Part shown: in pieces, positions 1-64,000 of the stretch | Position numbering within the stretch: the first letter of the stretch is position 1 | How the letters are laid out: every line of letters starts with the position of its first letter | Assembly (NCBI RefSeq): GCF_000349845.1 | Contig: NC_020829.1 | Location: forward strand, 5,277,001-5,341,000 | Origin: Pseudomonas sp. ATCC 13867 | GTDB taxonomy: Bacteria; Pseudomonadota; Gammaproteobacteria; Pseudomonadales; Pseudomonadaceae | Length of the DNA stretch: 64,000 nucleotides | Direction: 5' to 3' | Position numbers and translations under genes: made by a program | Notes under the pieces: model-generated | Seen by the model: only the letters and a program-made list of their open reading frames with translations | Databases searched by the model: none | What the model was told of the DNA's origin: nothing

Positions 1-6
1 AGGAAT

Positions 7-789
7 TCAGATCAGGAAACTCAGCCCCACGCCGAACAACAGCAGGGCGAACAAACGCTTGAGTACCAGGGGCGGCAGGCGGTGCGCCAGTCGCGCCCCG
101 ATGCGCGCGAAAAACATGCTGGTCAGGGCGATGCCCACCAGCGCCGGCAGATAGACGAAGCCGATGCTCATCTCCGGCAACTGCGCGTTGTGCCAGCCGA
201 CGACGATGAACGATATCGCACCGGCGATGGCAATCGGCAGTCCACAGGCGGACGAAGTCGCAACCGCCTGTTGCATGGGGACGCCACGCCAGGACAGGAA
301 CGGCACGGTCAGCGAGCCGCCGCCGATACCGAAGATCGCCGACGCCCAGCCGATCACACTGCCGGCGACGCCCAGTCCGACGCGGCCGGGCGGCTCGCCG
401 CTGCCCTTGGGCTGCAAGCCGAGCGCCATCTGGATCGATACCAGGATGGCGAAAACCCCGATGATCTTCTGCAGCACCGGTCCCTGGATCTTCGACGCGG
501 TGAGCGCCCCCAGGGCACTGCCGAGCAGGATACCGACGGTCATCCAGATGAACAGCGACCAGCGCACCGCGCCACGGCGGTGATGTTCGAGAATCGAGTT
601 GACCGACGTGAAGATGATGGTCGCCAGTGAAGTGCCGACCGCCATTTGCGTCAGCACATCGGGCGAAAAACCGTGGGCGGTGAAACTGAACACCAGGGCC
701 GGGACGATGATCAGCCCACCGCCGACGCCGAACAGGCCGGCCAGCACACCGGCGCAGGCGCCCAGTACCAGATAGAGCACGAACTCCAT
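7..789 (-). CDS. TauE/SafE-family membrane exporter
   Basis: A 260-residue polytopic inner-membrane protein with about eight hydrophobic segments. Two halves each carry the family's glycine-rich motif: GLFGVGGG near residue 23 and AIFGIGGG near residue 165. This internal repeat is typical of the TauE/SafE (DUF81) family, whose members export sulfite, sulfoacetate or related organosulfur anions; the substrate here cannot be read from sequence. The reading frame stays open well upstream, but homology begins at the ATG at 787-789, so the start is placed there. By synteny it corresponds to PA0340 of P. aeruginosa. It is divergent from the NRDE gene, and its stop lies at the window edge. Confidence 0.9.
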   Translation of the reverse strand: MEFVLYLVLGACAGVLAGLFGVGGGLIIVPALVFSFTAHGFSPDVLTQMAVGTSLATIIFTSVNSILEHHRRGAVRWSLFIWMTVGILLGSALGALTASKIQGPVLQKIIGVFAILVSIQMALGLQPKGSGEPPGRVGLGVAGSVIGWASAIFGIGGGSLTVPFLSWRGVPMQQAVATSSACGLPIAIAGAISFIVVGWHNAQLPEMSIGFVYLPALVGIALTSMFFARIGARLAHRLPPLVLKRLFALLLFGVGLSFLI

Positions 790-906
790 GCGGGCAACCT
801 CGGACGAATGAAAGCGGGCATGGTAGCCGATGCGCCCCAGGCGCTCCAGCCACCCACGGGCTCCGGCGGACTTGATAGACTGCCGGCACACTGAGGAGTT
901 TGCCGG

Positions 907-1653
907 ATGTGCCTGATCGTCTTCGCCTGGCGTCCCGACCACGCCATGCCGCTGATCGTTGCCGCCAACCGCGACGAGTTCTACGCCCGCCCCACCCTGC
1001 CGCTGGCGGCGTGGGAGGATTCCCCCGGCCTGTACGCCGGCCGCGACCTGGAAGCCGGCGGCACCTGGATGGGCATCGCGCCCGGTGGCCGCTTCGCGGC
1101 GCTGACCAACGTCCGTGATCCAGGCCAGCCGCTGGGGCCGCGCTCGCGGGGCGAACTGGTCGCCGCCTTCCTGCAAGGCCGCCAGGCGCCATTGGAGTAC
1201 CTGCAGCACGTCGCGCGCCGCGCCAGCGACTACAGCGGTTTCAACCTGCTGGTCGGGGACGCGGAACAGCTCTGCTATTTCAACCCGCGCATCGGCCCGC
1301 CGACAGCCGTGGCCCCCGGCGTGCACGGCCTGTCCAATGCCGCGCTGGATACGCCCTGGCCGAAGCTGCTCCGCGCCTGCAACGCCCTGGAAACCCGGCT
1401 CGAACGGCCGGACGCCGGAGCGCTCGTCTCGCTGCTGGCCGACGAACGCCAGGCCAGCGACGGGGAGCTGCCTGAAACCGGCGTGGGCCTGGCCACCGAG
1501 AAGCTGTTGTCGAGCGTATTCATCGCCAGCCAGAACTACGGCACCCGCGCCAGCACGGCGCTGATCGTCCACGCGGACGGCCACCGCGAGCTGCTGGAGC
1601 GCAGCTTCGGCCCCAGCGGCGCGCGCCTGGGCGATGTGCGCCTGAGCGTCTAG
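907..1653 (+). CDS. NRDE/TANGO2-family protein
   Basis: A 248-residue cytoplasmic protein. It begins MCLIVFAW and carries AANRDEFYARP near residue 18, the Asn-Arg-Asp-Glu signature that names the family (PF05742; eukaryotic TANGO2). Cys2 directly after the start Met is conserved in the family and suggests an N-terminal-nucleophile-type fold. Function in bacteria is unsettled. An AGGAG ribosome site at 894-898 supports the start. The stop codon overlaps that of the convergent cyclase gene by three bases, so the two genes are tail to tail with no separate terminator. Confidence 0.88.
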   Translation: MCLIVFAWRPDHAMPLIVAANRDEFYARPTLPLAAWEDSPGLYAGRDLEAGGTWMGIAPGGRFAALTNVRDPGQPLGPRSRGELVAAFLQGRQAPLEYLQHVARRASDYSGFNLLVGDAEQLCYFNPRIGPPTAVAPGVHGLSNAALDTPWPKLLRACNALETRLERPDAGALVSLLADERQASDGELPETGVGLATEKLLSSVFIASQNYGTRASTALIVHADGHRELLERSFGPSGARLGDVRLSV

Positions 1654-2675
1654 CAGGCCACGATGCAGTCGCGTTGCTGCTTGGCGCGATAGAGCCCGTC
1701 GTCCAGCCGGCGCATCAGCCCCATCAGATCCTCTGCGGGGCGCATCGCGGTAACGGCGAAACTGGCGGTGAGCTGCACCGGCAGGGAGATATCCGCGCGG
1801 CGCAGGCTCAGGCGCAGCCGCTCGGCCAGTTCCCGCGCCTCCTCGCAGGCGGTTTCCGGCAGCAGCACGATGAATTCCTCACCACCCCAGCGGGCGAAAC
1901 AGTCTTCCTCTCGCAACCGCCGCCGCACCACTTCCGCCACGGCCACCAGCACGCGATCGCCGGCCGGATGCCCCAGGCTGTCGTTGATGCGTTTGAAATG
2001 GTCGAGGTCGAACATCATCACGGCGCAGGCATGGCCGTGGCGCTGCAGACGCTGCCATTCGGCGTGCAACTGCTGCTCGAAGCGGCGGCGGTTGGCAATC
2101 TGCGTCAGCGGATCGATCTCGGAGAGGCGCAGCGCTATGGCCGCCTGCTCGGCAAGCGCCTGGTTGGCCCGGCGCAGCGCCTCGGTGCGCGCGTCCACCA
2201 AGGCCTCCAGTTGCTGGTTGAGCGCCTGCAGTTCCAGATTCTTCTGCTGCAGCGCCAGCTCGGCCAGCTTGCGTTCGTGGATGTTGCGATGCGCGCCGAT
2301 CATCCGGGTCGCCCGTCCCGTCTCGTCGTACTCGACGAAGCGCCCATGATCGCTGACCCACAAGTAGCTGCCGTCGAGGCAACGACAACGGTATTCCTCG
2401 GCGTACTGCTGGCTGCGCCCCTCGACGTAGGCGTTGAAGCCGTTCATCACCTGCTCGAAGTCTTCCGGGTGGATGACCTCATGCCAGGTGGCGACGTTCT
2501 CCGGCAGGCTGTCCGCATCGTAGCCGAGCATGGCGTACCAGCCGGGGCTGCGGCTGACATGGTTGCTACGGATGTGCCAGTCCCAGATGCCGTCGCTGAC
2601 GATGTCCAGCGCCAGGCGCAAGGTGAGGGTATTGTCGTGGGAGTCCGTGCCAGGGTCGACGTCGAGCTCGCCCAT
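1650..2675 (-). CDS. PAS-GGEEF diguanylate cyclase
   Basis: About 341 residues. A PAS fold plus PAC segment occupies roughly residues 10-130 (DGIWDWHI, then YRCRCLDGSYLWV), a coiled-coil linker rich in Leu, Gln and Ala runs to about residue 175, and a GGEEF domain fills the C-terminal half. The active-site loop reads RWGGEEF, and an RxxD inhibitory site (REED) sits five residues before it. The protein should therefore be an active, product-inhibited enzyme making cyclic di-GMP. No membrane segment is visible, so it is probably cytosolic and senses a small ligand or redox state. A GTG at 2694-2696 would add seven residues; the ATG was preferred. Equivalent to PA0338 by synteny. Confidence 0.9.
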   Translation of the reverse strand: MGELDVDPGTDSHDNTLTLRLALDIVSDGIWDWHIRSNHVSRSPGWYAMLGYDADSLPENVATWHEVIHPEDFEQVMNGFNAYVEGRSQQYAEEYRCRCLDGSYLWVSDHGRFVEYDETGRATRMIGAHRNIHERKLAELALQQKNLELQALNQQLEALVDARTEALRRANQALAEQAAIALRLSEIDPLTQIANRRRFEQQLHAEWQRLQRHGHACAVMMFDLDHFKRINDSLGHPAGDRVLVAVAEVVRRRLREEDCFARWGGEEFIVLLPETACEEARELAERLRLSLRRADISLPVQLTASFAVTAMRPAEDLMGLMRRLDDGLYRAKQQRDCIVAC

Positions 2676-2760
2676 AAGCTTCGCCTTGGCCGGCACGCCG
2701 GCCTCACCGTCTTGGAGCCCCCCGGCAATGCACGGAGCCGGGAGGATAGGAGGCCCGGCG

Positions 2761-5040
2761 TCAGGCCTGGATGGTTGCCGCCGGGTTGATCACGCGACCG
2801 AGGCCGAGGTTGCGCAAGGCCAGGTGCAGCGAACTGTGGATGACCTGCGGATTGTCGAAGGTCATCAGTTGGCTGAGCAGTTCGTGCGCCTTGGACAGGG
2901 TCATCTGGCGCAGCAGCCATTTCACCTTGGGCAGGTTGGTGGCGTTCATCGACAGCGAGTCGAAGCCCATGGCCATCAGCAGCACGGCGGCGGCCGGATC
3001 GCCGGCCATCTCGCCGCAGATGCTCACCGGCTTGCCTTCGGCATGGGAGTCGTCGACCACCTTCTTCAGCGCCTGCAGCACGGCCGGGTGCAGGTAGTCG
3101 TAGAGGTCGGCGACGCGCGGGTTGTTGCGGTCCACCGCCAGCAGGTACTGGGTCAGGTCGTTGGAGCCGACCGAGAGGAAATCCACCTGGCGCGCCAGTT
3201 CGCGGGTCTGGTACACCGCCGCGGGGATCTCCACCATCATGCCGATCGGCGGCATGGGGATGTCCACGCCCTCGTCGCGCACCTCGCCCCAGGCGCGGTG
3301 GATCAGGTGCAGCGCTTCTTCCAGCTCGTGGGTGCCGGAAATCATCGGCAGCAGGATGCGCAGGTTGTCCAGGCCTTCACTGGCCTTGAGCATGGCGCGA
3401 GTCTGCACCAGGAAGATTTCCGGGTGGTCGAGGGTGACGCGGATGCCGCGCCAGCCGAGGAAGGGGTTGTCTTCCTTGATCGGGAAGTAGGACAGCGCCT
3501 TGTCGCCGCCGATGTCCAGGGTGCGCATGGTCACTGGCAGCGGGTGGAAGGCGGAAAGCTGCTCGCGGTAGATGGCGAGCTGTTCCTTCTCGCTGGGGAA
3601 GCGGTCGTTGATCATGAACGGCACTTCGGTGCGGTACAGGCCGACACCCTCGGCGCCGCGCTCCTGGGCACGCGCCACGTCCGCCAGCAGGCCGGTGTTG
3701 ACCCACAGCGGCATGCGATGGCCGTCCAGCGTCTCGCAGGGCAGCTCGCGCAATGCGGCCAGGCCCTTGCTCAGTTCTTTCTCTTCGGCAACCACTTCGC
3801 CGTACTGCTTGACCAGCTGCGGCGACGGGTTGGTGTAGATCTCGCCGTGGTAGCCGTCGACGATCAGGTCGATGCCATCGACCTTGGAATACGGCAGGTC
3901 GACCGCGCCCATGACCGTGGGGATGCCCATCGCGCGGGCGAGGATGGCGACGTGGGAGTTGCCCGAGCCAAGCACGGACACCAGGCCCACCAGCTTGCCC
4001 TCGGGCACTTCGCCAAGCATGGCCGGCGACAGCTCCTCACTGACGATGATGGTCTGGTCCGGGTAGGCCAGGGTCTGCTTACGCTCCTCCTGCAGGTAGG
4101 CGAGGATGCGGCGGCCGATATCCTTCACGTCGGAGGCGCGCTCGCGCAGGTAGGCGTCGTCCATCAGCTCGAAACGCTGCACGTGCTCCATCACCACCTG
4201 GCGCAGGGCGCCCTGGGCCCACTGGCCGGCGCGGATGATGCGCTTGACCTCCAGGCCGATGGAAGCGTCATCGAGCATCATCAGGTAGACATCGAACAGC
4301 GCGCGTTCTTCCTTGCGCAGCTGGGTGGCCAGCTTGCTGGAGAGGTTGCGCATGTCCTCGCGGACCGATTCCAGCGCCTGCTTGAACAGCTCGACCTCGG
4401 CCTCGACGTCATCGATGGGCTTGTCCGGGACCACTTCCAGGTCGGCCGGCGGCAGCACCACCACGGCCTTGCCCACGGCCACGCCGGGCGCGCCGGGGAC
4501 GCCGACGAACTTGGCCTCGCTGATGCCCTTGCCGAGCTTGCCCAGGCCACGGATCGTGCCGGTCGCCTCGGCATGGGCAATCACACCGGCGAGTTGCGCG
4601 CTCATGGTGACGAGGAAGGCCTCCTCGCCTTCGTCGAACTGGCGCTTTTCCTTCTGCTGCACGACCAGGACGCCCATCACCCGACGGTGGTGGATGATCG
4701 GCGCGCCGAGGAAGGAGGCATAGCGTTCCTCGCCGGTTTCGGCGAAGTAGCGGTAACGGGGATGTTCGGAGGCGTTCTCGAGGTTCAGCGGCTCCTCGCG
4801 GGTGCCGACCAGGCCGACCAGGCCCTCGTTCGGCGCCATGCTGACCTTGCCGATGGAGCGCTTGTTCAGGCCCTCGGTGGCCATCAGCACGAAGCGGTTG
4901 CTCTCGGCGTCCAGCAGATAGACCGAGCACACCTGGGTGCCCATCGCCTCCTTCACGCGCTGCACGATGATGCCCAGCGCCGCCTTGAGGTCCTTGGCGG
5001 AGTTCACTTCCTGGACGATCTTACGCAGCGTGTTGAGCAT
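2761..5040 (-). CDS. ptsP: Phosphoenolpyruvate-protein phosphotransferase PtsP (EI-Ntr)
   Basis: 759 residues, the usual size for EI-Ntr, first enzyme of the nitrogen-related phosphotransferase system. It takes phosphate from PEP and passes it to NPr. Residues 1-160 form a GAF sensory domain. The phosphohistidine domain follows, with active-site His363 in LGSGNSHVAILA. The C-terminal half is the PEP-binding barrel, with TMRTLDIGGDK and the SVGSNDLTQY signature. The GAF domain distinguishes it from sugar-PTS enzyme I. It lies 31 bases downstream of rppH on the same strand, the conserved rppH-ptsP operon of gammaproteobacteria. In pseudomonads PtsP affects nitrogen balance, polyhydroxyalkanoate storage and virulence traits. 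Confidence 0.97.
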   Translation of the reverse strand: MLNTLRKIVQEVNSAKDLKAALGIIVQRVKEAMGTQVCSVYLLDAESNRFVLMATEGLNKRSIGKVSMAPNEGLVGLVGTREEPLNLENASEHPRYRYFAETGEERYASFLGAPIIHHRRVMGVLVVQQKEKRQFDEGEEAFLVTMSAQLAGVIAHAEATGTIRGLGKLGKGISEAKFVGVPGAPGVAVGKAVVVLPPADLEVVPDKPIDDVEAEVELFKQALESVREDMRNLSSKLATQLRKEERALFDVYLMMLDDASIGLEVKRIIRAGQWAQGALRQVVMEHVQRFELMDDAYLRERASDVKDIGRRILAYLQEERKQTLAYPDQTIIVSEELSPAMLGEVPEGKLVGLVSVLGSGNSHVAILARAMGIPTVMGAVDLPYSKVDGIDLIVDGYHGEIYTNPSPQLVKQYGEVVAEEKELSKGLAALRELPCETLDGHRMPLWVNTGLLADVARAQERGAEGVGLYRTEVPFMINDRFPSEKEQLAIYREQLSAFHPLPVTMRTLDIGGDKALSYFPIKEDNPFLGWRGIRVTLDHPEIFLVQTRAMLKASEGLDNLRILLPMISGTHELEEALHLIHRAWGEVRDEGVDIPMPPIGMMVEIPAAVYQTRELARQVDFLSVGSNDLTQYLLAVDRNNPRVADLYDYLHPAVLQALKKVVDDSHAEGKPVSICGEMAGDPAAAVLLMAMGFDSLSMNATNLPKVKWLLRQMTLSKAHELLSQLMTFDNPQVIHSSLHLALRNLGLGRVINPAATIQA

Positions 5041-5071
5041 GGCTCGGGGTCTAACTCCTTGAACTTGCGTG

Positions 5072-5551
5072 CTAGTCGCGCGCCAGGAGGCGCGGTGCCA
5101 ATTCCTTCAGGGCCCGGCGGTAGACCTCGCGTTTGAAGGTCACGACCTGGCCGAGCGGGTACCAGTAGCTGACCCAGCGCCAGCCGTCGAACTCCGGTTT
5201 GCCGGTCACATCCATGCGCACCCGGCTTTCCTCGCCGGTCAGGCGCAGGAGGAACCATTTCTGCTTCTGCCCGATGCACAGCGGTTGGCTGTTGGTCCGA
5301 ACCAGGCGTTGCGGCAGGCGGTAACGCAGCCAGCCACGGGTACAGGCAAGAATCCGTACGTCCTGTTCCTCCAGGCCGACTTCTTCGTTCAATTCGCGGA
5401 ACAGCGCTTCCTCAGGGGTTTCGCGGGCGTTGATGCCACCCTGGGGAAATTGCCAGGCTTCCTGGTTGATTCGCCGTGCCCACAGTACCTGTCCGACATC
5501 GTTGCAAAGGATGATGCCGACATTGGGGCGAAAACCATCGGGATCGATCAC
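5072..5551 (-). CDS. rppH: RNA pyrophosphohydrolase RppH
   Basis: 159 residues from a GTG start at 5549-5551, giving the family N-terminus [14 protein letters not shown] longer reading frame upstream lacks homology. The Nudix box begins [20 protein letters not shown] near residue 37 and carries the metal-binding glutamates. RppH removes pyrophosphate from the 5' triphosphate end of mRNA and so triggers RNase E decay. [10 protein letters not shown] just before the box is characteristic of the RppH/NudH branch. It is the first gene of the rppH-ptsP pair and is divergent from the HAD phosphatase gene 141 bases away. Confidence 0.96.
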
Positions 5552-5692
5552 GGCGGTACATCCTCGAAATCGCGTGTGCCCGCATTGTTCCACAAAGCTT
5601 GTGACAGCGGCAACGCGAGGCGCGGCGTCATGTGCAGGGCCGGCAAAAGCCGTTACTCTAGGCGACTTTCCAGCATTGGCAACCAACGGTAA

Positions 5693-6352
5693 TTGAACGT
5701 GCGACTGGCTCTCTTCGATCTCGACAACACCCTACTGGCCGGCGACAGCGACCACAGCTGGGGCGAATGGCTGTGCCAGCGCGGGCTGGTGGATGCCGGC
5801 GAGTACCAGGCGCGCAACGATACCTTCTACGCCGACTACCTGGCCGGCACCCTGGACGTGTTCGCCTACCAGGCCTTCACCCAGGCCATCCTTGGCCGCA
5901 ACAGCCTGGAGCAGTTGGCGATCTGGCACCGCCAGTTCATGGCAGAGGTGATCGAGCCGATCATCCTGGCCAAGGGCGAGGCCCTGCTGGCCGAGCACCG
6001 CGCCGCCGGCGACAAGCTGGTGATCATCACCGCCACCAACCGTTTCGTCACCGGCCCCATCGCCGAGCGCCTGGGCGTGGAAACGCTGATCGCCACCGAA
6101 TGCGAAATGAAGGACGGTCTCTACACCGGCCGCACCTTCGACGTGCCCTGCTTCCAGGGCGGCAAGGTGACCCGCCTGCAGCGCTGGCTCGACGAAACCG
6201 GCCTGAAGCTGGACGACGCCTGGTTCTACAGCGACTCGCGCAACGACCTGCCGCTGCTGGAACGGGTGGCCAACCCGGTGGCCGTCGACCCCGACGACAC
6301 CCTGCGCGCCACTGCCACCGAGCGCGGCTGGCCGGTGATCAGCCTGCGCTGA
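5693..6352 (+). CDS. HAD-superfamily (subfamily IB) phosphatase
   Basis: About 219 residues with the four HAD motifs: LFDLDNTLL near the N-terminus (nucleophile Asp and acid/base Asp), IITATN (motif II), the GGKVTRL region with its Lys (motif III) and [11 protein letters not shown] (motif IV). The DNTLL motif and all-helical cap place it in subfamily IB with phosphoserine phosphatase-like enzymes. It matches the conserved phosphatase next to rppH in pseudomonads (PA0335). The physiological substrate is not known to me; serine and histidinol-phosphate-type substrates occur in relatives. The start is either TTG at 5693 or GTG at 5699; neither has a strong ribosome site. Confidence 0.88.
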
Positions 6353-6381
6353 TTCGCAGCTGCCAAACCGGAGTTTCAAGG

Positions 6382-6912
6382 ATGAAATGCAGACTGCTGC
6401 CTCTATTTTCCCTGCTGGCACTGACAGGCTGCAGCACAGGCCCATACCTGCAACCCGAGTCGCAATCGGGCCAGCCTCGCGGAATTGACAGAACATGTCC
6501 CGGCGCCAAGCAGGCACTGCAGTACTTCAATGCCAAGCGCTCAGAGAGCCTGCTCATCTACGTTGACCTGCCCACCGCCAGCACGGCCGGCACCGAGCTG
6601 AGGCTGTTCGTATGGAGCTACGGTGCGAGTGACGCCGAGCCTGCAATGATCAGCGCCGATTCCGCAGACGTCGAACTGGAACTCCCCTCAGGAGAACGCC
6701 GGACCATTCGCGTTCCCCTGCTGGAGAATGGCTTCCAGAGCAACGACCCACGAATCAGTAGTCGATCCAGTGGGGCAAAGCTCTACGACGGCGCCTTGGA
6801 AGACTTCATCCTGACCCTGCCAGTCATTCGAGTGAACGGCGAAGCGCTCGATATCCAGCCCGTTCGCTTCCACAAGACGGAATCCCGCTACGTCCCCGTC
6901 TTCAACTGCTGA
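6382..6912 (+). CDS. Small lipoprotein of unknown function
   Basis: 176 residues beginning MKCRLLPLFSLLALTGC: a basic start, a hydrophobic core and a lipobox LTGC, so the mature protein should be lipidated at Cys17. Asp is not the next residue, so outer-membrane sorting is expected. The rest is a soluble beta-rich domain with no recognised fold. The ATG was chosen because the lipoprotein signal starts there; the frame is open far upstream inside the HAD gene but does not resemble protein. It follows the phosphatase gene by 29 bases and may be co-transcribed. Base composition is slightly lower in GC than its neighbours, and I see no PAO1 equivalent, so it may be a strain-group insertion. Confidence 0.75.
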   Translation: MKCRLLPLFSLLALTGCSTGPYLQPESQSGQPRGIDRTCPGAKQALQYFNAKRSESLLIYVDLPTASTAGTELRLFVWSYGASDAEPAMISADSADVELELPSGERRTIRVPLLENGFQSNDPRISSRSSGAKLYDGALEDFILTLPVIRVNGEALDIQPVRFHKTESRYVPVFNC

Positions 6913-6929
6913 CGGCCGAGCGCTGGAGC

Positions 6930-7397
6930 CTACAGCGTCTTGTTGACCATCAGGTAGAAGATCGCCAGGAAGGCCAGGAACGCCGGCCAGCCCAGGGCGA
7001 ACCACCAGCGCATATAGAGGAAGGCCCTGGGCGGCAACGCTGCACCATCGCGGTGCGCCGCCTCGGCCATGTCACGCACGCGGATCTGCAGCCAGACCAC
7101 CGGCAGCCAGCAGACACCAGCGAACACATAGAGCGCCAGGCTCCACAGCAGCCAGCCCGAATCCAGCGGCCAGCCAGCCATGTGCGCCATGGCGATGCCG
7201 CTCAGCGGCTGGAACACCGCCGTGGTGGCGATGAACAGCCAGTCGGCGGTGACCAGATGGCGGAAGGTGATGCGGATGGCTTCCAGGTTGCCGCTGCGCC
7301 AGGCGCGCCAGCTGTAGTAGGCAGAACCCAGCCCGGTACCGAACAGCAGCGTGGAAGACAGGATGTGCAGAGTCTTGAGCAGCAGGTAGAGGTTCAC
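6930..7397 (-). CDS. DUF2269-family integral membrane protein
   Basis: 155 residues with four predicted transmembrane helices. It carries an N-terminal LKTLHILSSTLLFGTGLG segment, a GLGSAYYSWRAW loop, and a VNKTL end typical of DUF2269 proteins. Function is unknown; the histidine in the first helix is conserved in the family and resembles b-type-haem membrane proteins, which is inference only. It sits 10 bases downstream of a second, related membrane gene, so the two form a tandem pair. It is convergent with the lipoprotein gene, 17 bases apart. Confidence 0.82.
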   Translation of the reverse strand: MNLYLLLKTLHILSSTLLFGTGLGSAYYSWRAWRSGNLEAIRITFRHLVTADWLFIATTAVFQPLSGIAMAHMAGWPLDSGWLLWSLALYVFAGVCWLPVVWLQIRVRDMAEAAHRDGAALPPRAFLYMRWWFALGWPAFLAFLAIFYLMVNKTL

Positions 7398-7407
7398 GCG
7401 GTAGGCA

Positions 7408-7881
7408 TCACACCGGCTTGCTGATCATCAGCACCAGAATCGCGATCACGCACAGCAGCGCCAGCACGAAGAACGCCAGGCCGTACTTCCACTGCCGCGC
7501 CGCGCCCGCAGAAATCGGCTCGCCACTGCTCTGTGCCACCAGCGCCAGCCCGCGGATACGCCACAGGCGGGTGGTGAACAGCAGCCAGAACAGCGTGGCG
7601 ACGATCAGCAGGCAGGCGCTGCCCAGCAGCCAGGTCTGCCCCAGCGGCAGGCCTGCGCCGTGCACCATCTGCCAGCCGGTGACCGGCAGGCTGGCGATGC
7701 TGCCGGCGACCAGCACCCAGCCGGCCAGGCCGATACGTTGCAACGCCGTGGCGATCTTCCCGGCGTCGCCGCCGCGCCAGCTGCGCCAGCCGTACCAGGC
7801 CAGGCCGATGATCGCGAGGAACGGCAGCACCGCCGCGGCACCGTGGAGGATTCGGAAGGTCTGGTAGCTTTCCATGATCAT
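7408..7881 (-). CDS. DUF2269-like integral membrane protein
   Basis: 157 residues with four hydrophobic helices. The arrangement matches the downstream protein: an N-terminal helix with HGAAAVLPFLAII, a WYGWRSW loop matching the partner's YYSWRAW, and a final helix ending MISKPV against MVNKTL. The pair therefore looks like an ancient tandem duplication. A second start, MESYQ, lies two codons in and cannot be excluded. It is transcribed with the downstream gene and follows ilvA on the same strand after 68 bases. The two may act as a heteromeric membrane complex, but nothing in the sequence proves this. Confidence 0.78.
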   Translation of the reverse strand: MIMESYQTFRILHGAAAVLPFLAIIGLAWYGWRSWRGGDAGKIATALQRIGLAGWVLVAGSIASLPVTGWQMVHGAGLPLGQTWLLGSACLLIVATLFWLLFTTRLWRIRGLALVAQSSGEPISAGAARQWKYGLAFFVLALLCVIAILVLMISKPV

Positions 7882-7949
7882 GCGTTCCTGTGAACAATCC
7901 TGCGTTCAGCGAAGACTAGCACCCGCCGCGACGGCCCCGCTCCCCGGCG

Positions 7950-9464
7950 TCAGCCGAGGAACAGGCGATAGGCCGGGTTGTCGCTTTCGTCCCAGTAGGG
8001 GTAACCGATTTCTTCCAGCGCCTCGGCCACCAGGTGCTTCTCCTCGTCCGGCACCTGCAGACCCGCCACCACGCGACCATCGGCGGCGCCGTGGTTGCGG
8101 TAGTGGAACAGGGTGATGTTCCAGCGCCCGCCCAGGCGGTTGAGGAAGTTGAACAGCGCGCCCGGCCGCTCGGGGAACTCGAAGCGGAACACCTGCTCGC
8201 CGGAGACGCGCGGCGAATGGCCGCCGACCATGTGGCGGATGTGCAGCTTGGCCAGCTCGTTGTCGGTCAGGTCCAGCACCGGGAAGCCCTGCTCCTGCAA
8301 CTGCTGCACCAGCGCCGCGCGCGGGTCGTTCTCCGGGTGCGTCTGCACGCCGACGAAGATGTGCGCTTCGCTGTCGGTGTTGTAGCGGTAGTTGAACTCG
8401 GTGATCTGGCGCTTGCCGATGGCCTCGCAGAACGCCTTGAAGCTGCCCGGACGCTCGGGGATGGTCACCGCGATGATCGCTTCGCGCTTCTCGCCCAGCT
8501 CGGCGCGCTCGGCCACATGGCGCAGGCGGTCGAAGTTGATGTTGGCGCCCGAATCGATGGCCACCAGGGTCTGCCCACTGGCGCTCTCGCGCTCGACGTA
8601 CTTCTTGATCCCCGCCACCGCCAGCGCCCCGGCCGGCTCGGTGATGGAGCGGGTATCGTCGTAGATGTCCTTGATCGCCGCGCAGATCTCGTCGGTACTG
8701 ACGGTGATCACTTCATCGACATGCGTCTTGCACAGGTCGAAGGTGTGCTGGCCGATCTGTGCCACGGCCACGCCGTCGGCGAACAGCCCGACCTGCCCCA
8801 GCACCACGCGCTCGCCGGCGGCCATCGCGGCCTGCAGGCAATTGGAGTCATCCGGCTCGACGCCGATCACCTTGACGTCCGGGCGCAGGTATTTGACGTA
8901 GGCGGCGATACCGGCAATCAGGCCGCCGCCGCCGACCGGGACGAAGATCGCATCCAGGCGCCCCGGATGCTGGCGGAGGACTTCCATCGCCACGGTGCCC
9001 TGGCCGGCGATCACTTCCGGATCGTCGTAGGGGTGGATGTAGACGTAGCCCTTCTCTTCCACCAGCTTCAGCGAGTACGCCAGCGCCTCGGGGAAGGCGT
9101 CGCCGTGCAGCACGGCCTTGCCGCCACGGGCGCGCACGCCCTGCACTTTCAGCTCCGGCGTGGTGCGCGGCATCACGATGGTCGCCTTGATCCCCAGCTC
9201 GCGGGCCGCCAGCGCCACGCCCTGGGCATGGTTGCCCGCCGAGGCGGTGACCACGCCGCGCGCCAGTTCCTCCGGCGTCAGCTGTGCCAGCTTGTTGTAG
9301 GCGCCGCGAATCTTGAAGGAGAACACCGGCTGCAGGTCTTCGCGCTTGAGCAGAATCTGGTTGCCCAGGCGCTCGGAGAGCTGGCGGGCGGGCTGCAGGG
9401 GCGTTTCCACGGCAACGTCGTAGACACGCGAGGTGAGGATCTTCTTGACGTATTGTTCGAGCAT
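7950..9464 (-). CDS. ilvA: Biosynthetic threonine ammonia-lyase IlvA
   Basis: 504 residues. It deaminates L-threonine to 2-oxobutanoate, the first step of isoleucine synthesis. The N-terminal fold-type II PLP domain has its Schiff-base lysine at Lys51 in FSFKIRGAYNK and the glycine-rich phosphate loop VPVGGGGLIAGIA. The C-terminal part holds two ACT-like regulatory domains (starting near EAIIAVTIPERPGSF and FRFEFPERPGALFNF), as expected for an isoleucine-inhibited, valine-activated enzyme rather than the short catabolic form. The first Met with homology (MLEQYVKKIL) was chosen; the frame is open 25 codons further upstream. It is divergent from rpiA, as in P. aeruginosa. Confidence 0.97.
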   Translation of the reverse strand: MLEQYVKKILTSRVYDVAVETPLQPARQLSERLGNQILLKREDLQPVFSFKIRGAYNKLAQLTPEELARGVVTASAGNHAQGVALAARELGIKATIVMPRTTPELKVQGVRARGGKAVLHGDAFPEALAYSLKLVEEKGYVYIHPYDDPEVIAGQGTVAMEVLRQHPGRLDAIFVPVGGGGLIAGIAAYVKYLRPDVKVIGVEPDDSNCLQAAMAAGERVVLGQVGLFADGVAVAQIGQHTFDLCKTHVDEVITVSTDEICAAIKDIYDDTRSITEPAGALAVAGIKKYVERESASGQTLVAIDSGANINFDRLRHVAERAELGEKREAIIAVTIPERPGSFKAFCEAIGKRQITEFNYRYNTDSEAHIFVGVQTHPENDPRAALVQQLQEQGFPVLDLTDNELAKLHIRHMVGGHSPRVSGEQVFRFEFPERPGALFNFLNRLGGRWNITLFHYRNHGAADGRVVAGLQVPDEEKHLVAEALEEIGYPYWDESDNPAYRLFLG

Positions 9465-9665
9465 CGGAAGGGCTATATCGGCGGCTTTTCGAGGAACCGC
9501 GAGTCTACTCCAGCCGGCGCGGCGCGGGCCACCGAACAATCCGCGCGCAGATGACCATAACAGTTGCCCGGCGGCGCAACACCGGCGCGTCGTCGACCGC
9601 TATAATCCGCCCTTTCGACCATTCTCCGGCGCCGTTGCGCCCATCCAGGTAAGAAGACCCTCGCC

Positions 9666-10337
9666 ATGAACCAGGATCAGCTCAAGCAGGCTGTGGCCCA
9701 GGCCGCCGTCGACCACATCCTTCCGCACCTCGACAGCAAGAGCATCGTCGGCGTGGGCACCGGCTCCACCGCCAACTTCTTCATCGACCTGCTGGCCAGG
9801 CACAAGGCCGAGTTCGACGGCGCCGTGGCCAGCTCCGAAGCCACCGCCGCCCGTCTGAAGGGCCACGGCATCCCGGTCTATGACCTGAACACCGTCAGCG
9901 AACTGGAGTTCTACGTCGACGGCGCCGACGAGACCAACGAGCGCCTGGAACTGATCAAGGGCGGCGGCGCCGCGTTGACCCGCGAAAAGATCGTCGCCGC
10001 GGTGGCCAAGGAATTCATCTGCATCGCCGACGCCAGCAAGCGGGTGCCGATGCTCGGCGGCTTCCCGCTGCCGGTGGAAGTCATCCCCATGGCCCGCAGC
10101 CACGTAGCGCGCCAGCTGGTGAAGCTGGGTGGCGACCCGGTGTACCGCGAGGGCGTGCTGACCGACAACGGCAACATCATCCTCGACGTGCACAACCTGC
10201 GCATCGACAGCCCGGTACAGCTGGAAGAGGCGATCAACAACATCGTCGGCGTGGTCACCAACGGCCTGTTCGCCGCGCGCCCGGCCGACCTGCTGCTGCT
10301 GGGCACCGCCGAAGGCGTGAAGACCCTCAAGGCCTGA
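9666..10337 (+). CDS. rpiA: Ribose-5-phosphate isomerase A
   Basis: 223 residues, standard RpiA size. It interconverts ribose 5-phosphate and ribulose 5-phosphate in the pentose phosphate pathway. Visible family motifs are [13 protein letters not shown] (phosphate loop), DGADET with the catalytic aspartate region, and [12 protein letters not shown] with the catalytic-site lysine and glutamate. A GC-rich hairpin with a following T-rich stretch lies directly after the stop. Confidence 0.97.
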
Positions 10338-10342
10338 CCGCC

Positions 10343-10373
10343 AGGGCGCCATCTGCCCGATGGCGCCTTTCTT
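10343..10373 (+). terminator. Rho-independent terminator after rpiA
   Basis: Nine-base stem GGCGCCATC (10345-10353) with GATGGCGCC (10359-10367), a five-base loop, then TTTCTT. Placed a few bases after the rpiA stop. Confidence 0.8.
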
Positions 10374-10426
10374 CCCGCTCGCGACCGTCTACGCTGGGGA
10401 TACCAATCACCCAACGGAGAAACGGC

Positions 10427-10759
10427 ATGGCCGGCAAGTTCCATCTCAAGAAGGCCAGTGATGGCCAGTTCCACTTCAACCTGCACGCCAGCAACGGCGA
10501 GATCGTGCTGACCAGCGAGCTGTACAAGGCCAAGACCTCGGCGCAGGACGGCATCGAGTCGGTACGCAAGAACGCCCAGCGCGAAGGCGCCTTCGAGGTG
10601 AAGAGCGCCTCCAACGGCAAGCATTACTTCGTGCTCAAGGCCACCAACGGCCAGGTCGTCGGCCAGAGCCAGATGTACGCGAGCCTTGCCAATGCCGAGG
10701 GCGGCGTGGCCGCGGTGAAGCGCTACGCGCCAGAGGCCACGATCAGCGACGAAACCTGA
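10427..10759 (+). CDS. YegP-like DUF1508 protein
   Basis: 110 residues made of two tandem copies of the roughly 48-residue DUF1508 repeat. Copy 1 contains KFHLKKASDGQFHFNLHASNG and copy 2 starts near residue 53. Both share the pattern of a Phe/Lys-rich strand, an xxNG turn and a final S..Y/A..S..G segment. The fold is a small alpha-beta unit whose function is unknown; E. coli YegP belongs to the same family. No signal peptide is visible, so it is cytoplasmic. It follows rpiA as in PAO1 (PA0329). Confidence 0.88.
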   Translation: MAGKFHLKKASDGQFHFNLHASNGEIVLTSELYKAKTSAQDGIESVRKNAQREGAFEVKSASNGKHYFVLKATNGQVVGQSQMYASLANAEGGVAAVKRYAPEATISDET

Positions 10760-10787
10760 AGCGCATCCTTTCGGAGTGCCTCGGACA

Positions 10788-10815
10788 ACACGGCCGGCCC
10801 AACGGCCGGCCGTGT
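10788..10815 (+). terminator. GC-rich hairpin after the YegP-like gene
   Basis: Perfect 11-base inverted repeat ACACGGCCGGC / GCCGGCCGTGT with a six-base loop. It lacks a long T-run, so it may act as a weak terminator or RNA 3'-end stabiliser. Confidence 0.55.
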
Positions 10816-10957
10816 ATCATCATTGTTACAGCGAGGCGACACGTCCAGTCGCCCATGCGTCAAATTCCGGCCATCTTCGGCGAAACGGTCCACATCCTGC
10901 TTTGCTCGGCGCACGCATCAAACGATGCGCGACTCAACCGACACAGAGGAAAGTGCC

Positions 10958-12901
10958 GTGTTCAAACCCTTAGCCGTTGCCGTCAGCCTTGGATGCGCCG
11001 CGCTGTCGGCCAATATCGACGCCTATGAATACGGGGACTACGCCGGGGACACCCTGGATAGCCTGATCAACGACTATCCCGGGCGTTATCGCGGCACCAC
11101 CAGTTTCGCCGGGGCCACCGCACTGATGCAGTCGCGCCTGAGCTTCGGCTACCAGACGCAGGTCCAGGACTTCACCTGGGCCGGCAACCGCAGCTCGCAG
11201 AACGTCATCGCCAGCGCGCCAGGCAGCAGCGGCCAGTTCGTGGTGCTGGGCGCCCACTACGACACCTACTACGGCCGCCCGACCCTGCAGGGCCTGGACG
11301 ATAATGGCTCCGGGGCCGCCGTGCTGACCGAGATCGCCCGCAACCTGGGCGGCATTGCCCTGGAAAACGGCCTGGAAGTGGTCGGCTTCGGCGCCGAAGA
11401 GGAAGGCCTGCGCGGCTCCCGCGCCTACGTCGCCTCGCTCGGCGACGAGCAGCGCGCCAACCTGCTGGGGATGATCAACCTCGACAGCCTGGTCACCGGC
11501 GACAAGATGTACGCCCACGCCGGCTTCAACAGCGTCGACAACCCGGCGCTGGCCGCCTACCGCGAGCAGGTCCTGCGCATCGCCCAGGAGCTGAACATTC
11601 CGCTGTTCACCAATCCCGGGCTTGACCCGGCATACCCCGCCGGCACCGGCTGCTGCAGCGATGGCGAGAGCTTCGAAGGCCTGAACGTGCCGGTACTGTT
11701 CGTCGAGGCGACCAACTGGGAACTCGGCGACCTGGACGGCTACATCCAGACCGACAACCCGGCCATCCCCGGCGGCGCCACCTGGCACAATCCGGCCCTG
11801 GACAACGAGCAGGTGCTCACCGGCGCCTTCGGCCAGGAACGCATCGACCAGCGCCTGCGCGACTTCTCGCGCCTGCTCACGCGCCTGGTGCTGGAGCTGA
11901 CCAACGCCGACCTGCTGGCCTCCACCGCCTCCGGCGGCGCGATGGCGCGGCAGATGGAAGACCAGTTGCAGCGCCAGCACCTGGCCCTTACCCGGCTGCA
12001 TGACCGCCGCTGGCTAAGCCTGCTGGGCAGCACCCGCGCGGTGGGCAGCTTCGACGGCGAAGTCGGCGTGGAAGGCGAAACCACCCCGGAAAGCGGCTTC
12101 GACATGCCCGGCGACCCGCGCTCGCACCGCGCCGGCGTGCACCTGCTGGGCGACTACCGCGCCAGCGAGGCACTGACCCTCGGCGGCAGCCTGAGCTTCC
12201 AGCGCAGCCGCGACAACCTGGACCACAGCGCCCGCCTGGAAGCGGAAACCTGGCAGCTGGGGCTCTACGGTCTGTTCAACGACGGCGGCCCGGCCTGGCT
12301 GGGCGGCGAACTGAGCGCCGGCTACAGCGACCTCGACAGCAAGCGCGCGGTCTACCTGCAGGCGAAGAACGGCCCCGTCCTGCTCGACCAGCGCCTCGAC
12401 GGCGACACCAATGCCTGGTTCTGGGGCGCCCGCGTCGACGGCGGCTACGACTTCGATGTGGCCGGCATCAGGACCGGTCCGCAGGGCGGACTGGACTACG
12501 TGCACTACCGCATCGACGACTTCGACGAAGACGACGACCTGCGCACTGCGCTGGGCTTCGAGGAACAGGACTACGACTCGCTGGAGGCCAGCCTCGGCTG
12601 GGGCCTGCGCGGCGAACTGGCGCTGGGCAAGCGGATGGCTGTGAAACCCTACGCCAGCGTGCGCTGGGTGAAGGAACTGGAGGACGGCCGGCTGGATGAC
12701 ATCGCGCTGGCCGCCCTGGGCGATGGCCGCACCCGCGAGGCCGACCTGGGCGATGTGGACAAGGATTTCGGCCGCGCCCAGGCCGGCGCGTTGCTGGCCG
12801 TCTCCGAGCAACTGGGCGTGTTCGCCGAGGCCAATACGCGCTTCGCCCACAGCGAAGGCAGCCAGGCGTCCTATTCGCTCGGGGTGCAGTGGCAGTTCTG
12901 A
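10958..12901 (+). CDS. aaaA: Arginine-specific aminopeptidase autotransporter AaaA
   Basis: About 647 residues from a GTG at 10958, which has a GAGGA ribosome site seven bases upstream and begins a signal peptide. The passenger domain is an M28-type zinc peptidase. Metal-ligand motifs are visible: GAHYDT (His100, Asp102), GLDDNGSGA (Asp near 114), GAEEEG (Glu147/148) and NLDS. From about residue 380 the sequence becomes an alternating beta-strand autotransporter barrel ending in aromatic Phe, the classic outer-membrane C-terminus. AaaA of P. aeruginosa is tethered to the cell surface and releases N-terminal arginine from peptides as a nitrogen source. Position next to the YegP-like gene and carP matches PA0328. 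Confidence 0.93.
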   Translation: MFKPLAVAVSLGCAALSANIDAYEYGDYAGDTLDSLINDYPGRYRGTTSFAGATALMQSRLSFGYQTQVQDFTWAGNRSSQNVIASAPGSSGQFVVLGAHYDTYYGRPTLQGLDDNGSGAAVLTEIARNLGGIALENGLEVVGFGAEEEGLRGSRAYVASLGDEQRANLLGMINLDSLVTGDKMYAHAGFNSVDNPALAAYREQVLRIAQELNIPLFTNPGLDPAYPAGTGCCSDGESFEGLNVPVLFVEATNWELGDLDGYIQTDNPAIPGGATWHNPALDNEQVLTGAFGQERIDQRLRDFSRLLTRLVLELTNADLLASTASGGAMARQMEDQLQRQHLALTRLHDRRWLSLLGSTRAVGSFDGEVGVEGETTPESGFDMPGDPRSHRAGVHLLGDYRASEALTLGGSLSFQRSRDNLDHSARLEAETWQLGLYGLFNDGGPAWLGGELSAGYSDLDSKRAVYLQAKNGPVLLDQRLDGDTNAWFWGARVDGGYDFDVAGIRTGPQGGLDYVHYRIDDFDEDDDLRTALGFEEQDYDSLEASLGWGLRGELALGKRMAVKPYASVRWVKELEDGRLDDIALAALGDGRTREADLGDVDKDFGRAQAGALLAVSEQLGVFAEANTRFAHSEGSQASYSLGVQWQF

Positions 12902-12919
12902 GGAAGGAGTCGGGGACGC

Positions 12920-13849
12920 TCAGGGCGTGCCCGTCTCACGCTTCTTGAACACGTAGAACAGGTTGGGTTCGCTGACCAGGTACAGCGTGCCGTTGTCGTC
13001 CAGGGTGATGCCCTCGGCCTGCGGCACGCTGCGGCGCAGTCCGTGCATGCCGCGCCGCAGCGACAGCGAGCTGATCGGCTCGCCATCCGCGCTCAGTTCC
13101 AGCACCAGCCGCGACTCGTCGGACAGCGCCAGCAGGTGCCCGCTGCGCTCGTCGTACTGCAGGCTGGACAGGTCGCGGACGAACAGGTTGCGGTTGTGCC
13201 GCAGGTCGTCCACCACGTGCACGGCAAAGGGTTCGCCGGCCTGCGCCAGGGGGAAGCCGCGCACCTCGTAGATGCGCACCGGATCGCGCTCCTTGGCGAC
13301 GAACAGGCGCTTGCCGACCGAGTCGTAGGCCAGCCCCTCGAAGCCCTTGTTGCCACCACGCCCGAGGGCCAGCGACAGTTGCTGGGCCTCGCTGGCATCG
13401 ACGTGCGTGGTGTCGTCGCGCAGGGTCACCTGGAACAGGCGCTGGCGGCGCTCGTCGCTCAGCACGTAGACATCCTTGCTGATGTACTCGATGGCCTCGG
13501 TGTCGCCGAAGTCCTCCAGGCTGATCTTGCGCAGAACCCGCCCCTCCAGCGACAGCTCGATGATCTGCGCCGGCTGGTTGGTCACGCTGAAGAGGGTCTG
13601 GCGGTCGGGGTCGTAGGTCAGCGCCGAGACATCGTCGTCCAGCCCCTCGATCGGCTGCGCCTCCAGCACCACCCGGTAGTCCGGCAGCCACAGCGACTGC
13701 TCGCGCCAGACCTCGGCGTGACGCCACTCCTCGACGGCGAACCAGGCCCGCTCATAGACGCGCAGGACCTGCCCCAGCCAGAGCAACAGCGCCAGTGCGA
13801 GCAGCAGCAGTGCGGCGATCAGGCGACGAGGGGTGAGCAGGCGGCGCAT
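12920..13849 (-). CDS. carP: CarP-like beta-propeller, SdiA-regulated family
   Basis: About 309 residues: a basic N-terminus, one membrane anchor or signal helix (residues about 10-28), then a periplasmic domain of repeated beta-strand blocks typical of the SdiA-regulated (PF06977) propeller. Repeats include LTYDPDRQTLFSVTN, GLAYDSVGKRLFVAKE and a final GTLYLVSEPNLFYVF. By synteny it is PA0327, described as the calcium-regulated putative phytase CarP that affects calcium homeostasis and pyocyanin. Start is the Met before the anchor; the frame continues 19 codons upstream without a better signal. It converges with aaaA (18 bases apart). A paralogue lies about 9 kb away. Confidence 0.85.
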   Translation of the reverse strand: MRRLLTPRRLIAALLLLALALLLWLGQVLRVYERAWFAVEEWRHAEVWREQSLWLPDYRVVLEAQPIEGLDDDVSALTYDPDRQTLFSVTNQPAQIIELSLEGRVLRKISLEDFGDTEAIEYISKDVYVLSDERRQRLFQVTLRDDTTHVDASEAQQLSLALGRGGNKGFEGLAYDSVGKRLFVAKERDPVRIYEVRGFPLAQAGEPFAVHVVDDLRHNRNLFVRDLSSLQYDERSGHLLALSDESRLVLELSADGEPISSLSLRRGMHGLRRSVPQAEGITLDDNGTLYLVSEPNLFYVFKKRETGTP

Positions 13850-13987
13850 GGAGGACTCGATGATCTCGGAAGGGCCGCGCAGCTTCGCAGCCACGGCTGA
13901 AGCCAAACTTAAAGGCGGCGATGGAAATGCCCGCAGGCTAGAGTCAGGTTAGCGCAAGACCGATCGATCATCCGCAAAGGTGTACCG

Positions 13988-15004
13988 ATGCCCGCGTCCC
14001 TGCTTCCCGAACAACGCCAGCAAGCCACCCTGCATACCGTGGTGCTGGCCACCGAGGTGCTGCATCACGCGGGCGTGCCGCGCCAGCGGCTATTGGAAGG
14101 CAGCGGCATCGACGAAACGGACCTGCTGACCCCGCACAAGCTCATCACCCATGCCCAGGAACTGCGGGTCTTCGCCAACGCCCTGGGCTGCCACCGCGAT
14201 CCGGCGCTGGGCCTCTACCTCGGCCTGCGCATGCATGTCTCGGCGTACGGCATCCTCGGCTACAGCATGCTCGCCAGCCGCACCCTGCGCGATGCACTGC
14301 AACTGGCGCTGTCCTTTCCCGACCTGCTCGGCACCTATTTCCGGCTGGCGCTGCAACCGCAGGGCGACGAGGTCCGATTTACCGCCGACGGCTACCGCTA
14401 CGCACCGGAGCTGACGGTGTTCAACACCGAACTGTGCCTGACCTCGCTGCTCACGGTGATCCGCGACCTGCTCGGCGAGTCGGTGCGTCCACGTCGCCTG
14501 TTGCTGGCTTATCGACCGCCGCTGCACGCCGCCACCTATACCGAGCGCCTGGGCTGCCCGGTGGAGTTTGGCGCGCCGACCAGCGCCCTGTGCTTCAGCC
14601 CGGCGCTGCTCGACCGCCCGTTGCCGCTGGCCGACCCGGTGAGCTGCCACAACGGCGTGCAGCAGTGCCTGCGCATGAGCGCGACGCTCAGCAGTCGCGG
14701 CGATGTGATCGAACAGTTGCGCCAGCACCTGGCCAGCCATCTGCAGGACACTGCCAGCCTGGACGCCGTGGCCCGGCACCTGCACCGCTCCACCCGCACC
14801 CTGCGCCGCCACCTGCAGCAGCAGAACACCAGTTATCAACAGGTGCTCGACGAGGTGCGCTTCGACCGTGCCCGGCAGTTGCTCAAGGACACCGACCTGC
14901 CGATCTACCTGATCGCCGAGCAGCTCGGCTACAGCGAGACGGCCAGCTTCCGCCATGCCTTCCAGCGCTGGAGCGGGGCGAGCCCGAGCCTGTATCGCGG
15001 CTGA
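13988..15004 (+). CDS. AraC-family regulator with arabinose-binding-like N-domain
   Basis: 338 residues. Residues about 20-210 match the Arabinose_bd-type N-terminal domain (GSGIDETDLLTPH, then LGLRMHVSAYGILGYSM). Residues about 235-338 form the two helix-turn-helix AraC DNA-binding domain, with ARHLHRSTRTLRRHLQQ and IAEQLGYSETASFRHAFQRWSG. This architecture is shared with OruR, ArgR and many catabolic activators of pseudomonads. The ligand is unknown. An AAAGG ribosome site precedes the ATG. It sits directly upstream of the ABC operon in the same orientation, separated by a REP pair and a direct repeat, so control of that operon is plausible but unproven. I do not recall an equivalent at this spot in PAO1. 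Confidence 0.9.
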   Translation: MPASLLPEQRQQATLHTVVLATEVLHHAGVPRQRLLEGSGIDETDLLTPHKLITHAQELRVFANALGCHRDPALGLYLGLRMHVSAYGILGYSMLASRTLRDALQLALSFPDLLGTYFRLALQPQGDEVRFTADGYRYAPELTVFNTELCLTSLLTVIRDLLGESVRPRRLLLAYRPPLHAATYTERLGCPVEFGAPTSALCFSPALLDRPLPLADPVSCHNGVQQCLRMSATLSSRGDVIEQLRQHLASHLQDTASLDAVARHLHRSTRTLRRHLQQQNTSYQQVLDEVRFDRARQLLKDTDLPIYLIAEQLGYSETASFRHAFQRWSGASPSLYRG

Positions 15005-15023
15005 GGCGCTGACGTCCCCTCCC

Positions 15024-15102
15024 TGTAGGAGCGAGCTTGCTCGCGAATCGCATGCACACCGAGCTCCCGGGAAATTCGTTCGCGAGCAAGCTCGCTCCTA
15101 CA
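15024..15102. repeat. Paired inverted REP element 1
   Basis: Two 24-base copies of the pseudomonad REP unit with core AGCGAGCTTGCTCGC face each other (15024-15047 and 15079-15102) with a 31-base spacer. The same unit occurs at three other places in this window. It lies just after the AraC gene stop. Confidence 0.92.
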
Positions 15103-15169
15103 AAGAGCCGGAACTCCGCACGACATCTCCTGACGCCCGGAATCCCGTGCCCCAAAAGCGATTTTCAAC

Positions 15170-15204
15170 TTGGCCTGATTTATCCCTTATTGGCCTGATC
15201 TATC
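15170..15204. promoter_or_regulatory. Tandem direct repeat upstream of ABC operon
   Basis: TTGGCCTGATTTATC (15170-15184) and TTGGCCTGATCTATC (15190-15204) differ at one base and start exactly 20 bases apart, about two DNA turns. Such spacing suits an activator bound to one face of the helix. It lies 109 bases before the first ABC gene. The binding protein is unknown; the upstream AraC regulator is a candidate. Confidence 0.5.
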
Positions 15205-15312
15205 GTTCTGCGCGTCCCAGCCCTTGGTCATTATCAATCCGCAGCTAGGTGAAACGGTCCTAGAAACCGTAAAACCTCAACAATAACAACTGCTTAACTG
15301 CACGGTACGAGC

Positions 15313-16362
15313 ATGACCAGCGCGATCACCATCGAGCGGATATGCATGGAGTTCGGTACACCCGGACAAGGCCTCAAGGCCCTGGACGACGTGTCACTGG
15401 AAATCCGCGCCAATGAGTTCTTCACCCTCCTCGGGCCTTCGGGCTGCGGCAAGACCACCTTGCTGCGACTGATCGCCGGCTTCGAACAACCTTCCTCCGG
15501 CAGCATCCGCCTCTACGGCGACGCGATGGAAGGCCTTCCGCCCTTCCGCCGCCCGGTCAACACCGTCTTCCAGAGCTACGCCCTGTTCCCGCACATGACG
15601 GTGGCCCAGAACATCGCCTTCGGCCTGGAAATGCAGGGCAAGCAGCGTGGCGACATCGACGCCACCGTGCAGAAGATGCTCGACCTGGTGCGCCTGCCGG
15701 ACGTGGGCAACCGCCGCGCCGACCAGCTCTCCGGCGGCCAGCAGCAGCGCATCGCCCTGGCCCGTGCCCTGGCCAGCCGGCCCAAGGTGCTACTGCTCGA
15801 CGAATCGCTGTCCGCGCTGGACCTCAAGCTGCGCAAGGAAATGCAGATCGAGCTCAAGCGCCTGCAGCACGAGACCGGCATCACCTTCATCTTCGTCACC
15901 CACGACCAGGAAGAAGCCCTGACCATGTCCGACCGCATCGCGGTGATGAGTCGCGGCAAGGTCATGCAGATCGGTACGCCCACGGAAATCTACGAAGCGC
16001 CGGTCAACCGCCTGGTGGCCGACTTCATCGGCGAGACCAACTTCCTCGAAGGGGAATCCAGCGGCGACAGCGTGCGCCTGCCCGACGGCCAACTGCTGCC
16101 GGCGGCCACCACCCTGCCGGGCAAGGTGACCCTGGCGATCCGCCCGGAACGCACCGAGCTTGCGCTGGATGGCCAGCTCGAGGGCGTGGTGGAGAACATC
16201 GTCTACGTCGGCACCGACACCGTGTACCACCTCAACGTCGCCGGTCAGGGCGGCTTCCGCGTCCGTCAGCAGAACCGCGACGGCGCCCATTCCACCCACG
16301 CCCCGGGCGCACGGGTACGGGTCCGCGTGCCCGCCACCGCCATCCGGGTGCTGGCCGAATGA
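15313..16362 (+). CDS. Polyamine-type ABC transporter, ATPase (PotA-like)
   Basis: 349 residues. Walker A is GPSGCGKTT, the ABC signature is LSGGQQQR and Walker B is [11 protein letters not shown]; here Ser replaces the usual Pro after Glu. The H-loop is FVTHDQEEA. The C-terminal ~110 residues form the TOBE/OB regulatory domain of the PotA/MalK group. It energises uptake by the two permeases and binding protein that follow, with which it overlaps or nearly overlaps. Corresponds to PA0326. Because an acetylpolyamine amidohydrolase and a permease follow, the imported solute is likely a polyamine or acetylpolyamine, but this is inference. Confidence 0.93.
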
Positions 16363-17273
16363 GTACGCTGCGCGCACAAGCCGAACGCAAATCGCTGCTC
16401 AATCGCCTGGCCCTGACCAGCCCGGCGATGATCATGCTGGTGGTGTTCCTCGTCGTGCCGCTGGGCATCATGTTCGCCGTGTCGATCCAGGCACCGGGGG
16501 ACTACGGCGGCGTGAAATGGGGCCAGCACAGCGTCGAGGCCTACATCAACTTCCTCTGGGAACGCGACCTGGACGACAGCCTGGCGTTCAACGCCGACTA
16601 CCTGGGCATCTTCCAGCGCTCGTTCTGGCTGTCGGTCCTGACCACCCTGGGCTGCCTGCTGATCGGCTTCCCCACCGCGCTGTACCTGGCGCTGCAGGAC
16701 GAGCGTCGGCGCAACCTGCTGCTGTTCCTGGTCACGGTGCCGTTCTGGACCAACCTGCTGGTGCGGGTCTACGCCTGGATCCTGCTGCTGCGCAACGGCG
16801 GGCTGATCGACGAGGGGCTGCACGGGCTGGGCTTTGCCAATGCATCGCTGGGCCTGCTCTATACCGACAACGCGGTGATCATCGGGCTGCTCTACACCTA
16901 CCTGCCGTTCATGGTGCTGCCGGTCTATACGAGCCTGGAGAAGATGGACTGGCGCCTGGTGGAAGCGGCCTTCGACCTGGGCGCCAACCGCTGGAAGGCA
17001 CTCAGGCGGATCATCATCCCGCTGGCCATGCCGGGCATCGTCGCCGGCTGCATCCTGGTGTTCATCCCCTCGCTGGGCAGCTACATCATTCCCGAACTGC
17101 TGGGGGGCGGTAAGTCGCTGATGATCGGCAACCTGATCCAGCTGCAGTTCGGCACGGCACACAACTGGCCGTTCGGCGCGGCGCTGTCCTTCGCCCTGCT
17201 GGCCTTCGTGCTGCTGGCGATGCTGATCTACAGCATGCGCTTCAAGCAGGGCGGCGCGGGAGGTCATCCATGA
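16359..17273 (+). CDS. Polyamine-type ABC transporter, permease (PotB-like)
   Basis: 304 residues with six main transmembrane helices and a long periplasmic loop after the first. The ATPase-coupling EAA loop reads [26 protein letters not shown]. PotB-type features include the [12 protein letters not shown] segment. Its ATG overlaps the ATPase stop by four bases, indicating translational coupling. It is equivalent to PA0325. Confidence 0.93.
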
Positions 17274-18058
17274 AGTCGGCCAATCCGCTCTGGCGCTTCA
17301 CTGGGGTCAGGCCCGCCGCCTGGCTGTTCTTCGCCTTCCTCTACGTCCCGATCATCGTGCTGGTGGTATTGAGCTTCAACAGCGGGCAGTCGGCGACGCT
17401 GTGGGAGAGCTTCAGCTTCAAGTGGTACGCCGTGGTGGCCGATGACCCGGAAATCCTCCGCGCGGCGAAGAACTCGCTGATCGTCGCCAGCCTCGCCACC
17501 CTCATCGCCACCTCGCTGGCCACCCTCGCCGCCCTCGGCATGCGCGGTCGTACCTTCCGGGGCCAGGGCCTGATGAGCGGCGTGCTGGGCCTGCCGCTGC
17601 TGGTGCCGGAGATCGTCACCGCCGTCGCGACCCTGATGTTCTTCGCCTTCATCGGTCTGAAGCTGTCGCTGTTCACCATCCTGCTGGCGCACATCGTGTT
17701 CTGCATTCCCTTCGCCTACCTGCCGATCCGCGCCCGGCTCGAAGGCATGGACCCCAGACTGGCGGAAGCGGCGGCGGACCTCTATGCCTCGCCGTGGAAG
17801 ACCTTCTGGAAGGTGACCTTCCCCCTGCTGACGCCGGGGATAGTGTCCGGGGCGATGCTGGCGTTCATCATCTCGATGGACGATTTCGTCATCACCTACT
17901 TCGTCGCCGGCGCCGGGGCCACCACCCTGCCGGTGTACATCTTCAGCTCCATCCGCATGGGGATTTCCCCGAAGATCAACGCCATATCTTCAATAATACT
18001 GTTGATTTCCATCGCGTTCGTTGCGTTGTCGTACTACGTCGGCCAGCGTCGCCGCTGA
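17270..18058 (+). CDS. Polyamine-type ABC transporter, permease (PotC-like)
   Basis: 262 residues and six hydrophobic helices. The EAA loop is EAAADLYASPWKTFWKVTFPL, followed by the SMDDFVITYFVAG motif common to PotC and SpuH-type permeases. It pairs with the preceding permease to form the channel. Start and stop overlap its upstream neighbour as ATGA. Equivalent to PA0324. Confidence 0.93.
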   Translation: MKSANPLWRFTGVRPAAWLFFAFLYVPIIVLVVLSFNSGQSATLWESFSFKWYAVVADDPEILRAAKNSLIVASLATLIATSLATLAALGMRGRTFRGQGLMSGVLGLPLLVPEIVTAVATLMFFAFIGLKLSLFTILLAHIVFCIPFAYLPIRARLEGMDPRLAEAAADLYASPWKTFWKVTFPLLTPGIVSGAMLAFIISMDDFVITYFVAGAGATTLPVYIFSSIRMGISPKINAISSIILLISIAFVALSYYVGQRRR

Positions 18059-18101
18059 CCTCCTGCCGCCAAGCAAAACAACATTGCAAGGAGCTTCACC
18101 G

Positions 18102-19151
18102 ATGAAATTCCGCCGTACTCCCATCGCCCGCGCGCTCGTCGCCGCCAGCCTGTTGCTGGCCGGCAGCGCGCACGCCGAAGGCACCCTGCACTTCGCCAAC
18201 TGGTCGGACTACTTCCCGCCGGAGCTGCTGAAGAAGTTCGAGAAGGACACCGGCATCCACGCCACCCTGGACTCCTACGACAGCAACGAAACCCTGCTGG
18301 CCAAGCTCAAGGCCGGCGGCGGCGCCTACGACGTGGTGGTGCCGTCGGACAGCTTCATCGAGATCTTCGTCAAGGAAAGCCTGCTGCAGAAGCTCGACAA
18401 GGCGCAGTTGCCGAACCTGGCCAACCTCAAGGACAAGTTCAAGACCCTGACCTACGACCCGGGCCACGACTACACCGTGCCCTACCTGTGGGGCACCACC
18501 GGCTACAGCTACGACAGCGCCAAGGTCCCCGGCGGTAAGCTGGAGGAAAGCTGGAAGCCGTTCTTCGAGCCGCCGGCCGAGCTGAAGGGCAAGGTGGTGG
18601 CGCTCAACTCCATCGAGGAGCTGTATGCCCCGGCGTCCTATTACCTGGGCATCGACGAGTGCACCGAGGACCCGAAGGAAGCGACGAAGATCCAGGACCT
18701 GCTGCTCAAGCAGAAGCCGATGCTGGCGATGTACAACAGCGACGGCACCATCGAGCGCATGGCCGCCGGTGAAGTCTCCATGCACCAGCAGTGGAACGGC
18801 GCCTTCCACCGCGCCCACGCCCAGCGCGCCAGCCTGGTCTACGTCTATCCGAAGGAAGGCATCCGCCTGTTCATCGACAACCTGGCCATTCCCAAGGACG
18901 CCACCAACATCAAGGAAGCCCACGTCTTCCTGAACTGGATGATGCAGCCGGAAAACATTGCCGCCGCCTCCAACTTCGCCAAGTACAACAACGCCATCGA
19001 AGGCTCGGACAAGTACATGGAGAAGGAGCTGTTCGACGACCCGGCGATCAACACCCCGGCCGACAAGCTGGACCGCCTCAAACCCTTCCAGCTGTGCTCG
19101 CCCAAGGCGCTGCAACTGCGCTCCAAGGTGTGGACCAAGCTGAAGAAATGA
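18102..19151 (+). CDS. Periplasmic polyamine-type binding protein (PotD-like)
   Basis: 349 residues with a Sec signal peptide ending AHA before residue 26. The mature protein has PotD-family landmarks: FANWSDYFPP, the Tyr-Asp-Ser-Asn-Glu hinge and WGTTGYSYD. At the position where SpuD has Phe273 and SpuE Trp270, this protein reads GIRLFIDN, so its ligand pocket is different from both. An AAGGAG ribosome site at 18088-18093 sets the start. It is the last gene of the importer operon, followed by a hairpin. Equivalent to PA0323. Confidence 0.92.
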   Translation: MKFRRTPIARALVAASLLLAGSAHAEGTLHFANWSDYFPPELLKKFEKDTGIHATLDSYDSNETLLAKLKAGGGAYDVVVPSDSFIEIFVKESLLQKLDKAQLPNLANLKDKFKTLTYDPGHDYTVPYLWGTTGYSYDSAKVPGGKLEESWKPFFEPPAELKGKVVALNSIEELYAPASYYLGIDECTEDPKEATKIQDLLLKQKPMLAMYNSDGTIERMAAGEVSMHQQWNGAFHRAHAQRASLVYVYPKEGIRLFIDNLAIPKDATNIKEAHVFLNWMMQPENIAAASNFAKYNNAIEGSDKYMEKELFDDPAINTPADKLDRLKPFQLCSPKALQLRSKVWTKLKK

Positions 19152-19160
19152 CCCGCAGGT

Positions 19161-19188
19161 CACCCGGCGCGGCGGTGCGCGCCGGGTG
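19161..19188 (+). terminator. Hairpin after the ABC operon
   Basis: Eleven-base perfect stem CACCCGGCGCG (19161-19171) with CGCGCCGGGTG (19178-19188) and a six-base loop, ten bases after the stop codon. No T-run follows, so termination may be incomplete or Rho-assisted. Confidence 0.6.
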
Positions 19189-19346
19189 GCTCTGACAGCC
19201 AATTTGGCCATCTCGATCCCTTTTTGACCCTTTGCAAGGTTCTGCCCGGCCCCCTCGGTTGCTAGAGTCGGGCGGCTCGCGCAGGGAGCGGCTGGAAAGG
19301 CGGCCAGCTCCGGCGCCACCTGACTGGCGCAGGAAAATCCCAAGGG

Positions 19347-19360
19347 AACGCGAGCGCGTT
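19347..19360. promoter_or_regulatory. Palindrome upstream of APC permease
   Basis: AACGCGAGCGCGTT is a 14-base inverted repeat (6 + 2 + 6) in an otherwise unassigned 396-base leader region. It is a candidate operator. Confidence 0.35.
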
Positions 19361-19391
19361 ATCCACAAGAACAAAGTCCCCGAGAACGCCC

Positions 19392-19476
19392 ATGACCAGC
19401 TTTTGCGTCACCCTGCTGCACAGCCCTTCATTCCTCGCCCGTCGTCGCTGCTGCGGCTGATCCGCAGCCCGACGAC
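19392..19476 (+). promoter_or_regulatory. Possible leader peptide plus overlapping hairpin
   Basis: A 22-codon frame runs from ATG at 19392 to TGA at 19458-19460. Its product ends Arg-Arg-Arg-Cys-Cys-Gly. The last codons and stop lie inside an imperfect hairpin: GTCGTCG (19441-19447) pairs with CGACGAC (19470-19476), and CTGCGG (19451-19456) with CCGCAG (19462-19467). A ribosome at the end of the leader would block the hairpin. This is the geometry of a translation-sensing attenuator, though the ribosome site is weak and no T-run follows. It precedes the APC permease by 71 bases. Confidence 0.4.
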
Positions 19477-19547
19477 AACCGGGCGGCCGCCGATCGCCGT
19501 CCCATCGCGCTCCATACAAAAGCCAGAACAATCGCGAGGAATCCCCA

Positions 19548-20933
19548 ATGGCCAGCCAACACAGCGCCAGCACTGCACACACCATCAAGGGTGACGCGGC
19601 CTCCGCCGACGCCCGCCTGAAACGCGTCCTGGGCCTGCCCGCCCTGGTCTTCTTCGGCCTGGTCTACATGGTCCCGCTGACCATGTTCACCACCTATGGC
19701 GTGGTCACCGAGATGACCGGCGGGCGTACCGCCAGCGCCTACCTGATCACCCTGCTGGCGATGCTGTTCACCGCCGCCTCCTACAGCTTCATGGTGCGCA
19801 AGTACCCCATTGCCGGCTCGGCGTACTCCTACACCAGCCTGAGCTTCGGCCCGGCGGTCGGCTTCCTGTCCGGCTGGTCGCTGCTGCTCGACTACCTGTT
19901 CCTGCCGATGATCAACTACCTGCTCATCGGCCTGTTCATGAACATCGCCTTCCCGGAAGTCCCGGCCTGGGTGTTCGTGGTCGCCTCCATCACCCTGGTC
20001 ACCGTGCTCAACGTGGTCGGCATCAGCCAGGTGGCGGGCATGAGCAACGTCATCGTCGGCGCTCAGCTGGTGTTCATCGTGGTGTTCGTGGTGATGTCGA
20101 TCAAGAGCCTGGCCGGTGGCGCCGCGATCGACTTCAGCCTGCCCTTCGTCGGCGACGGCAGCCAGCCCGGCTTCGCCCCGCTGATGGCTGGCGCCGCAGT
20201 GCTCTGCCTGTCGTTCCTGGGCTTCGACGCCGTCTCGACGATGGCCGAGGAAACCCGTGACGCCCGCCGCGACATCCCGCGCGCGATCATCATCACCACT
20301 GTCATCGCCGGCCTGATGTTCACCCTGCTGGCTGTGATCAGCCAGTTGGTGTTCCCCGGCAGCGTGTTCCAGAACGCCGACTCGGCGGCCAATGAGGTGA
20401 TGCTCAAGGCCGGCGGGCAGTTCCTGACCAACTTCTTCACCGCCGCCTACATCGCCGGCTGCATCGGCTCGGCGCTGGCCTCACAGGCCTCGGTGTCGCG
20501 CATCCTGTTCACGATGGGCCGCGATGGCATCCTGCCGCGCAGCCTGTTCGGCGTCCTCCACGCGCGCTTCCAGACCCCGGTGGTGGCGATCCTGGTGGTC
20601 TCGGCGGTTTCCCTGCTGGCCATCGTGCTGGACCTGACCACCCTCGCCTCGATGATCAGCTTCGGCGCCCTGGTGGCCTTCTCCGTGGTCAACCTGGCGG
20701 TGATCCGCACCTACCTGGGCGTCGAACGCCGCCGCGGCGCCGGCAACCTGCTGAAGTACGGGCTGATTCCCTTCATCGGCCTGTGCCTGACCCTGTGGCT
20801 GTGGACCAGCCTGTCGCAGCTGACCCTGATCGTGGGCCTGAGCTGGTTCGCCATCGGCTTCACCTACCTGGCGCTGCACACCGGCGGCTTCCGCCGCAAG
20901 GCGCCGAGCGTGAACTTCGAGGAAAACGCCTGA
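19548..20933 (+). CDS. APC-superfamily amino acid/polyamine permease
   Basis: 461 residues with twelve hydrophobic segments. The first helix carries GLPALVFFGLVYMVPLTMF, and a glycine-rich turn and aromatic pairs follow as in amino acid-polyamine-organocation transporters. GFDAVSTMAEETRD is the helix-6/7 signature of the family. It is an inner-membrane proton- or antiport-coupled uptake carrier. Its place between a polyamine ABC importer and an acetylpolyamine amidohydrolase suggests a polyamine or derivative as substrate. The ribosome site is GCGAGGA, seven bases before the ATG. Equivalent to PA0322. Confidence 0.9.
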   Translation: MASQHSASTAHTIKGDAASADARLKRVLGLPALVFFGLVYMVPLTMFTTYGVVTEMTGGRTASAYLITLLAMLFTAASYSFMVRKYPIAGSAYSYTSLSFGPAVGFLSGWSLLLDYLFLPMINYLLIGLFMNIAFPEVPAWVFVVASITLVTVLNVVGISQVAGMSNVIVGAQLVFIVVFVVMSIKSLAGGAAIDFSLPFVGDGSQPGFAPLMAGAAVLCLSFLGFDAVSTMAEETRDARRDIPRAIIITTVIAGLMFTLLAVISQLVFPGSVFQNADSAANEVMLKAGGQFLTNFFTAAYIAGCIGSALASQASVSRILFTMGRDGILPRSLFGVLHARFQTPVVAILVVSAVSLLAIVLDLTTLASMISFGALVAFSVVNLAVIRTYLGVERRRGAGNLLKYGLIPFIGLCLTLWLWTSLSQLTLIVGLSWFAIGFTYLALHTGGFRRKAPSVNFEENA

Positions 20934-21034
20934 CCCTGTGTTCGACGCGGCGCCGGGCCATGCCCATTGCTGCGTTGAACGCGACCCGACAACCGGAACC
21001 AGCGGGCGCCACCCGGCGCCATGAGGAGCGCGTG

Positions 21035-22066
21035 ATGTTGACGATCTACACCGACGACCATCGCTTGCACCACGGTCAGCACGAGCTGATCGGCGGCCAG
21101 TTCACTCCCTGCTTCGAAAAGCCCAGCCGCGCCGACATGGTGCTGGACCGGGTCAAGGCGGTGAAACTGGGCGACATCCAGCCGCCGCGCGACTTCGGGC
21201 TGGAGCCGATCCTGCGGGTGCACGACGAAGGCTTCGTGCGCTTCCTGCAACACGCCTGGCGCGACTGGCTGGCCACCGGCCGCACCCACGACATGCTGCC
21301 CATCGCCTGGCCCACCCGGCGCCTGCGGCAGAAGGAGCCCGACAGCATCGACGGCCGCCTGGGCTACTACTCCTTCGACGCCGGCGCACCGATCACCGCC
21401 GGCACCTGGCAGGCGATCACCAGCTCGGTGAACGTCGCCATGACCGGCCAGGCCGAACTGGCCAAGGGCGCGCGCTCGGTGTTCTCCCTCTGCCGTCCGC
21501 CGGGCCACCACGCCTCGGCGGACTTCATGGGCGGCTACTGTTTCCTCAACAACGCCGCCATCGCCGCCCAGTCGATCCTCGACCAGGGCGCCAGCCGGGT
21601 GGCCATCCTCGACGTGGACTACCACCACGGCAACGGCACCCAGGATATCTTCTACGACCGCGCCGACGTGCTGTTCACCTCGATCCACGGCGACCCGCGT
21701 TTCGAGTACCCGTACTTCCTCGGCTACGCCGACGAGAAGGGCGAGGGTGTGGGCGAAGGTTTCAACTTCAATTACCCGCTGGCCTCGGGCAGCGACTGGT
21801 CGGTGTGGAGCCTGGCGCTGCAGGCGGCGATCCGGCAGATCTCGGCGTACCGTCCTGACGTGCTGATCGTCTCGCTGGGCGTGGACACCTTCAAGGAGGA
21901 CCCGATCTCCCAGTTCAAGCTGGACAGCCCGGACTACCTGCGCATGGGCGAAGCCATCGGCAAGCTGGGCCTGCCGACCCTGTTCGTCATGGAGGGGGGG
22001 TACGCGGTGGAAGAGATCGGCATCAACGCGATCAACGTGCTGCAGGGTTTCGAAAGCTTCGGTTGA
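21035..22066 (+). CDS. aphB: Acetylpolyamine amidohydrolase (class II-like HDAC fold)
   Basis: 343 residues of the histone-deacetylase superfamily. Zinc and catalytic residues are in place: RPPGHHA (His158, His159), DVDYHHGNGT (Asp195, His197) and GVDTFKEDP (Asp284). The enzyme removes acetyl groups from acetylputrescine or acetylcadaverine. By synteny this is PA0321 (AphB). The upstream frame is open for 84 codons without homology; the ATG after AGGAG (21024-21028) is the start, and a GTG one codon earlier is possible. It is separated from the APC permease by 101 bases and probably shares its transcript. Confidence 0.92.
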   Translation: MLTIYTDDHRLHHGQHELIGGQFTPCFEKPSRADMVLDRVKAVKLGDIQPPRDFGLEPILRVHDEGFVRFLQHAWRDWLATGRTHDMLPIAWPTRRLRQKEPDSIDGRLGYYSFDAGAPITAGTWQAITSSVNVAMTGQAELAKGARSVFSLCRPPGHHASADFMGGYCFLNNAAIAAQSILDQGASRVAILDVDYHHGNGTQDIFYDRADVLFTSIHGDPRFEYPYFLGYADEKGEGVGEGFNFNYPLASGSDWSVWSLALQAAIRQISAYRPDVLIVSLGVDTFKEDPISQFKLDSPDYLRMGEAIGKLGLPTLFVMEGGYAVEEIGINAINVLQGFESFG

Positions 22067-22075
22067 GGGCTGTTC

Positions 22076-22165
22076 TGCAGGAGCGAGCTTGCTCGCGAAC
22101 CCTGGCAATCCGACAGATAGCCCGGCATGCGCTGGGAGATGTTCGCGAGCAAGCTCGCTCCTACA
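22076..22165. repeat. Paired inverted REP element 2
   Basis: Two inverted REP units sharing the core AGCGAGCTTGCTCGC, at 22076-22099 and 22142-22165, with a 42-base spacer. The first begins TGCAGG instead of TGTAGG. It lies ten bases after the aphB stop. Confidence 0.92.
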
Positions 22166-22184
22166 AAGATCAAATGCCAAAAGC

Positions 22185-22227
22185 AAAAAAGCCGCGCCGG
22201 GGATGGGGTTCCCGGCGCGGCTTTTTT
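22185..22227. terminator. Bidirectional terminator between aphB and carO
   Basis: Perfect stem GCCGCGCCGGG (22191-22201) with CCCGGCGCGGC (22211-22221), flanked by A6 on the left and T6 on the right. It serves convergent transcripts from both sides. Confidence 0.92.
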
Positions 22228-22239
22228 ATCGAGAGCGGA

Positions 22240-22617
22240 TTACTGGAGGACTTCGACGCGGTCCACGTCGATATCGGTGGCCTTCTGCCGGTGGTGGTCA
22301 ACCTCACCGGTCAGACGCACCTTGGTGTTCTCGGAGACCGAGGCGCCGGCCGGCCAGTCGTCGTGGTCGATCTCGACCTGGATGCTGCCGGTGGCATCCT
22401 TGAACTCGTAGTGCTCACCGCCGATGCGCTTGGTGATGACGCCTTCGAGCACCACCGGGGTATCGTCGGCGGCGGACTGCGCCTGCTTGACCGTGGTGAT
22501 CTGCGCGGCGGCGGCAACGGGCTTGGCATCGCTGCCCGGTCCGGTGTAGCCGGCGGCCAGGGTGAGGGTGGAGAACAGACCAGCGGCAGCGATCAGGGGG
22601 AGATGACGAAGTTTCAT
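22240..22617 (-). CDS. carO: CarO-like calcium-regulated OB-fold protein (BOF family)
   Basis: 125 residues with a Sec signal peptide (hydrophobic core to about residue 22). The mature domain is the bacterial OB-fold of the YgiW/YdeI type: TPVVLEGVITKRIGGEHYEF, then GSIQVEIDHDDW and KVRLTGEVDHH. These proteins are periplasmic and help resist oxidative or metal stress. By synteny this is PA0320 (CarO), which is induced by calcium in P. aeruginosa. A strong AGGAGG ribosome site precedes the ATG. Confidence 0.9.
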   Translation of the reverse strand: MKLRHLPLIAAAGLFSTLTLAAGYTGPGSDAKPVAAAAQITTVKQAQSAADDTPVVLEGVITKRIGGEHYEFKDATGSIQVEIDHDDWPAGASVSENTKVRLTGEVDHHRQKATDIDVDRVEVLQ

Positions 22618-22735
22618 GGAAGTGCCTCCTGCGGCGTTTTCGATGGAGTCAGCTTAGTGCCAGTGGCTGAAATCAGCCTGAATCCGGACTTAACCCAACC
22701 TTAAAGCCATCCGACCTGCACTCCCCCGCTCTGGA

Positions 22736-23653
22736 TCAATCTGTTTTGGCGGTCGGCTCGCGCTTGAACACGTAGAACAGGTCCGGCTCGCTGACCATGT
22801 AGATGGTGCCCTGCTCGTCGATGGCTACGCCCTCGGCGCGCGGGATGCGGTCGTCCAGGCCGTTGAGCCCGCCGAGCAGGCTGATGAAGCTGATTGGCTC
22901 GCCTTTCTCGTCCAACTCCAGCAGCAGATGCGATTCCGCCGACAGCACCAGGGTGTGCCCGGTACGCGGGTCGATGCTCAGAGCCGAGACATTAGTCATC
23001 AACAGATCGCTGGGCAGCGGCTGCAGCGCACCGCTCAGGTGGGGGCCGCCGTCACTGGCGAGGGTGAACAGCGCCAGCGGGTCACGCTCCTGCCCCAGCA
23101 CCAGTCGATGCTGCCGTGGGTCCCAGGCGATGCCCTCGATACCCTTGTTCTTCTTCCCGCGCTCGCCCAGGTCGAAGCTGGAGAGCTTGGCGGTGCTCAG
23201 CTCACGGGTCTGCGGGTCGATATGGAAGATGGTCAGGGAGTTCTGGCGTTCGTCGGTCACGGCGACATTGCCGCTCTCCAGTACCGCAACGCCCTCGGGG
23301 TTCGACATGCCCAGCAGCGGGATCACCCGCAGCACATCACCGGTGAGCGACAGCTCGGCCAGCAGCGGCTTCTTGCCGGTGACGGTGAACAGGGTGCGGG
23401 TCACCGGGTTGTAGGCCAGGTCGGAGGTCTCCTGTCCTTCGAGGCCACCCTTGAGCGGCTTGGCCTGTATCACCGCGCGGTAACCGGGCAGCCAGACGCT
23501 TTCCGAGCGCGCCTGGGCGCTGGTGTCCTGCTCGCGCAACCAGAGGCGAGCGCGGTCATCCCAATGGAAGCGGGAAGTCAGGTAGCCGAGGATCACCAGG
23601 ACGAACAGCAGAGCCAGCAGCAGCCAGCGTGGACGAAGGATGGACATGGTCAT
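22736..23653 (-). CDS. SdiA-regulated beta-propeller, CarP paralogue
   Basis: 305 residues: one N-terminal anchor helix (LLLALLFVLVILGYL) and a periplasmic propeller. It aligns along its length with the CarP-like protein: DLAYNPVTRTLFTVTG, GIEGIAWDPRQHRLVLGQE and GTIYMVSEPDLFYVFK have direct counterparts there. A second in-frame Met two codons downstream (MSILRPR) is an equally good start. It lies 118 bases upstream of carO on the same strand, equivalent to PA0319, and could share its regulation. Enzymatic activity is not established. Confidence 0.85.
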   Translation of the reverse strand: MTMSILRPRWLLLALLFVLVILGYLTSRFHWDDRARLWLREQDTSAQARSESVWLPGYRAVIQAKPLKGGLEGQETSDLAYNPVTRTLFTVTGKKPLLAELSLTGDVLRVIPLLGMSNPEGVAVLESGNVAVTDERQNSLTIFHIDPQTRELSTAKLSSFDLGERGKKNKGIEGIAWDPRQHRLVLGQERDPLALFTLASDGGPHLSGALQPLPSDLLMTNVSALSIDPRTGHTLVLSAESHLLLELDEKGEPISFISLLGGLNGLDDRIPRAEGVAIDEQGTIYMVSEPDLFYVFKREPTAKTD

Positions 23654-23696
23654 GACGACTCTTGTTGGTCAGCACGGCAAGGTACCCCGCAACAAG

Positions 23697-23723
23697 CGAA
23701 GGCCGCACAAACGGCGGCCTTCG
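23697..23723 (-). terminator. Hairpin after the FAH-family gene
   Basis: Ten-base perfect stem CGAAGGCCGC / GCGGCCTTCG with a seven-base loop, 12 bases past the stop on the minus strand. The T-rich tail is short, so strength is uncertain. Confidence 0.6.
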
Positions 23724-23735
23724 GCGGGACAACGG

Positions 23736-24401
23736 TTAAAGCACGCGGCTTTCGAAACGGCTGGCGCCGGGAAGTTCCAGCACCACGGCGCTGCCGCTCT
23801 TGAGCGGGCCGACGCCCACCGGCGTGCCGGTGGACACCACATCCCCCGGCTGCAGCGAGAAGTGCCCGCAGATGTGCTGGATCAGCGGCACGATGGGGTT
23901 GAGCATATCGCGGCTGTTGCCGTCCTGGCGGACTTCACCGTCGATCTCCAGGCGGATGCCGATGTCGGTCGGGTCCGGGAAGTGGTCGGCGCTGACGAAG
24001 GGCGCCAGCACGAAGGCGCCGTCGAAGGACTTGGCCAGCTCCCAGGGCAGGCCCTTTTCCTTCAGCTTGGCCTGCACGTCGCGCAGGGTCAGGTCCAGCG
24101 CCGGGGCGTAGCCGGAGATGGCATCCAGCACTTCCTCGGTGCTCGGCTTGCGCGACAGCGGCTTGCCGATCAACACGGCGATCTCGGCCTCGTAGTGGAC
24201 CGAGCCGCGGTCTTCCGGGATGGCGAAGCCGCCCGCGTGGGAGACGGTGCAGGAACCGGGCTTGATGAACAGCAGCGGCTCGGTCGGCACCGGGTTGTTC
24301 AGCTCCTTGGCGTGTTCCGCGTAGTTGCGGCCGACGCAGACCACCTTGCCCAGGGTGAAATGGATCGGGGTGCCATCGACATACTGATGCTGGTAACTCA
24401 T
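23736..24401 (-). CDS. Fumarylacetoacetate hydrolase-family protein
   Basis: 221 residues, the length of single-domain FAH proteins. The N-terminal CVGRNYAEHAKEL and VHYEAEIAVLIG hold the metal-binding glutamates. LQPGDVVSTGTPVGVG near the end is the family signature. Relatives act as acylpyruvases, oxaloacetate decarboxylases or 2-keto-acid isomerases; the substrate here is undetermined. The start is the first Met with homology (MSYQHQY); the open frame upstream is not protein-like. It lies downstream of the D2HGDH gene on the same strand (about 160 bases), equivalent to PA0318, and may process a related keto acid. Confidence 0.87.
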   Translation of the reverse strand: MSYQHQYVDGTPIHFTLGKVVCVGRNYAEHAKELNNPVPTEPLLFIKPGSCTVSHAGGFAIPEDRGSVHYEAEIAVLIGKPLSRKPSTEEVLDAISGYAPALDLTLRDVQAKLKEKGLPWELAKSFDGAFVLAPFVSADHFPDPTDIGIRLEIDGEVRQDGNSRDMLNPIVPLIQHICGHFSLQPGDVVSTGTPVGVGPLKSGSAVVLELPGASRFESRVL

Positions 24402-24510
24402 GACCGACTCCTGAACGCATGGAAGAGTGAGCCGCGCGGGGCTCGTGGTTCCGCGCGGTTGCCCGCATCCTGCCGGCGCACGCGCCACTTCCTGTGGCGC
24501 TGACGTGCGA

Positions 24511-24543
24511 AGGGCCGGCCCCTCTATCCAAAGAACCGGCCCT
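24511..24543 (-). terminator. Possible terminator after the D2HGDH gene
   Basis: Eight-base inverted repeat AGGGCCGG (24511-24518) / CCGGCCCT (24536-24543) lies just past the stop on the minus strand. The 17-base loop and absent T-run make it weak. Confidence 0.4.
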
Positions 24544-24560
24544 CCTGTGTATGCGTCGGC

Positions 24561-25955
24561 TTACTCGGCGAAGATCTTGCCGGGGTTCATGATCCCGTTC
24601 GGATCGAACACCGCCTTGACCGCCTTCATGTAGCCGATTTCAGCCTCTGAGCGAGAGTACCCCAGGTAATCGCGCTTGGTCATGCCCACGCCGTGCTCGG
24701 CGGAAATCGAGCCGTTGTACTTCTGCACGGTCTCGAACACCCACTTGTTGACGGTGGCGCACTTGCCGAAGAACTCGTCCTTGGACAGGTTCTCGGGCTT
24801 GAGGATATTCAGGTGCAGGTTGCCGTCGCCGATATGGCCGAACCACACCACTTCGAAGTCGGGGTAATTGGCTTCGACGATGGCATCGATGTCCTTGAGG
24901 AAGGCCGGGACCTTGCCGACGGTCACCGAGATGTCGTTCTTGTATGGCGTCCAGTGGGAGATGGTCTCGGAGATGTACTCGCGCAGCTTCCACAGGTTCT
25001 GCAGCTGCTGCTCGCTCTGGCTCATCACGCCATCCAGCACCCAGCCCTGCTCTACACAATGTTCGAACGTGGCCAGTGCCTCGTTGGCCACTTCCTCGGT
25101 GCTCGCCTCGAACTCCAGCAGGGCATAGAACGGGCAGTCGGTCTCGAAGGCCGGCGGTACATCGCCACGGGCCATGACCTTGGCCAGCGCCTTGTCGGAG
25201 AAGAACTCGAAGGCAGTCAGGTCCAGCTTGCTCTGGAAGGCGTGCAGCACCGGCATGATCGAGTCGAAGTCCGGGGTGCCGAGGACCATCGCGGTGAGGT
25301 TCTTGGGCGTACGCTCCAGGCGCATGGTGGCCTCGACCACGAAGCCAAGGGTGCCTTCGGCGCCGATGAACAGCTGGCGCAGGTCGTAGCCGGTGGCGTT
25401 CTTGATCAGGTCCTTGTTCAGTTCGAGCAGGTCGCCCTTGCCGGTGACGACCTTCATGCCGGCCACCCAGTTGCGGGTCATACCGTAGCGAATGACCTTG
25501 ATACCGCCGGCATTGGTGCCGATGTTGCCGCCAATCTGGCTGGAACCCGACGACGCGAAGTCCACCGGGTAGTACAGGCCGTGCTCTTCGGCGAAGGTCT
25601 GCAGCTGCTTGGTGATCACGCCCGGCTGGCAGACCACGGTGCGGTCGAATTCGTTGAATTCCAGCACCTTGTTCATGTAGTCGAAGGCCACGACCACTTC
25701 GCCGTTGGCGGCGACGGCGGCGGCGGAGAGACCGGTACGGCCACCCGAGGGAACCAGCGCGACCTTGTGCTCATTGGCCCAGCGGACGATGGCCTGGACC
25801 TGCTCGGTACTCTTGGGGAATGCGATCGCCAGGGGCGCCGGGGCGAAATGCTTGGTCCAGTCCTTGCCGTAGGTATCGAGGGAATCGGCGTCTGTCAGCA
25901 GCTTCCCGGCGTCCAGCAGGGGCTTGAGCGATTCGATCAGGGCGTCGCGGGTCAT
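24561..25955 (-). CDS. FAD-linked D-2-hydroxyglutarate dehydrogenase
   Basis: 464 residues. The N-terminal FAD_binding_4 (PCMH-type) domain has PSGGRTGLSAAAV and SQIGGNIGTNAGG. The C-terminal FAD-oxidase domain has the metal-ligand motif GHIGDGNLHLNI and EHGVGMTKRDYLG at its end. It oxidises D-2-hydroxyglutarate to 2-oxoglutarate and passes electrons to the respiratory chain. In pseudomonads this enzyme removes the D-2-hydroxyglutarate that SerA makes as a by-product, pulling serine synthesis forward; the divergent serA neighbour fits this exactly. An ATG eight codons upstream (25977-25979) has an AGGA ribosome site and is a possible alternative start. Equivalent to PA0317. Confidence 0.92.
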   Translation of the reverse strand: MTRDALIESLKPLLDAGKLLTDADSLDTYGKDWTKHFAPAPLAIAFPKSTEQVQAIVRWANEHKVALVPSGGRTGLSAAAVAANGEVVVAFDYMNKVLEFNEFDRTVVCQPGVITKQLQTFAEEHGLYYPVDFASSGSSQIGGNIGTNAGGIKVIRYGMTRNWVAGMKVVTGKGDLLELNKDLIKNATGYDLRQLFIGAEGTLGFVVEATMRLERTPKNLTAMVLGTPDFDSIMPVLHAFQSKLDLTAFEFFSDKALAKVMARGDVPPAFETDCPFYALLEFEASTEEVANEALATFEHCVEQGWVLDGVMSQSEQQLQNLWKLREYISETISHWTPYKNDISVTVGKVPAFLKDIDAIVEANYPDFEVVWFGHIGDGNLHLNILKPENLSKDEFFGKCATVNKWVFETVQKYNGSISAEHGVGMTKRDYLGYSRSEAEIGYMKAVKAVFDPNGIMNPGKIFAE

Positions 25956-25985
25956 TGGAGGAACTCTCAAATGGTTCATGGTCGT

Positions 25986-26109
25986 CCTGAGAACAGCTCA
26001 GGTCGCAACCGGGCAAGGAAAAGGGAGAACATGCTAGCATACGCACCCCAGACAGATCGCCACTTGGCGCCGAGCTGCCTGGCACCGGCCGGTCCGGCCT
26101 GAGCTGTTC
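25986..26109. promoter_or_regulatory. Divergent serA / D2HGDH control region
   Basis: CCTGAG (25986-25991) and CTCAGG (25997-26002) form a small palindrome. GAACAGCTCAGG (25991-26002) is the exact reverse complement of CCTGAGCTGTTC at 26098-26109, 95 bases on. A further perfect palindrome, ATGCTAGCAT, lies at 26031-26040 between them. The arrangement suggests one regulator touching two sites and controlling both genes. No regulator can be named from sequence. Confidence 0.4.
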
Positions 26110-26148
26110 AATTTCTCGCCACATCCCGGGACTACAGGTTCAAAGCAG

Positions 26149-27378
26149 ATGAGCAAGACTTCTCTCGACAAGAGCAAGATCAAATTCCTTCTCCTTGAAG
26201 GCGTGCACCAGAACGCCCTCGACACCCTCAAGGCGGCCGGCTACTCCAACATCGAGTACCTCAAGACTGCCCTGTCCGGTGACGAGCTGAAGGCAAAGAT
26301 CGCCGATGCACACTTCATCGGCATCCGCTCCCGCACCCAGCTCACCGAAGAAGTCTTCGATGCTGCCAAGAAGCTGATCGCCGTCGGCTGTTTCTGCATC
26401 GGCACCAACCAGGTCAACCTGAACGCAGCCCGCGAGCGCGGTATCGCCGTGTTCAACGCGCCCTACTCCAACACCCGTTCGGTCGCCGAGCTGGTGCTGG
26501 CCGAGGCCATCCTGCTGCTGCGCGGCATCCCGGAGAAGAACGCCTCCTGCCACCGTGGTGGCTGGATCAAGTCCGCGGCCAACTCCTTCGAGATCCGCGG
26601 CAAGAAGCTGGGCATCGTCGGCTACGGCTCGATCGGCACCCAGCTCTCGGTGCTGGCCGAGGCCCTGGGCATGCAGGTGTTCTTCTATGACACCGTGACC
26701 AAGCTGCCGCTGGGTAACGCCCAGCAGGTCGGCAACCTGCACGATCTGCTCGGCATGTCCGACATCGTTTCGCTGCACGTGCCGGAACTGCCGTCCACCC
26801 AGTGGATGATCGGCGAGAAGGAAATCCGTGCCATCAAGAAAGGCGGCATCCTGATCAACGCCGCCCGCGGCACCGTGGTCGAGCTGGACCACCTGGCCGC
26901 CGCGATCAAGGACGAGCACCTGATCGGCGCCGCCATCGACGTGTTCCCGGTGGAGCCCCGTTCCAACGACGAAGAATTCGAAAGCCCGCTGCGTGGCCTG
27001 GACCGTGTGATCCTGACCCCGCACATCGGCGGCTCCACCGCCGAAGCCCAGGCCAACATCGGCCTGGAAGTGGCCGAGAAGCTGGTCAAGTACAGCGACA
27101 ACGGCACCTCGGTGTCCTCCGTCAACTTCCCGGAAGTGGCCCTGCCGTCGCACCCGGGCAAGCACCGCCTGCTGCACATCCACGCCAACATCCCGGGCGT
27201 GATGAGCGAAATCAACAAGGTGTTCGCCGACAACGGCATCAACATCTCCGGCCAGTACCTGCAGACCAACGACAAGGTCGGCTACGTGGTGATCGACGTC
27301 GACGCCGAGTACTCGGACCTGGCGCTGGAGAAGCTGCAGCACGTGAACGGCACCATCCGCAGCCGCGTGCTGTTCTAA
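26149..27378 (+). CDS. serA: D-3-phosphoglycerate dehydrogenase SerA
   Basis: 409 residues, the size of E. coli-type SerA. It commits 3-phosphoglycerate to serine synthesis. The NAD-binding Rossmann motif is GIVGYGSIGTQL. Substrate and catalytic residues lie in SRTQLTEEV, NAARGTVVE and TPHIGGSTAEAQ, with His as the acid/base. The last 80 residues form an ACT domain (HIHANIPGVMSEINK) for feedback inhibition by serine. E. coli-type SerA can also reduce 2-oxoglutarate to D-2-hydroxyglutarate, which links it to the divergent dehydrogenase. Confidence 0.97.
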   Translation: MSKTSLDKSKIKFLLLEGVHQNALDTLKAAGYSNIEYLKTALSGDELKAKIADAHFIGIRSRTQLTEEVFDAAKKLIAVGCFCIGTNQVNLNAARERGIAVFNAPYSNTRSVAELVLAEAILLLRGIPEKNASCHRGGWIKSAANSFEIRGKKLGIVGYGSIGTQLSVLAEALGMQVFFYDTVTKLPLGNAQQVGNLHDLLGMSDIVSLHVPELPSTQWMIGEKEIRAIKKGGILINAARGTVVELDHLAAAIKDEHLIGAAIDVFPVEPRSNDEEFESPLRGLDRVILTPHIGGSTAEAQANIGLEVAEKLVKYSDNGTSVSSVNFPEVALPSHPGKHRLLHIHANIPGVMSEINKVFADNGINISGQYLQTNDKVGYVVIDVDAEYSDLALEKLQHVNGTIRSRVLF

Positions 27379-27395
27379 GCGCGGTACGGTGGCAA

Positions 27396-27423
27396 GAAAA
27401 AGGAGGCCTCGGCCTCCTTTTTT
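27396..27423 (+). terminator. Terminator after serA
   Basis: AGGAGGCC / GGCCTCCT stem (27401-27418) flanked by an A-run and T5. A typical bidirectional Rho-independent terminator 20 bases past the stop. Confidence 0.88.
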
Positions 27424-27447
27424 CGTTTTTGCACCGGGCGTTTCCCT

Positions 27448-27512
27448 TGTAGGAGCGAGCTTGCTCGCGAACCGCGTCATGGCGGATTGTTCGCGAGCAA
27501 GCTCGCTCCTAC
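27448..27512. repeat. Paired inverted REP element 3
   Basis: REP units at 27448-27471 and 27490-27512 in inverted orientation, only 18 bases apart, between the convergent serA and DUF4399 genes. Confidence 0.92.
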
Positions 27513-27534
27513 GAAAAGCAGCGGCCTTTCGGGC

Positions 27535-27966
27535 TCACTTCACGTTGACGGTAATCTGCTGCGACTCCACCGGCGGGTCGAATGGCACGTGGTTCTTGTC
27601 GCCCACCAGCAACTGCAGGGTGTGCTTGCCTGGCGGCAGGGTCACCTGGGTCTCGGTCTGGCCCTTGCCGAAGTGCTTGATGGTGTCGGTCATCGGCAGC
27701 GGCAGGTTCATCGCCGGCTGCTCCTTCAGGTCGATCAGCAGGTGATGGTGGCCGGTGGCCGGCGAATCGACGCCGGCGGGCGCGACGCCCATGCCCTTGA
27801 GGCCGAACTTGACGGTGAAGGTCTTGCCGACGGTGGCGCCGTCGGCCGGCTCGATGAAGTACACCTTGGCGCCTTCCGGGGCGGGGGTGCGCGGCAGATC
27901 GGCGGCGACCGCGGAAGTCGCGGCGAGCAGCGCAGCGAGGCCGAGGCAAGGCAGCATGGTTCTCAT
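27535..27966 (-). CDS. Periplasmic DUF4399 protein
   Basis: 143 residues beginning with a Sec signal peptide (MRTMLPCLGLAALLAATSAVA). The mature DUF4399 domain shows VYFIEPADGATVGKTFTVKFGL, a histidine cluster GHHHLLIDL and KHTLQLLVGDKNHVPF. The fold resembles a beta-sandwich, and the histidines may bind a metal, which is inference. An AAGGAG site precedes the chosen ATG; the reading frame extends upstream without homology. Equivalent to PA0315. It is convergent with serA. Confidence 0.88.
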   Translation of the reverse strand: MRTMLPCLGLAALLAATSAVAADLPRTPAPEGAKVYFIEPADGATVGKTFTVKFGLKGMGVAPAGVDSPATGHHHLLIDLKEQPAMNLPLPMTDTIKHFGKGQTETQVTLPPGKHTLQLLVGDKNHVPFDPPVESQQITVNVK

Positions 27967-28098
27967 GGGATTCTCCTTCTTCACGGGATTCGGGAAGCGG
28001 CGAAAAGGGGGCCGCTCACCCACATGGAACCCACAAGCATAGGCGGCGCCACCGCAGGCTCAAGAAAAAGAATGCGTCTTCAAATGTCTTCGACCGCT

Positions 28099-28593
28099 CT
28101 AGCCCCCGGCTTCCAGCCCGGCCAGGCAGACCGCGGCGGCATCCAGCTCTTCCTCGCTGAACACCAGGACCCCCATGCGCTTGAGCGCGGCGGCGGTGAC
28201 GCCCTCGCCGGCAACCTTCTGCCCGCTGAAGCTGCCATCGTAGTTCTCGCGGTGGCCGCAGGAGGGGCTGCGCGCCTTCAGCACGGCGAGACGGATATCG
28301 TGATGCTGCACCAGCTTCACCGCCGCCTCGGCACCCGCCAGGAACGCCTGGCTGACGTCCTCGCCATCGACGGTGACGACCGGCCTGACCCGCGTCAGCA
28401 CCGCCATGCCCTGGCCGCCGGGAATCTCCGCCGGCGCGCGAGGCGTCGGCAGGCCGCCGGCCACTTCCGGGCACAGCGCCACCACCCGCCCCTGCGCCAG
28501 CCAGCGCGCCAGCAGGTCGAACGGGCCGTGCGCGCCACCGTCGTAGCGAACGCGGTGTCCGAGCAGGCAACGGCTGACGAGAACCTTCTGCAT
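28099..28593 (-). CDS. DUF523 (YbbK-like) protein
   Basis: 164 residues of the DUF523 family. Conserved cysteine motifs are SRCLLG at the N-terminus, ALCPEV near residue 40 and RSPSCG near residue 109, suggesting a metal or iron-sulfur site. The family occurs alone or fused to DUF1722 domains; the function is unknown, with links proposed to thiouridine metabolism. It is a cytoplasmic protein with its own promoter region. Confidence 0.88.
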   Translation of the reverse strand: MQKVLVSRCLLGHRVRYDGGAHGPFDLLARWLAQGRVVALCPEVAGGLPTPRAPAEIPGGQGMAVLTRVRPVVTVDGEDVSQAFLAGAEAAVKLVQHHDIRLAVLKARSPSCGHRENYDGSFSGQKVAGEGVTAAALKRMGVLVFSEEELDAAAVCLAGLEAGG

Positions 28594-28846
28594 GGGCCAA
28601 TCACTCCATTTCGAATCGTCACAGACTAGCCGCTCGACTCCACCGGGTCACGCGGGGTAACACGACGTTCATCGGCGATCCGCCTCCGGATATTTCGAGC
28701 CCGCCGAAAGTCTGGGCGCGCGCTCCGCTACCGGTCGTCGCCTGCCATCCGGGCACAACCTTTGTCGGGAACAGCTGCCCGGCACTGGCCGTCCGACCAG
28801 CGCCTGACCAGACTGGCGCACCGGCCAATCGCCACGGAGCCCCACC

Positions 28847-29395
28847 ATGTCCCGCCTGTTCGCCCTGTCCGCAGCCACTGCGGCGCTATTCCACCTGCCA
28901 CTCAGCCAGGCGGCCCTCGAGCCCCTCGACAACGAGCGCCTCGGCGCGGTCAGCGGACAGGACGGCATCAGCATTCGTGCCGACGTGCTGGCCCGCATCG
29001 GCAGCGCGGCCTGGAACGATGACGGCGGCAGCGTCTCGCTGCGCAACGTCTACATCGACAACGGCTGCGTGAACGCCGGCGACTGCCCGAATGGCCGCGG
29101 CGGCAGCCTGCCCTACGGCGCCGCGCAACTGGGGTTGAGCCTGCCGATCTTCGGCATCGAGCTGCCCACCCTGAAGATCGACGTGGTGCAAGGCGCCAAC
29201 GGCACACAACAGTTGGCCCTCACGCTGCCGGACCTCACCGCCATCAACCAGCAGCTCAACAACAGCGGCCTGCCGGCGCAGACCATCCGTGTACGGGTGA
29301 TGGGCGATCTCTATGTCGGCAACGGGCGCCTGGGAAGGCTGGAAGTCCGCGACATCCAAGACATCAGCGGGACCATCAAGGTCTGGGGGCACTGA
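28847..29395 (+). CDS. DUF6160-like secreted protein
   Basis: 182 residues with a Sec signal peptide ending near residue 22 (LSQAALEPL). The mature N-terminus reads LDNERLGAVSGQDGISI, the 'L..(L/M)..VSGQ(D/E)G' start of DUF6160 and FilA-like proteins, which are exported and sometimes linked to pilus-like systems. The remainder is rich in Gly, Asn and beta-strand pattern, with two Cys close together (NGCVNAGDC) that could form a disulfide. No chaperone or usher genes are near. A 250-base gap without recognisable genes precedes it. Confidence 0.75.
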   Translation: MSRLFALSAATAALFHLPLSQAALEPLDNERLGAVSGQDGISIRADVLARIGSAAWNDDGGSVSLRNVYIDNGCVNAGDCPNGRGGSLPYGAAQLGLSLPIFGIELPTLKIDVVQGANGTQQLALTLPDLTAINQQLNNSGLPAQTIRVRVMGDLYVGNGRLGRLEVRDIQDISGTIKVWGH

Positions 29396-29404
29396 GCCCA
29401 AGGC

Positions 29405-30028
29405 TCAGAAGGACGAATCCCCGCGCCGGCGGAACCAGCCGGTCAGCGACAACCGATCATGGCTGGCGGGCAGTACTTCATGGGGAAAATCGCCGGAAAG
29501 GAACACCGCCAGCCGTCCGCCGAACGGCGCCAGGTCCAGCGTTTGCTCGCCGGGCAGGTACATCCGCAGGGCGCCGCCCTGCTCTTCCTGCCAGCCGGGG
29601 TTGAGATAAAGCACCACCGATACGGTACGGCGGTCATCATCGCGGAAGCGGTCCAGGTGTTTCTGGTAGAAGGCGCCAGGCGGATAGAGGGCGAAATGTC
29701 CCTCGAAGTCCTCCAGCCCCAGGAACAGCGAACGGTTGATCTGCCGGCGCAAGGCATCGAGCACCGCCAGGTAACGGTCGCAGGCCTCGGACTGGCCGGG
29801 CTCGATCCATTGGGTACGGTCGCCGCGAACCCCTTCGCGCACGGCCAGCCCGTCTCCGTGCCCGATGGCAGCGGCGGCCAGCATCCCGGCGACGTCACAG
29901 GCACGGCACTCCGCCGCCAGCGCGGCGGTCAGAGAAACAGGAAGAAAGGCATCCTGCACCGACCAGCCCCTTTCTGCGAGGTCGTCGGCAATGCGTTGCA
30001 ACGGGAGAGAATTGGCGTCGAAGTTCAT
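29405..30028 (-). CDS. 2OG-Fe(II) dioxygenase
   Basis: 207 residues. The iron triad is His124 and Asp126 (in KHLDRFRDD) with His183 (in FPHEVLPA). Arg192 (in DRLSLTGWFRR) is placed to bind 2-oxoglutarate. A jelly-roll strand pattern (VSVVLYLN, GGALRMYLP) surrounds them. It resembles the prolyl-4-hydroxylase-type group of bacterial proteins and PA0310. The substrate, protein or small molecule, is unknown. Translation starts at MNFDANS; the frame extends upstream without homology. It converges with the DUF6160-like gene. Confidence 0.88.
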   Translation of the reverse strand: MNFDANSLPLQRIADDLAERGWSVQDAFLPVSLTAALAAECRACDVAGMLAAAAIGHGDGLAVREGVRGDRTQWIEPGQSEACDRYLAVLDALRRQINRSLFLGLEDFEGHFALYPPGAFYQKHLDRFRDDDRRTVSVVLYLNPGWQEEQGGALRMYLPGEQTLDLAPFGGRLAVFLSGDFPHEVLPASHDRLSLTGWFRRRGDSSF

Positions 30029-30127
30029 TGCGCATTGTAACGTCCGACGCCAGTGGCTCGACAAGCAGGGCAAGCCTTGCCGACAATAGCCCCGGCGAGC
30101 GAACCCTGCCGCCCAAAAGGAGTTGCA

Positions 30128-30868
30128 ATGCGCGTACTGCTGGCCCTCACCCTTCTTGTACTGGGCATGCCTGCCCTGGCCGACAACTACCAGCGGCTGT
30201 ACCAGGCCGCCGGCTGGCCGGAGCAGCGAGCGCACTTCAATGACGCCCTGCACGCGGCGCAGAAGCGCTACCAGGGCAATCTCCCGCCGGCGCTCTACCA
30301 GGCCCTGGTGGACAACAGCAACCGCCGCTTCGCCGCCGCCGACATCGACCAGCGCGCCCTGAACGGCTTGCGCCAGAACCTGCCGGACAGCACGGCGGCG
30401 GTGAATTTCTTCGAATCCCCGCTGGGCCGCAAGGTCGCCGGCGCAGAGTCCCTGGCCACCCGCAGCGACCAGTTGCAGAAGTACGCCAACGGCCTGCCGC
30501 GCCAGCAGGCCAGCGAGGCCCGCAAGCAGATCGTCCATCGCCTGAGCCAGGTTCTGCCGGCCCGCGAAGCCGGCGCCGAGGTCAGCCTGGCGCTGGCCAG
30601 CGTGGCCGCCGACAGCCTGAGCCAGATGCTCCCCGGCCTGCTCGGTGGCGGACAGGCCCAGGGCATGCTCGACGGCCAACGGCAGAAGCTGATGGGGCAG
30701 ATCGGCGCCGATCTGGATAACACCCTGCTCTACGTCTATCGCGGGCTGAGCGATGCCGAACTGAGCCAGTTCGCCGCCTTCAGCGAGTCCCAGGCCGGAC
30801 GCGACTACTACCGCGCCGCGCTGGCCGCCCTGCGCGCCGGGCTGTCCGTTTCGTCTGGCGCTCAGTAA
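30128..30868 (+). CDS. Periplasmic DUF2059-like protein
   Basis: 246 residues with a Sec signal (MRVLLALTLLVLGMPALA). The mature part is almost all helix and resembles DUF2059-type proteins, with a C-terminal ELSQFAAFSESQAGRDYYRA segment (compare the 'l..f.~fy.Spegqk' motif of that family) that appears a second time near NFFESPLGRKVAGAES. Two copies in one chain suggest internal duplication. The ribosome site AAAAGGAG lies five bases before the ATG. It is divergent from the dioxygenase gene. Confidence 0.8.
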   Translation: MRVLLALTLLVLGMPALADNYQRLYQAAGWPEQRAHFNDALHAAQKRYQGNLPPALYQALVDNSNRRFAAADIDQRALNGLRQNLPDSTAAVNFFESPLGRKVAGAESLATRSDQLQKYANGLPRQQASEARKQIVHRLSQVLPAREAGAEVSLALASVAADSLSQMLPGLLGGGQAQGMLDGQRQKLMGQIGADLDNTLLYVYRGLSDAELSQFAAFSESQAGRDYYRAALAALRAGLSVSSGAQ

Positions 30869-31006
30869 TCGGACTTTTCCTGCCGAGCTTGAAGACCATT
30901 CCGAGGAACCGAGCCCGTAGAATCCTCCCCGTTGTACTGGGGGTGGCGCCTGAGGAGGATGGCGCAAGGAGTGAAGGACACACCCCCTCCCGCCTTCGTT
31001 CCGCCT

Positions 31007-31945
31007 CTATCCCAAGCGCTCGCTGAGAAACTCGAAATAGCGCCGGCGCAGGGTCTCGCTCTCGTTCGCCAGATGGTGCCGCGCCCCCGTCAGCAGCAGG
31101 CACTCGATCCTCTCGAACTTGTCCTCCAGCACCCTCAGGTTGTATTGCCAGTCCACGGTTTCGTCGGCGTCGCCCTGTATCACCAGCAGACTCTGCTGGC
31201 CCGGCGAGGCCGCCTCGATATGCGGAATCCAGCGAGCCAGCGCCCCCACCCAGGCAGTTGGCAGCGTGCGCGGCTGCAACGGATCGCGATCCCGCAGGAA
31301 AGCCAGGAACTCCGCATCGGAAGAGTTATCGGTAAAGCGTCGCGGAATCGAATCCACGAAAGGCCGCAGCACCTGGTAGCTCAACTTCGACCAGCCCCAG
31401 GCCCGTGGACGAACCAGCGGCGCCAGCAGGATGGTACGTCCCAATTCCGGCCGCGCATCGCCGGTCAGCAGGTAATCCAGCAGGATCGCCCCACCGGTAC
31501 TCTGTCCGCACAGGTGCCACGGCTGCGGCAGGTCCAGCGCCTGGGCCTGGGCGAGCAGACCGGCCAGCACGCTCTGGTACTCGGAGAAGTCGCCGATGCT
31601 GGCCGCCTTGCCTTCCGACAGGCCGTGCCCCGGCAGGTCGCAGGCCAGCACCGCGAAGCCCAGGCCGACGGCCCAGTCAATCACGTGGCGGTACAGCCCC
31701 ATGTGGTCGTAGTAGCCGTGCAAGAGCAGCAGGGTGCCGCGCGCCAGCGCCGGCCGCCAGAATTGCGCGGCGATGCGATAGCCGCCCGCCTCGAAGGTGC
31801 CCAGGCGGCTCTGCAGGCCGGGATGACGCCCGGACAGGTCGAGCCCGTAGAAACGCTGGTACAAGGCGATCCCGCCCTCCGTCGTCGCTGCGGTCAGTGG
31901 TCGCAGGAGCGGACGCAGCAGATCGGGCTGGAAGGCTTCGGACAT
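31007..31945 (-). CDS. Alpha/beta hydrolase, lysophospholipase-like
   Basis: 312 residues. The nucleophile elbow is GQSTGG with Ser149. The oxyanion segment is LLLLHGYYDHMGLYRH, and the acid and base are in QGDADETVDW and GARHHLANE near the C-terminus. The cap region (ARPELGRTILLAPLVRP onward) resembles monoacylglycerol lipase/lysophospholipase PldB-like enzymes. No signal peptide is visible, so it is likely cytoplasmic. Divergent from the DUF6436 gene with a 147-base gap. Confidence 0.87.
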   Translation of the reverse strand: MSEAFQPDLLRPLLRPLTAATTEGGIALYQRFYGLDLSGRHPGLQSRLGTFEAGGYRIAAQFWRPALARGTLLLLHGYYDHMGLYRHVIDWAVGLGFAVLACDLPGHGLSEGKAASIGDFSEYQSVLAGLLAQAQALDLPQPWHLCGQSTGGAILLDYLLTGDARPELGRTILLAPLVRPRAWGWSKLSYQVLRPFVDSIPRRFTDNSSDAEFLAFLRDRDPLQPRTLPTAWVGALARWIPHIEAASPGQQSLLVIQGDADETVDWQYNLRVLEDKFERIECLLLTGARHHLANESETLRRRYFEFLSERLG

Positions 31946-32092
31946 GGGGCGATTCGCTTATCGACGGGAGGGAAAGGAAGAGCACTGCGCGTTGCGGGAT
32001 ATTCAGCCGCGGCCGTCCTCATGGCAAGCTTGGCAGCTATCTTACCGGCTTTGTCACTGGCCGTTTTTCTGGCCGCTCACTCCGAGAACAGC

Positions 32093-32662
32093 ATGTCCAC
32101 CCGCCGCAAAACACTCATCGGCTGGCTGATCGCCGCCCTCTGCCTCGCCGGCCTGCTCAGTGCCTACTGGTGGTACGAGAAGCGCTACATCCGACCCTTC
32201 AGCCACCAGCCGCAGCTGTTCTCCGGCGACCACCTGATGCTGCCGGCGCAGTTGTCAGGCCCCGGACACATCCGCCTGGTGCATTTCTGGGACCCGGCCT
32301 GTCCGTGCAATGTCGGCAACCAGCAGCACCTCGCCGAGCTGATCGCGCGCTTCGCGCCGCAGGGCGTGGACTTCTATGCCGTACAGCGGCCCGGCAGCCA
32401 CGGGCAACTACCCGACACCCTCAAATCCATGCGCACGCTGCCGCCCCTGCCCGGCGCCGAACAACTGCCGGCCAGCCCCGCCGTGGCGATCTGGGACGCC
32501 CAGGGCAACCTCGCCTACGTCGGCCCCTACAGCGAAGGCGCCGTGTGCACCTCGAGCAACAGCTTCATCGAGCCGATCCTCGATGCGCTGGTGCAGGGCC
32601 GGCGCGTCCAGGCGACCCACACCCTCGCCGTCGGCTGCTACTGCCCCTGGACGAAGTCATGA
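32093..32662 (+). CDS. Membrane-anchored thioredoxin-like DUF6436 protein
   Basis: 189 residues with an N-terminal membrane anchor (LIGWLIAALCLAGLLSAYWW) and a periplasmic thioredoxin-fold domain. The active site is not CxxC: it reads FWDPACPCNVGN, a Cys-Pro-Cys. A second Cys-Tyr-Cys pair closes the protein (VGCYCPW). Thus it may be an unusual redox protein. The ATG was chosen at the anchor; the frame extends upstream inside the neighbouring gene's opposite strand. Confidence 0.82.
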   Translation: MSTRRKTLIGWLIAALCLAGLLSAYWWYEKRYIRPFSHQPQLFSGDHLMLPAQLSGPGHIRLVHFWDPACPCNVGNQQHLAELIARFAPQGVDFYAVQRPGSHGQLPDTLKSMRTLPPLPGAEQLPASPAVAIWDAQGNLAYVGPYSEGAVCTSSNSFIEPILDALVQGRRVQATHTLAVGCYCPWTKS

Positions 32663-32745
32663 CACAACGGCAGAAATGATCGGCGATCCGTGGCTACACT
32701 TGTAGCGCCGGCCCATGAGGGGCCGTTCGCTATCAAGGAGTTCAC

Positions 32746-33249
32746 ATGCGTTTTCATCCCGCCCTCGCCCTGTGTGCCGTTCTCGGCCTGCCCCTGACCG
32801 CCACCGCCGCTGATCCGGCACCCAACAGCAACGCGGTCATGAGCGAGCACAAGCAGGCGATCGACAACCGCCTGGCCGACATCGACTACAAGCGCAAGCG
32901 CATCGTCGAAGCCAACATGTCGCTCGACGCGAAGGAAACCGAGAAATTCTGGCCGATCTACAACAGCTACCGCACCGAGGCGGACAAGCTGAGCAAGCAG
33001 ACGCTGAAGATCATCCTCGACTATGCGAAGAGCTATAACACCGGCTCGGTGAGCGACGAGGACGCGGCCAAGCTGCAGAAGCAGGTACTGGAGCTGCAGG
33101 ACGACAAGCAGGACCTCAAGGAGAAATACGTCAAGCGTATTGCCAAGGAAGTGTCGCCCAAGCGCGCCCTGCGCTTCCTGCAGATCGAAGACCAGCTCGA
33201 TGCAATGGCCCTGCTGGACGTGACCCGCGAGATCCCGCTGGCCCAGTAA
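32746..33249 (+). CDS. Periplasmic helical protein, Spy/CpxP-like
   Basis: 167 residues with a signal peptide (MRFHPALALCAVLGLPLTATA). The mature chain is highly charged and helical, with DYKRKRIVEANMSLDAKETEKFWPIYNSY and LQKQVLELQDDKQDLKEKYVKR. The pattern, rather than strict motif, resembles periplasmic chaperones of the Spy/CpxP type that guard against envelope stress. AAGGAG lies five bases before the ATG. It is convergent with the AraC gene, six bases apart. Confidence 0.72.
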   Translation: MRFHPALALCAVLGLPLTATAADPAPNSNAVMSEHKQAIDNRLADIDYKRKRIVEANMSLDAKETEKFWPIYNSYRTEADKLSKQTLKIILDYAKSYNTGSVSDEDAAKLQKQVLELQDDKQDLKEKYVKRIAKEVSPKRALRFLQIEDQLDAMALLDVTREIPLAQ

Positions 33250-33255
33250 GCCCCC

Positions 33256-34308
33256 TCAGGACTCGGCACCGCCCCCGCGTATCCGCTGCCGGTAGCGCTC
33301 CGGCGGCGCCGAGTACCAACGCCGGAACGCCCGGTAGAACGGCGACAGCTCGGCGAAGCCGCAGGCCCGCGCCACCTCGCGGATCGCCACCCCCTGCTCC
33401 AGCATCTGCGCGGCGCGCTGCCGTCGAACCTCCTCCCGCACATCCCTGAAAGTCTGCGCCCTGGCCGCCAGGCTGCGCTGCAACAGCCCCGGACGCACGC
33501 CCAGCTCGCCGGCGCAACTGCGCAGCGAACACTCCCCCGCCCCGAGCCGAATGCCGATCAGGTAGCGCAGACGATTGAGCAGGTCATTCTCGTCGAAAGT
33601 CCCCAATTGCTCGCGGGCATGCCCGCTGAGCAGACGGTGCAGGTCGGGGTTGGCCGTGCGTGACGGGCGCGACAACAGCGCCCGGTCGAACAGCAGGGCA
33701 TCGTTGGGCTGGCCGAAGCTCGGCGTCAGCCCGAAGAGCCGCCGATGCTCGGTCAGGCGGCGCGGCTGGGCATGGCGGAATTCGACGGCGCAGGCATGGA
33801 ACTCGCCGTCGGTGATCAGCGCCAGCAGCTTGAGGAACAGCAGCATCAGGCACTCCATCTGCTGCCGCAGGCTCGGCACGCCGAGGTAGTTGAGGTCGAG
33901 GATCAGCCGCACCTGCTCGCCCTCCTCGCGCATCTGCGCGGCGAAGCCGCCGGAGAGGATGTGCTGGAAGCGCAGGAAGCTGGCCAGCGCCTCACGCAAG
34001 TCGGCACTGGCCATCAACAGGTAGCCGACCACATCCAGCAGGCGCGGCTTCATCACCTCGCCCAGGTGCAAGCCGATGTCGCGGTCGCCGGTGATCTCGT
34101 CGAGGGTCGCCCAGAACAGCGGGGCGTCGTCATGCACCAGCCGCCCGCTCTGGGCCGGCGCCGGCAGGCGGACCTTCTGCAAGGCCTGGCGATAGATATC
34201 GGTCGGGTCGAAGCCCAGTTCGGCCAACGCTTCGTACAGCAGGCGGCGCAAGGTGGCGGACTGGGTCAGCGCCGGGGTCTCGGGGAAGTTCAGTTCGGGG
34301 GAGGACAT
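33256..34308 (-). CDS. AraC-family regulator next to hacB
   Basis: 350 residues with an Arabinose_bd-type N-terminal domain (about 20-210) and a C-terminal AraC DNA-binding domain. The helix-turn-helix segments are CAGELGVRPGLLQRSLAAR and VARACGFAELSPFYRAFRRW. It is transcribed away from hacB with a 107-base shared control region, the usual position for a regulator of the divergent gene. Equivalent to PA0306. An AAGGAGAG ribosome site sets the start at the ATG 34306-34308. Its ligand is unknown. Confidence 0.9.
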   Translation of the reverse strand: MSSPELNFPETPALTQSATLRRLLYEALAELGFDPTDIYRQALQKVRLPAPAQSGRLVHDDAPLFWATLDEITGDRDIGLHLGEVMKPRLLDVVGYLLMASADLREALASFLRFQHILSGGFAAQMREEGEQVRLILDLNYLGVPSLRQQMECLMLLFLKLLALITDGEFHACAVEFRHAQPRRLTEHRRLFGLTPSFGQPNDALLFDRALLSRPSRTANPDLHRLLSGHAREQLGTFDENDLLNRLRYLIGIRLGAGECSLRSCAGELGVRPGLLQRSLAARAQTFRDVREEVRRQRAAQMLEQGVAIREVARACGFAELSPFYRAFRRWYSAPPERYRQRIRGGGAES

Positions 34309-34415
34309 GGGCTCTCCTTGGATTGACCGAAGAATTTCAGCATGGAGAGATTTGGTCAATGAACGGCAGCGACGTTCCTTTGCAGAATCGCCGCATAACA
34401 ACAAGGAGTTGCCGC

Positions 34416-36803
34416 ATGAAACGCACTTTGACTGTCCTCGCCGTCGTTGTCGCCGCTGCCGCGGCGGGTGCCGGCTGGTACCTGCACGGCAAGCAGCCGG
34501 TACGCGATGGACAACTGCCCCTGGCCGGCCTGCACAGCGAGGTCACGGTTCGCTACGACGAACGTGGCGTGCCGCACATCAAGGCGGGCAGCGAGGATGA
34601 CCTGTACCGGGCGATCGGCTACGTCCACGCCCAGGATCGCCTGTTCCAGATGGAGATGCTGCGGCGCCTGTCCCGTGGCGAGCTGGCCGAGGTGCTCGGG
34701 CCCAAGCTGGTGGACACCGATCGCATGTTCCGCAGCCTGCGCATCCGCGACAAGGCGGCCGAGTACGTGGCGCGCCAGGACAGGAACTCCCCGGCCTGGA
34801 AGGCCCTGGAGGCCTACCTCGACGGCGTCAACCAGTTCCAGGCCAGCCACCCGCGGCCGCTGGAGTTCGACATCCTTGGCATTCCCAAGCGACCCTTCAC
34901 TCCCGAGGACACCGTCAGCGTCGCCGGCTACATGGCCTACAGCTTCGCCGCCGCCTTCCGCACCGAACCGGTGCTGACCTATGTGCGCGACGAGCTGGGC
35001 GCGGACTACCTGAAGGTCTTCGACCTCGACTGGCACCCCGACGGCGTGCTCAAGCCGAGCCCGCTGGCCGCCGCCGACTGGCAGGACCTCAATGCCATCG
35101 CCCGGATCAGCCATGCGGCGCTGGAAGAGGCCGGCCTGCCGCAGTTCGAGGGCAGCAACGCCTGGGCCGTCTCCGGTAGCCGCACCAGGAGCGGCAAACC
35201 GCTGCTGGCGGGCGACCCGCACATCCGCTTCGCCGTACCGGCGGTGTGGTACGAGATCCAGGCCAGCGCTCCAGGCTTCGAGCTCTACGGGCACTACCAG
35301 GCGCTCAACCCCTTCGCGTCGCTCGGGCATAACGAGCAGTTCGGCTGGAGCCTGACGATGTTCCAGAACGATGATGTCGATCTGGTCGCCGAGAAGGTCA
35401 ACCCGGACAACCCCAACCAGGTCTGGTACCACGGCCAGTGGGTCGACCTGAAAAGCGAAGAACAGAGCATCGCGGTCAAGGGCGAGGCGCCGGTGAAGAT
35501 CACCCTGCGCAGCTCGCCCCACGGCCCGCTGGTCAACGATGCCCTCGGCACGGCGTCGGGCAAGACGCCAATCGCCATGTGGTGGGCCTTCCTGGAAACC
35601 CAGAACCCGATCCTCGACGCCTTCTACCAGCTCAACCGCGCCGACACCCTGGACAAGGCCCGCGCCGCGTCCTCGAAAATCCACTCGCCGGGCCTCAACG
35701 TGGTCTGGGCCAACGCCCGTGGCGACATCGGCTGGTGGGCCTCGGCGCAACTGCCGGTGCGTCCGGACGGGGTCAATCCGAACTTCCTGCTCGACGGCGC
35801 CAGCGGCCAGGCCGACAAGTCCGGCTTCTACCCCTTCAGCGAAAACCCACAGGAAGAGAACCCGGCGCGCGGCTACATCGTCTCCGCCAACTTCCAGCCG
35901 GTGCCCGCCAACGGCCGCCCGGTGCCCGGTTACTACAACCTGCCCGATCGCGGTCAGCAGTTGAACCAGCGCCTGGCCGACGCATCGGTGAAATGGGACC
36001 TGCAGAACAGCCAGGCACTGCAACTGGACACCGCCACCGGCTACGGCCCGCGCGTCCTCAAGCCGCTGCTGCCAATCCTGCGCGAAGCGGCCGCGACCGA
36101 CGAAGAGAAGGCGCTGGTGGACAACCTGGCCAACTGGCAGGGTGACCACCCGCTGGATTCGATCACTGCCACAGTGTTCAACCAGTTGCTCTACCAGGTC
36201 GCCGACGGCGCCATGCGCGACGAGATGGGCGACGCCTTCTTCGACAACCTGTTGTCCACCCGCGTGCTCGACGTGGCCCTGCCGCGCCTGGCCGCCGACG
36301 AGAATTCGCCCTGGTGGGACAACCGCAAGACGCCGCAGAAGGAAACCCGCGCCGATATCGTCAAGGCGGCCTGGAAGGACAGCCTGGCGCACCTGCGCGC
36401 CACCCTCGGCCAGGACTCGAAACAGTGGCAGTGGGGCAAGGCGCACACTCTCACCCACGGCCACCCGCTGGGCCAGCAGAAGCCGCTGGATCGGATCTTC
36501 AACGTCGGCCCGTTCGCAGCGCCTGGCGGCCACGAAGTGCCCAACAACCTGTCCGCCCGCGTCGGCCCGGCGCCCTGGCAGGTCGTCTATGGCCCGTCCA
36601 CCCGGCGCCTGATCGACTTCGCCGATCCCACTCACAGCCTGGGCATCAACCCGGTCGGGCAAAGCGGCGTCCCGTTCGACAAGCACTATGACGACCAGGC
36701 GCAGGCCTACATCGAGGGCCAGTACGTGCCCCAGCACTACGAAGACGCCGAGGTGAAGGCAAACACCCAGGGGCTTCTCAAGCTGGTCCCGGCGAGCCGC
36801 TGA
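34416..36803 (+). CDS. hacB: Acyl-homoserine lactone acylase HacB
   Basis: 795 residues of the penicillin-acylase Ntn-hydrolase family. A signal-anchor covers residues 5-24. Autocleavage should occur between Gly246 and Ser247 in EGSNAW, making Ser247 the N-terminal nucleophile of the beta subunit. The linker between alpha and beta chains, the GHYQALNPFASLGHNEQFGWSLT segment's catalytic-site residues and the C-terminal beta core are typical. HacB (PA0305) removes the acyl chain from homoserine lactones and so quenches quorum signals. The gene ends in a long terminator hairpin. Confidence 0.92.
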   Translation: MKRTLTVLAVVVAAAAAGAGWYLHGKQPVRDGQLPLAGLHSEVTVRYDERGVPHIKAGSEDDLYRAIGYVHAQDRLFQMEMLRRLSRGELAEVLGPKLVDTDRMFRSLRIRDKAAEYVARQDRNSPAWKALEAYLDGVNQFQASHPRPLEFDILGIPKRPFTPEDTVSVAGYMAYSFAAAFRTEPVLTYVRDELGADYLKVFDLDWHPDGVLKPSPLAAADWQDLNAIARISHAALEEAGLPQFEGSNAWAVSGSRTRSGKPLLAGDPHIRFAVPAVWYEIQASAPGFELYGHYQALNPFASLGHNEQFGWSLTMFQNDDVDLVAEKVNPDNPNQVWYHGQWVDLKSEEQSIAVKGEAPVKITLRSSPHGPLVNDALGTASGKTPIAMWWAFLETQNPILDAFYQLNRADTLDKARAASSKIHSPGLNVVWANARGDIGWWASAQLPVRPDGVNPNFLLDGASGQADKSGFYPFSENPQEENPARGYIVSANFQPVPANGRPVPGYYNLPDRGQQLNQRLADASVKWDLQNSQALQLDTATGYGPRVLKPLLPILREAAATDEEKALVDNLANWQGDHPLDSITATVFNQLLYQVADGAMRDEMGDAFFDNLLSTRVLDVALPRLAADENSPWWDNRKTPQKETRADIVKAAWKDSLAHLRATLGQDSKQWQWGKAHTLTHGHPLGQQKPLDRIFNVGPFAAPGGHEVPNNLSARVGPAPWQVVYGPSTRRLIDFADPTHSLGINPVGQSGVPFDKHYDDQAQAYIEGQYVPQHYEDAEVKANTQGLLKLVPASR

Positions 36804-36811
36804 ACCCCCGC

Positions 36812-36849
36812 CCAAAAGAAAACCCCGCGAAAGCGGGGTTTTCTTTTGG
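36812..36849 (+). terminator. Terminator after hacB
   Basis: A perfect 17-base stem: the arm 36812-36828 pairs with 36833-36849, with a GAAA tetraloop. A and T runs lie within the stem, so it should work on both strands. Confidence 0.93.
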
Positions 36850-37130
36850 GGCCTGAAAGAGAGTGCTGCGGGAGATGCCGAAGCTCCCTGGCGCGTTATT
36901 TCCCCTAGGGATAACTCTTGGGGTGTTGTATTGGGCGCCCTCTCCCGCACGTATGCCAAGGATTTCACTAGACGATGCCGCTGACGTTCCCGGCCCTGGT
37001 TCGGGGGAGGCCGGTAGACGCCATCGAACGAGTTAAATACTAGTTGGCCATTTCACCGGAGTAGGGCTTTGTACTTACAGATTTTTCCGATAATTCCAGG
37101 GAATCCAGACACTTCGGAATAACGCGGACA
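36850..37130. other. Intergenic gap between hacB and spu operon
   Basis: About 280 bases between two terminators with no convincing gene. Several short, low-quality frames are present. I see no promoter or repeat that I could defend. Confidence 0.5.
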
Positions 37131-37163
37131 CAAAAAACACGGGCCACCCGAAGGTGGCCCGTG
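37131..37163 (-). terminator. Terminator of the spu operon
   Basis: Stem CACGGGCCACC (37138-37148) with GGTGGCCCGTG (37153-37163) and a CGAA loop; on the minus strand it is followed by T6. It lies 40 bases past the spuH stop. Confidence 0.92.
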
Positions 37164-37203
37164 GTTCGACAATCGCCGGAAGCAACCGGCCGACAAGACG
37201 GTG

Positions 37204-38079
37204 TCAGGCGGTGGCTGTCGAACTCTTTTGCTGCCAATCGGTCGCGTTGGATTCCATCGCTTCCTGAATGGCGCGCTTGCGACGCTCCTCGGCCTGGCGG
37301 GTGAAGTACCAGGCGAAGAAGGTGAACAGCGAAACGGTCAGCAGGATCAGGCTGGCGACGGCGTTGATCTCCGGCTTCACGCCCAGGCGCACGGCGGAGA
37401 ACACTTCCATCGGCAGGGTGGTGGAGCCAGGACCGGACACGAAGCTGGCCAGTACCAGGTCATCCAGCGACAAGGCGAAGGACATCATGCCGCCCGCCGC
37501 CAGCGAAGGGGCGATCATCGGGATGGTGATCAACATGAACACCTTCCAGGGCTTGGCGCCCAGGTCCATCGCCGCTTCCTCGATGGACAGGTCCAGCTCG
37601 CGCAGGCGCGCCGACACCACCACCGCCACATAGGACGAGCAGAAGCTGGTATGGGCGATCCAGATGGTCACGATGCCGCGTTCCTGCGGCCAGCCGATCA
37701 GCTGGGCCATGGCGACGAACAACAGCAGCAGCGACAGACCGGTGATCACCTCGGGCATGACCAGCGGCGCGGTGACCATGCCGCCGAACAGCGTACGGCC
37801 ACGGAAACGCGGGATGCGGGTCAGCACGAAGGCGGCCAGGGTGCCCAGTGCCACGGAGGAGATTGCGGTGTAGAAGGCGATCTCCAGCGAGCGGAACACC
37901 GAACCGATCAGTTGCTGGTTATCCAGCAGGCCGACGTACCACTTGATCGACCAGCCACCCCACACGGTCACCAGCTTCGAGCCGTTGAACGAGTAGATGA
38001 CCAGAATGAGCATCGGCACGTAGATGAAGAGCAGGCCCAACACCAGCATGATGTTGGAGAACGACCAACGCTTGTTCAT
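37204..38079 (-). CDS. spuH: Spermidine/putrescine ABC permease SpuH
   Basis: 291 residues with six transmembrane helices. The EAA loop reads EEAAMDLGAKPWKVFMLITIPMIAPS, followed by SLDDLVLASFVSGPG. It is the PotC/PotI-type permease and pairs with SpuG. Start and stop overlap spuG as ATGA. Spermidine uptake through SpuDEFGH is needed for type III secretion in P. aeruginosa. Equivalent to PA0304. Confidence 0.95.
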   Translation of the reverse strand: MNKRWSFSNIMLVLGLLFIYVPMLILVIYSFNGSKLVTVWGGWSIKWYVGLLDNQQLIGSVFRSLEIAFYTAISSVALGTLAAFVLTRIPRFRGRTLFGGMVTAPLVMPEVITGLSLLLLFVAMAQLIGWPQERGIVTIWIAHTSFCSSYVAVVVSARLRELDLSIEEAAMDLGAKPWKVFMLITIPMIAPSLAAGGMMSFALSLDDLVLASFVSGPGSTTLPMEVFSAVRLGVKPEINAVASLILLTVSLFTFFAWYFTRQAEERRKRAIQEAMESNATDWQQKSSTATA

Positions 38080-38987
38080 ACCTTGCCCTCCAGCTCTTTA
38101 GCCTGGTTCTTGTTGAACAGGATGATGGGTACGATCAGGATCGCCAGCATCACCACGGCGAGGGCGGAAGCCACCGGCCAGTCGCGGTTGTTGAAGAACT
38201 CCTGCCACAGCACCTTGCCGATCATCAGCGTCTCGGGGCCGCCGAGCAGTTCCGGGATCACGAACTCGCCCACCGCCGGGATGAACACCAGCATGCAGCC
38301 GGCGATGATACCGTTCTTGGACAGCGGCACGGTGATCTTCCAGAAGCTGGTGAAGCTGCGCGCGCCAAGGTCGGACGCGGCTTCGAGCAGGCTCATGTCG
38401 TGCTTCACCAGGTTGGCGAACAGCGGCAGGATCATGAACGGCAGGTAGGAGTAGACGATACCGATGTACACCGCGAAATTAGTGTTGAGGATCGTCAGCG
38501 GCTCGTTGATCACGCCCAGCCACATCAGGAAGCTGTTGAGCAGGCCATTGTTGGACAGGATGCCCATCCAGGCGTACACGCGGATCAGGATCGCCGTCCA
38601 GGTCGGCATCATGATCAGCAGCAGCAGCACGGTCTGCATTTCCTTGCTGGCGCGGGCGATGGAGTAGGCCATCGGGTAGCCGATGAGCAGGCACAGGAAG
38701 GTACTGATCGCCGCCATCTTCAGCGAGCCCAGGTAGGCGTCGATGTAGAGCGGGTCGTCCGTCAGCATCAGGTAGTTGCCCAGGTTCATCACGACCTGGA
38801 GCGTCTGGTCGGCGTACTGGAACACTTCGGTGTACGGCGGAATGGCTACGTCCGCTGCCGCCAGACTGATCTTCAGCACGATGGCGAAGGGCAGCAGGAA
38901 GAACAGGAACAGCCAGAGGAACGGCACACCGATCACGGCATGCCGGCCGTTCGGCAGGCGTTTCATGAGCGATTTGCTGATGTTCAT
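38076..38987 (-). CDS. spuG: Spermidine/putrescine ABC permease SpuG
   Basis: 303 residues, PotB/PotH-type, with six helices and a long periplasmic loop. The EAA loop is EAASDLGARSFTSFWKITVPL. The ATG at 38985-38987 overlaps the spuF stop by four bases; MKRLPNG seven codons in is an alternative. The reading frame continues upstream through spuF, but only this start gives a proper membrane protein. Equivalent to PA0303. Confidence 0.95.
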   Translation of the reverse strand: MNISKSLMKRLPNGRHAVIGVPFLWLFLFFLLPFAIVLKISLAAADVAIPPYTEVFQYADQTLQVVMNLGNYLMLTDDPLYIDAYLGSLKMAAISTFLCLLIGYPMAYSIARASKEMQTVLLLLIMMPTWTAILIRVYAWMGILSNNGLLNSFLMWLGVINEPLTILNTNFAVYIGIVYSYLPFMILPLFANLVKHDMSLLEAASDLGARSFTSFWKITVPLSKNGIIAGCMLVFIPAVGEFVIPELLGGPETLMIGKVLWQEFFNNRDWPVASALAVVMLAILIVPIILFNKNQAKELEGKV

Positions 38988-40138
38988 GATTGCAGTACCA
39001 CACCGCTGTCGTCGTACCAGCTGATGTAAACCGGCTGGTCCCAGGTCGGGCGCGCCACGTGGCGCTCGGCGTTGGCCATGAAGGCCTGGACGATGAAGCC
39101 CGAAGCCAGCTTGATGTAGTACACCGAGTGACCGCCCAGGTAGGCGATGTCGTGAACGGTGCCCTGGGCGACGTTGAAGCCTTCGTGCTCGAGGTTTTCC
39201 GGCTTCTGCGCGCTGACCATGACCTTTTCCGGACGCAGCGCGTAGGTCATGCGCTTGTTCTCGGCACGAGTACTGATGCCGTGGCCGATGTAGATCGGGT
39301 TTTCCAGCTGCGGGCAGGCGATGACCGCGTGGTCCTGCAGGTCCTCGACGATCTCGCCGTCGAACAGGTTGACGTTGCCGATGAACTCGCAGATCAGGCG
39401 ACTGGCCGGAGTCTCGTAGATGTCCATCGGGCTGCCGATCTGCTCGATGCAACCCAGGTGCATGATGGCGATGCGCTGGGCCATGGTCATGGCCTCTTCC
39501 TGGTCGTGGGTCACCATCACGCAGGTCACGCCCACGCGCTCGATGATCTCCACCAGTTCCAGCTGCATCTGCGAACGCAGTTTCTTGTCCAGCGCGCCCA
39601 TCGGCTCGTCGAGCAGCAGCAGCTTCGGACGCTTGGCCAGCGAGCGGGCCAGGGCCACGCGCTGGCGCTGGCCGCCGGAGAGCTGGTGCGGCTTGCGCTT
39701 GGCGTACTGGGTCATCTGCACGAGCTTGAGCATCTCGTCGACGATCTTGTCGATCTCGGCCTTGGGCAGGCCGTCCTGCTTCAGGCCGAAGGCGATGTTC
39801 TGCGCCACGCTCATGTGGGGGAACAGGGCGTAAGACTGGAACATCATGTTGATCGGCCGCTCATAGGGCGGCAGGTCGGTAATGTCCTGGCCATCGAGGA
39901 AGATGCGACCTTCAGTGGGACGCTCGAAACCAGCCAGCATGCGCAGCAGGGTCGACTTGCCCGAACCCGAGCCACCGAGCAGGGCGAATATCTCGCCCTT
40001 CTTGATGTCAAGGGACACGCTGTCCACAGCCAACGTTTCGTCGAACTGCTTGCTGACCCGGTCGATTTTTACCAGAACCTCTTTAGGCTTCTGGTCGCCA
40101 CTCAAGGCTTTCTTGTAGGCACCGGAGGCTATTGCCAT
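38984..40138 (-). CDS. spuF: Polyamine ABC transporter ATPase SpuF
   Basis: 384 residues. Walker A is GGSGSGKST, signature LSGGQRQR, Walker B LLLLDEPMGALD and H-loop [10 protein letters not shown]. The C-terminal TOBE domain follows. The ATG at 40136-40138 has GGGAG nine bases upstream and begins MAIASGAYKK; a TTG five codons earlier lacks a ribosome site. Equivalent to PA0302. Confidence 0.95.
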   Translation of the reverse strand: MAIASGAYKKALSGDQKPKEVLVKIDRVSKQFDETLAVDSVSLDIKKGEIFALLGGSGSGKSTLLRMLAGFERPTEGRIFLDGQDITDLPPYERPINMMFQSYALFPHMSVAQNIAFGLKQDGLPKAEIDKIVDEMLKLVQMTQYAKRKPHQLSGGQRQRVALARSLAKRPKLLLLDEPMGALDKKLRSQMQLELVEIIERVGVTCVMVTHDQEEAMTMAQRIAIMHLGCIEQIGSPMDIYETPASRLICEFIGNVNLFDGEIVEDLQDHAVIACPQLENPIYIGHGISTRAENKRMTYALRPEKVMVSAQKPENLEHEGFNVAQGTVHDIAYLGGHSVYYIKLASGFIVQAFMANAERHVARPTWDQPVYISWYDDSGVVLQS

Positions 40139-40208
40139 TACCACAACTCCCAAATCATAGAGGCCCGGCCCCCGCGGCCGGGCATGCTTGGATAACTACG
40201 TCTGCGGC

Positions 40209-41429
<1,221 letters not shown>

Positions 41430-41452
41430 CTACGGATTGCCCGCCGGGAGGA

Positions 41453-41472
41453 CGGGGGAGCGAACTCCCCCG
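41453..41472 (-). promoter_or_regulatory. Hairpin between spuD and spuE
   Basis: CGGGGGAG (41453-41460), CGAA loop, CTCCCCCG (41465-41472): an eight-base perfect stem within the operon. No T-run on the minus strand, so it more likely stabilises or partly attenuates mRNA, which could raise spuD over downstream genes. Confidence 0.5.
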
Positions 41473-41523
41473 CCACCTGCCCGGTACACCTGCCGGCGCG
41501 CGCGCGCACCGGCGACTACCCGA

Positions 41524-42624
41524 TCACTTGCCGGACTTGATGGTGGTCCAGCTGCGGGTCATCAGACGCTGGGTCTTCGCCGGCAGGTCCGGGAAGGCGT
41601 ACAGCTTCTTCATGGTTTCCGGCGTCGGATACACGCCCGGGTCGTTACGGATCGCCTCATCCACCAGCGGAGTGGCGGCGGCGTTGCCGTTCGGGAACTG
41701 GACGACGTTGGTGATCTCGGCCATGACCTTCGGCTCAAGCAGGAAGTTGATCCACTTCAGCGCGGCTTCCGGGTTCTCGGCATCCTTCGGGATCGCGACG
41801 GTATCGAAGAACGCACCGGCACCTTCCTTCGGAATGTTGTACTTCACGGTGACCTTGTTCTTGGCTTCTTCCGCGCGGGATTTGGCCTGGTACACGTCGC
41901 CCGAGTAGCCGACGGCCACGCAGATGTTGCCGTTGGCGATGTCGGAGATGTACTTCGAGGAGTGGAAGTAGGAGATGTACGGACGAATCTTCAGGAACAG
42001 CGCTTCGGCTTCCTTCAGCTGTTTCGGGTCCTGGCTATCGGGCTTGTAGCCCAGGTAGTGCAGGGCGGCCGGCAGCATTTCGGTCGGCGAATCGAGGAAG
42101 CTCACGCCGCACGCCTTCAGCTTCTGGATGTTCTCCGGCTTGAACACCAGGTCCCAGGAGTCCACCGGGGCGTTGTCGCCCAGCGCGGCCTTGACCTTGT
42201 CCGGGTTGTAACCCAGGCCGATGGTGCCCCACATGTAGGGGATCGCGTACTGGTTGCCCGGGTCGCTGATCTCCAGGGTCTTCATGATGTCCGGGTTCAG
42301 GTTCTTCCAGTTCGGCAGCTTGGCGCGATCCAGCGGCTGGTAGACGCCGGCTTTGATCTGCTTGGCGAGGAAGGAGTTGGACGGTACCACGATGTCATAC
42401 CCCGACTTGCCGGCCAGCAGCTTGGCTTCCAGCACTTCGTTGCTGTCGTAGACGTCGTAGACGACCTTGATTCCGGTTTCCTTGGTGAACTTGTCTACGG
42501 TGTCCGGCGCGATGTAATCCGACCAGTTGTAGACGTGCAGCACTTTGTCATCTGCCTGCGCCATACCAGCCACAGCGCCCGCCAGCGTCACAGCGAGCAG
42601 GGATTTGCCGAAGGTGTTGAACAT
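41524..42624 (-). CDS. spuD: Putrescine-preferring periplasmic binding protein SpuD
   Basis: 366 residues with a signal peptide ending AGMAQA near residue 24. PotF-like markers: [31 protein letters not shown] and WGTIGLGYN. Phe273 in GAFFDT occupies the place of SpuE Trp270, the reported putrescine determinant. GGAG precedes the ATG. It starts the transport half of the operon, 117 bases after spuC. Confidence 0.95.
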
Positions 42625-42741
42625 GCGGGTAGCTCCATTTGTTTTTTTGATGTTCCGGGTGGCGTGGACAGTTCGATCCGTCACCACCCGGTGAGCCTGG
42701 CCAACGCACAGGCGCAGTCTGTCAAAGGTCCGGTGAAAGAC

Positions 42742-44109
42742 TCAAGACAGAACGGCTGCGGCGGTCTGATCGAGGCACTTGCGCGCCAGGGTGATCAGGT
42801 CATCGATCTGCGATTTCTCGATCACCAGCGGCGGCGAAATAATCATAGTGTCTCCCACCGCGCGCATGATCAGACCGTTGCGGAAACAGTGCTCGCGGCA
42901 CAGCATCCCCACACCCTTGCCGTCGAAGCGCTCGCGGGTCTTCTTGTTCTTCACCAGTTCCAGTGCTGCCACCAGACCGACGCCGCGGGCTTCGCCTACC
43001 AGGGGATGGTCGGCCAGCTCCTGCCAGCGTTTCTGCAAATACGGTGCCGTTTCGGCCTTCACCTTCTCGACGATCTTCTCTTCACGCAGGATGCGGATGT
43101 TTTCCAGCGCGACGGCGGCCGCGACCGGGTGACCGGAGTAAGTGAAGCCGTGGTAGAACTCCCCACCCTCATTCAGGGTATGGACGATCTCGTCACGAAC
43201 GATCACGCCGCCCATTGGGATGTAGCCGCTGGTCAGGCCCTTGGCGATCGGCATCAGGTCCGGGGCGTTGCCGTAGTACTGGCTGCCGAACCACTCGCCG
43301 GTACGGCCGAAGCCGCAGATGACTTCGTCGGCGATGAACAGGATGTCGTACTTGGCGAGGATCTCGCGGATCTTCGGCCAGTAGGTTTCCGGCGGAACGA
43401 TCACGCCGCCCGCGCCCTGGATCGGCTCGGCGATGAAGGCGGCGACCTTGTCTTCGCCGACTTCGAGAATCTTCTTCTCCAGTTGCTCGGCAGCCCAGAT
43501 GCCGAACTCTTCCGGCGACATGTCGCCACCCTCGCCATACCAGTACGGCTGCGGGATGTGCACGATGCCCGGAATCGGCAGGTCGCCCTGCTCGTGCAGC
43601 GCCTTCATGCCGCCCAGGCTGACGCCGGCGACGGTGGAGCCGTGGTAGCCGTTCCAGCGGCCGATGACCACTTTCTTCTGCGGCTGGCCCTTGATGGTCC
43701 AGTAGTGGCGAACCATGCGCAGCACGGTGTCGTTGGACTCCGAGCCCGAGCCGGTGAAGAACACGTGGTTCATGCCTTCGGGGGCGATGTCGGCGATCGC
43801 CTTGGCCAGCTCCAGCGCCGGCGGGTGGGCGGTCTGGAAGAACAGGTTGTAGTAGGGCAGTTCCTGCATCTGCTTGTAGGCGGCTTCAGCAAGCTCCTTG
43901 CGACCGTAGCCGACGTTCACGCACCACAGGCCCGCCATGCCGTCGAGGATCTTGTTGCCCTCGCTGTCCCACAGGTAGATACCCTCGGCCTTAGTGATGA
44001 TGCGCGCGCCCTTCTCGTTCAACTGCTTGTAGTCGGTGAACGGAGCCAGGTGGTGTTCGCGGCTGAGCGCCTGCCAATGTTGGGTATTGGCGCTGGTCTG
44101 GTTAGTCAT
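42742..44109 (-). CDS. spuC: Polyamine:pyruvate aminotransferase SpuC
   Basis: 455 residues of class III PLP aminotransferase type. Lys290 in MPIAKGLTSGY binds PLP; TGSGSESNDT and ADEVICGFGRTG are the cofactor and omega-aminotransferase motifs. SpuC transfers the amino group of putrescine, cadaverine or spermidine to pyruvate. It follows spuB by 61 bases on the same transcript. Confidence 0.96.
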   Translation of the reverse strand: MTNQTSANTQHWQALSREHHLAPFTDYKQLNEKGARIITKAEGIYLWDSEGNKILDGMAGLWCVNVGYGRKELAEAAYKQMQELPYYNLFFQTAHPPALELAKAIADIAPEGMNHVFFTGSGSESNDTVLRMVRHYWTIKGQPQKKVVIGRWNGYHGSTVAGVSLGGMKALHEQGDLPIPGIVHIPQPYWYGEGGDMSPEEFGIWAAEQLEKKILEVGEDKVAAFIAEPIQGAGGVIVPPETYWPKIREILAKYDILFIADEVICGFGRTGEWFGSQYYGNAPDLMPIAKGLTSGYIPMGGVIVRDEIVHTLNEGGEFYHGFTYSGHPVAAAVALENIRILREEKIVEKVKAETAPYLQKRWQELADHPLVGEARGVGLVAALELVKNKKTRERFDGKGVGMLCREHCFRNGLIMRAVGDTMIISPPLVIEKSQIDDLITLARKCLDQTAAAVLS

Positions 44110-44170
44110 CTTGATAAAACCTCTTTTCTAAGAAACACGGGGCCCGGCCACGCGCCGGACCCCACGCCGA

Positions 44171-45529
44171 TCAGACAGAAAGCAGGAGGAACTCGCGCTC
44201 CCAGGAACTGATTACTCGCTTGAAGTTCTCGTGCTCGGCGCGCTTCACCGCGACGTAGCCCCGAATGAACTTGTCACCCAGGTATTTCTCCAGGGTCTTG
44301 CTACCCTCCATGCACTCCAGGGCGGCTTCGATGGTCAGCGGCAGACGCAGGTTACGCCGTTCATAGCCACGGCCCTTGACCTGGGCACTGGGTTTGAAGC
44401 CTTCTACCATGCCGATGTAGCCGCACAACAGGCTGGCGGCCAGGGCCAGGTAAGGGTTGGCGTCGGCGCCGGCCAGGCGGTTCTCCACCCGACGGTTGTC
44501 CGGGGTGGAATCCGGTACGCGCAGGCCCACGGTGCGGTTCTCCTCGCCCCACTCCACGTTCACCGGCGCCGAGGTGTCGGGCAGGAAGCGGCGGAACGAG
44601 TTGACGTTCGGGGCGAACAGCGGCAGCGCCTCGGGGATCAGCTTCTGCAGGCCGCCGACGTGGTGCAGGAACAGCTCGCTCATGCTGCCGTCGGCGTTGG
44701 AGAAGATGTTCTTGCCGGTCTTGATGTCGACGATGCTCTGGTGCAGGTGCATGGCACTGCCCGGCTCGCCGGTCATCGGCTTGGCCATGAAGGTCGCGGC
44801 GACGTTGTGCTTGAGCGCGGCCTCGCGCATGGTGCGCTTGAACACCACGATCTGGTCGGCCAGGTCGAGGGCATCGCCATGACGGAAGTTGATCTCCATC
44901 TGCGCGGTGCCTTCTTCATGGATCAGGGTATCCAGATCCAGGCCCTGCAGTTCGCACCAGTCGTACATGTCCTCGAACAGCGGGTCGAACTCGTTCGCCG
45001 CGTCGATGGAGAAGGACTGGCGGCCAGTTTCCTGGCGACCGGAACGGCCTACCGGAGCCTGCAGCGGGTAGTCGGGGTCGTCGCTGCGTTTGGTCAGGTA
45101 GAATTCCATTTCCGGGGCGACAATCGGCTTCCAGCCCTTGTCGGCGTACAGCTTGAGCACACGCTTGAGCACGTTGCGCGGCGACAGCTCGATGGGGTTG
45201 CCCAGCTTGTCGTAGGTGTCATGGATGACCATCGCGGTCGGCTCGATGGCCCAGGGGACGAGGAACACGGCATTCTCGTCCGGGCGGCAGACCATATCGA
45301 TGTCGGCCGGGTCCAGCAGGTCGTAATAGATGTCGTCCTCGACGTAATCACCGGTCACGGTCTGCAGGAGAACGCTCTCCGGCAGGCGCATGCCCTTCTC
45401 GTTGAGGAATTTCGCGGTCGGCGCGATCTTGCCCCGGGCGATCCCGGTCAGGTCGGCGATCATGCATTCCACTTCGGTGATCTTGCGTTCCTTCAGCCAG
45501 CTGCTCAGCTGGTCTAACTTGCTAGTCAT
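44171..45529 (-). CDS. spuB: Glutamylpolyamine synthetase SpuB
   Basis: 452 residues of the glutamine synthetase superfamily. The N-terminal beta-grasp ends near residue 100 and the catalytic domain follows, with EMEFYLT, the GTAQMEINFRHGD metal-binding helix and NRRVENRLAGADANPYLA. It ligates glutamate to a polyamine, giving the gamma-glutamyl intermediate. The ATG at 45527-45529 begins MTSKLDQLSS; an open frame reaches 61 codons upstream without homology. It is related in sequence to SpuI, and the pair flank the divergent spuA-spuI promoter region. Confidence 0.94.
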   Translation of the reverse strand: MTSKLDQLSSWLKERKITEVECMIADLTGIARGKIAPTAKFLNEKGMRLPESVLLQTVTGDYVEDDIYYDLLDPADIDMVCRPDENAVFLVPWAIEPTAMVIHDTYDKLGNPIELSPRNVLKRVLKLYADKGWKPIVAPEMEFYLTKRSDDPDYPLQAPVGRSGRQETGRQSFSIDAANEFDPLFEDMYDWCELQGLDLDTLIHEEGTAQMEINFRHGDALDLADQIVVFKRTMREAALKHNVAATFMAKPMTGEPGSAMHLHQSIVDIKTGKNIFSNADGSMSELFLHHVGGLQKLIPEALPLFAPNVNSFRRFLPDTSAPVNVEWGEENRTVGLRVPDSTPDNRRVENRLAGADANPYLALAASLLCGYIGMVEGFKPSAQVKGRGYERRNLRLPLTIEAALECMEGSKTLEKYLGDKFIRGYVAVKRAEHENFKRVISSWEREFLLLSV

Positions 45530-45569
45530 AAAGACCTCAGGGGTTGAGAGTCCGGCCCCAACGCCGGAC

Positions 45570-46319
45570 TCAACGGTTCCCCGCCCTCTTGCCGCAGGCT
45601 TTGCCGAATGCCTGGAAGATAGCGAGATAGTTGGGGTTCGTTTCGACCTGCCATTCCGGGTGCCACTGCACCCCGACGGCAAAGGCCGCACCTTCGACGG
45701 AGAAGGCTTCAACCAACCCGTCAGGCGCCAGAGCTTCTACACGAAGGCCGGGCGCCAGACGATCAACGCCCTGGCCGTGAATGGAGTTGACCTGGAACTG
45801 CGAGGGTAGCCCGATGCCGGCGAAAACGCCGCCCGGCTGCACGTCGACGACGTGCCGCAGACCATATTGGATTTCGATCGGCTCACCGGCGGGTTCGCGG
45901 TGGTCCATGAAGCCTTCGACTTCGTGCACCTTCTGGTGCAGCGAACCGCCGAAGGCGACGTTCATTTCCTGGAAGCCGCGGCAGACCCCCAGCACCGGAA
46001 TCCCGGCCGCGACGGCGCGGCGAATCAGCGGCAGCGTGGTGCTGTCGCGCGCGGGATCATGAAGAGTGCCGGCAACGCTCGCGGAGCCACTATAATGATG
46101 AGGTTCGACATTCGACGCCGAGCCTGTGAACAGCAGGCCGTCGAGTGCGGCCAACATGGCTTCCTGGTCGATAGCCTCGCCCAGGGAGGGAACGATCACC
46201 GGAATGCCCCGGGCCCCGGAGATCACAGCTCTGAGGTATTTGTCGCCAGTGACGTGGTAGGGTTTCGAACCGATCTGCTTGAGGCAGGCGGACACGCCGA
46301 TTATCGGCAGGCGAGACAT
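45570..46319 (-). CDS. spuA: Gamma-glutamyl-polyamine hydrolase SpuA (class I amidotransferase)
   Basis: 249 residues with a class I glutamine amidotransferase fold. Nucleophile Cys113 is in VCRGFQEMN; the His-Glu pair is in VQWHPEW near the end. It matches the PuuD type (gamma-glutamyl-GABA hydrolase) that frees glutamate from gamma-glutamylated polyamine products. It is first in the spuABC-DEFGH transcript, with a 40-base gap to spuB. Confidence 0.95.
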   Translation of the reverse strand: MSRLPIIGVSACLKQIGSKPYHVTGDKYLRAVISGARGIPVIVPSLGEAIDQEAMLAALDGLLFTGSASNVEPHHYSGSASVAGTLHDPARDSTTLPLIRRAVAAGIPVLGVCRGFQEMNVAFGGSLHQKVHEVEGFMDHREPAGEPIEIQYGLRHVVDVQPGGVFAGIGLPSQFQVNSIHGQGVDRLAPGLRVEALAPDGLVEAFSVEGAAFAVGVQWHPEWQVETNPNYLAIFQAFGKACGKRAGNR

Positions 46320-46375
46320 GAGGCACCCGTGTTTGTATGTGTTATGGGCTTGGGACCGAGCTTAGCCTTGTTCAT

Positions 46376-46402
46376 TTTTTTACACAATAGGGATGTAAAA
46401 AA
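46376..46402. promoter_or_regulatory. Inverted repeat in the spuA-spuI promoter
   Basis: TTTTTTACA (46376-46384) and TGTAAAAAA (46394-46402) form a perfect 9 + 9 + 9 inverted repeat, 57 bases before the spuA start. A candidate operator for a polyamine-responsive regulator (PauR and BauR are known in pseudomonads). Confidence 0.5.
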
Positions 46403-46478
46403 TCAAACACGCCCTACTGAACAGCCCGCCAGCCAAGGCTTTCCGAGCGCCTAAAGCGACCTGAAACGCCCCATAAAT

Positions 46479-46500
46479 GGCCTATCAGCGCTGATATGCC
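46479..46500. promoter_or_regulatory. Palindrome in the spuA-spuI promoter
   Basis: TATCAGCGCTGATA is a perfect 14-base palindrome; extending to 22 bases gives GGC and GCC flanks with one mismatched pair. It lies 98 bases before spuI and 160 bases before spuA, so one bound dimer could govern both genes. Confidence 0.55.
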
Positions 46501-46597
46501 CCTTTTTGGTGCGACATTGACAACCCCTGCCAATTCGGATTGACTCACACCTCAGCCTTCGAATGATTGAAATTTTTAACAATAAAGGTGTTACATC

Positions 46598-47977
46598 ATG
46601 CCGGTACCCCAGAGTGCCGTTTCGCTTGAAGAAGCGAGTGAGTTCCTGAAGGAACACCCCGAGGTCCAGTTCGTCGACCTCCTGATTGCAGACATGAATG
46701 GTGTGGTCCGCGGCAAGCGCATCGAACGCACCAACCTGCCCAAAGTCTATGAGAAAGGCATCAATCTCCCCGCCTCTCTCTTCGCTCTCGACATCACCGG
46801 CTCCACTGTAGAAAGCACCGGCCTCGGCCTGGACATTGGCGACGCGGATCGCGTCTGCTACCCCATCCCCAACACCCTGTCGATGGAGCCCTGGCAGAAG
46901 CGCCCGACCGCGCAACTGCTGATGACCATGCACGAGATGGAAGAGCGCCAGCCGTTCTTCGCCGATCCCCGTGAAGTGCTGCGCCAGGTGGCGCAGAAGT
47001 TCACCGACATGGGCCTGACCATCGTCGCGGCCTTCGAGCTGGAGTTCTACCTGATCGACCAGGAGAACGTGAACGGCCGTCCGCAGCCGCCGCGCTCGCC
47101 GATTTCCGGCAAGCGTCCGCAATCGGTCCAGGTCTACTCCATCGACGACCTCGACGAGTACGCCGACTGCCTGCAGGACATCATCGACGGCGCCCGCGCC
47201 CAGGGCATCCCGGCCGACGCCATCGTCAAGGAAAGCGCCCCGGCCCAGTTCGAAGTCAACATGCACCACGTCGACGACGCCCTGAAGGCCTGCGACTACG
47301 CGGTCCTGCTCAAGCGCCTGATCAAGAACGTCGCCTACGACCACGAGATGGACTCGACCTTCATGGCCAAGCCCTACCCGGGTCAGGCCGGCAACGGTCT
47401 GCATGTCCACGTCTCGCTGCTCGACAAGGACGGCAAGAACATCTTCACCAGCGAGGATCCCGAGCAGAACGCCGCGTTGCGCCACGCAATCGGCGGTGTG
47501 CTCGAGACCCTGCCGGCGTCGATGGCGTTCCTCTGCCCGAACGTCAACTCGTACCGCCGCTTCGGTTCGGCCTTCTTCGTGCCGAACGCACCGAGCTGGG
47601 GCCTGGACAACCGTACCGTCGCCCTGCGCGTGCCGACCGGAGCGCCGGAAGCGGTGCGCCTGGAACACCGTGTCGCCGGCGCCGACGCCAACCCGTACCT
47701 GCTGCTCTCCGCGGTACTGGCCGGTATCCATCACGGCCTGACCAACCAGGTCGAGCCGGGCGCACCGATCGAAGGCAACGCCTACGAGCAGTTGGAACAG
47801 AGCCTGCCGAACAACCTGCGCGATGCCCTGCGCGAGCTGGACGACAGCGACGTGATGAACAAGTACATCAGCCCCGAGTACATCGACATCTTCGTCGCGT
47901 GCAAGGAGCATGAGATGCAGGAGTTCGAATATTCGATCTCCGACCTCGAGTACAACTGGTATCTGCATACCGTATAA
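46598..47977 (+). CDS. spuI: Glutamylpolyamine synthetase SpuI
   Basis: 459 residues of the glutamine synthetase type, PuuA-like. Visible are the beta-grasp N-domain (VDLLIADMNGVVRGKRI), FELEFYLID, APAQFEVNMHHVDDA and the ATP-site segment MAKPYPGQAGNGLHVHVSLLD. LEHRVAGADANPYL closes the active site. It joins glutamate to putrescine or diaminopropane in the gamma-glutamylation route. It is divergent from spuA with a 278-base shared regulatory region. Equivalent to PA0296. Confidence 0.95.
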   Translation: MPVPQSAVSLEEASEFLKEHPEVQFVDLLIADMNGVVRGKRIERTNLPKVYEKGINLPASLFALDITGSTVESTGLGLDIGDADRVCYPIPNTLSMEPWQKRPTAQLLMTMHEMEERQPFFADPREVLRQVAQKFTDMGLTIVAAFELEFYLIDQENVNGRPQPPRSPISGKRPQSVQVYSIDDLDEYADCLQDIIDGARAQGIPADAIVKESAPAQFEVNMHHVDDALKACDYAVLLKRLIKNVAYDHEMDSTFMAKPYPGQAGNGLHVHVSLLDKDGKNIFTSEDPEQNAALRHAIGGVLETLPASMAFLCPNVNSYRRFGSAFFVPNAPSWGLDNRTVALRVPTGAPEAVRLEHRVAGADANPYLLLSAVLAGIHHGLTNQVEPGAPIEGNAYEQLEQSLPNNLRDALRELDDSDVMNKYISPEYIDIFVACKEHEMQEFEYSISDLEYNWYLHTV

Positions 47978-47987
47978 GTGGTAAATG

Positions 47988-48015
47988 AAACGCCGGCCTT
48001 CGCGCCGGCGTTTTC
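47988..48015 (+). terminator. Terminator after spuI
   Basis: AACGCCGGC (47989-47997) with GCCGGCGTT (48004-48012), a six-base loop, then T-rich sequence. Confidence 0.85.
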
Positions 48016-48220
48016 TTGTGCCTCTGGCACACAGGGGACTGCGACATCGCAACGGCGAGGAGGGGCGCCAGGGCGAGCCGCATCCGTCGCTCCCTCCTGC
48101 CCGCGATGCCTCCGTCCGCCCGATCCGGGCGTCCATCGCTTCGTCGTGTCTTTGCTGCTCGCGCTTTCCGCGGCTGACGCCGCATCCGCTGATTACGTGG
48201 TTCATTCAGGGAGATCGCCA

Positions 48221-49282
48221 ATGCCACGCCTGTACGCCTTGATTCTGCTGCTGTTGTGCCCGTTGTCCGGCTGGGCCGACTCGGTCATTCGCATCTATAA
48301 CTGGAACGACTACATCGCCCCCGAGGTGCTCAAGGACTTCGAGAAGGACACCGGCATCCGCGTCGAGTACCACACCTACAGCACCGCCGAAGAGGTCAAG
48401 AAGGCCCTGGCCAGCGGCGAGCACATCGACGTCGCGGTGCCCTCGCACAACGACCTGCCGGCGCTGATCAGGGACAAGCTGATCCAGCCGCTGGACTTCG
48501 CCAAGCTGCCCAACCGCAGCCACCTCGACACCCAGCTGCTGAGCAAGCTGGCCGCCGTCGACCCGAACAACCGGCATGCCGTACCCTACCTGTGGGGCGC
48601 CGTGGGCCTGGCGATCAACGAACCCGAAGCGGAGAAGGCCTACGGCGGCAAGCTGCCCGACAGTTGGAGCATCCTGTTCGACCCGCAGCAGAGCCAACGC
48701 CTGAAGGCCTGCGGGATGAGCATCCTGGATGCCCCGGACGAAGCCTTCTCGGTGCTGATGAACTACCAGGGCCGCAACTTCGCCCGCAGCGCGCCGTCGC
48801 AGATCCGCCGCGCCGGCGAAGTGCTCGCCGAGCTGCGCCCGAACCTGCGCTACATCGACAGCGAGCGCTACATCCAGGACCTCAATGCCGGCAAGCTGTG
48901 CGTCGCCATGGCCTGGGTCGGCGACGCCCTGGGCGCGGCCAACGCCGGCCAGCCGGTACGCTTCGTGGTGCCGCAGGAAGGCTCGGTGCTGTTCATCGAC
49001 AACCTGGTGATCCCCACCTCCGCCGAGCATCCCGACCTGGCGCACAGGTTCATCGACTACCTGATGCAGCCCAAGATCGCCGCGCAGATCACTACCGCCA
49101 CCCTCTACCCCAACAGCAACAAGGATTCCGCGCCGTTCCTCGATGCCGCCCTGCGCGACCAGCCCGGCCTCTACCCGGACCAGGAGACCAAGCGCCGCCT
49201 GTTCGCCCTGGAAACCGCGCCGGAGAAGACCGCTCCGGTGATCCTCGAAGTCTGGGACACGCTGCGCGCCGGCGGCAGCTGA
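48221..49282 (+). CDS. Orphan polyamine-type periplasmic binding protein
   Basis: 353 residues with a signal peptide (MPRLYALILLLLCPLSGWA). PotD-fold markers IYNWNDYIAPEVLKDF and VPYLWGAVGLAINEP are present, but the hinge YHTYSTAEEVKKAL lacks the Asp-Ser-Asn-Glu of SpuD and SpuE. The ligand-lid position reads GSVLFIDN, as in the aphB-linked binding protein. It has no permease or ATPase partner beside it, so it may serve SpuFGH or act as a sensor. Equivalent to PA0295. GGGAG lies upstream of the ATG. Confidence 0.9.
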   Translation: MPRLYALILLLLCPLSGWADSVIRIYNWNDYIAPEVLKDFEKDTGIRVEYHTYSTAEEVKKALASGEHIDVAVPSHNDLPALIRDKLIQPLDFAKLPNRSHLDTQLLSKLAAVDPNNRHAVPYLWGAVGLAINEPEAEKAYGGKLPDSWSILFDPQQSQRLKACGMSILDAPDEAFSVLMNYQGRNFARSAPSQIRRAGEVLAELRPNLRYIDSERYIQDLNAGKLCVAMAWVGDALGAANAGQPVRFVVPQEGSVLFIDNLVIPTSAEHPDLAHRFIDYLMQPKIAAQITTATLYPNSNKDSAPFLDAALRDQPGLYPDQETKRRLFALETAPEKTAPVILEVWDTLRAGGS

Positions 49283-49337
49283 CTTGCCGAGTACCCCGGA
49301 GCTGGCGTCCAATAGCCGCCCAGCTCCGGAGGTCTTC

Positions 49338-49979
49338 ATGCTCGCCCCCTCTCCTACTCGCAAGCCCCGCGCCAGCAGCCAGGCACGTATCGCCGTGATC
49401 CTCGAGGCTGCCCGCACCCTGCTGGCCGAGAGCGGCGCGGCGAACCTGTCGATCTACGTAGTGGCCGAACGCGCGGGGATACCGCCATCCTCCGTCTACC
49501 ACTTCTTCCCCAGCGTGCCGGCCCTGCTCCAGGGCCTGACCAGCGACGTCCACGCCGCCTTCCGCGCCTGCCTGGAGCAGCCCGTCGACCACGCCTCCCT
49601 GCGCGACTGGCGCGACCTTGCGCGGCTGGTCGAGCAACGCACCCTCGCGGTGTACGCCGATGACGCCGCCGCGCGCCAGTTGATCCTCGCCAGCCACGGT
49701 CTCGCCGAAGTCACCCAGGCCGACAGCCAGCACGACGTGCAACTCGGCCAGGCCATGCGCGAACTGTTCGAACGCCACTTCGAGCTGCCGCCGCTACCGC
49801 AGGACCTCGAAGTATTCAGCCTGGCCATCGAACTGGGCGACCGCGTCTACGCCCTCTCCGTGCAACGCCACGGGCAGATCACCGAGCGCCTGGCCGAGGA
49901 AGGCATGCGGGTGATCGACGCCTACCTGTCGCTGTACCTGCCGCCCTGCCTGCCGAAACGGCCCGCGCCCCTCAAATAA
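49338..49979 (+). CDS. aguR: TetR-family regulator AguR
   Basis: 213 residues. The N-terminal helix-turn-helix is RIAVILEAARTLLAESG..NLSIYVVAERAGIPPSSVYHFFPS, typical TetR layout; the rest is the ligand domain. In P. aeruginosa AguR represses aguBA and is released by agmatine or N-carbamoylputrescine. GGAGG at 49328-49332 sets the start at MLAPSP; a longer frame exists but lacks a ribosome site. The stop codon overlaps the first of the repeats downstream. Confidence 0.9.
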   Translation: MLAPSPTRKPRASSQARIAVILEAARTLLAESGAANLSIYVVAERAGIPPSSVYHFFPSVPALLQGLTSDVHAAFRACLEQPVDHASLRDWRDLARLVEQRTLAVYADDAAARQLILASHGLAEVTQADSQHDVQLGQAMRELFERHFELPPLPQDLEVFSLAIELGDRVYALSVQRHGQITERLAEEGMRVIDAYLSLYLPPCLPKRPAPLK

Positions 49980-50066
49980 TCGATTTATATCCGACAAGCA
50001 CTCGGACAGGCGGGCGAAATATTTCCATATCACCCTTCATAAATCGATTTTTATCGGCTATAAATC
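49979..50066. promoter_or_regulatory. Candidate AguR operators upstream of aguA
   Basis: ATCGATTTATATC (49979-49991) and ATCGATTTTTATC (50043-50055) are near-identical direct repeats 64 bases apart. The second is followed by TATAAATC, making GATTTTTA-n5-TATAAATC an imperfect palindrome (50046-50066). All contain GATTTATA or its complement. Location between aguR and aguA fits TetR-type operators. Confidence 0.5.
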
Positions 50067-50173
50067 CTTCCACCTGAAGACGCCTCGGCGCGGTGCCTTG
50101 GCGGGCGACCTATACTGGCCGCTTGCGGCACTCGACGGCGACGTCCTCTCGAATGACATAACCCACACCGCAG

Positions 50174-50200
50174 GATGGGTGGAACGCAACGGTACCCATC
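50174..50200. repeat. GATGGGT / ACCCATC palindromic repeat
   Basis: GATGGGT (50174-50180), a 13-base loop containing ACGCAAC, and ACCCATC (50194-50200). The form resembles a short dispersed element common in Pseudomonas genomes (CGTAGGATGGGT... CCCATC). It sits where aguB is expected. Confidence 0.6.
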
Positions 50201-50253
50201 GATAAGTATCCACCTTGCCCACACCCGTCGAAGCACTCACCAAGGACCGCCCC

Positions 50254-51363
50254 ATGACCACGCTGACCAGCACTCCCCGCGCCGATGGCTTCCGCATGCC
50301 GGCGGAATGGGAACCCCATACCCAGACCTGGATGGTCTGGCCCGAGCGTCCGGACAACTGGCGCCTGGGCGGCAAGCCCGCGCAGGCCGCCTTCAGCGCC
50401 GTGGCCCGCGCCATCGCCCGCTTCGAGCCGGTGACCATCGGCGTCTCCGCCGGTCAGTACGAGAACGCCCGCGCCCAACTGGCCGACGCAACGAACATTC
50501 GCGTGGTGGAAATCAGTAACGACGACGCCTGGGTGCGCGACACCGGCCCGACCTTCGTCACCGACGACAAGGGCGAAGTGCGCGGCGTGGACTGGACCTT
50601 CAACGCCTGGGGCGGCCTGGAAGGCGGCCTGTACTTCCCCTGGCACCGCGACGACCAGGTGGCGAGCAAGATCCTCGGCATCGAGCGCTGCGCCGGCTAC
50701 CGCACCGAAGGCTTCGTACTGGAAGGCGGCTCGATCCACGTGGACGGCGAAGGCACCCTGATCACCACCGAGGAATGCCTGCTCAACCACAACCGCAACC
50801 CGCACCTGACGCGCGAAGAGATCGAGGCCAACCTGCGCGGGCACCTGGCCATCGACACCGTGATCTGGCTGCCGGACGGCCTGTTCAACGACGAAACCGA
50901 CGGTCATGTGGACAACTTCTGCTGCTACGTGCGCCCCGGCGAAGTCCTGCTGGCCTGGACCGACGACGTCAACGACCCGAACTACGCGCGCTGCCAGGCC
51001 GCCCTGCGCGTGCTGGAGACCGCCCGTGACGCCAAGGGCCGCCAACTCACCGTGCACAAGATCGTCATCCCCGGTCCGATCCATGCGACCGAAGCCGAGT
51101 GCGAAGGCGTCGACATGGTGATCGGCACCCAGCCGCGCGATCCGTCGATCCGCCTGGCCGGCTCCTACGTCAACTTCCTGATCGTCAACGGCGGCATCAT
51201 CGCCCCGCGCTTCGACGATCCGGCGGATGCCGAGGCCGAAGCCACCTTGAAGCGCATCTTCCCCGAGCACGAAGTGGTGATGGTACCGGGCCGCGAGATC
51301 CTCCTGGGCGGCGGCAACATCCATTGCATCACCCAGCAGCAGCCGGCACCGCAGAAGCGCTGA
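50254..51363 (+). CDS. aguA: Agmatine deiminase AguA
   Basis: 369 residues of the guanidino-modifying superfamily. Catalytic Cys358 is in [13 protein letters not shown]; upstream Asp/His/Glu residues lie in [24 protein letters not shown] and DGHVDNFCC. AguA converts agmatine to N-carbamoylputrescine and ammonia. In PAO1 the product is hydrolysed by AguB, encoded just upstream of aguA; that gene is missing here. AAGGA before the ATG sets the start. Confidence 0.96.
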
Positions 51364-51376
51364 CTCGCTGGCACTG

Positions 51377-51413
51377 AAAAAGGGCCGTCGCCTTCCCGGA
51401 CGACGGCCCTTTT
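51377..51413 (+). terminator. Terminator after aguA
   Basis: AAAAGGGCCGTCG (51378-51390) pairs perfectly with CGACGGCCCTTTT (51401-51413); the T-run is in the stem base. Confidence 0.9.
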
Positions 51414-51446
51414 ACATTCCGCAGAAGCCCCTACCGGAACGTCTCG

Positions 51447-51522
51447 TGTAGGAGCGAGCTTGCTCGCGAACCGCATCGGCTCCGGCGCCGCCGGCGAATC
51501 CGTTCGCGAGCAAGCTCGCTTA
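51447..51522. repeat. Paired inverted REP element 4 (one arm degenerate)
   Basis: REP unit at 51447-51470 and inverted unit at 51503-51522. The second arm lacks two C bases before its TAC end, so it has begun to decay. It lies between the convergent aguA and oprE terminators. Confidence 0.88.
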
Positions 51523-51544
51523 CGAAAAGCAGCCCGGCGCCCAA

Positions 51545-51578
51545 GAAAAAAACCGCCGCCTCTTGCGAGGACGGCGGC
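51545..51578 (-). terminator. Terminator of oprE
   Basis: CCGCCG (51553-51558) with CGGCGG (51572-51577), reinforced by an inner CCTC/GAGG pairing and followed on the minus strand by T7. Confidence 0.85.
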
Positions 51579-51598
51579 TTTCGGAGAGCCCGCCAGAC

Positions 51599-52957
51599 TT
51601 ACAGCAGCGGGATGGTGTAGCTGACGATCAGGCGGTTCTCGTCCTGGTCGCGCTGGGTCGCGGTGCCCGTGCCGCTGGTCGGCAGGCCACTGCGCAGGGC
51701 AGCGTTCTTCCAGGTGAAGCCCAGGCCCTTGAAGGTGCCGTCCGGGATCACGTAGGCCAGGGAGATGTCACGCTCCCACTCGCTCTTGTCGCCATACGCG
51801 GTGTCGATGTTGTCGCCGCGCAGGTACAGGGTCTGGAAGGTCAGGCCCGGCAGGCCGGACTGGGCGAAGTCGTAGCCGTAGCGGACCTGCCAGGTGCGCT
51901 CGCCGGCGCGCAGGAACTTGCCGATCTGCACGTCGGTGATCAGGTAGGCCGTGGCGCCGTCACCGTTGTTGATGAACGGGAAGTCGCTGTCGCCGCTGAG
52001 CTGCTGGTAGCCGGCGCCGAAACTGTGACCGCTCACGGTGTAGGTGAACAGGCCGCTCCAGGCGCGGTTGTCGACCTCGCCCTTGGTCACGCCGCTGCCG
52101 TAGTAGCCGGTGGTGTAGAAGTTCTTGTCGTGGCCGTTCTTGCCGTCGTCGCTGCTGTGGAAGTAGCGCAGGTCGCTCTTGAGCACGCCCGGGCCGATCG
52201 CCCAGCTGTGCTGCAGGCCGAGGAAATGCTGTTTGTAGAAGTCCTGCAGGTTGCCGTAGTAGTACTGCAGCGTCAGGTCCTTGGTCAGCTTGTAGTCGGC
52301 GCCGCCGTAGTAGAACTTGTTGACGAACTCGCCGGTGCGGGCGTTGTTGGCGCCGGCGATGGACAGCCCCTCGTTGTTGCTGGAGCTGCGGCCCTTCGTG
52401 TGTTCCAGCTGGCCGCCGATCAGGGTCAGGTCCTTGATCTCGTTGGAGGTGATCTGGCCGCCGTCGAAGGTCTGCGGCAGCAGGCGGCCGTCGTTGTAGG
52501 TGACCACCGGCAGCTTCGGCAGGAGGGTGCCGTAGCGCAGCTCGGTGGAGGACACCTTCACCTTGCCGGTGGCGCCCAGGTGGGCGAAATCGTCCACCGC
52601 ACGGCCATCGCTGTCGGTGGGGAAGACAGTCCCGGAAAAGTTCGAGCTGCTCGGGTTGTAATGTGTGCCCTTGCCACTGTCGAGGCGAACCCCGAGCAGG
52701 CCCAGCGCGTCGACGCCGAAGCCCACGGTGCCTTCGGTGAAGCCGGAGGTGTAGTTGAGCAGGAAGCCCTGGCCCCACTCTTCCTGCTTGCTCGGCTCGT
52801 TGCTGCCGTTGCGGTTATCGGTGTTGATGTAGAAGTTGCGCAGGGTGAGGCTGGCCTTGCTGTCCTCGATGAACCCGCCGGCGACGGCCGACTGGGCCAG
52901 GCCTGCGGCAGCGATGGCGAGCGCCAGGCTCGATTGTGTGAGAGTGCGGCTTTTCAT
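51599..52957 (-). CDS. oprE: OprD-family outer-membrane porin, OprE-like
   Basis: 452 residues with a Sec signal peptide ending SAVA near residue 26, then the OprD-family start GGFIEDSKASLTLRNFYINTD. Alternating beta-strands run to the end, VSYTIPLL. These are 18-stranded monomeric channels for small amino-acid-like or anionic solutes. The position after aguA matches PA0291 (OprE), although OprD paralogues are numerous and OprQ or another member is possible. The promoter region and 5' leader extend into a 738-base gap. Confidence 0.85.
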   Translation of the reverse strand: MKSRTLTQSSLALAIAAAGLAQSAVAGGFIEDSKASLTLRNFYINTDNRNGSNEPSKQEEWGQGFLLNYTSGFTEGTVGFGVDALGLLGVRLDSGKGTHYNPSSSNFSGTVFPTDSDGRAVDDFAHLGATGKVKVSSTELRYGTLLPKLPVVTYNDGRLLPQTFDGGQITSNEIKDLTLIGGQLEHTKGRSSSNNEGLSIAGANNARTGEFVNKFYYGGADYKLTKDLTLQYYYGNLQDFYKQHFLGLQHSWAIGPGVLKSDLRYFHSSDDGKNGHDKNFYTTGYYGSGVTKGEVDNRAWSGLFTYTVSGHSFGAGYQQLSGDSDFPFINNGDGATAYLITDVQIGKFLRAGERTWQVRYGYDFAQSGLPGLTFQTLYLRGDNIDTAYGDKSEWERDISLAYVIPDGTFKGLGFTWKNAALRSGLPTSGTGTATQRDQDENRLIVSYTIPLL

Positions 52958-53598
52958 TGGAATTTCCCCATTTTATTGATCTTGAAAACAGGCCATTCAG
53001 CGCAACAGTCGGCTCCCCCGGAGCCCGCCCGAACGGCAAGCAGCGGCCACGGCGCGTACGGATGCGCGCGGCTGCGGTATTCACAGGTTTTCAGCGCTCC
53101 CCTAGGCAGGGGTGACGCGCAGGCAAGCAGGCGGGAAGGCGGAAGAAGGAAGGGAGTGCATGGATCGGGTCTCGTGTCTTGTTGTTGTGGCGCTGCACAG
53201 GGCATGCACCACTGGCTAGGCAATCCCCAGGCCAACCGGCCTCGCCTGCCCGATCCCCCGCCAGCTCAGCCTTTCAGGCTTGCCGGCCGACCCATTCCCT
53301 CGGACACATCAGCGGGAAACCGCCACGAACCTTGGTTCCGCTGGCGGATAACCGCCACCCCAACCGCACTGGCCAACCGTCCTCGCGGCAGCGCTGGGGT
53401 CACGATAAAAGATGCTCTATAAATCAAAAAAGAATTAATTATTAGAACGTAATATCCGTATGGAATATATGTTACCACGAGGCTCCGCCCGAGGCTGCTC
53501 CTCGGACGAGGTACCTCGAATCAGTACGAAATAGAGGGAAAGCGCGAAACAGCGCATAGCCGGATTCCCACGCCAATAGGCGGGATACCCGATGGCAG
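52958..53598. other. Long intergenic region with AT-rich stretch
   Basis: No credible gene is visible in this gap. Bases about 53,400-53,475 are unusually AT-rich for this genome (tracts such as TATAAAT and AATTAATTATTAG), while the flanks are GC-rich. It holds the oprE promoter and probably the junction between the PAO1-like block and the polysaccharide cluster. I see no transposase, tRNA or attachment site. Confidence 0.55.
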
Positions 53599-53637
53599 AA
53601 AAAAAGAAACCCGCCAACGCTGCAACGCTGACGGGTT
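53599..53637 (-). terminator. Terminator of the polysaccharide operon
   Basis: AACCCG/CGGGTT outer stem with an imperfect inner stem and G-U pairs, followed on the minus strand by a T-rich run. It lies 58 bases after the Wza-type gene stop. Confidence 0.7.
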
Positions 53638-53695
53638 ATGGGCATTGCTAGGGGATGCCCAAGAAAAGACGGAACCGCGGGGTGGACGGTCCCGG

Positions 53696-54820
53696 TCAGT
53701 TATTTCCTACCGCCGAACTGGTGCCGATGAAGGACGCCGACGGCAGCAGTTGGCTGATGAAGCGGTTCCAACGGGTAATGTTGGCCGGCCCGATGAACAC
53801 CACGTCCTGCGGCTGCATGGCGAAGTCGCGCGCCAGGGCGAAGGCCGTGGGCCGCTTCGCTTCCAGGTGGAAGACCTGTGCCGTGACGGCGGCCTGGGCG
53901 CCGTTGGCGCTCGGCTGCAACTGGCCGGCGCGGATCACGTAGACCGAGTCGCCGTCGGAGGTTTCCGGGCTGAGGCCGCCCGCGCTGCCCAACACTTCCA
54001 GCAGCGTCAGGCCGGTGGTGCGGTAGGTCACCACTTGCGGACGCTCGACCTCGCCCACCACGTAGACCTTCTTGCGATCGTTGTAGGGCAGGTGGATCTG
54101 GTCGCCGTTCTTCAGGTAGATGCCGCTCAGGGTGGAACCGGTGCGGTTGAGCGCATCGACGTCGATAAGGTACTCACGCCCACCGCGCCTGAGCGTCAGC
54201 CCCGACAGGTCGGCCTCGCCGGCGATCACGCCGGCCTTGCTCACGGCCTGCACCAGCGTCGTCGGCGTGTTGTTCAGCTCCATCTGGCCGCCGTTCTGGA
54301 AGGCCCCGGACATCACCACGTGCTGGCTCGCATAACGCAGCACGGTGACGTCCACCTGCGGGTCGACGATGCCCTTCCTGGCCAGTCGGCGGGCCAGTTC
54401 GCCGCGCAGCATCGTGGGCGTCCGGCCTTCCGCCGCCACGGTGCCGGCGTAGGGGAAGAAGATGTTGCCGTCGGCGCCGACCACGCGGCCGTTGGCTTCC
54501 ATCTGCTGCGTCGAGCCGGGGCTGGTCAGTTCCGGGTGGTCCCAGACGGTGACCAGCAGGACGTCCCCCGCGCCGATCACGTATTCGCCCTGCTGCGGCC
54601 GGTACGACAGCAGCTCCGCCGGCAGCCCCGGATCATTGCCGCGGGCCATTTCCTGGCTTTGCAGCACTTGCGGCGTGATGGGGACGAGGGTGATGCGCAT
54701 GCCCTCTTTCTGCGCCTCTTTTTCTATATCGGAATCCGTCATGTGCTGACCGGGGGAGAACACACAGCCTTGTAGCGTCAGACTGCCGACAACAAGACCG
54801 ATCACGAACAGAGTTTTCAT
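53696..54820 (-). CDS. Polysaccharide export lipoprotein, Wza type
   Basis: 374 residues. A lipoprotein signal ends LTLQGC (Cys19). The polysaccharide export domain (PF02563) begins YVIGAGDVLLVTVWDHPEL near residue 78, and SLBB domains follow (VVMSGAFQNGG, KVYVVGEVERPQVV). The final helix segment resembles the outer-membrane-spanning amphipathic helix of Wza. It forms the octameric outer-membrane channel for the polymer. No Wzc copolymerase gene is present in the window; it may lie upstream beyond its edge. It is the last gene in the operon. Confidence 0.92.
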   Translation of the reverse strand: MKTLFVIGLVVGSLTLQGCVFSPGQHMTDSDIEKEAQKEGMRITLVPITPQVLQSQEMARGNDPGLPAELLSYRPQQGEYVIGAGDVLLVTVWDHPELTSPGSTQQMEANGRVVGADGNIFFPYAGTVAAEGRTPTMLRGELARRLARKGIVDPQVDVTVLRYASQHVVMSGAFQNGGQMELNNTPTTLVQAVSKAGVIAGEADLSGLTLRRGGREYLIDVDALNRTGSTLSGIYLKNGDQIHLPYNDRKKVYVVGEVERPQVVTYRTTGLTLLEVLGSAGGLSPETSDGDSVYVIRAGQLQPSANGAQAAVTAQVFHLEAKRPTAFALARDFAMQPQDVVFIGPANITRWNRFISQLLPSASFIGTSSAVGNN

Positions 54821-54862
54821 GGCGATCCTTCCTTGAAGCAGGGTGTTGGTAGGGGGACTGAC

Positions 54863-56263
54863 TCAGAACGCGTTACGGTGGACGAACCCTTTGAACAGGG
54901 TCAGCCCAACGATCTTCAGGTCCCACCAGACGGACCAGTTCTCGATGTAGTCCAGATCGAACTCGATGCGTTTCTGCATCTTTTCCAGGGTGTCGGTCTC
55001 GCCACGCCAGCCGTTGACCTGGGCCCACCCGGTGATACCGGGCTTGACCTTGTGGCGCAGCATGTAGCGACTGACCTGACGGCGGTATTGCTCGTTGTGC
55101 GCGACCGCATGGGGCCGGGGCCCTACCACCGACATGTCGCCGCGCAGGACGTTGAAGAACTGCGGCAGCTCATCCAGCGAGGAGCGTCGCAGGAACGCGC
55201 CCAGGCGGGTGACACGGCAGTCGTTGCGCGAGGCCTGGATCACCTGCGCACCGTCCTCCATGACGGTCATGCTGCGGAACTTCCACACGCGGATCGGCCG
55301 GCCATCCATCCCGTAGCGGGTCTGGCGGAACAGCACCGGGCCGCGCGAGGTGAGCTTCACCGCCACAGCGATCAGCAGCATTGGCACCGACACCAGCAGC
55401 AGGATCAGCGAGGCGAGGACCACGTCCTCGATGCGCTTGAGCACTGCGTTGGGCCCGTCCATAGGGGTGTCGAAGATGCTGATGGTTTCCAGGCCGTTGA
55501 TGCTCTCGCTGCGCGCGTGCAGCAGGTCGAACATGAACAGGTCGGGAATCAGGTAGACCGACACCGTGGTGTCGGAGAGTTCGCGAATCAGTTCGTTGAG
55601 CAGCGGCTCGCGGGAGAGCGGCAGGGTCAGGTAGACCTTGTCGATCTGTCCGCTGCGCGCCGCCTCGATCAGCGCCAGGCGCCCGCCCTTGACCGCCACC
55701 CGCGTATCCAACGCCATCTGCTGCGGCCGGTCGTCGTAGAAGCCGACCAGGCGCAACCCCATCCACGGTGCATCGAGGATGGTCGAGGCCAGGTGCGCGC
55801 CGACTTCCCCGGTGCCGTAGATGGCGACATTGCGGCTGTTGAAACCATGCCGGCGCGCCAGGCGCAGGAGGATGCGCAACAGCAGGCGGTACGCACACAT
55901 CACCAGCAGCGCAACGGCGAACCAGACGAAGCGGGAGGCGTCGATGACGATGCCGTGGCGCACGGCCACGTCCAGCAGCAGCACGGCGAAGAACGTCAGC
56001 GACCAGTAGCTGGTGACGATCAGCGACTCGCGCAGCATCGATTCGCCGCGCCAGGAACCGTAGAGCCGGTTGAGCTCGCCCAGCCAGTGGAACAACATCA
56101 CGCACAGCAGCACCGACACCCAGGCACGGGAATCCGGCAGACCGCTGCCGTCACTCAGGAGAATCGCCCCGGAGAGGACGATGACCAGCAGATCGAGCAG
56201 ACGGTGAGCCAGCGCCAGAAGTGACTGGTTGGCCCGCAGTATTCCCTTCGATCGAATGGACAT
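54863..56263 (-). CDS. Undecaprenyl-phosphate sugar phosphotransferase (WcaJ/PslA-type)
   Basis: 466 residues. Residues 10-130 hold four membrane helices; about 135-260 is a CoA-binding-like nucleotide fold (NVAIYGTGEVGAHLA). The C-terminal ~200 residues form the initiating transferase with KRIEDVVLASLILLL, FRQTRYGMDG, WKFRSM, RSSLDELPQFFNVLRGDMS and VGPRPH. It moves a hexose-1-phosphate to undecaprenyl phosphate, starting the repeat unit; glucose is likeliest in this subgroup. GAGG precedes the ATG. It lies between the export and nucleotide-sugar genes. Confidence 0.92.
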   Translation of the reverse strand: MSIRSKGILRANQSLLALAHRLLDLLVIVLSGAILLSDGSGLPDSRAWVSVLLCVMLFHWLGELNRLYGSWRGESMLRESLIVTSYWSLTFFAVLLLDVAVRHGIVIDASRFVWFAVALLVMCAYRLLLRILLRLARRHGFNSRNVAIYGTGEVGAHLASTILDAPWMGLRLVGFYDDRPQQMALDTRVAVKGGRLALIEAARSGQIDKVYLTLPLSREPLLNELIRELSDTTVSVYLIPDLFMFDLLHARSESINGLETISIFDTPMDGPNAVLKRIEDVVLASLILLLVSVPMLLIAVAVKLTSRGPVLFRQTRYGMDGRPIRVWKFRSMTVMEDGAQVIQASRNDCRVTRLGAFLRRSSLDELPQFFNVLRGDMSVVGPRPHAVAHNEQYRRQVSRYMLRHKVKPGITGWAQVNGWRGETDTLEKMQKRIEFDLDYIENWSVWWDLKIVGLTLFKGFVHRNAF

Positions 56264-56371
56264 GGAAAACCTCACAACACTCGGCGCCCATCCCGGCGCC
56301 GCTGCCACTCAAGGCAGACGGATCGATGACGCGCCGCCACGGCCGACCGGCCAGGGCGGCGGCGAGCGGGC

Positions 56372-57247
56372 TCAAGGGCGGGCGTCCAGCAGCAGTTGCT
56401 GCAGGTAGCGGCCATAGCCGGTCTTGCCCAGGCGCTCGGCCTGCAAGGCCAGGCCCTCGGTGGAAAGCCAGCCCTGCTGGAAGGCGATTTCCTCCAGGCA
56501 GGCGACCTTCAGCCCCTGCCGCGCCTCGATGGTCTGGACGAAGTGACCGGCCTCCATCAGCGATTCGTGGGTCCCGGTGTCCAGCCAGGCGAAGCCGCGC
56601 CCCAGCAGGCTCACGCGCAGCTCGCCGAGCGCCAGGTAGGCATTGTTGATGTCGGTGATTTCCAGCTCGCCACGCGCCGAGGGGCGGATCTGCCGGGCCA
56701 TCTCCAGCACCCGGTTGTCGTAGAAGTACAGGCCAGTGACCGCGTAGTTGGAGCGTGGCAGCCGTGGCTTCTCCTCGATGGAGAGCACGTTGCCGTCGTC
56801 GTCGAACTCCACCACGCCGAAGCGCCCGGGGTCGGCCACCTGGTAGCCGAACACCGTGGCGCCGCGCTCGCGCGAGGCGGCCTCGCGCAGGGTCTGGGTG
56901 AAGCTCTGGCCGTAGAAGATATTGTCGCCCAGCACCAGGCACACCGAGTCGTCGCCGATGAACTCCGCGCCGATCAGGAAGGCCTGGGCCAGGCCGTCCG
57001 GCGAAGGCTGCACCGCGTACTGCAGGCGCACACCGAAACGTTCGCCGTCGCCGAGCAGCGCGCGGAAGTTGGCCAGGTCGGCGGGCGCGCAGATCAACAG
57101 GATGTCGTCGATGCCGGCGAGCATCAGCACCGACAGCGGGTAATACACCATCGGCTTGTCGTAGATCGGCAGCAGTTGCTTGGACACCCCCAGGGTAATG
57201 GGGTGCAGGCGGGTGCCGGAGCCTCCGGCGAGGATGATGCCTTTCAT
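56372..57247 (-). CDS. rmlA: Glucose-1-phosphate thymidylyltransferase RmlA
   Basis: 291 residues. The nucleotidyltransferase signature [26 protein letters not shown] and the substrate-site DNIFYG, EEKPRLP and WLDTGT motifs are all present. It makes dTDP-glucose, the precursor of dTDP-rhamnose and related sugars. rmlB, rmlC and rmlD are not adjacent, so the later steps must be supplied from elsewhere. It is in the operon 37 bases after the GT4 gene. Confidence 0.95.
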
Positions 57248-57284
57248 GGCAATTGCCTCCTTGGCGGAATCGCCCGAAACCGGG

Positions 57285-58376
57285 CTATTCGAGCGAGTTG
57301 AAGCGCGGCAGACAGTCCGCGCCTTCGGCTAGAAAGGAGTCGATCAGGCTGGAAAGACGCAGCGCGGAAAGGTCCCAGGAGTAGCGCAGGACGTTCTCCA
57401 ACCCGGCGTTGCGCAGGCCGCCGCGCAACTTCGCGTCCCGCAGCACGCGGCGCATCGCCGTGGCCAGGGCCTGCGTATCGACGGGATCGAAATACAGCGC
57501 CGAGTTGCCCAGCACCTCGGGTATCGAAGCGCTGCGGGCGGCGATCACCGGGCAGCCGCAGGCCTGCGCCTCCAGCGGCGGTATGCCGAAGCCTTCGTAG
57601 AGCGAGGGGAAGACGAAGGCCGCCGCGCCGCGGTACTCCTCGATCAGCCGGCTATCGTCGATGCGCCCCAGCCAGCGCACGCGTTCGTGCTGTTCGCTGG
57701 ACTGCAGCCGGTAATCGACGAAGCTGCGGCTGGCCGAGCCGACGATATGCAGGTCGACGTCCAGGTCCCGCAGCAGGTCGAACGCCTCGATCATCTGGGC
57801 GAAATTCTTGTGCGCCGCCGGCGAGGACACCGCCAGCAGATAGGGCCGCCCGCCCGTGGCCACGGGGCCGGGACAGAACGCGGCGGAGACCGCGTTGCCG
57901 ATCACATGGATGCGCTCGGCGGGGAAGCGGTAGTGCGCGGCGATCTCCCGGCGGGAGAACTCGCTGACGCTGACCAGCGCCAGCACCCGCCGCAGCATCA
58001 GCGGGGTCAGCGTCCGGTACAGCACGCGGAAGCGCCAGGAAAAGCTCTCGGGATGGCGCACATAGGCGATGTCGTGGTGCGTCGCCAACTGCCGGCCGTA
58101 GGCCAGCGGCGCGGTATTGCACAGCGACACCAGCAGCGGCCGGCCGTTGCGCGCCAGCCACAGCGGCAGGTCGACCTGCTCCCACAGGTGCCCGCGGTGG
58201 CGCCCGATGCGCTCGACGTTCAGGCGCTGGGCGATCTCCTCCCGCGGCAGCGGGCCGGGTGGCGCGACGAAGCGCACATCGCCGCGCAGGCGCGCCAGCG
58301 ACAGCGAGATCTGCTCGGCGAAGCGTTGCACGCCGCTGATTTCCTGGGACAGGAAACGCCCGTTGATCACGATCAT
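57285..58376 (-). CDS. GT4 glycosyltransferase
   Basis: 363 residues. GT-B fold: N-domain with [19 protein letters not shown]-domain with [17 protein letters not shown] and the donor-binding [23 protein letters not shown], whose two glutamates are the GT4 E-x7-E pair. It adds one sugar to the lipid-linked unit at the cytoplasmic face. GAGAGGA sets the start at MIVINGR. It follows the fusion gene by 32 bases. Confidence 0.92.
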
Positions 58377-58408
58377 GGAAGTCCTCTCGGCGAGTCGTCG
58401 CGTTGTGC

Positions 58409-61033
58409 TCAACGCAGCGACAGCTGGTAGCCCGGGGCGCTGCGCAGCAGCGTCGGAGCGTTATCGATACGGATGCTGGCCTGGCACGCGCCACCGCCCG
58501 AGGGGCAGTCCCAGGGCACTTTCTCGCCCTGGCCGGTGCTCACGCCGTCGAAGTCGCGCAGGCGCCAGAGGGTGTCGGAACTGCCCGGCTGGCTGGTGAT
58601 CTTCAGGCTCTGCTCGCGGCCCAGGGTCCAGGCCACCAGGATTTCGTCGTCGGCCTTGGCGAAACGCAGCAGATAGACGTTCGGGTCATCGTTGGGCACC
58701 CGGCCGGCGAAGCGGTAGTGGCCGATGATCGCGGCCACGCTGGTCATCGCGTGGTAGGCCGGCTTGGGCTGGCCGTCGGCGGTGAGCAGGCCGAAGTTGT
58801 GCTCCATGTCGCGGCGGTCGATGCCGTCGTCCACCAGGTCGTACCACCAGGAGCCCTTCACGTTCGGCAGGCTGCGCAACAGGAAGTAGGCGCGCGCCAG
58901 GTAGGCCGCCTGGCGTTCGCGGCTGATCCCGCAGGCGCCGTCGTGGGCCGGCCAGCTGAACTCGGTGAAGTACAGCGGCACCGGCTTGCCGGCGGCGCGT
59001 TCGAGCGTCTGGTTGACGCCCTTGAACCACGCCAGCCAGTTCTCCGGCGTCGCCAGCTCGCCCTCGCAATACACCGACGGGTGCAGGGACAGGCCGTCGG
59101 CCACGTCCAGCAGCCCACCGGCGACCAGGCGCTCGGCGAAGCCCTGGCGGATGCCGCGCAGGGTCACCGCGCCGGCGATCACCTTGGCCTGCGGGTCCTC
59201 CTCGCGGATCGCCTGGGCGGTGGCGCGGACCAGGGTCAGGTAGTCGTCGCTGAATGCCTTGTCGGTGGGGTTTTCCACATCCCACTCGTTCCACACCTCG
59301 TAGATCGCCACCTGCCCCTTGAAGCTGCGCACCACGTAGCGCACATAGCGCAGGAAGGCGGCGCGGGAGGTCTCGTCGCGCGGCTTGGCGTTGCCGTGGA
59401 ACTGATTCTCCAGGCCGAGGATCAGCAGGGTGCTGATACCCAGGCTGCGGGTGCTGCGCAGTTGCGCGCGCCAGCTGGCGTCGATGGACAGCACGTTGGC
59501 CTCGCGCTCGACGCTGGACCAGAAGGCGTCGTCGCGGAACGATAGGATGCCGGCCCGTTGCGCCAGGCGGTTGATGCCGTCGCGGTTGCCCGGACGGAGG
59601 TTCTGGTGCGTGCTGGCGCCGACGATGAATTCCGGCGCGTCCTGTCCGGCCGCCGGCGTCTGGCTGGCCAGCGCCTGGGGCGCCTGCCCTGCTCCGGCGA
59701 ACAACAGTGTCCCGCCCAGCAGCAGGCTCAGCAACCGTCCCTTGCCTTGCAGGCGCCAGGCCTGCGGCGCCGGCGGCGTGGCCAGCTCATCCGGCAGACG
59801 CAGCGCCCGGCCGATCGCCAGGCCGAGGAACAGGCTGGGCACCTGCGCCTCCAGCACGTCGCTGGTCCAGCCGACCAGCAGGGTGCAGTAGGCGATGCCC
59901 AGCAGCGCGCGCGCCTCACTGCCCGGCTGGCGCTGCAGGCGCATCAGCATCGGTACCGCCAGCGCATAGAGCGCGACGCCGGCGACGCCGAACAGCAGCC
60001 AGAGGTACAGCAGCGAGTTGTCCGCCACCGCCAGTTGCTCGACGCCGAACACCGGGTACGCCCCGTAGGCGCTTCCGGTCATCCCCAGCCCGGCGCCGGT
60101 GACGGTCCAGCCGTTGTATTCCATCACCTTGATCAGACTCGGCCAGGTGTTGACCAGGCGATCCACCATCGAGCCGATCAGGTTGTCGCCGCTGGAGCTG
60201 GCCAGGTACGGCTCGATGCCCCCGAACAGGCCATAGAGCGGCAGCGCCAGCGCGCCGAGCACCACCACGAGGGCGGCCAGCAGGAACAGCAGGCGATTGC
60301 GGGCGACGCTCATCACCAGCAGGGCGATGACGAAGGCGACGGCGGAGGATTTGTTGGTGGTCAGGGCGATCCCCGCCAGCGCCACCAGGTAGATCAGCCC
60401 GCGCACCAGCAACGGTAGCCGGAACGAGCCCAGGTACAGGCTGAAGATCGACAGCATGATCGCCAGGCTCGACGACATCCGCGAGAAGCCGGCGATGCGA
60501 TCCAGTCCGTAGGCGCTCCAGGCGCGGTTGCCGCTGATCTCGACCCCGCCCATCGAGTAGGTGTATCCCTTCCACGGCACGTTGCCGAGGATGTCCAGCA
60601 CGATGCCCGCCAGCGAGGCGACGAGGCAGAAGACGATGGCCCAGCCCACCGCCTTGCGGTGCATCTCCAGGTAGGGTCCGCAGAGCAGGCCGAACAGCAG
60701 CGGCGCGTAGATGAACACGCTGAACGCCCCGGCCTGCCACTGGGCGCCGTGCAACCGCCCGAGCATCAGCGAGGCGGCCGCCAGCACCAGCAGCAACCAC
60801 AGGCCGCGCTGCTGCGGACGGGTGAACAGCTCCCAGCCCACCGCGATCACGCAGGCCACCTTCGGCAGGTAGACCAGCGCCGACAGACCGACCTGGTCGG
60901 CATAGAAACGCAGCGCCCCGCTGAACGTCTCCACCAGCAGCAGCGACACCAGCACCGCCAGCGCCAGCAGCGAGCGGTCGAAGGCGATCCCGCGCGAGGG
61001 CTCAAAGCGTGGATACGGCGATTGCAGATCCAT
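58409..61033 (-). CDS. Wzy/ligase-like membrane domain fused to periplasmic glycoside hydrolase
   Basis: 874 residues. Residues about 20-415 hold some ten to twelve membrane helices with a large periplasmic loop (280-340), as in Wzy polymerases and O-antigen ligases. Residues 430-460 are basic then hydrophobic and end AQALASQ-like, resembling an internal signal peptide. Residues 465-874 form a clan-A (GH39/GH5-like) hydrolase: YEVWNEWDV with acid/base Glu583 and YFTEFSW with nucleophile Glu691, plus a C-terminal beta domain. The frame is unbroken. PslG is a separate protein of the same hydrolase type in the Psl system. The start overlaps the upstream GT4 stop by 32 bases. It probably polymerises and trims the product, which is inference. 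Confidence 0.85.
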   Translation of the reverse strand: MDLQSPYPRFEPSRGIAFDRSLLALAVLVSLLLVETFSGALRFYADQVGLSALVYLPKVACVIAVGWELFTRPQQRGLWLLLVLAAASLMLGRLHGAQWQAGAFSVFIYAPLLFGLLCGPYLEMHRKAVGWAIVFCLVASLAGIVLDILGNVPWKGYTYSMGGVEISGNRAWSAYGLDRIAGFSRMSSSLAIMLSIFSLYLGSFRLPLLVRGLIYLVALAGIALTTNKSSAVAFVIALLVMSVARNRLLFLLAALVVVLGALALPLYGLFGGIEPYLASSSGDNLIGSMVDRLVNTWPSLIKVMEYNGWTVTGAGLGMTGSAYGAYPVFGVEQLAVADNSLLYLWLLFGVAGVALYALAVPMLMRLQRQPGSEARALLGIAYCTLLVGWTSDVLEAQVPSLFLGLAIGRALRLPDELATPPAPQAWRLQGKGRLLSLLLGGTLLFAGAGQAPQALASQTPAAGQDAPEFIVGASTHQNLRPGNRDGINRLAQRAGILSFRDDAFWSSVEREANVLSIDASWRAQLRSTRSLGISTLLILGLENQFHGNAKPRDETSRAAFLRYVRYVVRSFKGQVAIYEVWNEWDVENPTDKAFSDDYLTLVRATAQAIREEDPQAKVIAGAVTLRGIRQGFAERLVAGGLLDVADGLSLHPSVYCEGELATPENWLAWFKGVNQTLERAAGKPVPLYFTEFSWPAHDGACGISRERQAAYLARAYFLLRSLPNVKGSWWYDLVDDGIDRRDMEHNFGLLTADGQPKPAYHAMTSVAAIIGHYRFAGRVPNDDPNVYLLRFAKADDEILVAWTLGREQSLKITSQPGSSDTLWRLRDFDGVSTGQGEKVPWDCPSGGGACQASIRIDNAPTLLRSAPGYQLSLR

Positions 61034-62237
61034 GGCGGACTCCACGGTTGAGCAGGGTGTGGCGCAGGATGGCTTCGTACTCGTCGAGCATCCGCTCGAC
61101 GCTGAGCATCGACGCCACGCTGTCCCGCGCGCGGGAGGCCAGGCGCTGGCGCAACGGCGCGTCCTGGGCCAGGCGGCGGATCGCCTCGCCCAGCGAGTCG
61201 GGACGTTCGGGTGCGCAGTGCAGGCCGTTGAGCCCGTCGCGGACGATCTCGACGAGGCCGCCACGGGTCGAGACGATCACCGGCAGGCGATGGGCGCAGG
61301 CCTCCAGCGCCACCAGGCCGAAGGATTCGGGGCCGACGCTGGGCACCACGGCCACGTCGATCTCGGCGAAGAACTCCGAGGACTTGCGGTAGCCGACGAA
61401 GTGCACGCGCTGCGGGTCGGCGGAGGACTTCAGCGCATTCACGTAGGCCGCCTCGCCGCGCCCGGCGATCAGCAACGAGGCGTCCAGCGACTGTTTCTGG
61501 AACTGCTCGATCAGCCACTCCACGCCCTTGTTCGGGGTCAGCGAACCGATGAAGCCGAAGCGCAACGGGCGACGCGGCATCACGGCGGCCGGCGCACCCT
61601 GTGCCGGTGCGAACGGCGCGCTGTTGTAGACGACATAGCGCTGGCTGTGGGCGAAGTAGCCCGCCTCGACCAGGGCGGCCAACTGGTAGCGGCTGACACC
61701 GACCACCGCATCGACCCGCGCCGACGCCTCCGCATGGGAACGCCTAAGCAGCGCACAGGAACCGCACTGCCGCTGGCAATGCCGCCCCTTGTTGAAGCGC
61801 ATCCCGCGCGGGCAGGTGAGGTACTGGTCGTGCAGGATCTGCACGATGGGCAGCCCGGCCTCGCGGATCGCATCCCAGGCGGCGATGGACCAGCCCGACA
61901 GGTTGTGGCACACCACCAGGTCCGGCTCGCTCTGCGCCAGCACCTGCGCCAGCACCTCGCGCATGCCCCGGTTGTAACGGTCCAGGGCATGCCAGGCGAG
62001 CCGCCGCAGCGGGCCCTGGCGCTGCTCGGAGAACGGCCAGTACAGGTTGCGCATCCCGGCGCGCAGCACCGGCACGCCATTGTGCGAGTCGCTCCGCAGG
62101 CCGGCGTCCGGGCCGGTGCTCAGGACCTGCACCGCATGGCCGCGCGCCTGCAGGCCCTCGACCATCGACTGCAGCATCACCTCCGCGCCGCCGCCGATGT
62201 GCGGGGCATAGAGGGTGTTGAGGAACAGGAGTCTCAT
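61002..62237 (-). CDS. GT4 glycosyltransferase with cysteine cluster
   Basis: 411 residues. N-domain LNTLYAPHIGGGAEVMLQSMV is the acceptor-side start of the GT4 fold. C-domain: GFIGSLTPNKGVEWLIEQF and VVPSVGPESFGLVALEACA, the donor-binding pair of glutamates. A cysteine-rich insert, CPRGMRFNKGRHCQRQCGSC, near residue 143 could bind zinc; similar inserts occur in some GT4 relatives. Its start overlaps the GT2 stop, and its end overlaps the fusion gene. Confidence 0.9.
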   Translation of the reverse strand: MRLLFLNTLYAPHIGGGAEVMLQSMVEGLQARGHAVQVLSTGPDAGLRSDSHNGVPVLRAGMRNLYWPFSEQRQGPLRRLAWHALDRYNRGMREVLAQVLAQSEPDLVVCHNLSGWSIAAWDAIREAGLPIVQILHDQYLTCPRGMRFNKGRHCQRQCGSCALLRRSHAEASARVDAVVGVSRYQLAALVEAGYFAHSQRYVVYNSAPFAPAQGAPAAVMPRRPLRFGFIGSLTPNKGVEWLIEQFQKQSLDASLLIAGRGEAAYVNALKSSADPQRVHFVGYRKSSEFFAEIDVAVVPSVGPESFGLVALEACAHRLPVIVSTRGGLVEIVRDGLNGLHCAPERPDSLGEAIRRLAQDAPLRQRLASRARDSVASMLSVERMLDEYEAILRHTLLNRGVRHGSAIAVSTL

Positions 62238-63232
62238 AGCGGATACATCCGGCTCATGCCCAGCGCGCCGGCCTCACCGTCGCGAATGGCGCGCAGCAGC
62301 AGTTGCAGGCGTCCGTCGCGGCCATGCCGCCGGGCGAAGAAGTGCAGCAGGCGCAGGAACACCCAGCGGTTGAAGCGGTACATCAGCGGCGAGCTGACCC
62401 ACAGGTTCTTGTCGAACCAGGCCTGGTTGCGCGCGGCGTAGTAGGCGCGCAGGTCCGAGCTGCCCAGCAGGTAGGTCTCGTAGATGTTGGAGGTGCGCTG
62501 CTTGAGGTTCCACGAGCGCTCCAGGTCATCCAGCCCGGCGTCGGGCACCAGGTAGAGATGCCCGCCCGTGGCGCTGATGCGGAAGGTGTATTCGGTATCG
62601 TCGGCATAGAGCACCAGCTCGCGGCGCGGCAGGCCGATGCGCTCGATCAGGCTGCGATGCGCCAGCAGTCCGCCGTAATAGGCGAACGGCAGTTCCAGCA
62701 GCGGCTCCACCGGACGCGGGTGCGGCTTGCCCCAGGGCGTGCGGCGCCAGAGCTTGTACGGCAGCTGGTGCACGTGGAAGCCGAAGTAACTGGAGCGCGG
62801 CGGCGCGATGAAGCGCGTCGGCACGCCGGCGACGACATCCGCCTGGTGCTCCGGGCGGAAGCCCAGCACCGCAGTCTTGTCCGCCCCGTGGCGTTGCATG
62901 CAGTCGAGCAGGCGCTGCTTGAGCAGGGGGAAGGCGCCCGGCATCGGCGCGTTGTCGTCGTCCATCAGCCAGATGTACTCGCAGCCGGTCTTCAGCGCGG
63001 CCGCGATGCCCACGCAATAGCCGTTGGCCGAGCCGGTGTTGCTGTCCAGCTCGATCACCTGGACGCGGTTGTGCCAGAGCCTGAACAAGCGGTCCAGTTC
63101 GGCCACCGAGGCGTTGCTGACGATGATCGCGCGGCCAATGTCCGGCTCCAGGAAGGCCCTGGCCAGCAACTCCTCCAGGTATTCCAGGCGGTCGCCATAG
63201 GTCAGCGTCACCAGTACAGTCGATCCACTCAT
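62234..63232 (-). CDS. GT2 glycosyltransferase, galactofuranosyltransferase-like
   Basis: 332 residues of GT-A fold. MDDDNAPMPG carries the DxD metal site. The later DDTEYTFRISATGG is the ED(T)E-type catalytic region also found in GlfT2 and rhamnosyltransferases. Donor sugar is unassigned. It begins 33 bases after the RfaH-like gene and overlaps the next gene by four bases. Confidence 0.9.
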   Translation of the reverse strand: MSGSTVLVTLTYGDRLEYLEELLARAFLEPDIGRAIIVSNASVAELDRLFRLWHNRVQVIELDSNTGSANGYCVGIAAALKTGCEYIWLMDDDNAPMPGAFPLLKQRLLDCMQRHGADKTAVLGFRPEHQADVVAGVPTRFIAPPRSSYFGFHVHQLPYKLWRRTPWGKPHPRPVEPLLELPFAYYGGLLAHRSLIERIGLPRRELVLYADDTEYTFRISATGGHLYLVPDAGLDDLERSWNLKQRTSNIYETYLLGSSDLRAYYAARNQAWFDKNLWVSSPLMYRFNRWVFLRLLHFFARRHGRDGRLQLLLRAIRDGEAGALGMSRMYPL

Positions 63233-63265
63233 GATGGTGCATCTCCCTCGTCGATTACCGGGCGC

Positions 63266-63772
63266 TCAGGCCCGCCATCTGTCCCCGTCGGCCGCCGAGA
63301 GCCGGCTCAGTGGAACGCGCACGCGCTGTTCGCGCTGCAACAGGTTGAGCAGGATCAGCGCCCGTTCGGCGCCGTCGTCGCAGAGGAAGATCGCCTCCAC
63401 TTCGCAATCCCCGGCGCAGTGCAGCCGTACCGCCTGGCCTTGCTGGAAGCGGCTGGCCGGCCGCTCGGGCATCGCCCGCAGGCGCTGGCGGATGTCCTCC
63501 ACCAGTTCGTCGGCCACCGGCAGCGGCTGCGGACCGAAGCTGACGATGCGCGCCACGCCGCGGGTCGAGCGGATCGGGAACCAGTTGTCGTGCTGCTGAT
63601 CCAGGTGGATGAACAGGTAACCGGGGAACAGCGGCTGCGGCCGCGCACCCTGCCCGACCACCGGCCGGTAGCAGGCGAAGCCCTGGCGCGTCAGGTTTTC
63701 CTCGGCGCGCAGCTCCTGGTGCGGCTTGGTCTGGATCAGGTACCAGCGATGCAGCGGGTCGGCTTGGCTCAT
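63266..63772 (-). CDS. rfaH: RfaH/NusG-family transcription antiterminator
   Basis: 168 residues. The NGN domain starts WYLIQTKPHQELRAEENL and includes FPGYLFIHLD and RSTRGVARIVSFG, with the C-terminal KOW-like part after about residue 108. These are marks of the RfaH branch rather than the essential NusG. Such proteins load on RNA polymerase at an ops element and suppress Rho in long polysaccharide operons. Its place as second gene of the operon suits self-contained control. It overlaps the upstream gene's stop by four bases. Confidence 0.9.
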   Translation of the reverse strand: MSQADPLHRWYLIQTKPHQELRAEENLTRQGFACYRPVVGQGARPQPLFPGYLFIHLDQQHDNWFPIRSTRGVARIVSFGPQPLPVADELVEDIRQRLRAMPERPASRFQQGQAVRLHCAGDCEVEAIFLCDDGAERALILLNLLQREQRVRVPLSRLSAADGDRWRA

Positions 63773-64000
63773 GATTCGTACTCCTCGACGCCGGGTCGGG
63801 CGCTGCCCGGGGACGGTGCGGGACGGTCCACGCTGTAGCGCCCCAGCAGGTGCTGCATTTCATCCGGCGGGTTGAACATCAGCACGTCGATGATCGACAG
63901 GCTGGGGACGAAGTTGTCGTCGAACTGCCGGTAGCTGAGCTCGTCCATGCGCAGGAAGCGCAGCTCGACGCCGTGGGTGTGGAAGAGGTCCGGGCAGTAC
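63769..64000 (-). CDS. WbqC-like protein, C-terminal fragment
   Basis: The last 76 residues of a gene that continues beyond the window. The segment contains VELRFLRMDELSYRQF and LSIIDVLMFNPPDEM, matching the end of WbqC-like proteins (PF08889), which occur in polysaccharide clusters. A proline-rich tail follows. The stop codon overlaps the RfaH-like start as ATGA. Confidence 0.6.
   Translation of the reverse strand, partial: YCPDLFHTHGVELRFLRMDELSYRQFDDNFVPSLSIIDVLMFNPPDEMQHLLGRYSVDRPAPSPGSARPGVEEYES

Follow-up and report, generated by a model that had tools for sequence, protein, structure and literature searches.

A gene joining a Wzy/WaaL-type membrane domain to a PslG-like hydrolase in a Pseudomonas exopolysaccharide cluster

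The fused gene and its cluster

The window, i.e., the whole stretch of 64,000 nucleotides analysed here, carries on its reverse strand (58409-61033) an 874-codon open reading frame that starts with ATG and encodes a WaaL/RodA-type membrane domain, a short hydrophobic join and a PslG-like glycoside hydrolase. The open frame extends upstream to another start codon; the ATG is supported because the fused relatives share their first residues with the window protein and separate genes for the N half start close to that place. The first-pass annotation had described a single protein, and one uninterrupted frame is indeed present both in the window and, whole, in 16 of 25 genomes of the window's genus. 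A sequencing error or a decayed gene was rejected as practically negligible, given that the fused frame is common to 16 genomes and that both halves are under purifying selection (pN/pS, nine chosen pairs); nothing was found in its favour. The fused gene is real and conserved. A full-length model reached a mean pLDDT of 85 and a pTM of 0.58, at which the mutual placement of the two domains is unreliable. The gene and its parts are as follows:

58409..61033 (-): whole fused gene, 874 aa, one open frame
59801..61033 (-): N half, residues 1-411, Wzy/WaaL-type membrane domain with 12 helices in the model
59645..59800 (-): join, residues 412-463, the least conserved part (pN/pS, pLDDT)
59690..59737 (-): short hydrophobic helix, residues 433-448 (16 residues) in the model, read as a remnant of the hydrolase signal peptide
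59666..59674 (-): possible signal peptidase site, residues 454-456 (A-L-A), from conservation
58409..59644 (-): PslG/GH39-like hydrolase domain, residues 464-874, by profile and fold
59285..59287 (-): Glu583, acid/base by comparison with PslG E165
58961..58963 (-): Glu691, nucleophile by comparison with PslG E276

The surrounding genes, all on the same strand, are those of an exopolysaccharide cluster. The order of transcription within the window is RfaH-type, GT2, GT4, fused gene, GT4, RmlA, WcaJ-type and Wza, and upstream, beyond the window (locus L019), the cluster has a DegT aminotransferase, Wzx, GT2, Wzc and WbqC before RfaH:

63266..63772 (-): RfaH-type antiterminator (TIGR01955 above cut-off)
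62234..63232 (-): GT2 glycosyltransferase (PF00535)
61002..62237 (-): GT4 glycosyltransferase (profile search), its end overlapping the start of the fused gene
57285..58376 (-): GT4 glycosyltransferase (profile search)
56372..57247 (-): RmlA glucose-1-phosphate thymidylyltransferase (TIGR01207 above cut-off)
54863..56308 (-): WcaJ-type undecaprenyl-phosphate glucose phosphotransferase, the priming enzyme (TIGR03023 above cut-off, 4 hydropathy segments)
53696..54820 (-): Wza-type outer-membrane export lipoprotein (PF02563, PF22461, PF18412)

A hydropathy count gave 12 segments for the flippase Wzx, 8 for the fused protein, 4 for WcaJ, 3 for Wzc and 0 or 1 for the other cluster genes, making the fused protein the only multi-spanning product besides Wzx, WcaJ and Wzc. 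At the upstream end of the cluster, L019:9409-10821 encodes a 470-residue protein whose start looks FAD-binding by eye; it has no Pfam match at E 0.001, and one of the 80 fetched loci has a counterpart, though many of these loci may stop short of the position concerned. Downstream, the cluster is bordered by an agmatine deiminase gene and an OprD-family porin (window 50215-52957), an arrangement also seen in the relatives L014-L016.

A closely similar gene run has been published for the EPS273 locus of P. (Stutzerimonas) stutzeri 273, where the table and text give R DegT, Q Wzx, P GT2, O Wzc, N WbqC, M RfaH, L GT1, K an O-antigen ligase of 417 aa, J a glycosyl hydrolase of 445 aa, and I and H GT1 (PMC5532660). 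Ordered by letter, this is the run of the window cluster from DegT to the GT1 after the hydrolase, a likeness drawn from that table and text; by sequence, the EPS273-type order was seen in other Stutzerimonas loci (among the 20 of 80 loci listed). EPS273-K and EPS273-J are, however, separate entries where the window has one protein, and RmlA, WcaJ and Wza follow in the window cluster; these three are absent from the EPS273 table, which has additional genes, A to G (PMC5532660). The Pap cluster of P. fluorescens F113 was dismissed as the same cluster, since the gene set given for it differs (PMC7716237), and the accessible account of Psl-like clusters in plant pseudomonads contains nothing that fits the window gene set (PMC7926942). 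A parallel in kind is offered by the BcsZC and BcsAB proteins of Zymomonas cellulose operons, likewise fused parts of an exopolysaccharide machine and in the case of BcsZC including a periplasmic hydrolase; the protein families differ from those here, and the hydrolase of BcsZC is joined to an outer-membrane pore rather than to a Wzy-type protein (PMC7112194, as far as its accessible text goes). The earlier statement that no such system is described stands for the fusion, of which the accessible text of the literature searched (including PMC7716237, PMC7112194, PMC7926942, PMC11340318, PMC5532660 and PMC6813494, with subscription journals mostly outside the scope) holds no description; its components are published as the adjacent pair EPS273-K and EPS273-J (PMC5532660). 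The fused arrangement is apparently new within that literature.

The hydrolase half and the membrane half

The hydrolase domain is a clan A barrel with two catalytic glutamates, as had been proposed: Glu583 and Glu691 compare to E165 and E276 of PslG, and each is a glutamate in 74 of 75 aligned sequences (60 separate and 15 fused), the 75th (L065) being cut off before either site. Its GH39 profile score is 27.9 bits against a cut-off of 26, and several hydrolase relatives, including the PslG of genome G012, score higher for PF00150 than for GH39. The window hydrolase is 26% identical to PslG over 311 residues and shares with it the GH39-like barrel, both glutamates and a membrane segment in front; in Psl, hydrolase and polymerase are separate genes, whereas in the window they are fused. 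The hydrolase half probably cuts the sugar chain. In another genome of the phylum, a related hydrolase has a leucine-rich-repeat-like tail (by eye) in one frame (L122:4263-6914). This 883-residue frame, in G1016, was considered as an independent fusion and discarded, since it holds no polymerase.

The N half has a fold of the WaaL/SEDS type, and its closest solved structure is the O-antigen ligase WaaL (7tpg), to which it is 13% identical and from which it differs in carrying an attached hydrolase. With helix ends chosen by hand from the model and sides assigned by loop charges, it has about 12 helices and two large periplasmic loops, against the 8 segments of the crude hydropathy count for the fused protein. 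It has no Pfam match of its own, with no Wzy_C (PF04932) match up to E 1, but Wzy_C was matched in 16 of 35 relatives at E <= 0.1 (best 6e-7); the sole relative for which bits were shown scored 21.8, below the curated cut-off of 31.7. A profile of the N-half family found no match at E <= 10 among PDB sequences. In G012, the protein that we take to be PslJ from its gene position matches Wzy_C; kinship of the N half with PslJ was dropped because BLASTP gave no meaningful match (E 3.2). Fold, topology and operon position agree with the Wzy/ligase-type membrane domain that had been suggested. Since the other multi-spanning cluster products, Wzx, WcaJ and Wzc, have assigned roles, the N half would fill the empty place of Wzy, and on this operon position we consider it likely to be the polymerase.

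The N half might instead be a WaaL-like ligase that hands the polymer to another acceptor. Besides the solved fold, the name given to EPS273-K points this way, as do the N-type genes that some plant-associated Pseudomonas and P. oryzihabitans have next to an AT3-SGNH acyltransferase but with no such cluster around them. WaaL, however, needs a catalytic histidine in its large periplasmic loop, and no invariant histidine was found in the large periplasmic loop (271-339, not residue-aligned to WaaL) across 53 relatives; the loop of the window protein has none at all, yet 32 of the 53 have a histidine somewhere in theirs. A ligase would also leave the cluster without a polymerase candidate. We therefore regard a ligase as unlikely. 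As to the genes outside such clusters, P. asturiensis (L058:6697-13742) and P. caricapapayae (L101:4532-12210) have the N-type gene near an MdoG gene and upstream of the acyltransferase, with a hydrolase between N-type gene and acyltransferase in the former and none in the latter, and P. oryzihabitans (L112:8971-12229) has the N-type gene and the acyltransferase, again without a hydrolase. The 13 cluster genes tested gave zero matches in these three loci.

Split and fused relatives

Among the nine genomes of the genus without the fusion, two match via a PslG-like gene in a psl-type cluster. In the family sample 83 of 298 genomes match; 16 of these are undivided, all of the window's genus, and the other 67 match at two or more places, with a stop between, or with one part only. 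Matches were obtained in 1 of 369 genomes of the class sample (the window's own; E <= 1e-20), 6 of 341 of the order sample and 14 of 398 of the phylum sample (both at E <= 1e-15). Uninterrupted matches across both halves occur only in the window's genus within the genus, family, order, class and phylum samples searched, so the fusion is not the common arrangement that a database might have revealed; had this hydrolase been joined to a polymerase of an unrelated family, these searches would show it only through a match to the hydrolase. The first-pass annotation had said that other systems have separate genes, and polymerase and hydrolase are separate and adjacent in most of the 80 named loci kept (of 96 confirmed), with 60 adjacent pairs, 12 loci with the polymerase only and 8 fused. 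The fused loci comprise P. nitroreducens twice, P. nicosulfuronedens, P. pseudonitroreducens and four without a species name, and each agrees base for base with one of the 16 genus genomes over 2,500 bases, so that they add no further cases. This identity groups the window's genus with P. nitroreducens, and from this grouping we read that genus as Pseudomonas sensu stricto.

Across the 60 split loci, the end of the polymerase gene falls roughly at the position of the join, and the hydrolase gene comes next in the same direction. In 15 of them a single in-frame stop is all that divides the two frames, and in one (L055; counterpart L039) there are two such stops; the remaining 44 have the genes in different frames, with the hydrolase match starting from 43 bases before to 116 bases after the polymerase stop. 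In a tree of 88 N halves, rooted by midpoint only, all 15 fused rows group in a single clade (support 100/100). Outside the family but in the same class, the Wza-Wzb-Wzc cluster of G1313 contains both genes side by side, with 26% and 34% identity to the two halves; the pair also occurs in other genera and is therefore more widespread than the fusion. With this distribution and the pair outside the family, and with a tree root set by midpoint only, the fused form is most simply seen as derived, the stop between two genes having been lost once within Pseudomonas sensu stricto. The distant pair in the Wza-Wzb-Wzc cluster lies at L123:3862-11371, in a stretch with a G+C content of 38%.

The join and the possible role of the fusion

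The join has a pN/pS of 0.67, compared to 0.37 and 0.34 for the two domains (nine chosen pairs), and pLDDT falls below 50 at residues 427-431 and 444-464 of the full-length model. An embedded signal peptide had been suggested here, and the join does sit where the stand-alone relatives carry theirs: stand-alone hydrolases start with a signal-peptide-like sequence (by eye), and 54 of the 60 contain an [AVSTG]-x-A motif there (start codons chosen by rule; row L064 cut short), which is why we read the join as a former hydrolase signal peptide. All 16 fused proteins have Pro452 and Ala456, and their residue 454 is always A, S, T or G, although the join is otherwise variable; this is the pattern required of a signal peptidase site. 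That the alanine and proline are conserved could point to cleavage instead of a tether. The hydrophobic stretch is short, and the join is not scored as a membrane segment by a 19-residue hydropathy count, an argument against firm tethering.

One gene may yield two proteins in the cell, with signal peptidase cutting the join and freeing a normal periplasmic hydrolase, so that the fusion would matter only for equal dosage; the cytochrome b/c1 precursor FbcH of Bradyrhizobium is a precedent for a cleaved fusion. A small homemade profile, derived from 50 distinct signal windows of stand-alone hydrolases, gives the join its top rank in 9 of the 16 fused proteins. The window protein is among these, and its join scores highest of all (16.7), with Ala451 preferred over Ala456. 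In the other 7, however, a site in the N half outscores the join, and the top value among 72 polymerase-only controls (10.5) is surpassed by just 4 of the 16 joins; the profile was moreover trained on orthologues, and the fused row L024 is clipped at its N end. Weighing these points, we give cleavage serious consideration, at somewhat less than even chances. A second ribosome start inside the gene, which would also make a hydrolase with its own signal peptide, appears quite improbable. Where the hydrophobic stretch begins, 9 of the 16 fused genes have ATG, 2 have GTG and 2 have TTG (the window gene among the last), and one more has CTG directly followed by ATG, but 2 have CTG without ATG there, no clear ribosome-binding site was seen by eye, and such codons are common in hydrophobic stretches.

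The reading that we prefer, and hold to be quite probable, is a fused version of a polymerase of the EPS273-K type and a periplasmic PslG-like hydrolase of the EPS273-J type within a Wzx/Wzy/Wzc/Wza cluster, with the signal peptide kept as the join and the hydrolase delivered to the periplasm. Loss of the stop between the two genes would have left the hydrolase signal peptide in place; the 12-helix N half is predicted to start and end in the cytoplasm, and the join would cross the membrane once more, placing the hydrolase next to the site at which lipid-linked repeat units are joined by Wzy. Some of the protein, at least, would stay tethered, fixing a membrane association that PslG gets via partner proteins. 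According to the accessible text on Psl, PslA, PslD and PslE help to keep PslG at the membrane, where the enzyme with active glutamates favours Psl production, whereas released PslG degrades the polymer and lowers production; earlier reports had disagreed on the need for PslG (PMC6813494). Fusion to the polymerase would give membrane placement for free, which, by analogy, is our preferred reason for its persistence in 16 genomes from different species. What a hydrolase able to destroy the system's own product does in the several exopolysaccharide systems that encode one is a matter of debate. To find such an enzyme naturally fused to a probable polymerase is genetic evidence for both working at one place, and split and fused orthologues side by side allow a clean comparison.

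The first-pass annotation also proposed that the fusion could set polymer chain length, a plausible hypothesis. In its strongest form this would be a one-piece make-and-trim machine, in which the hydrolase, held where the polymerase opens to the periplasm, cuts the lipid-linked chain as it grows, and the linker and the ratio of activities, together with Wzc, decide chain length; we consider this possible but rather doubtful. The cluster encodes a Wzc with a Wzz domain, the usual chain-length factor. The fusion may offer a natural test of how bacteria control the length of slime polymers. For EPS273, the mutants described in the accessible text are those of O, and of H with I, with none seen there for J or K; loss of O nearly abolished both polymer and biofilm, and joint removal of H and I altered the molecular weight profile of the polymer (PMC5532660).
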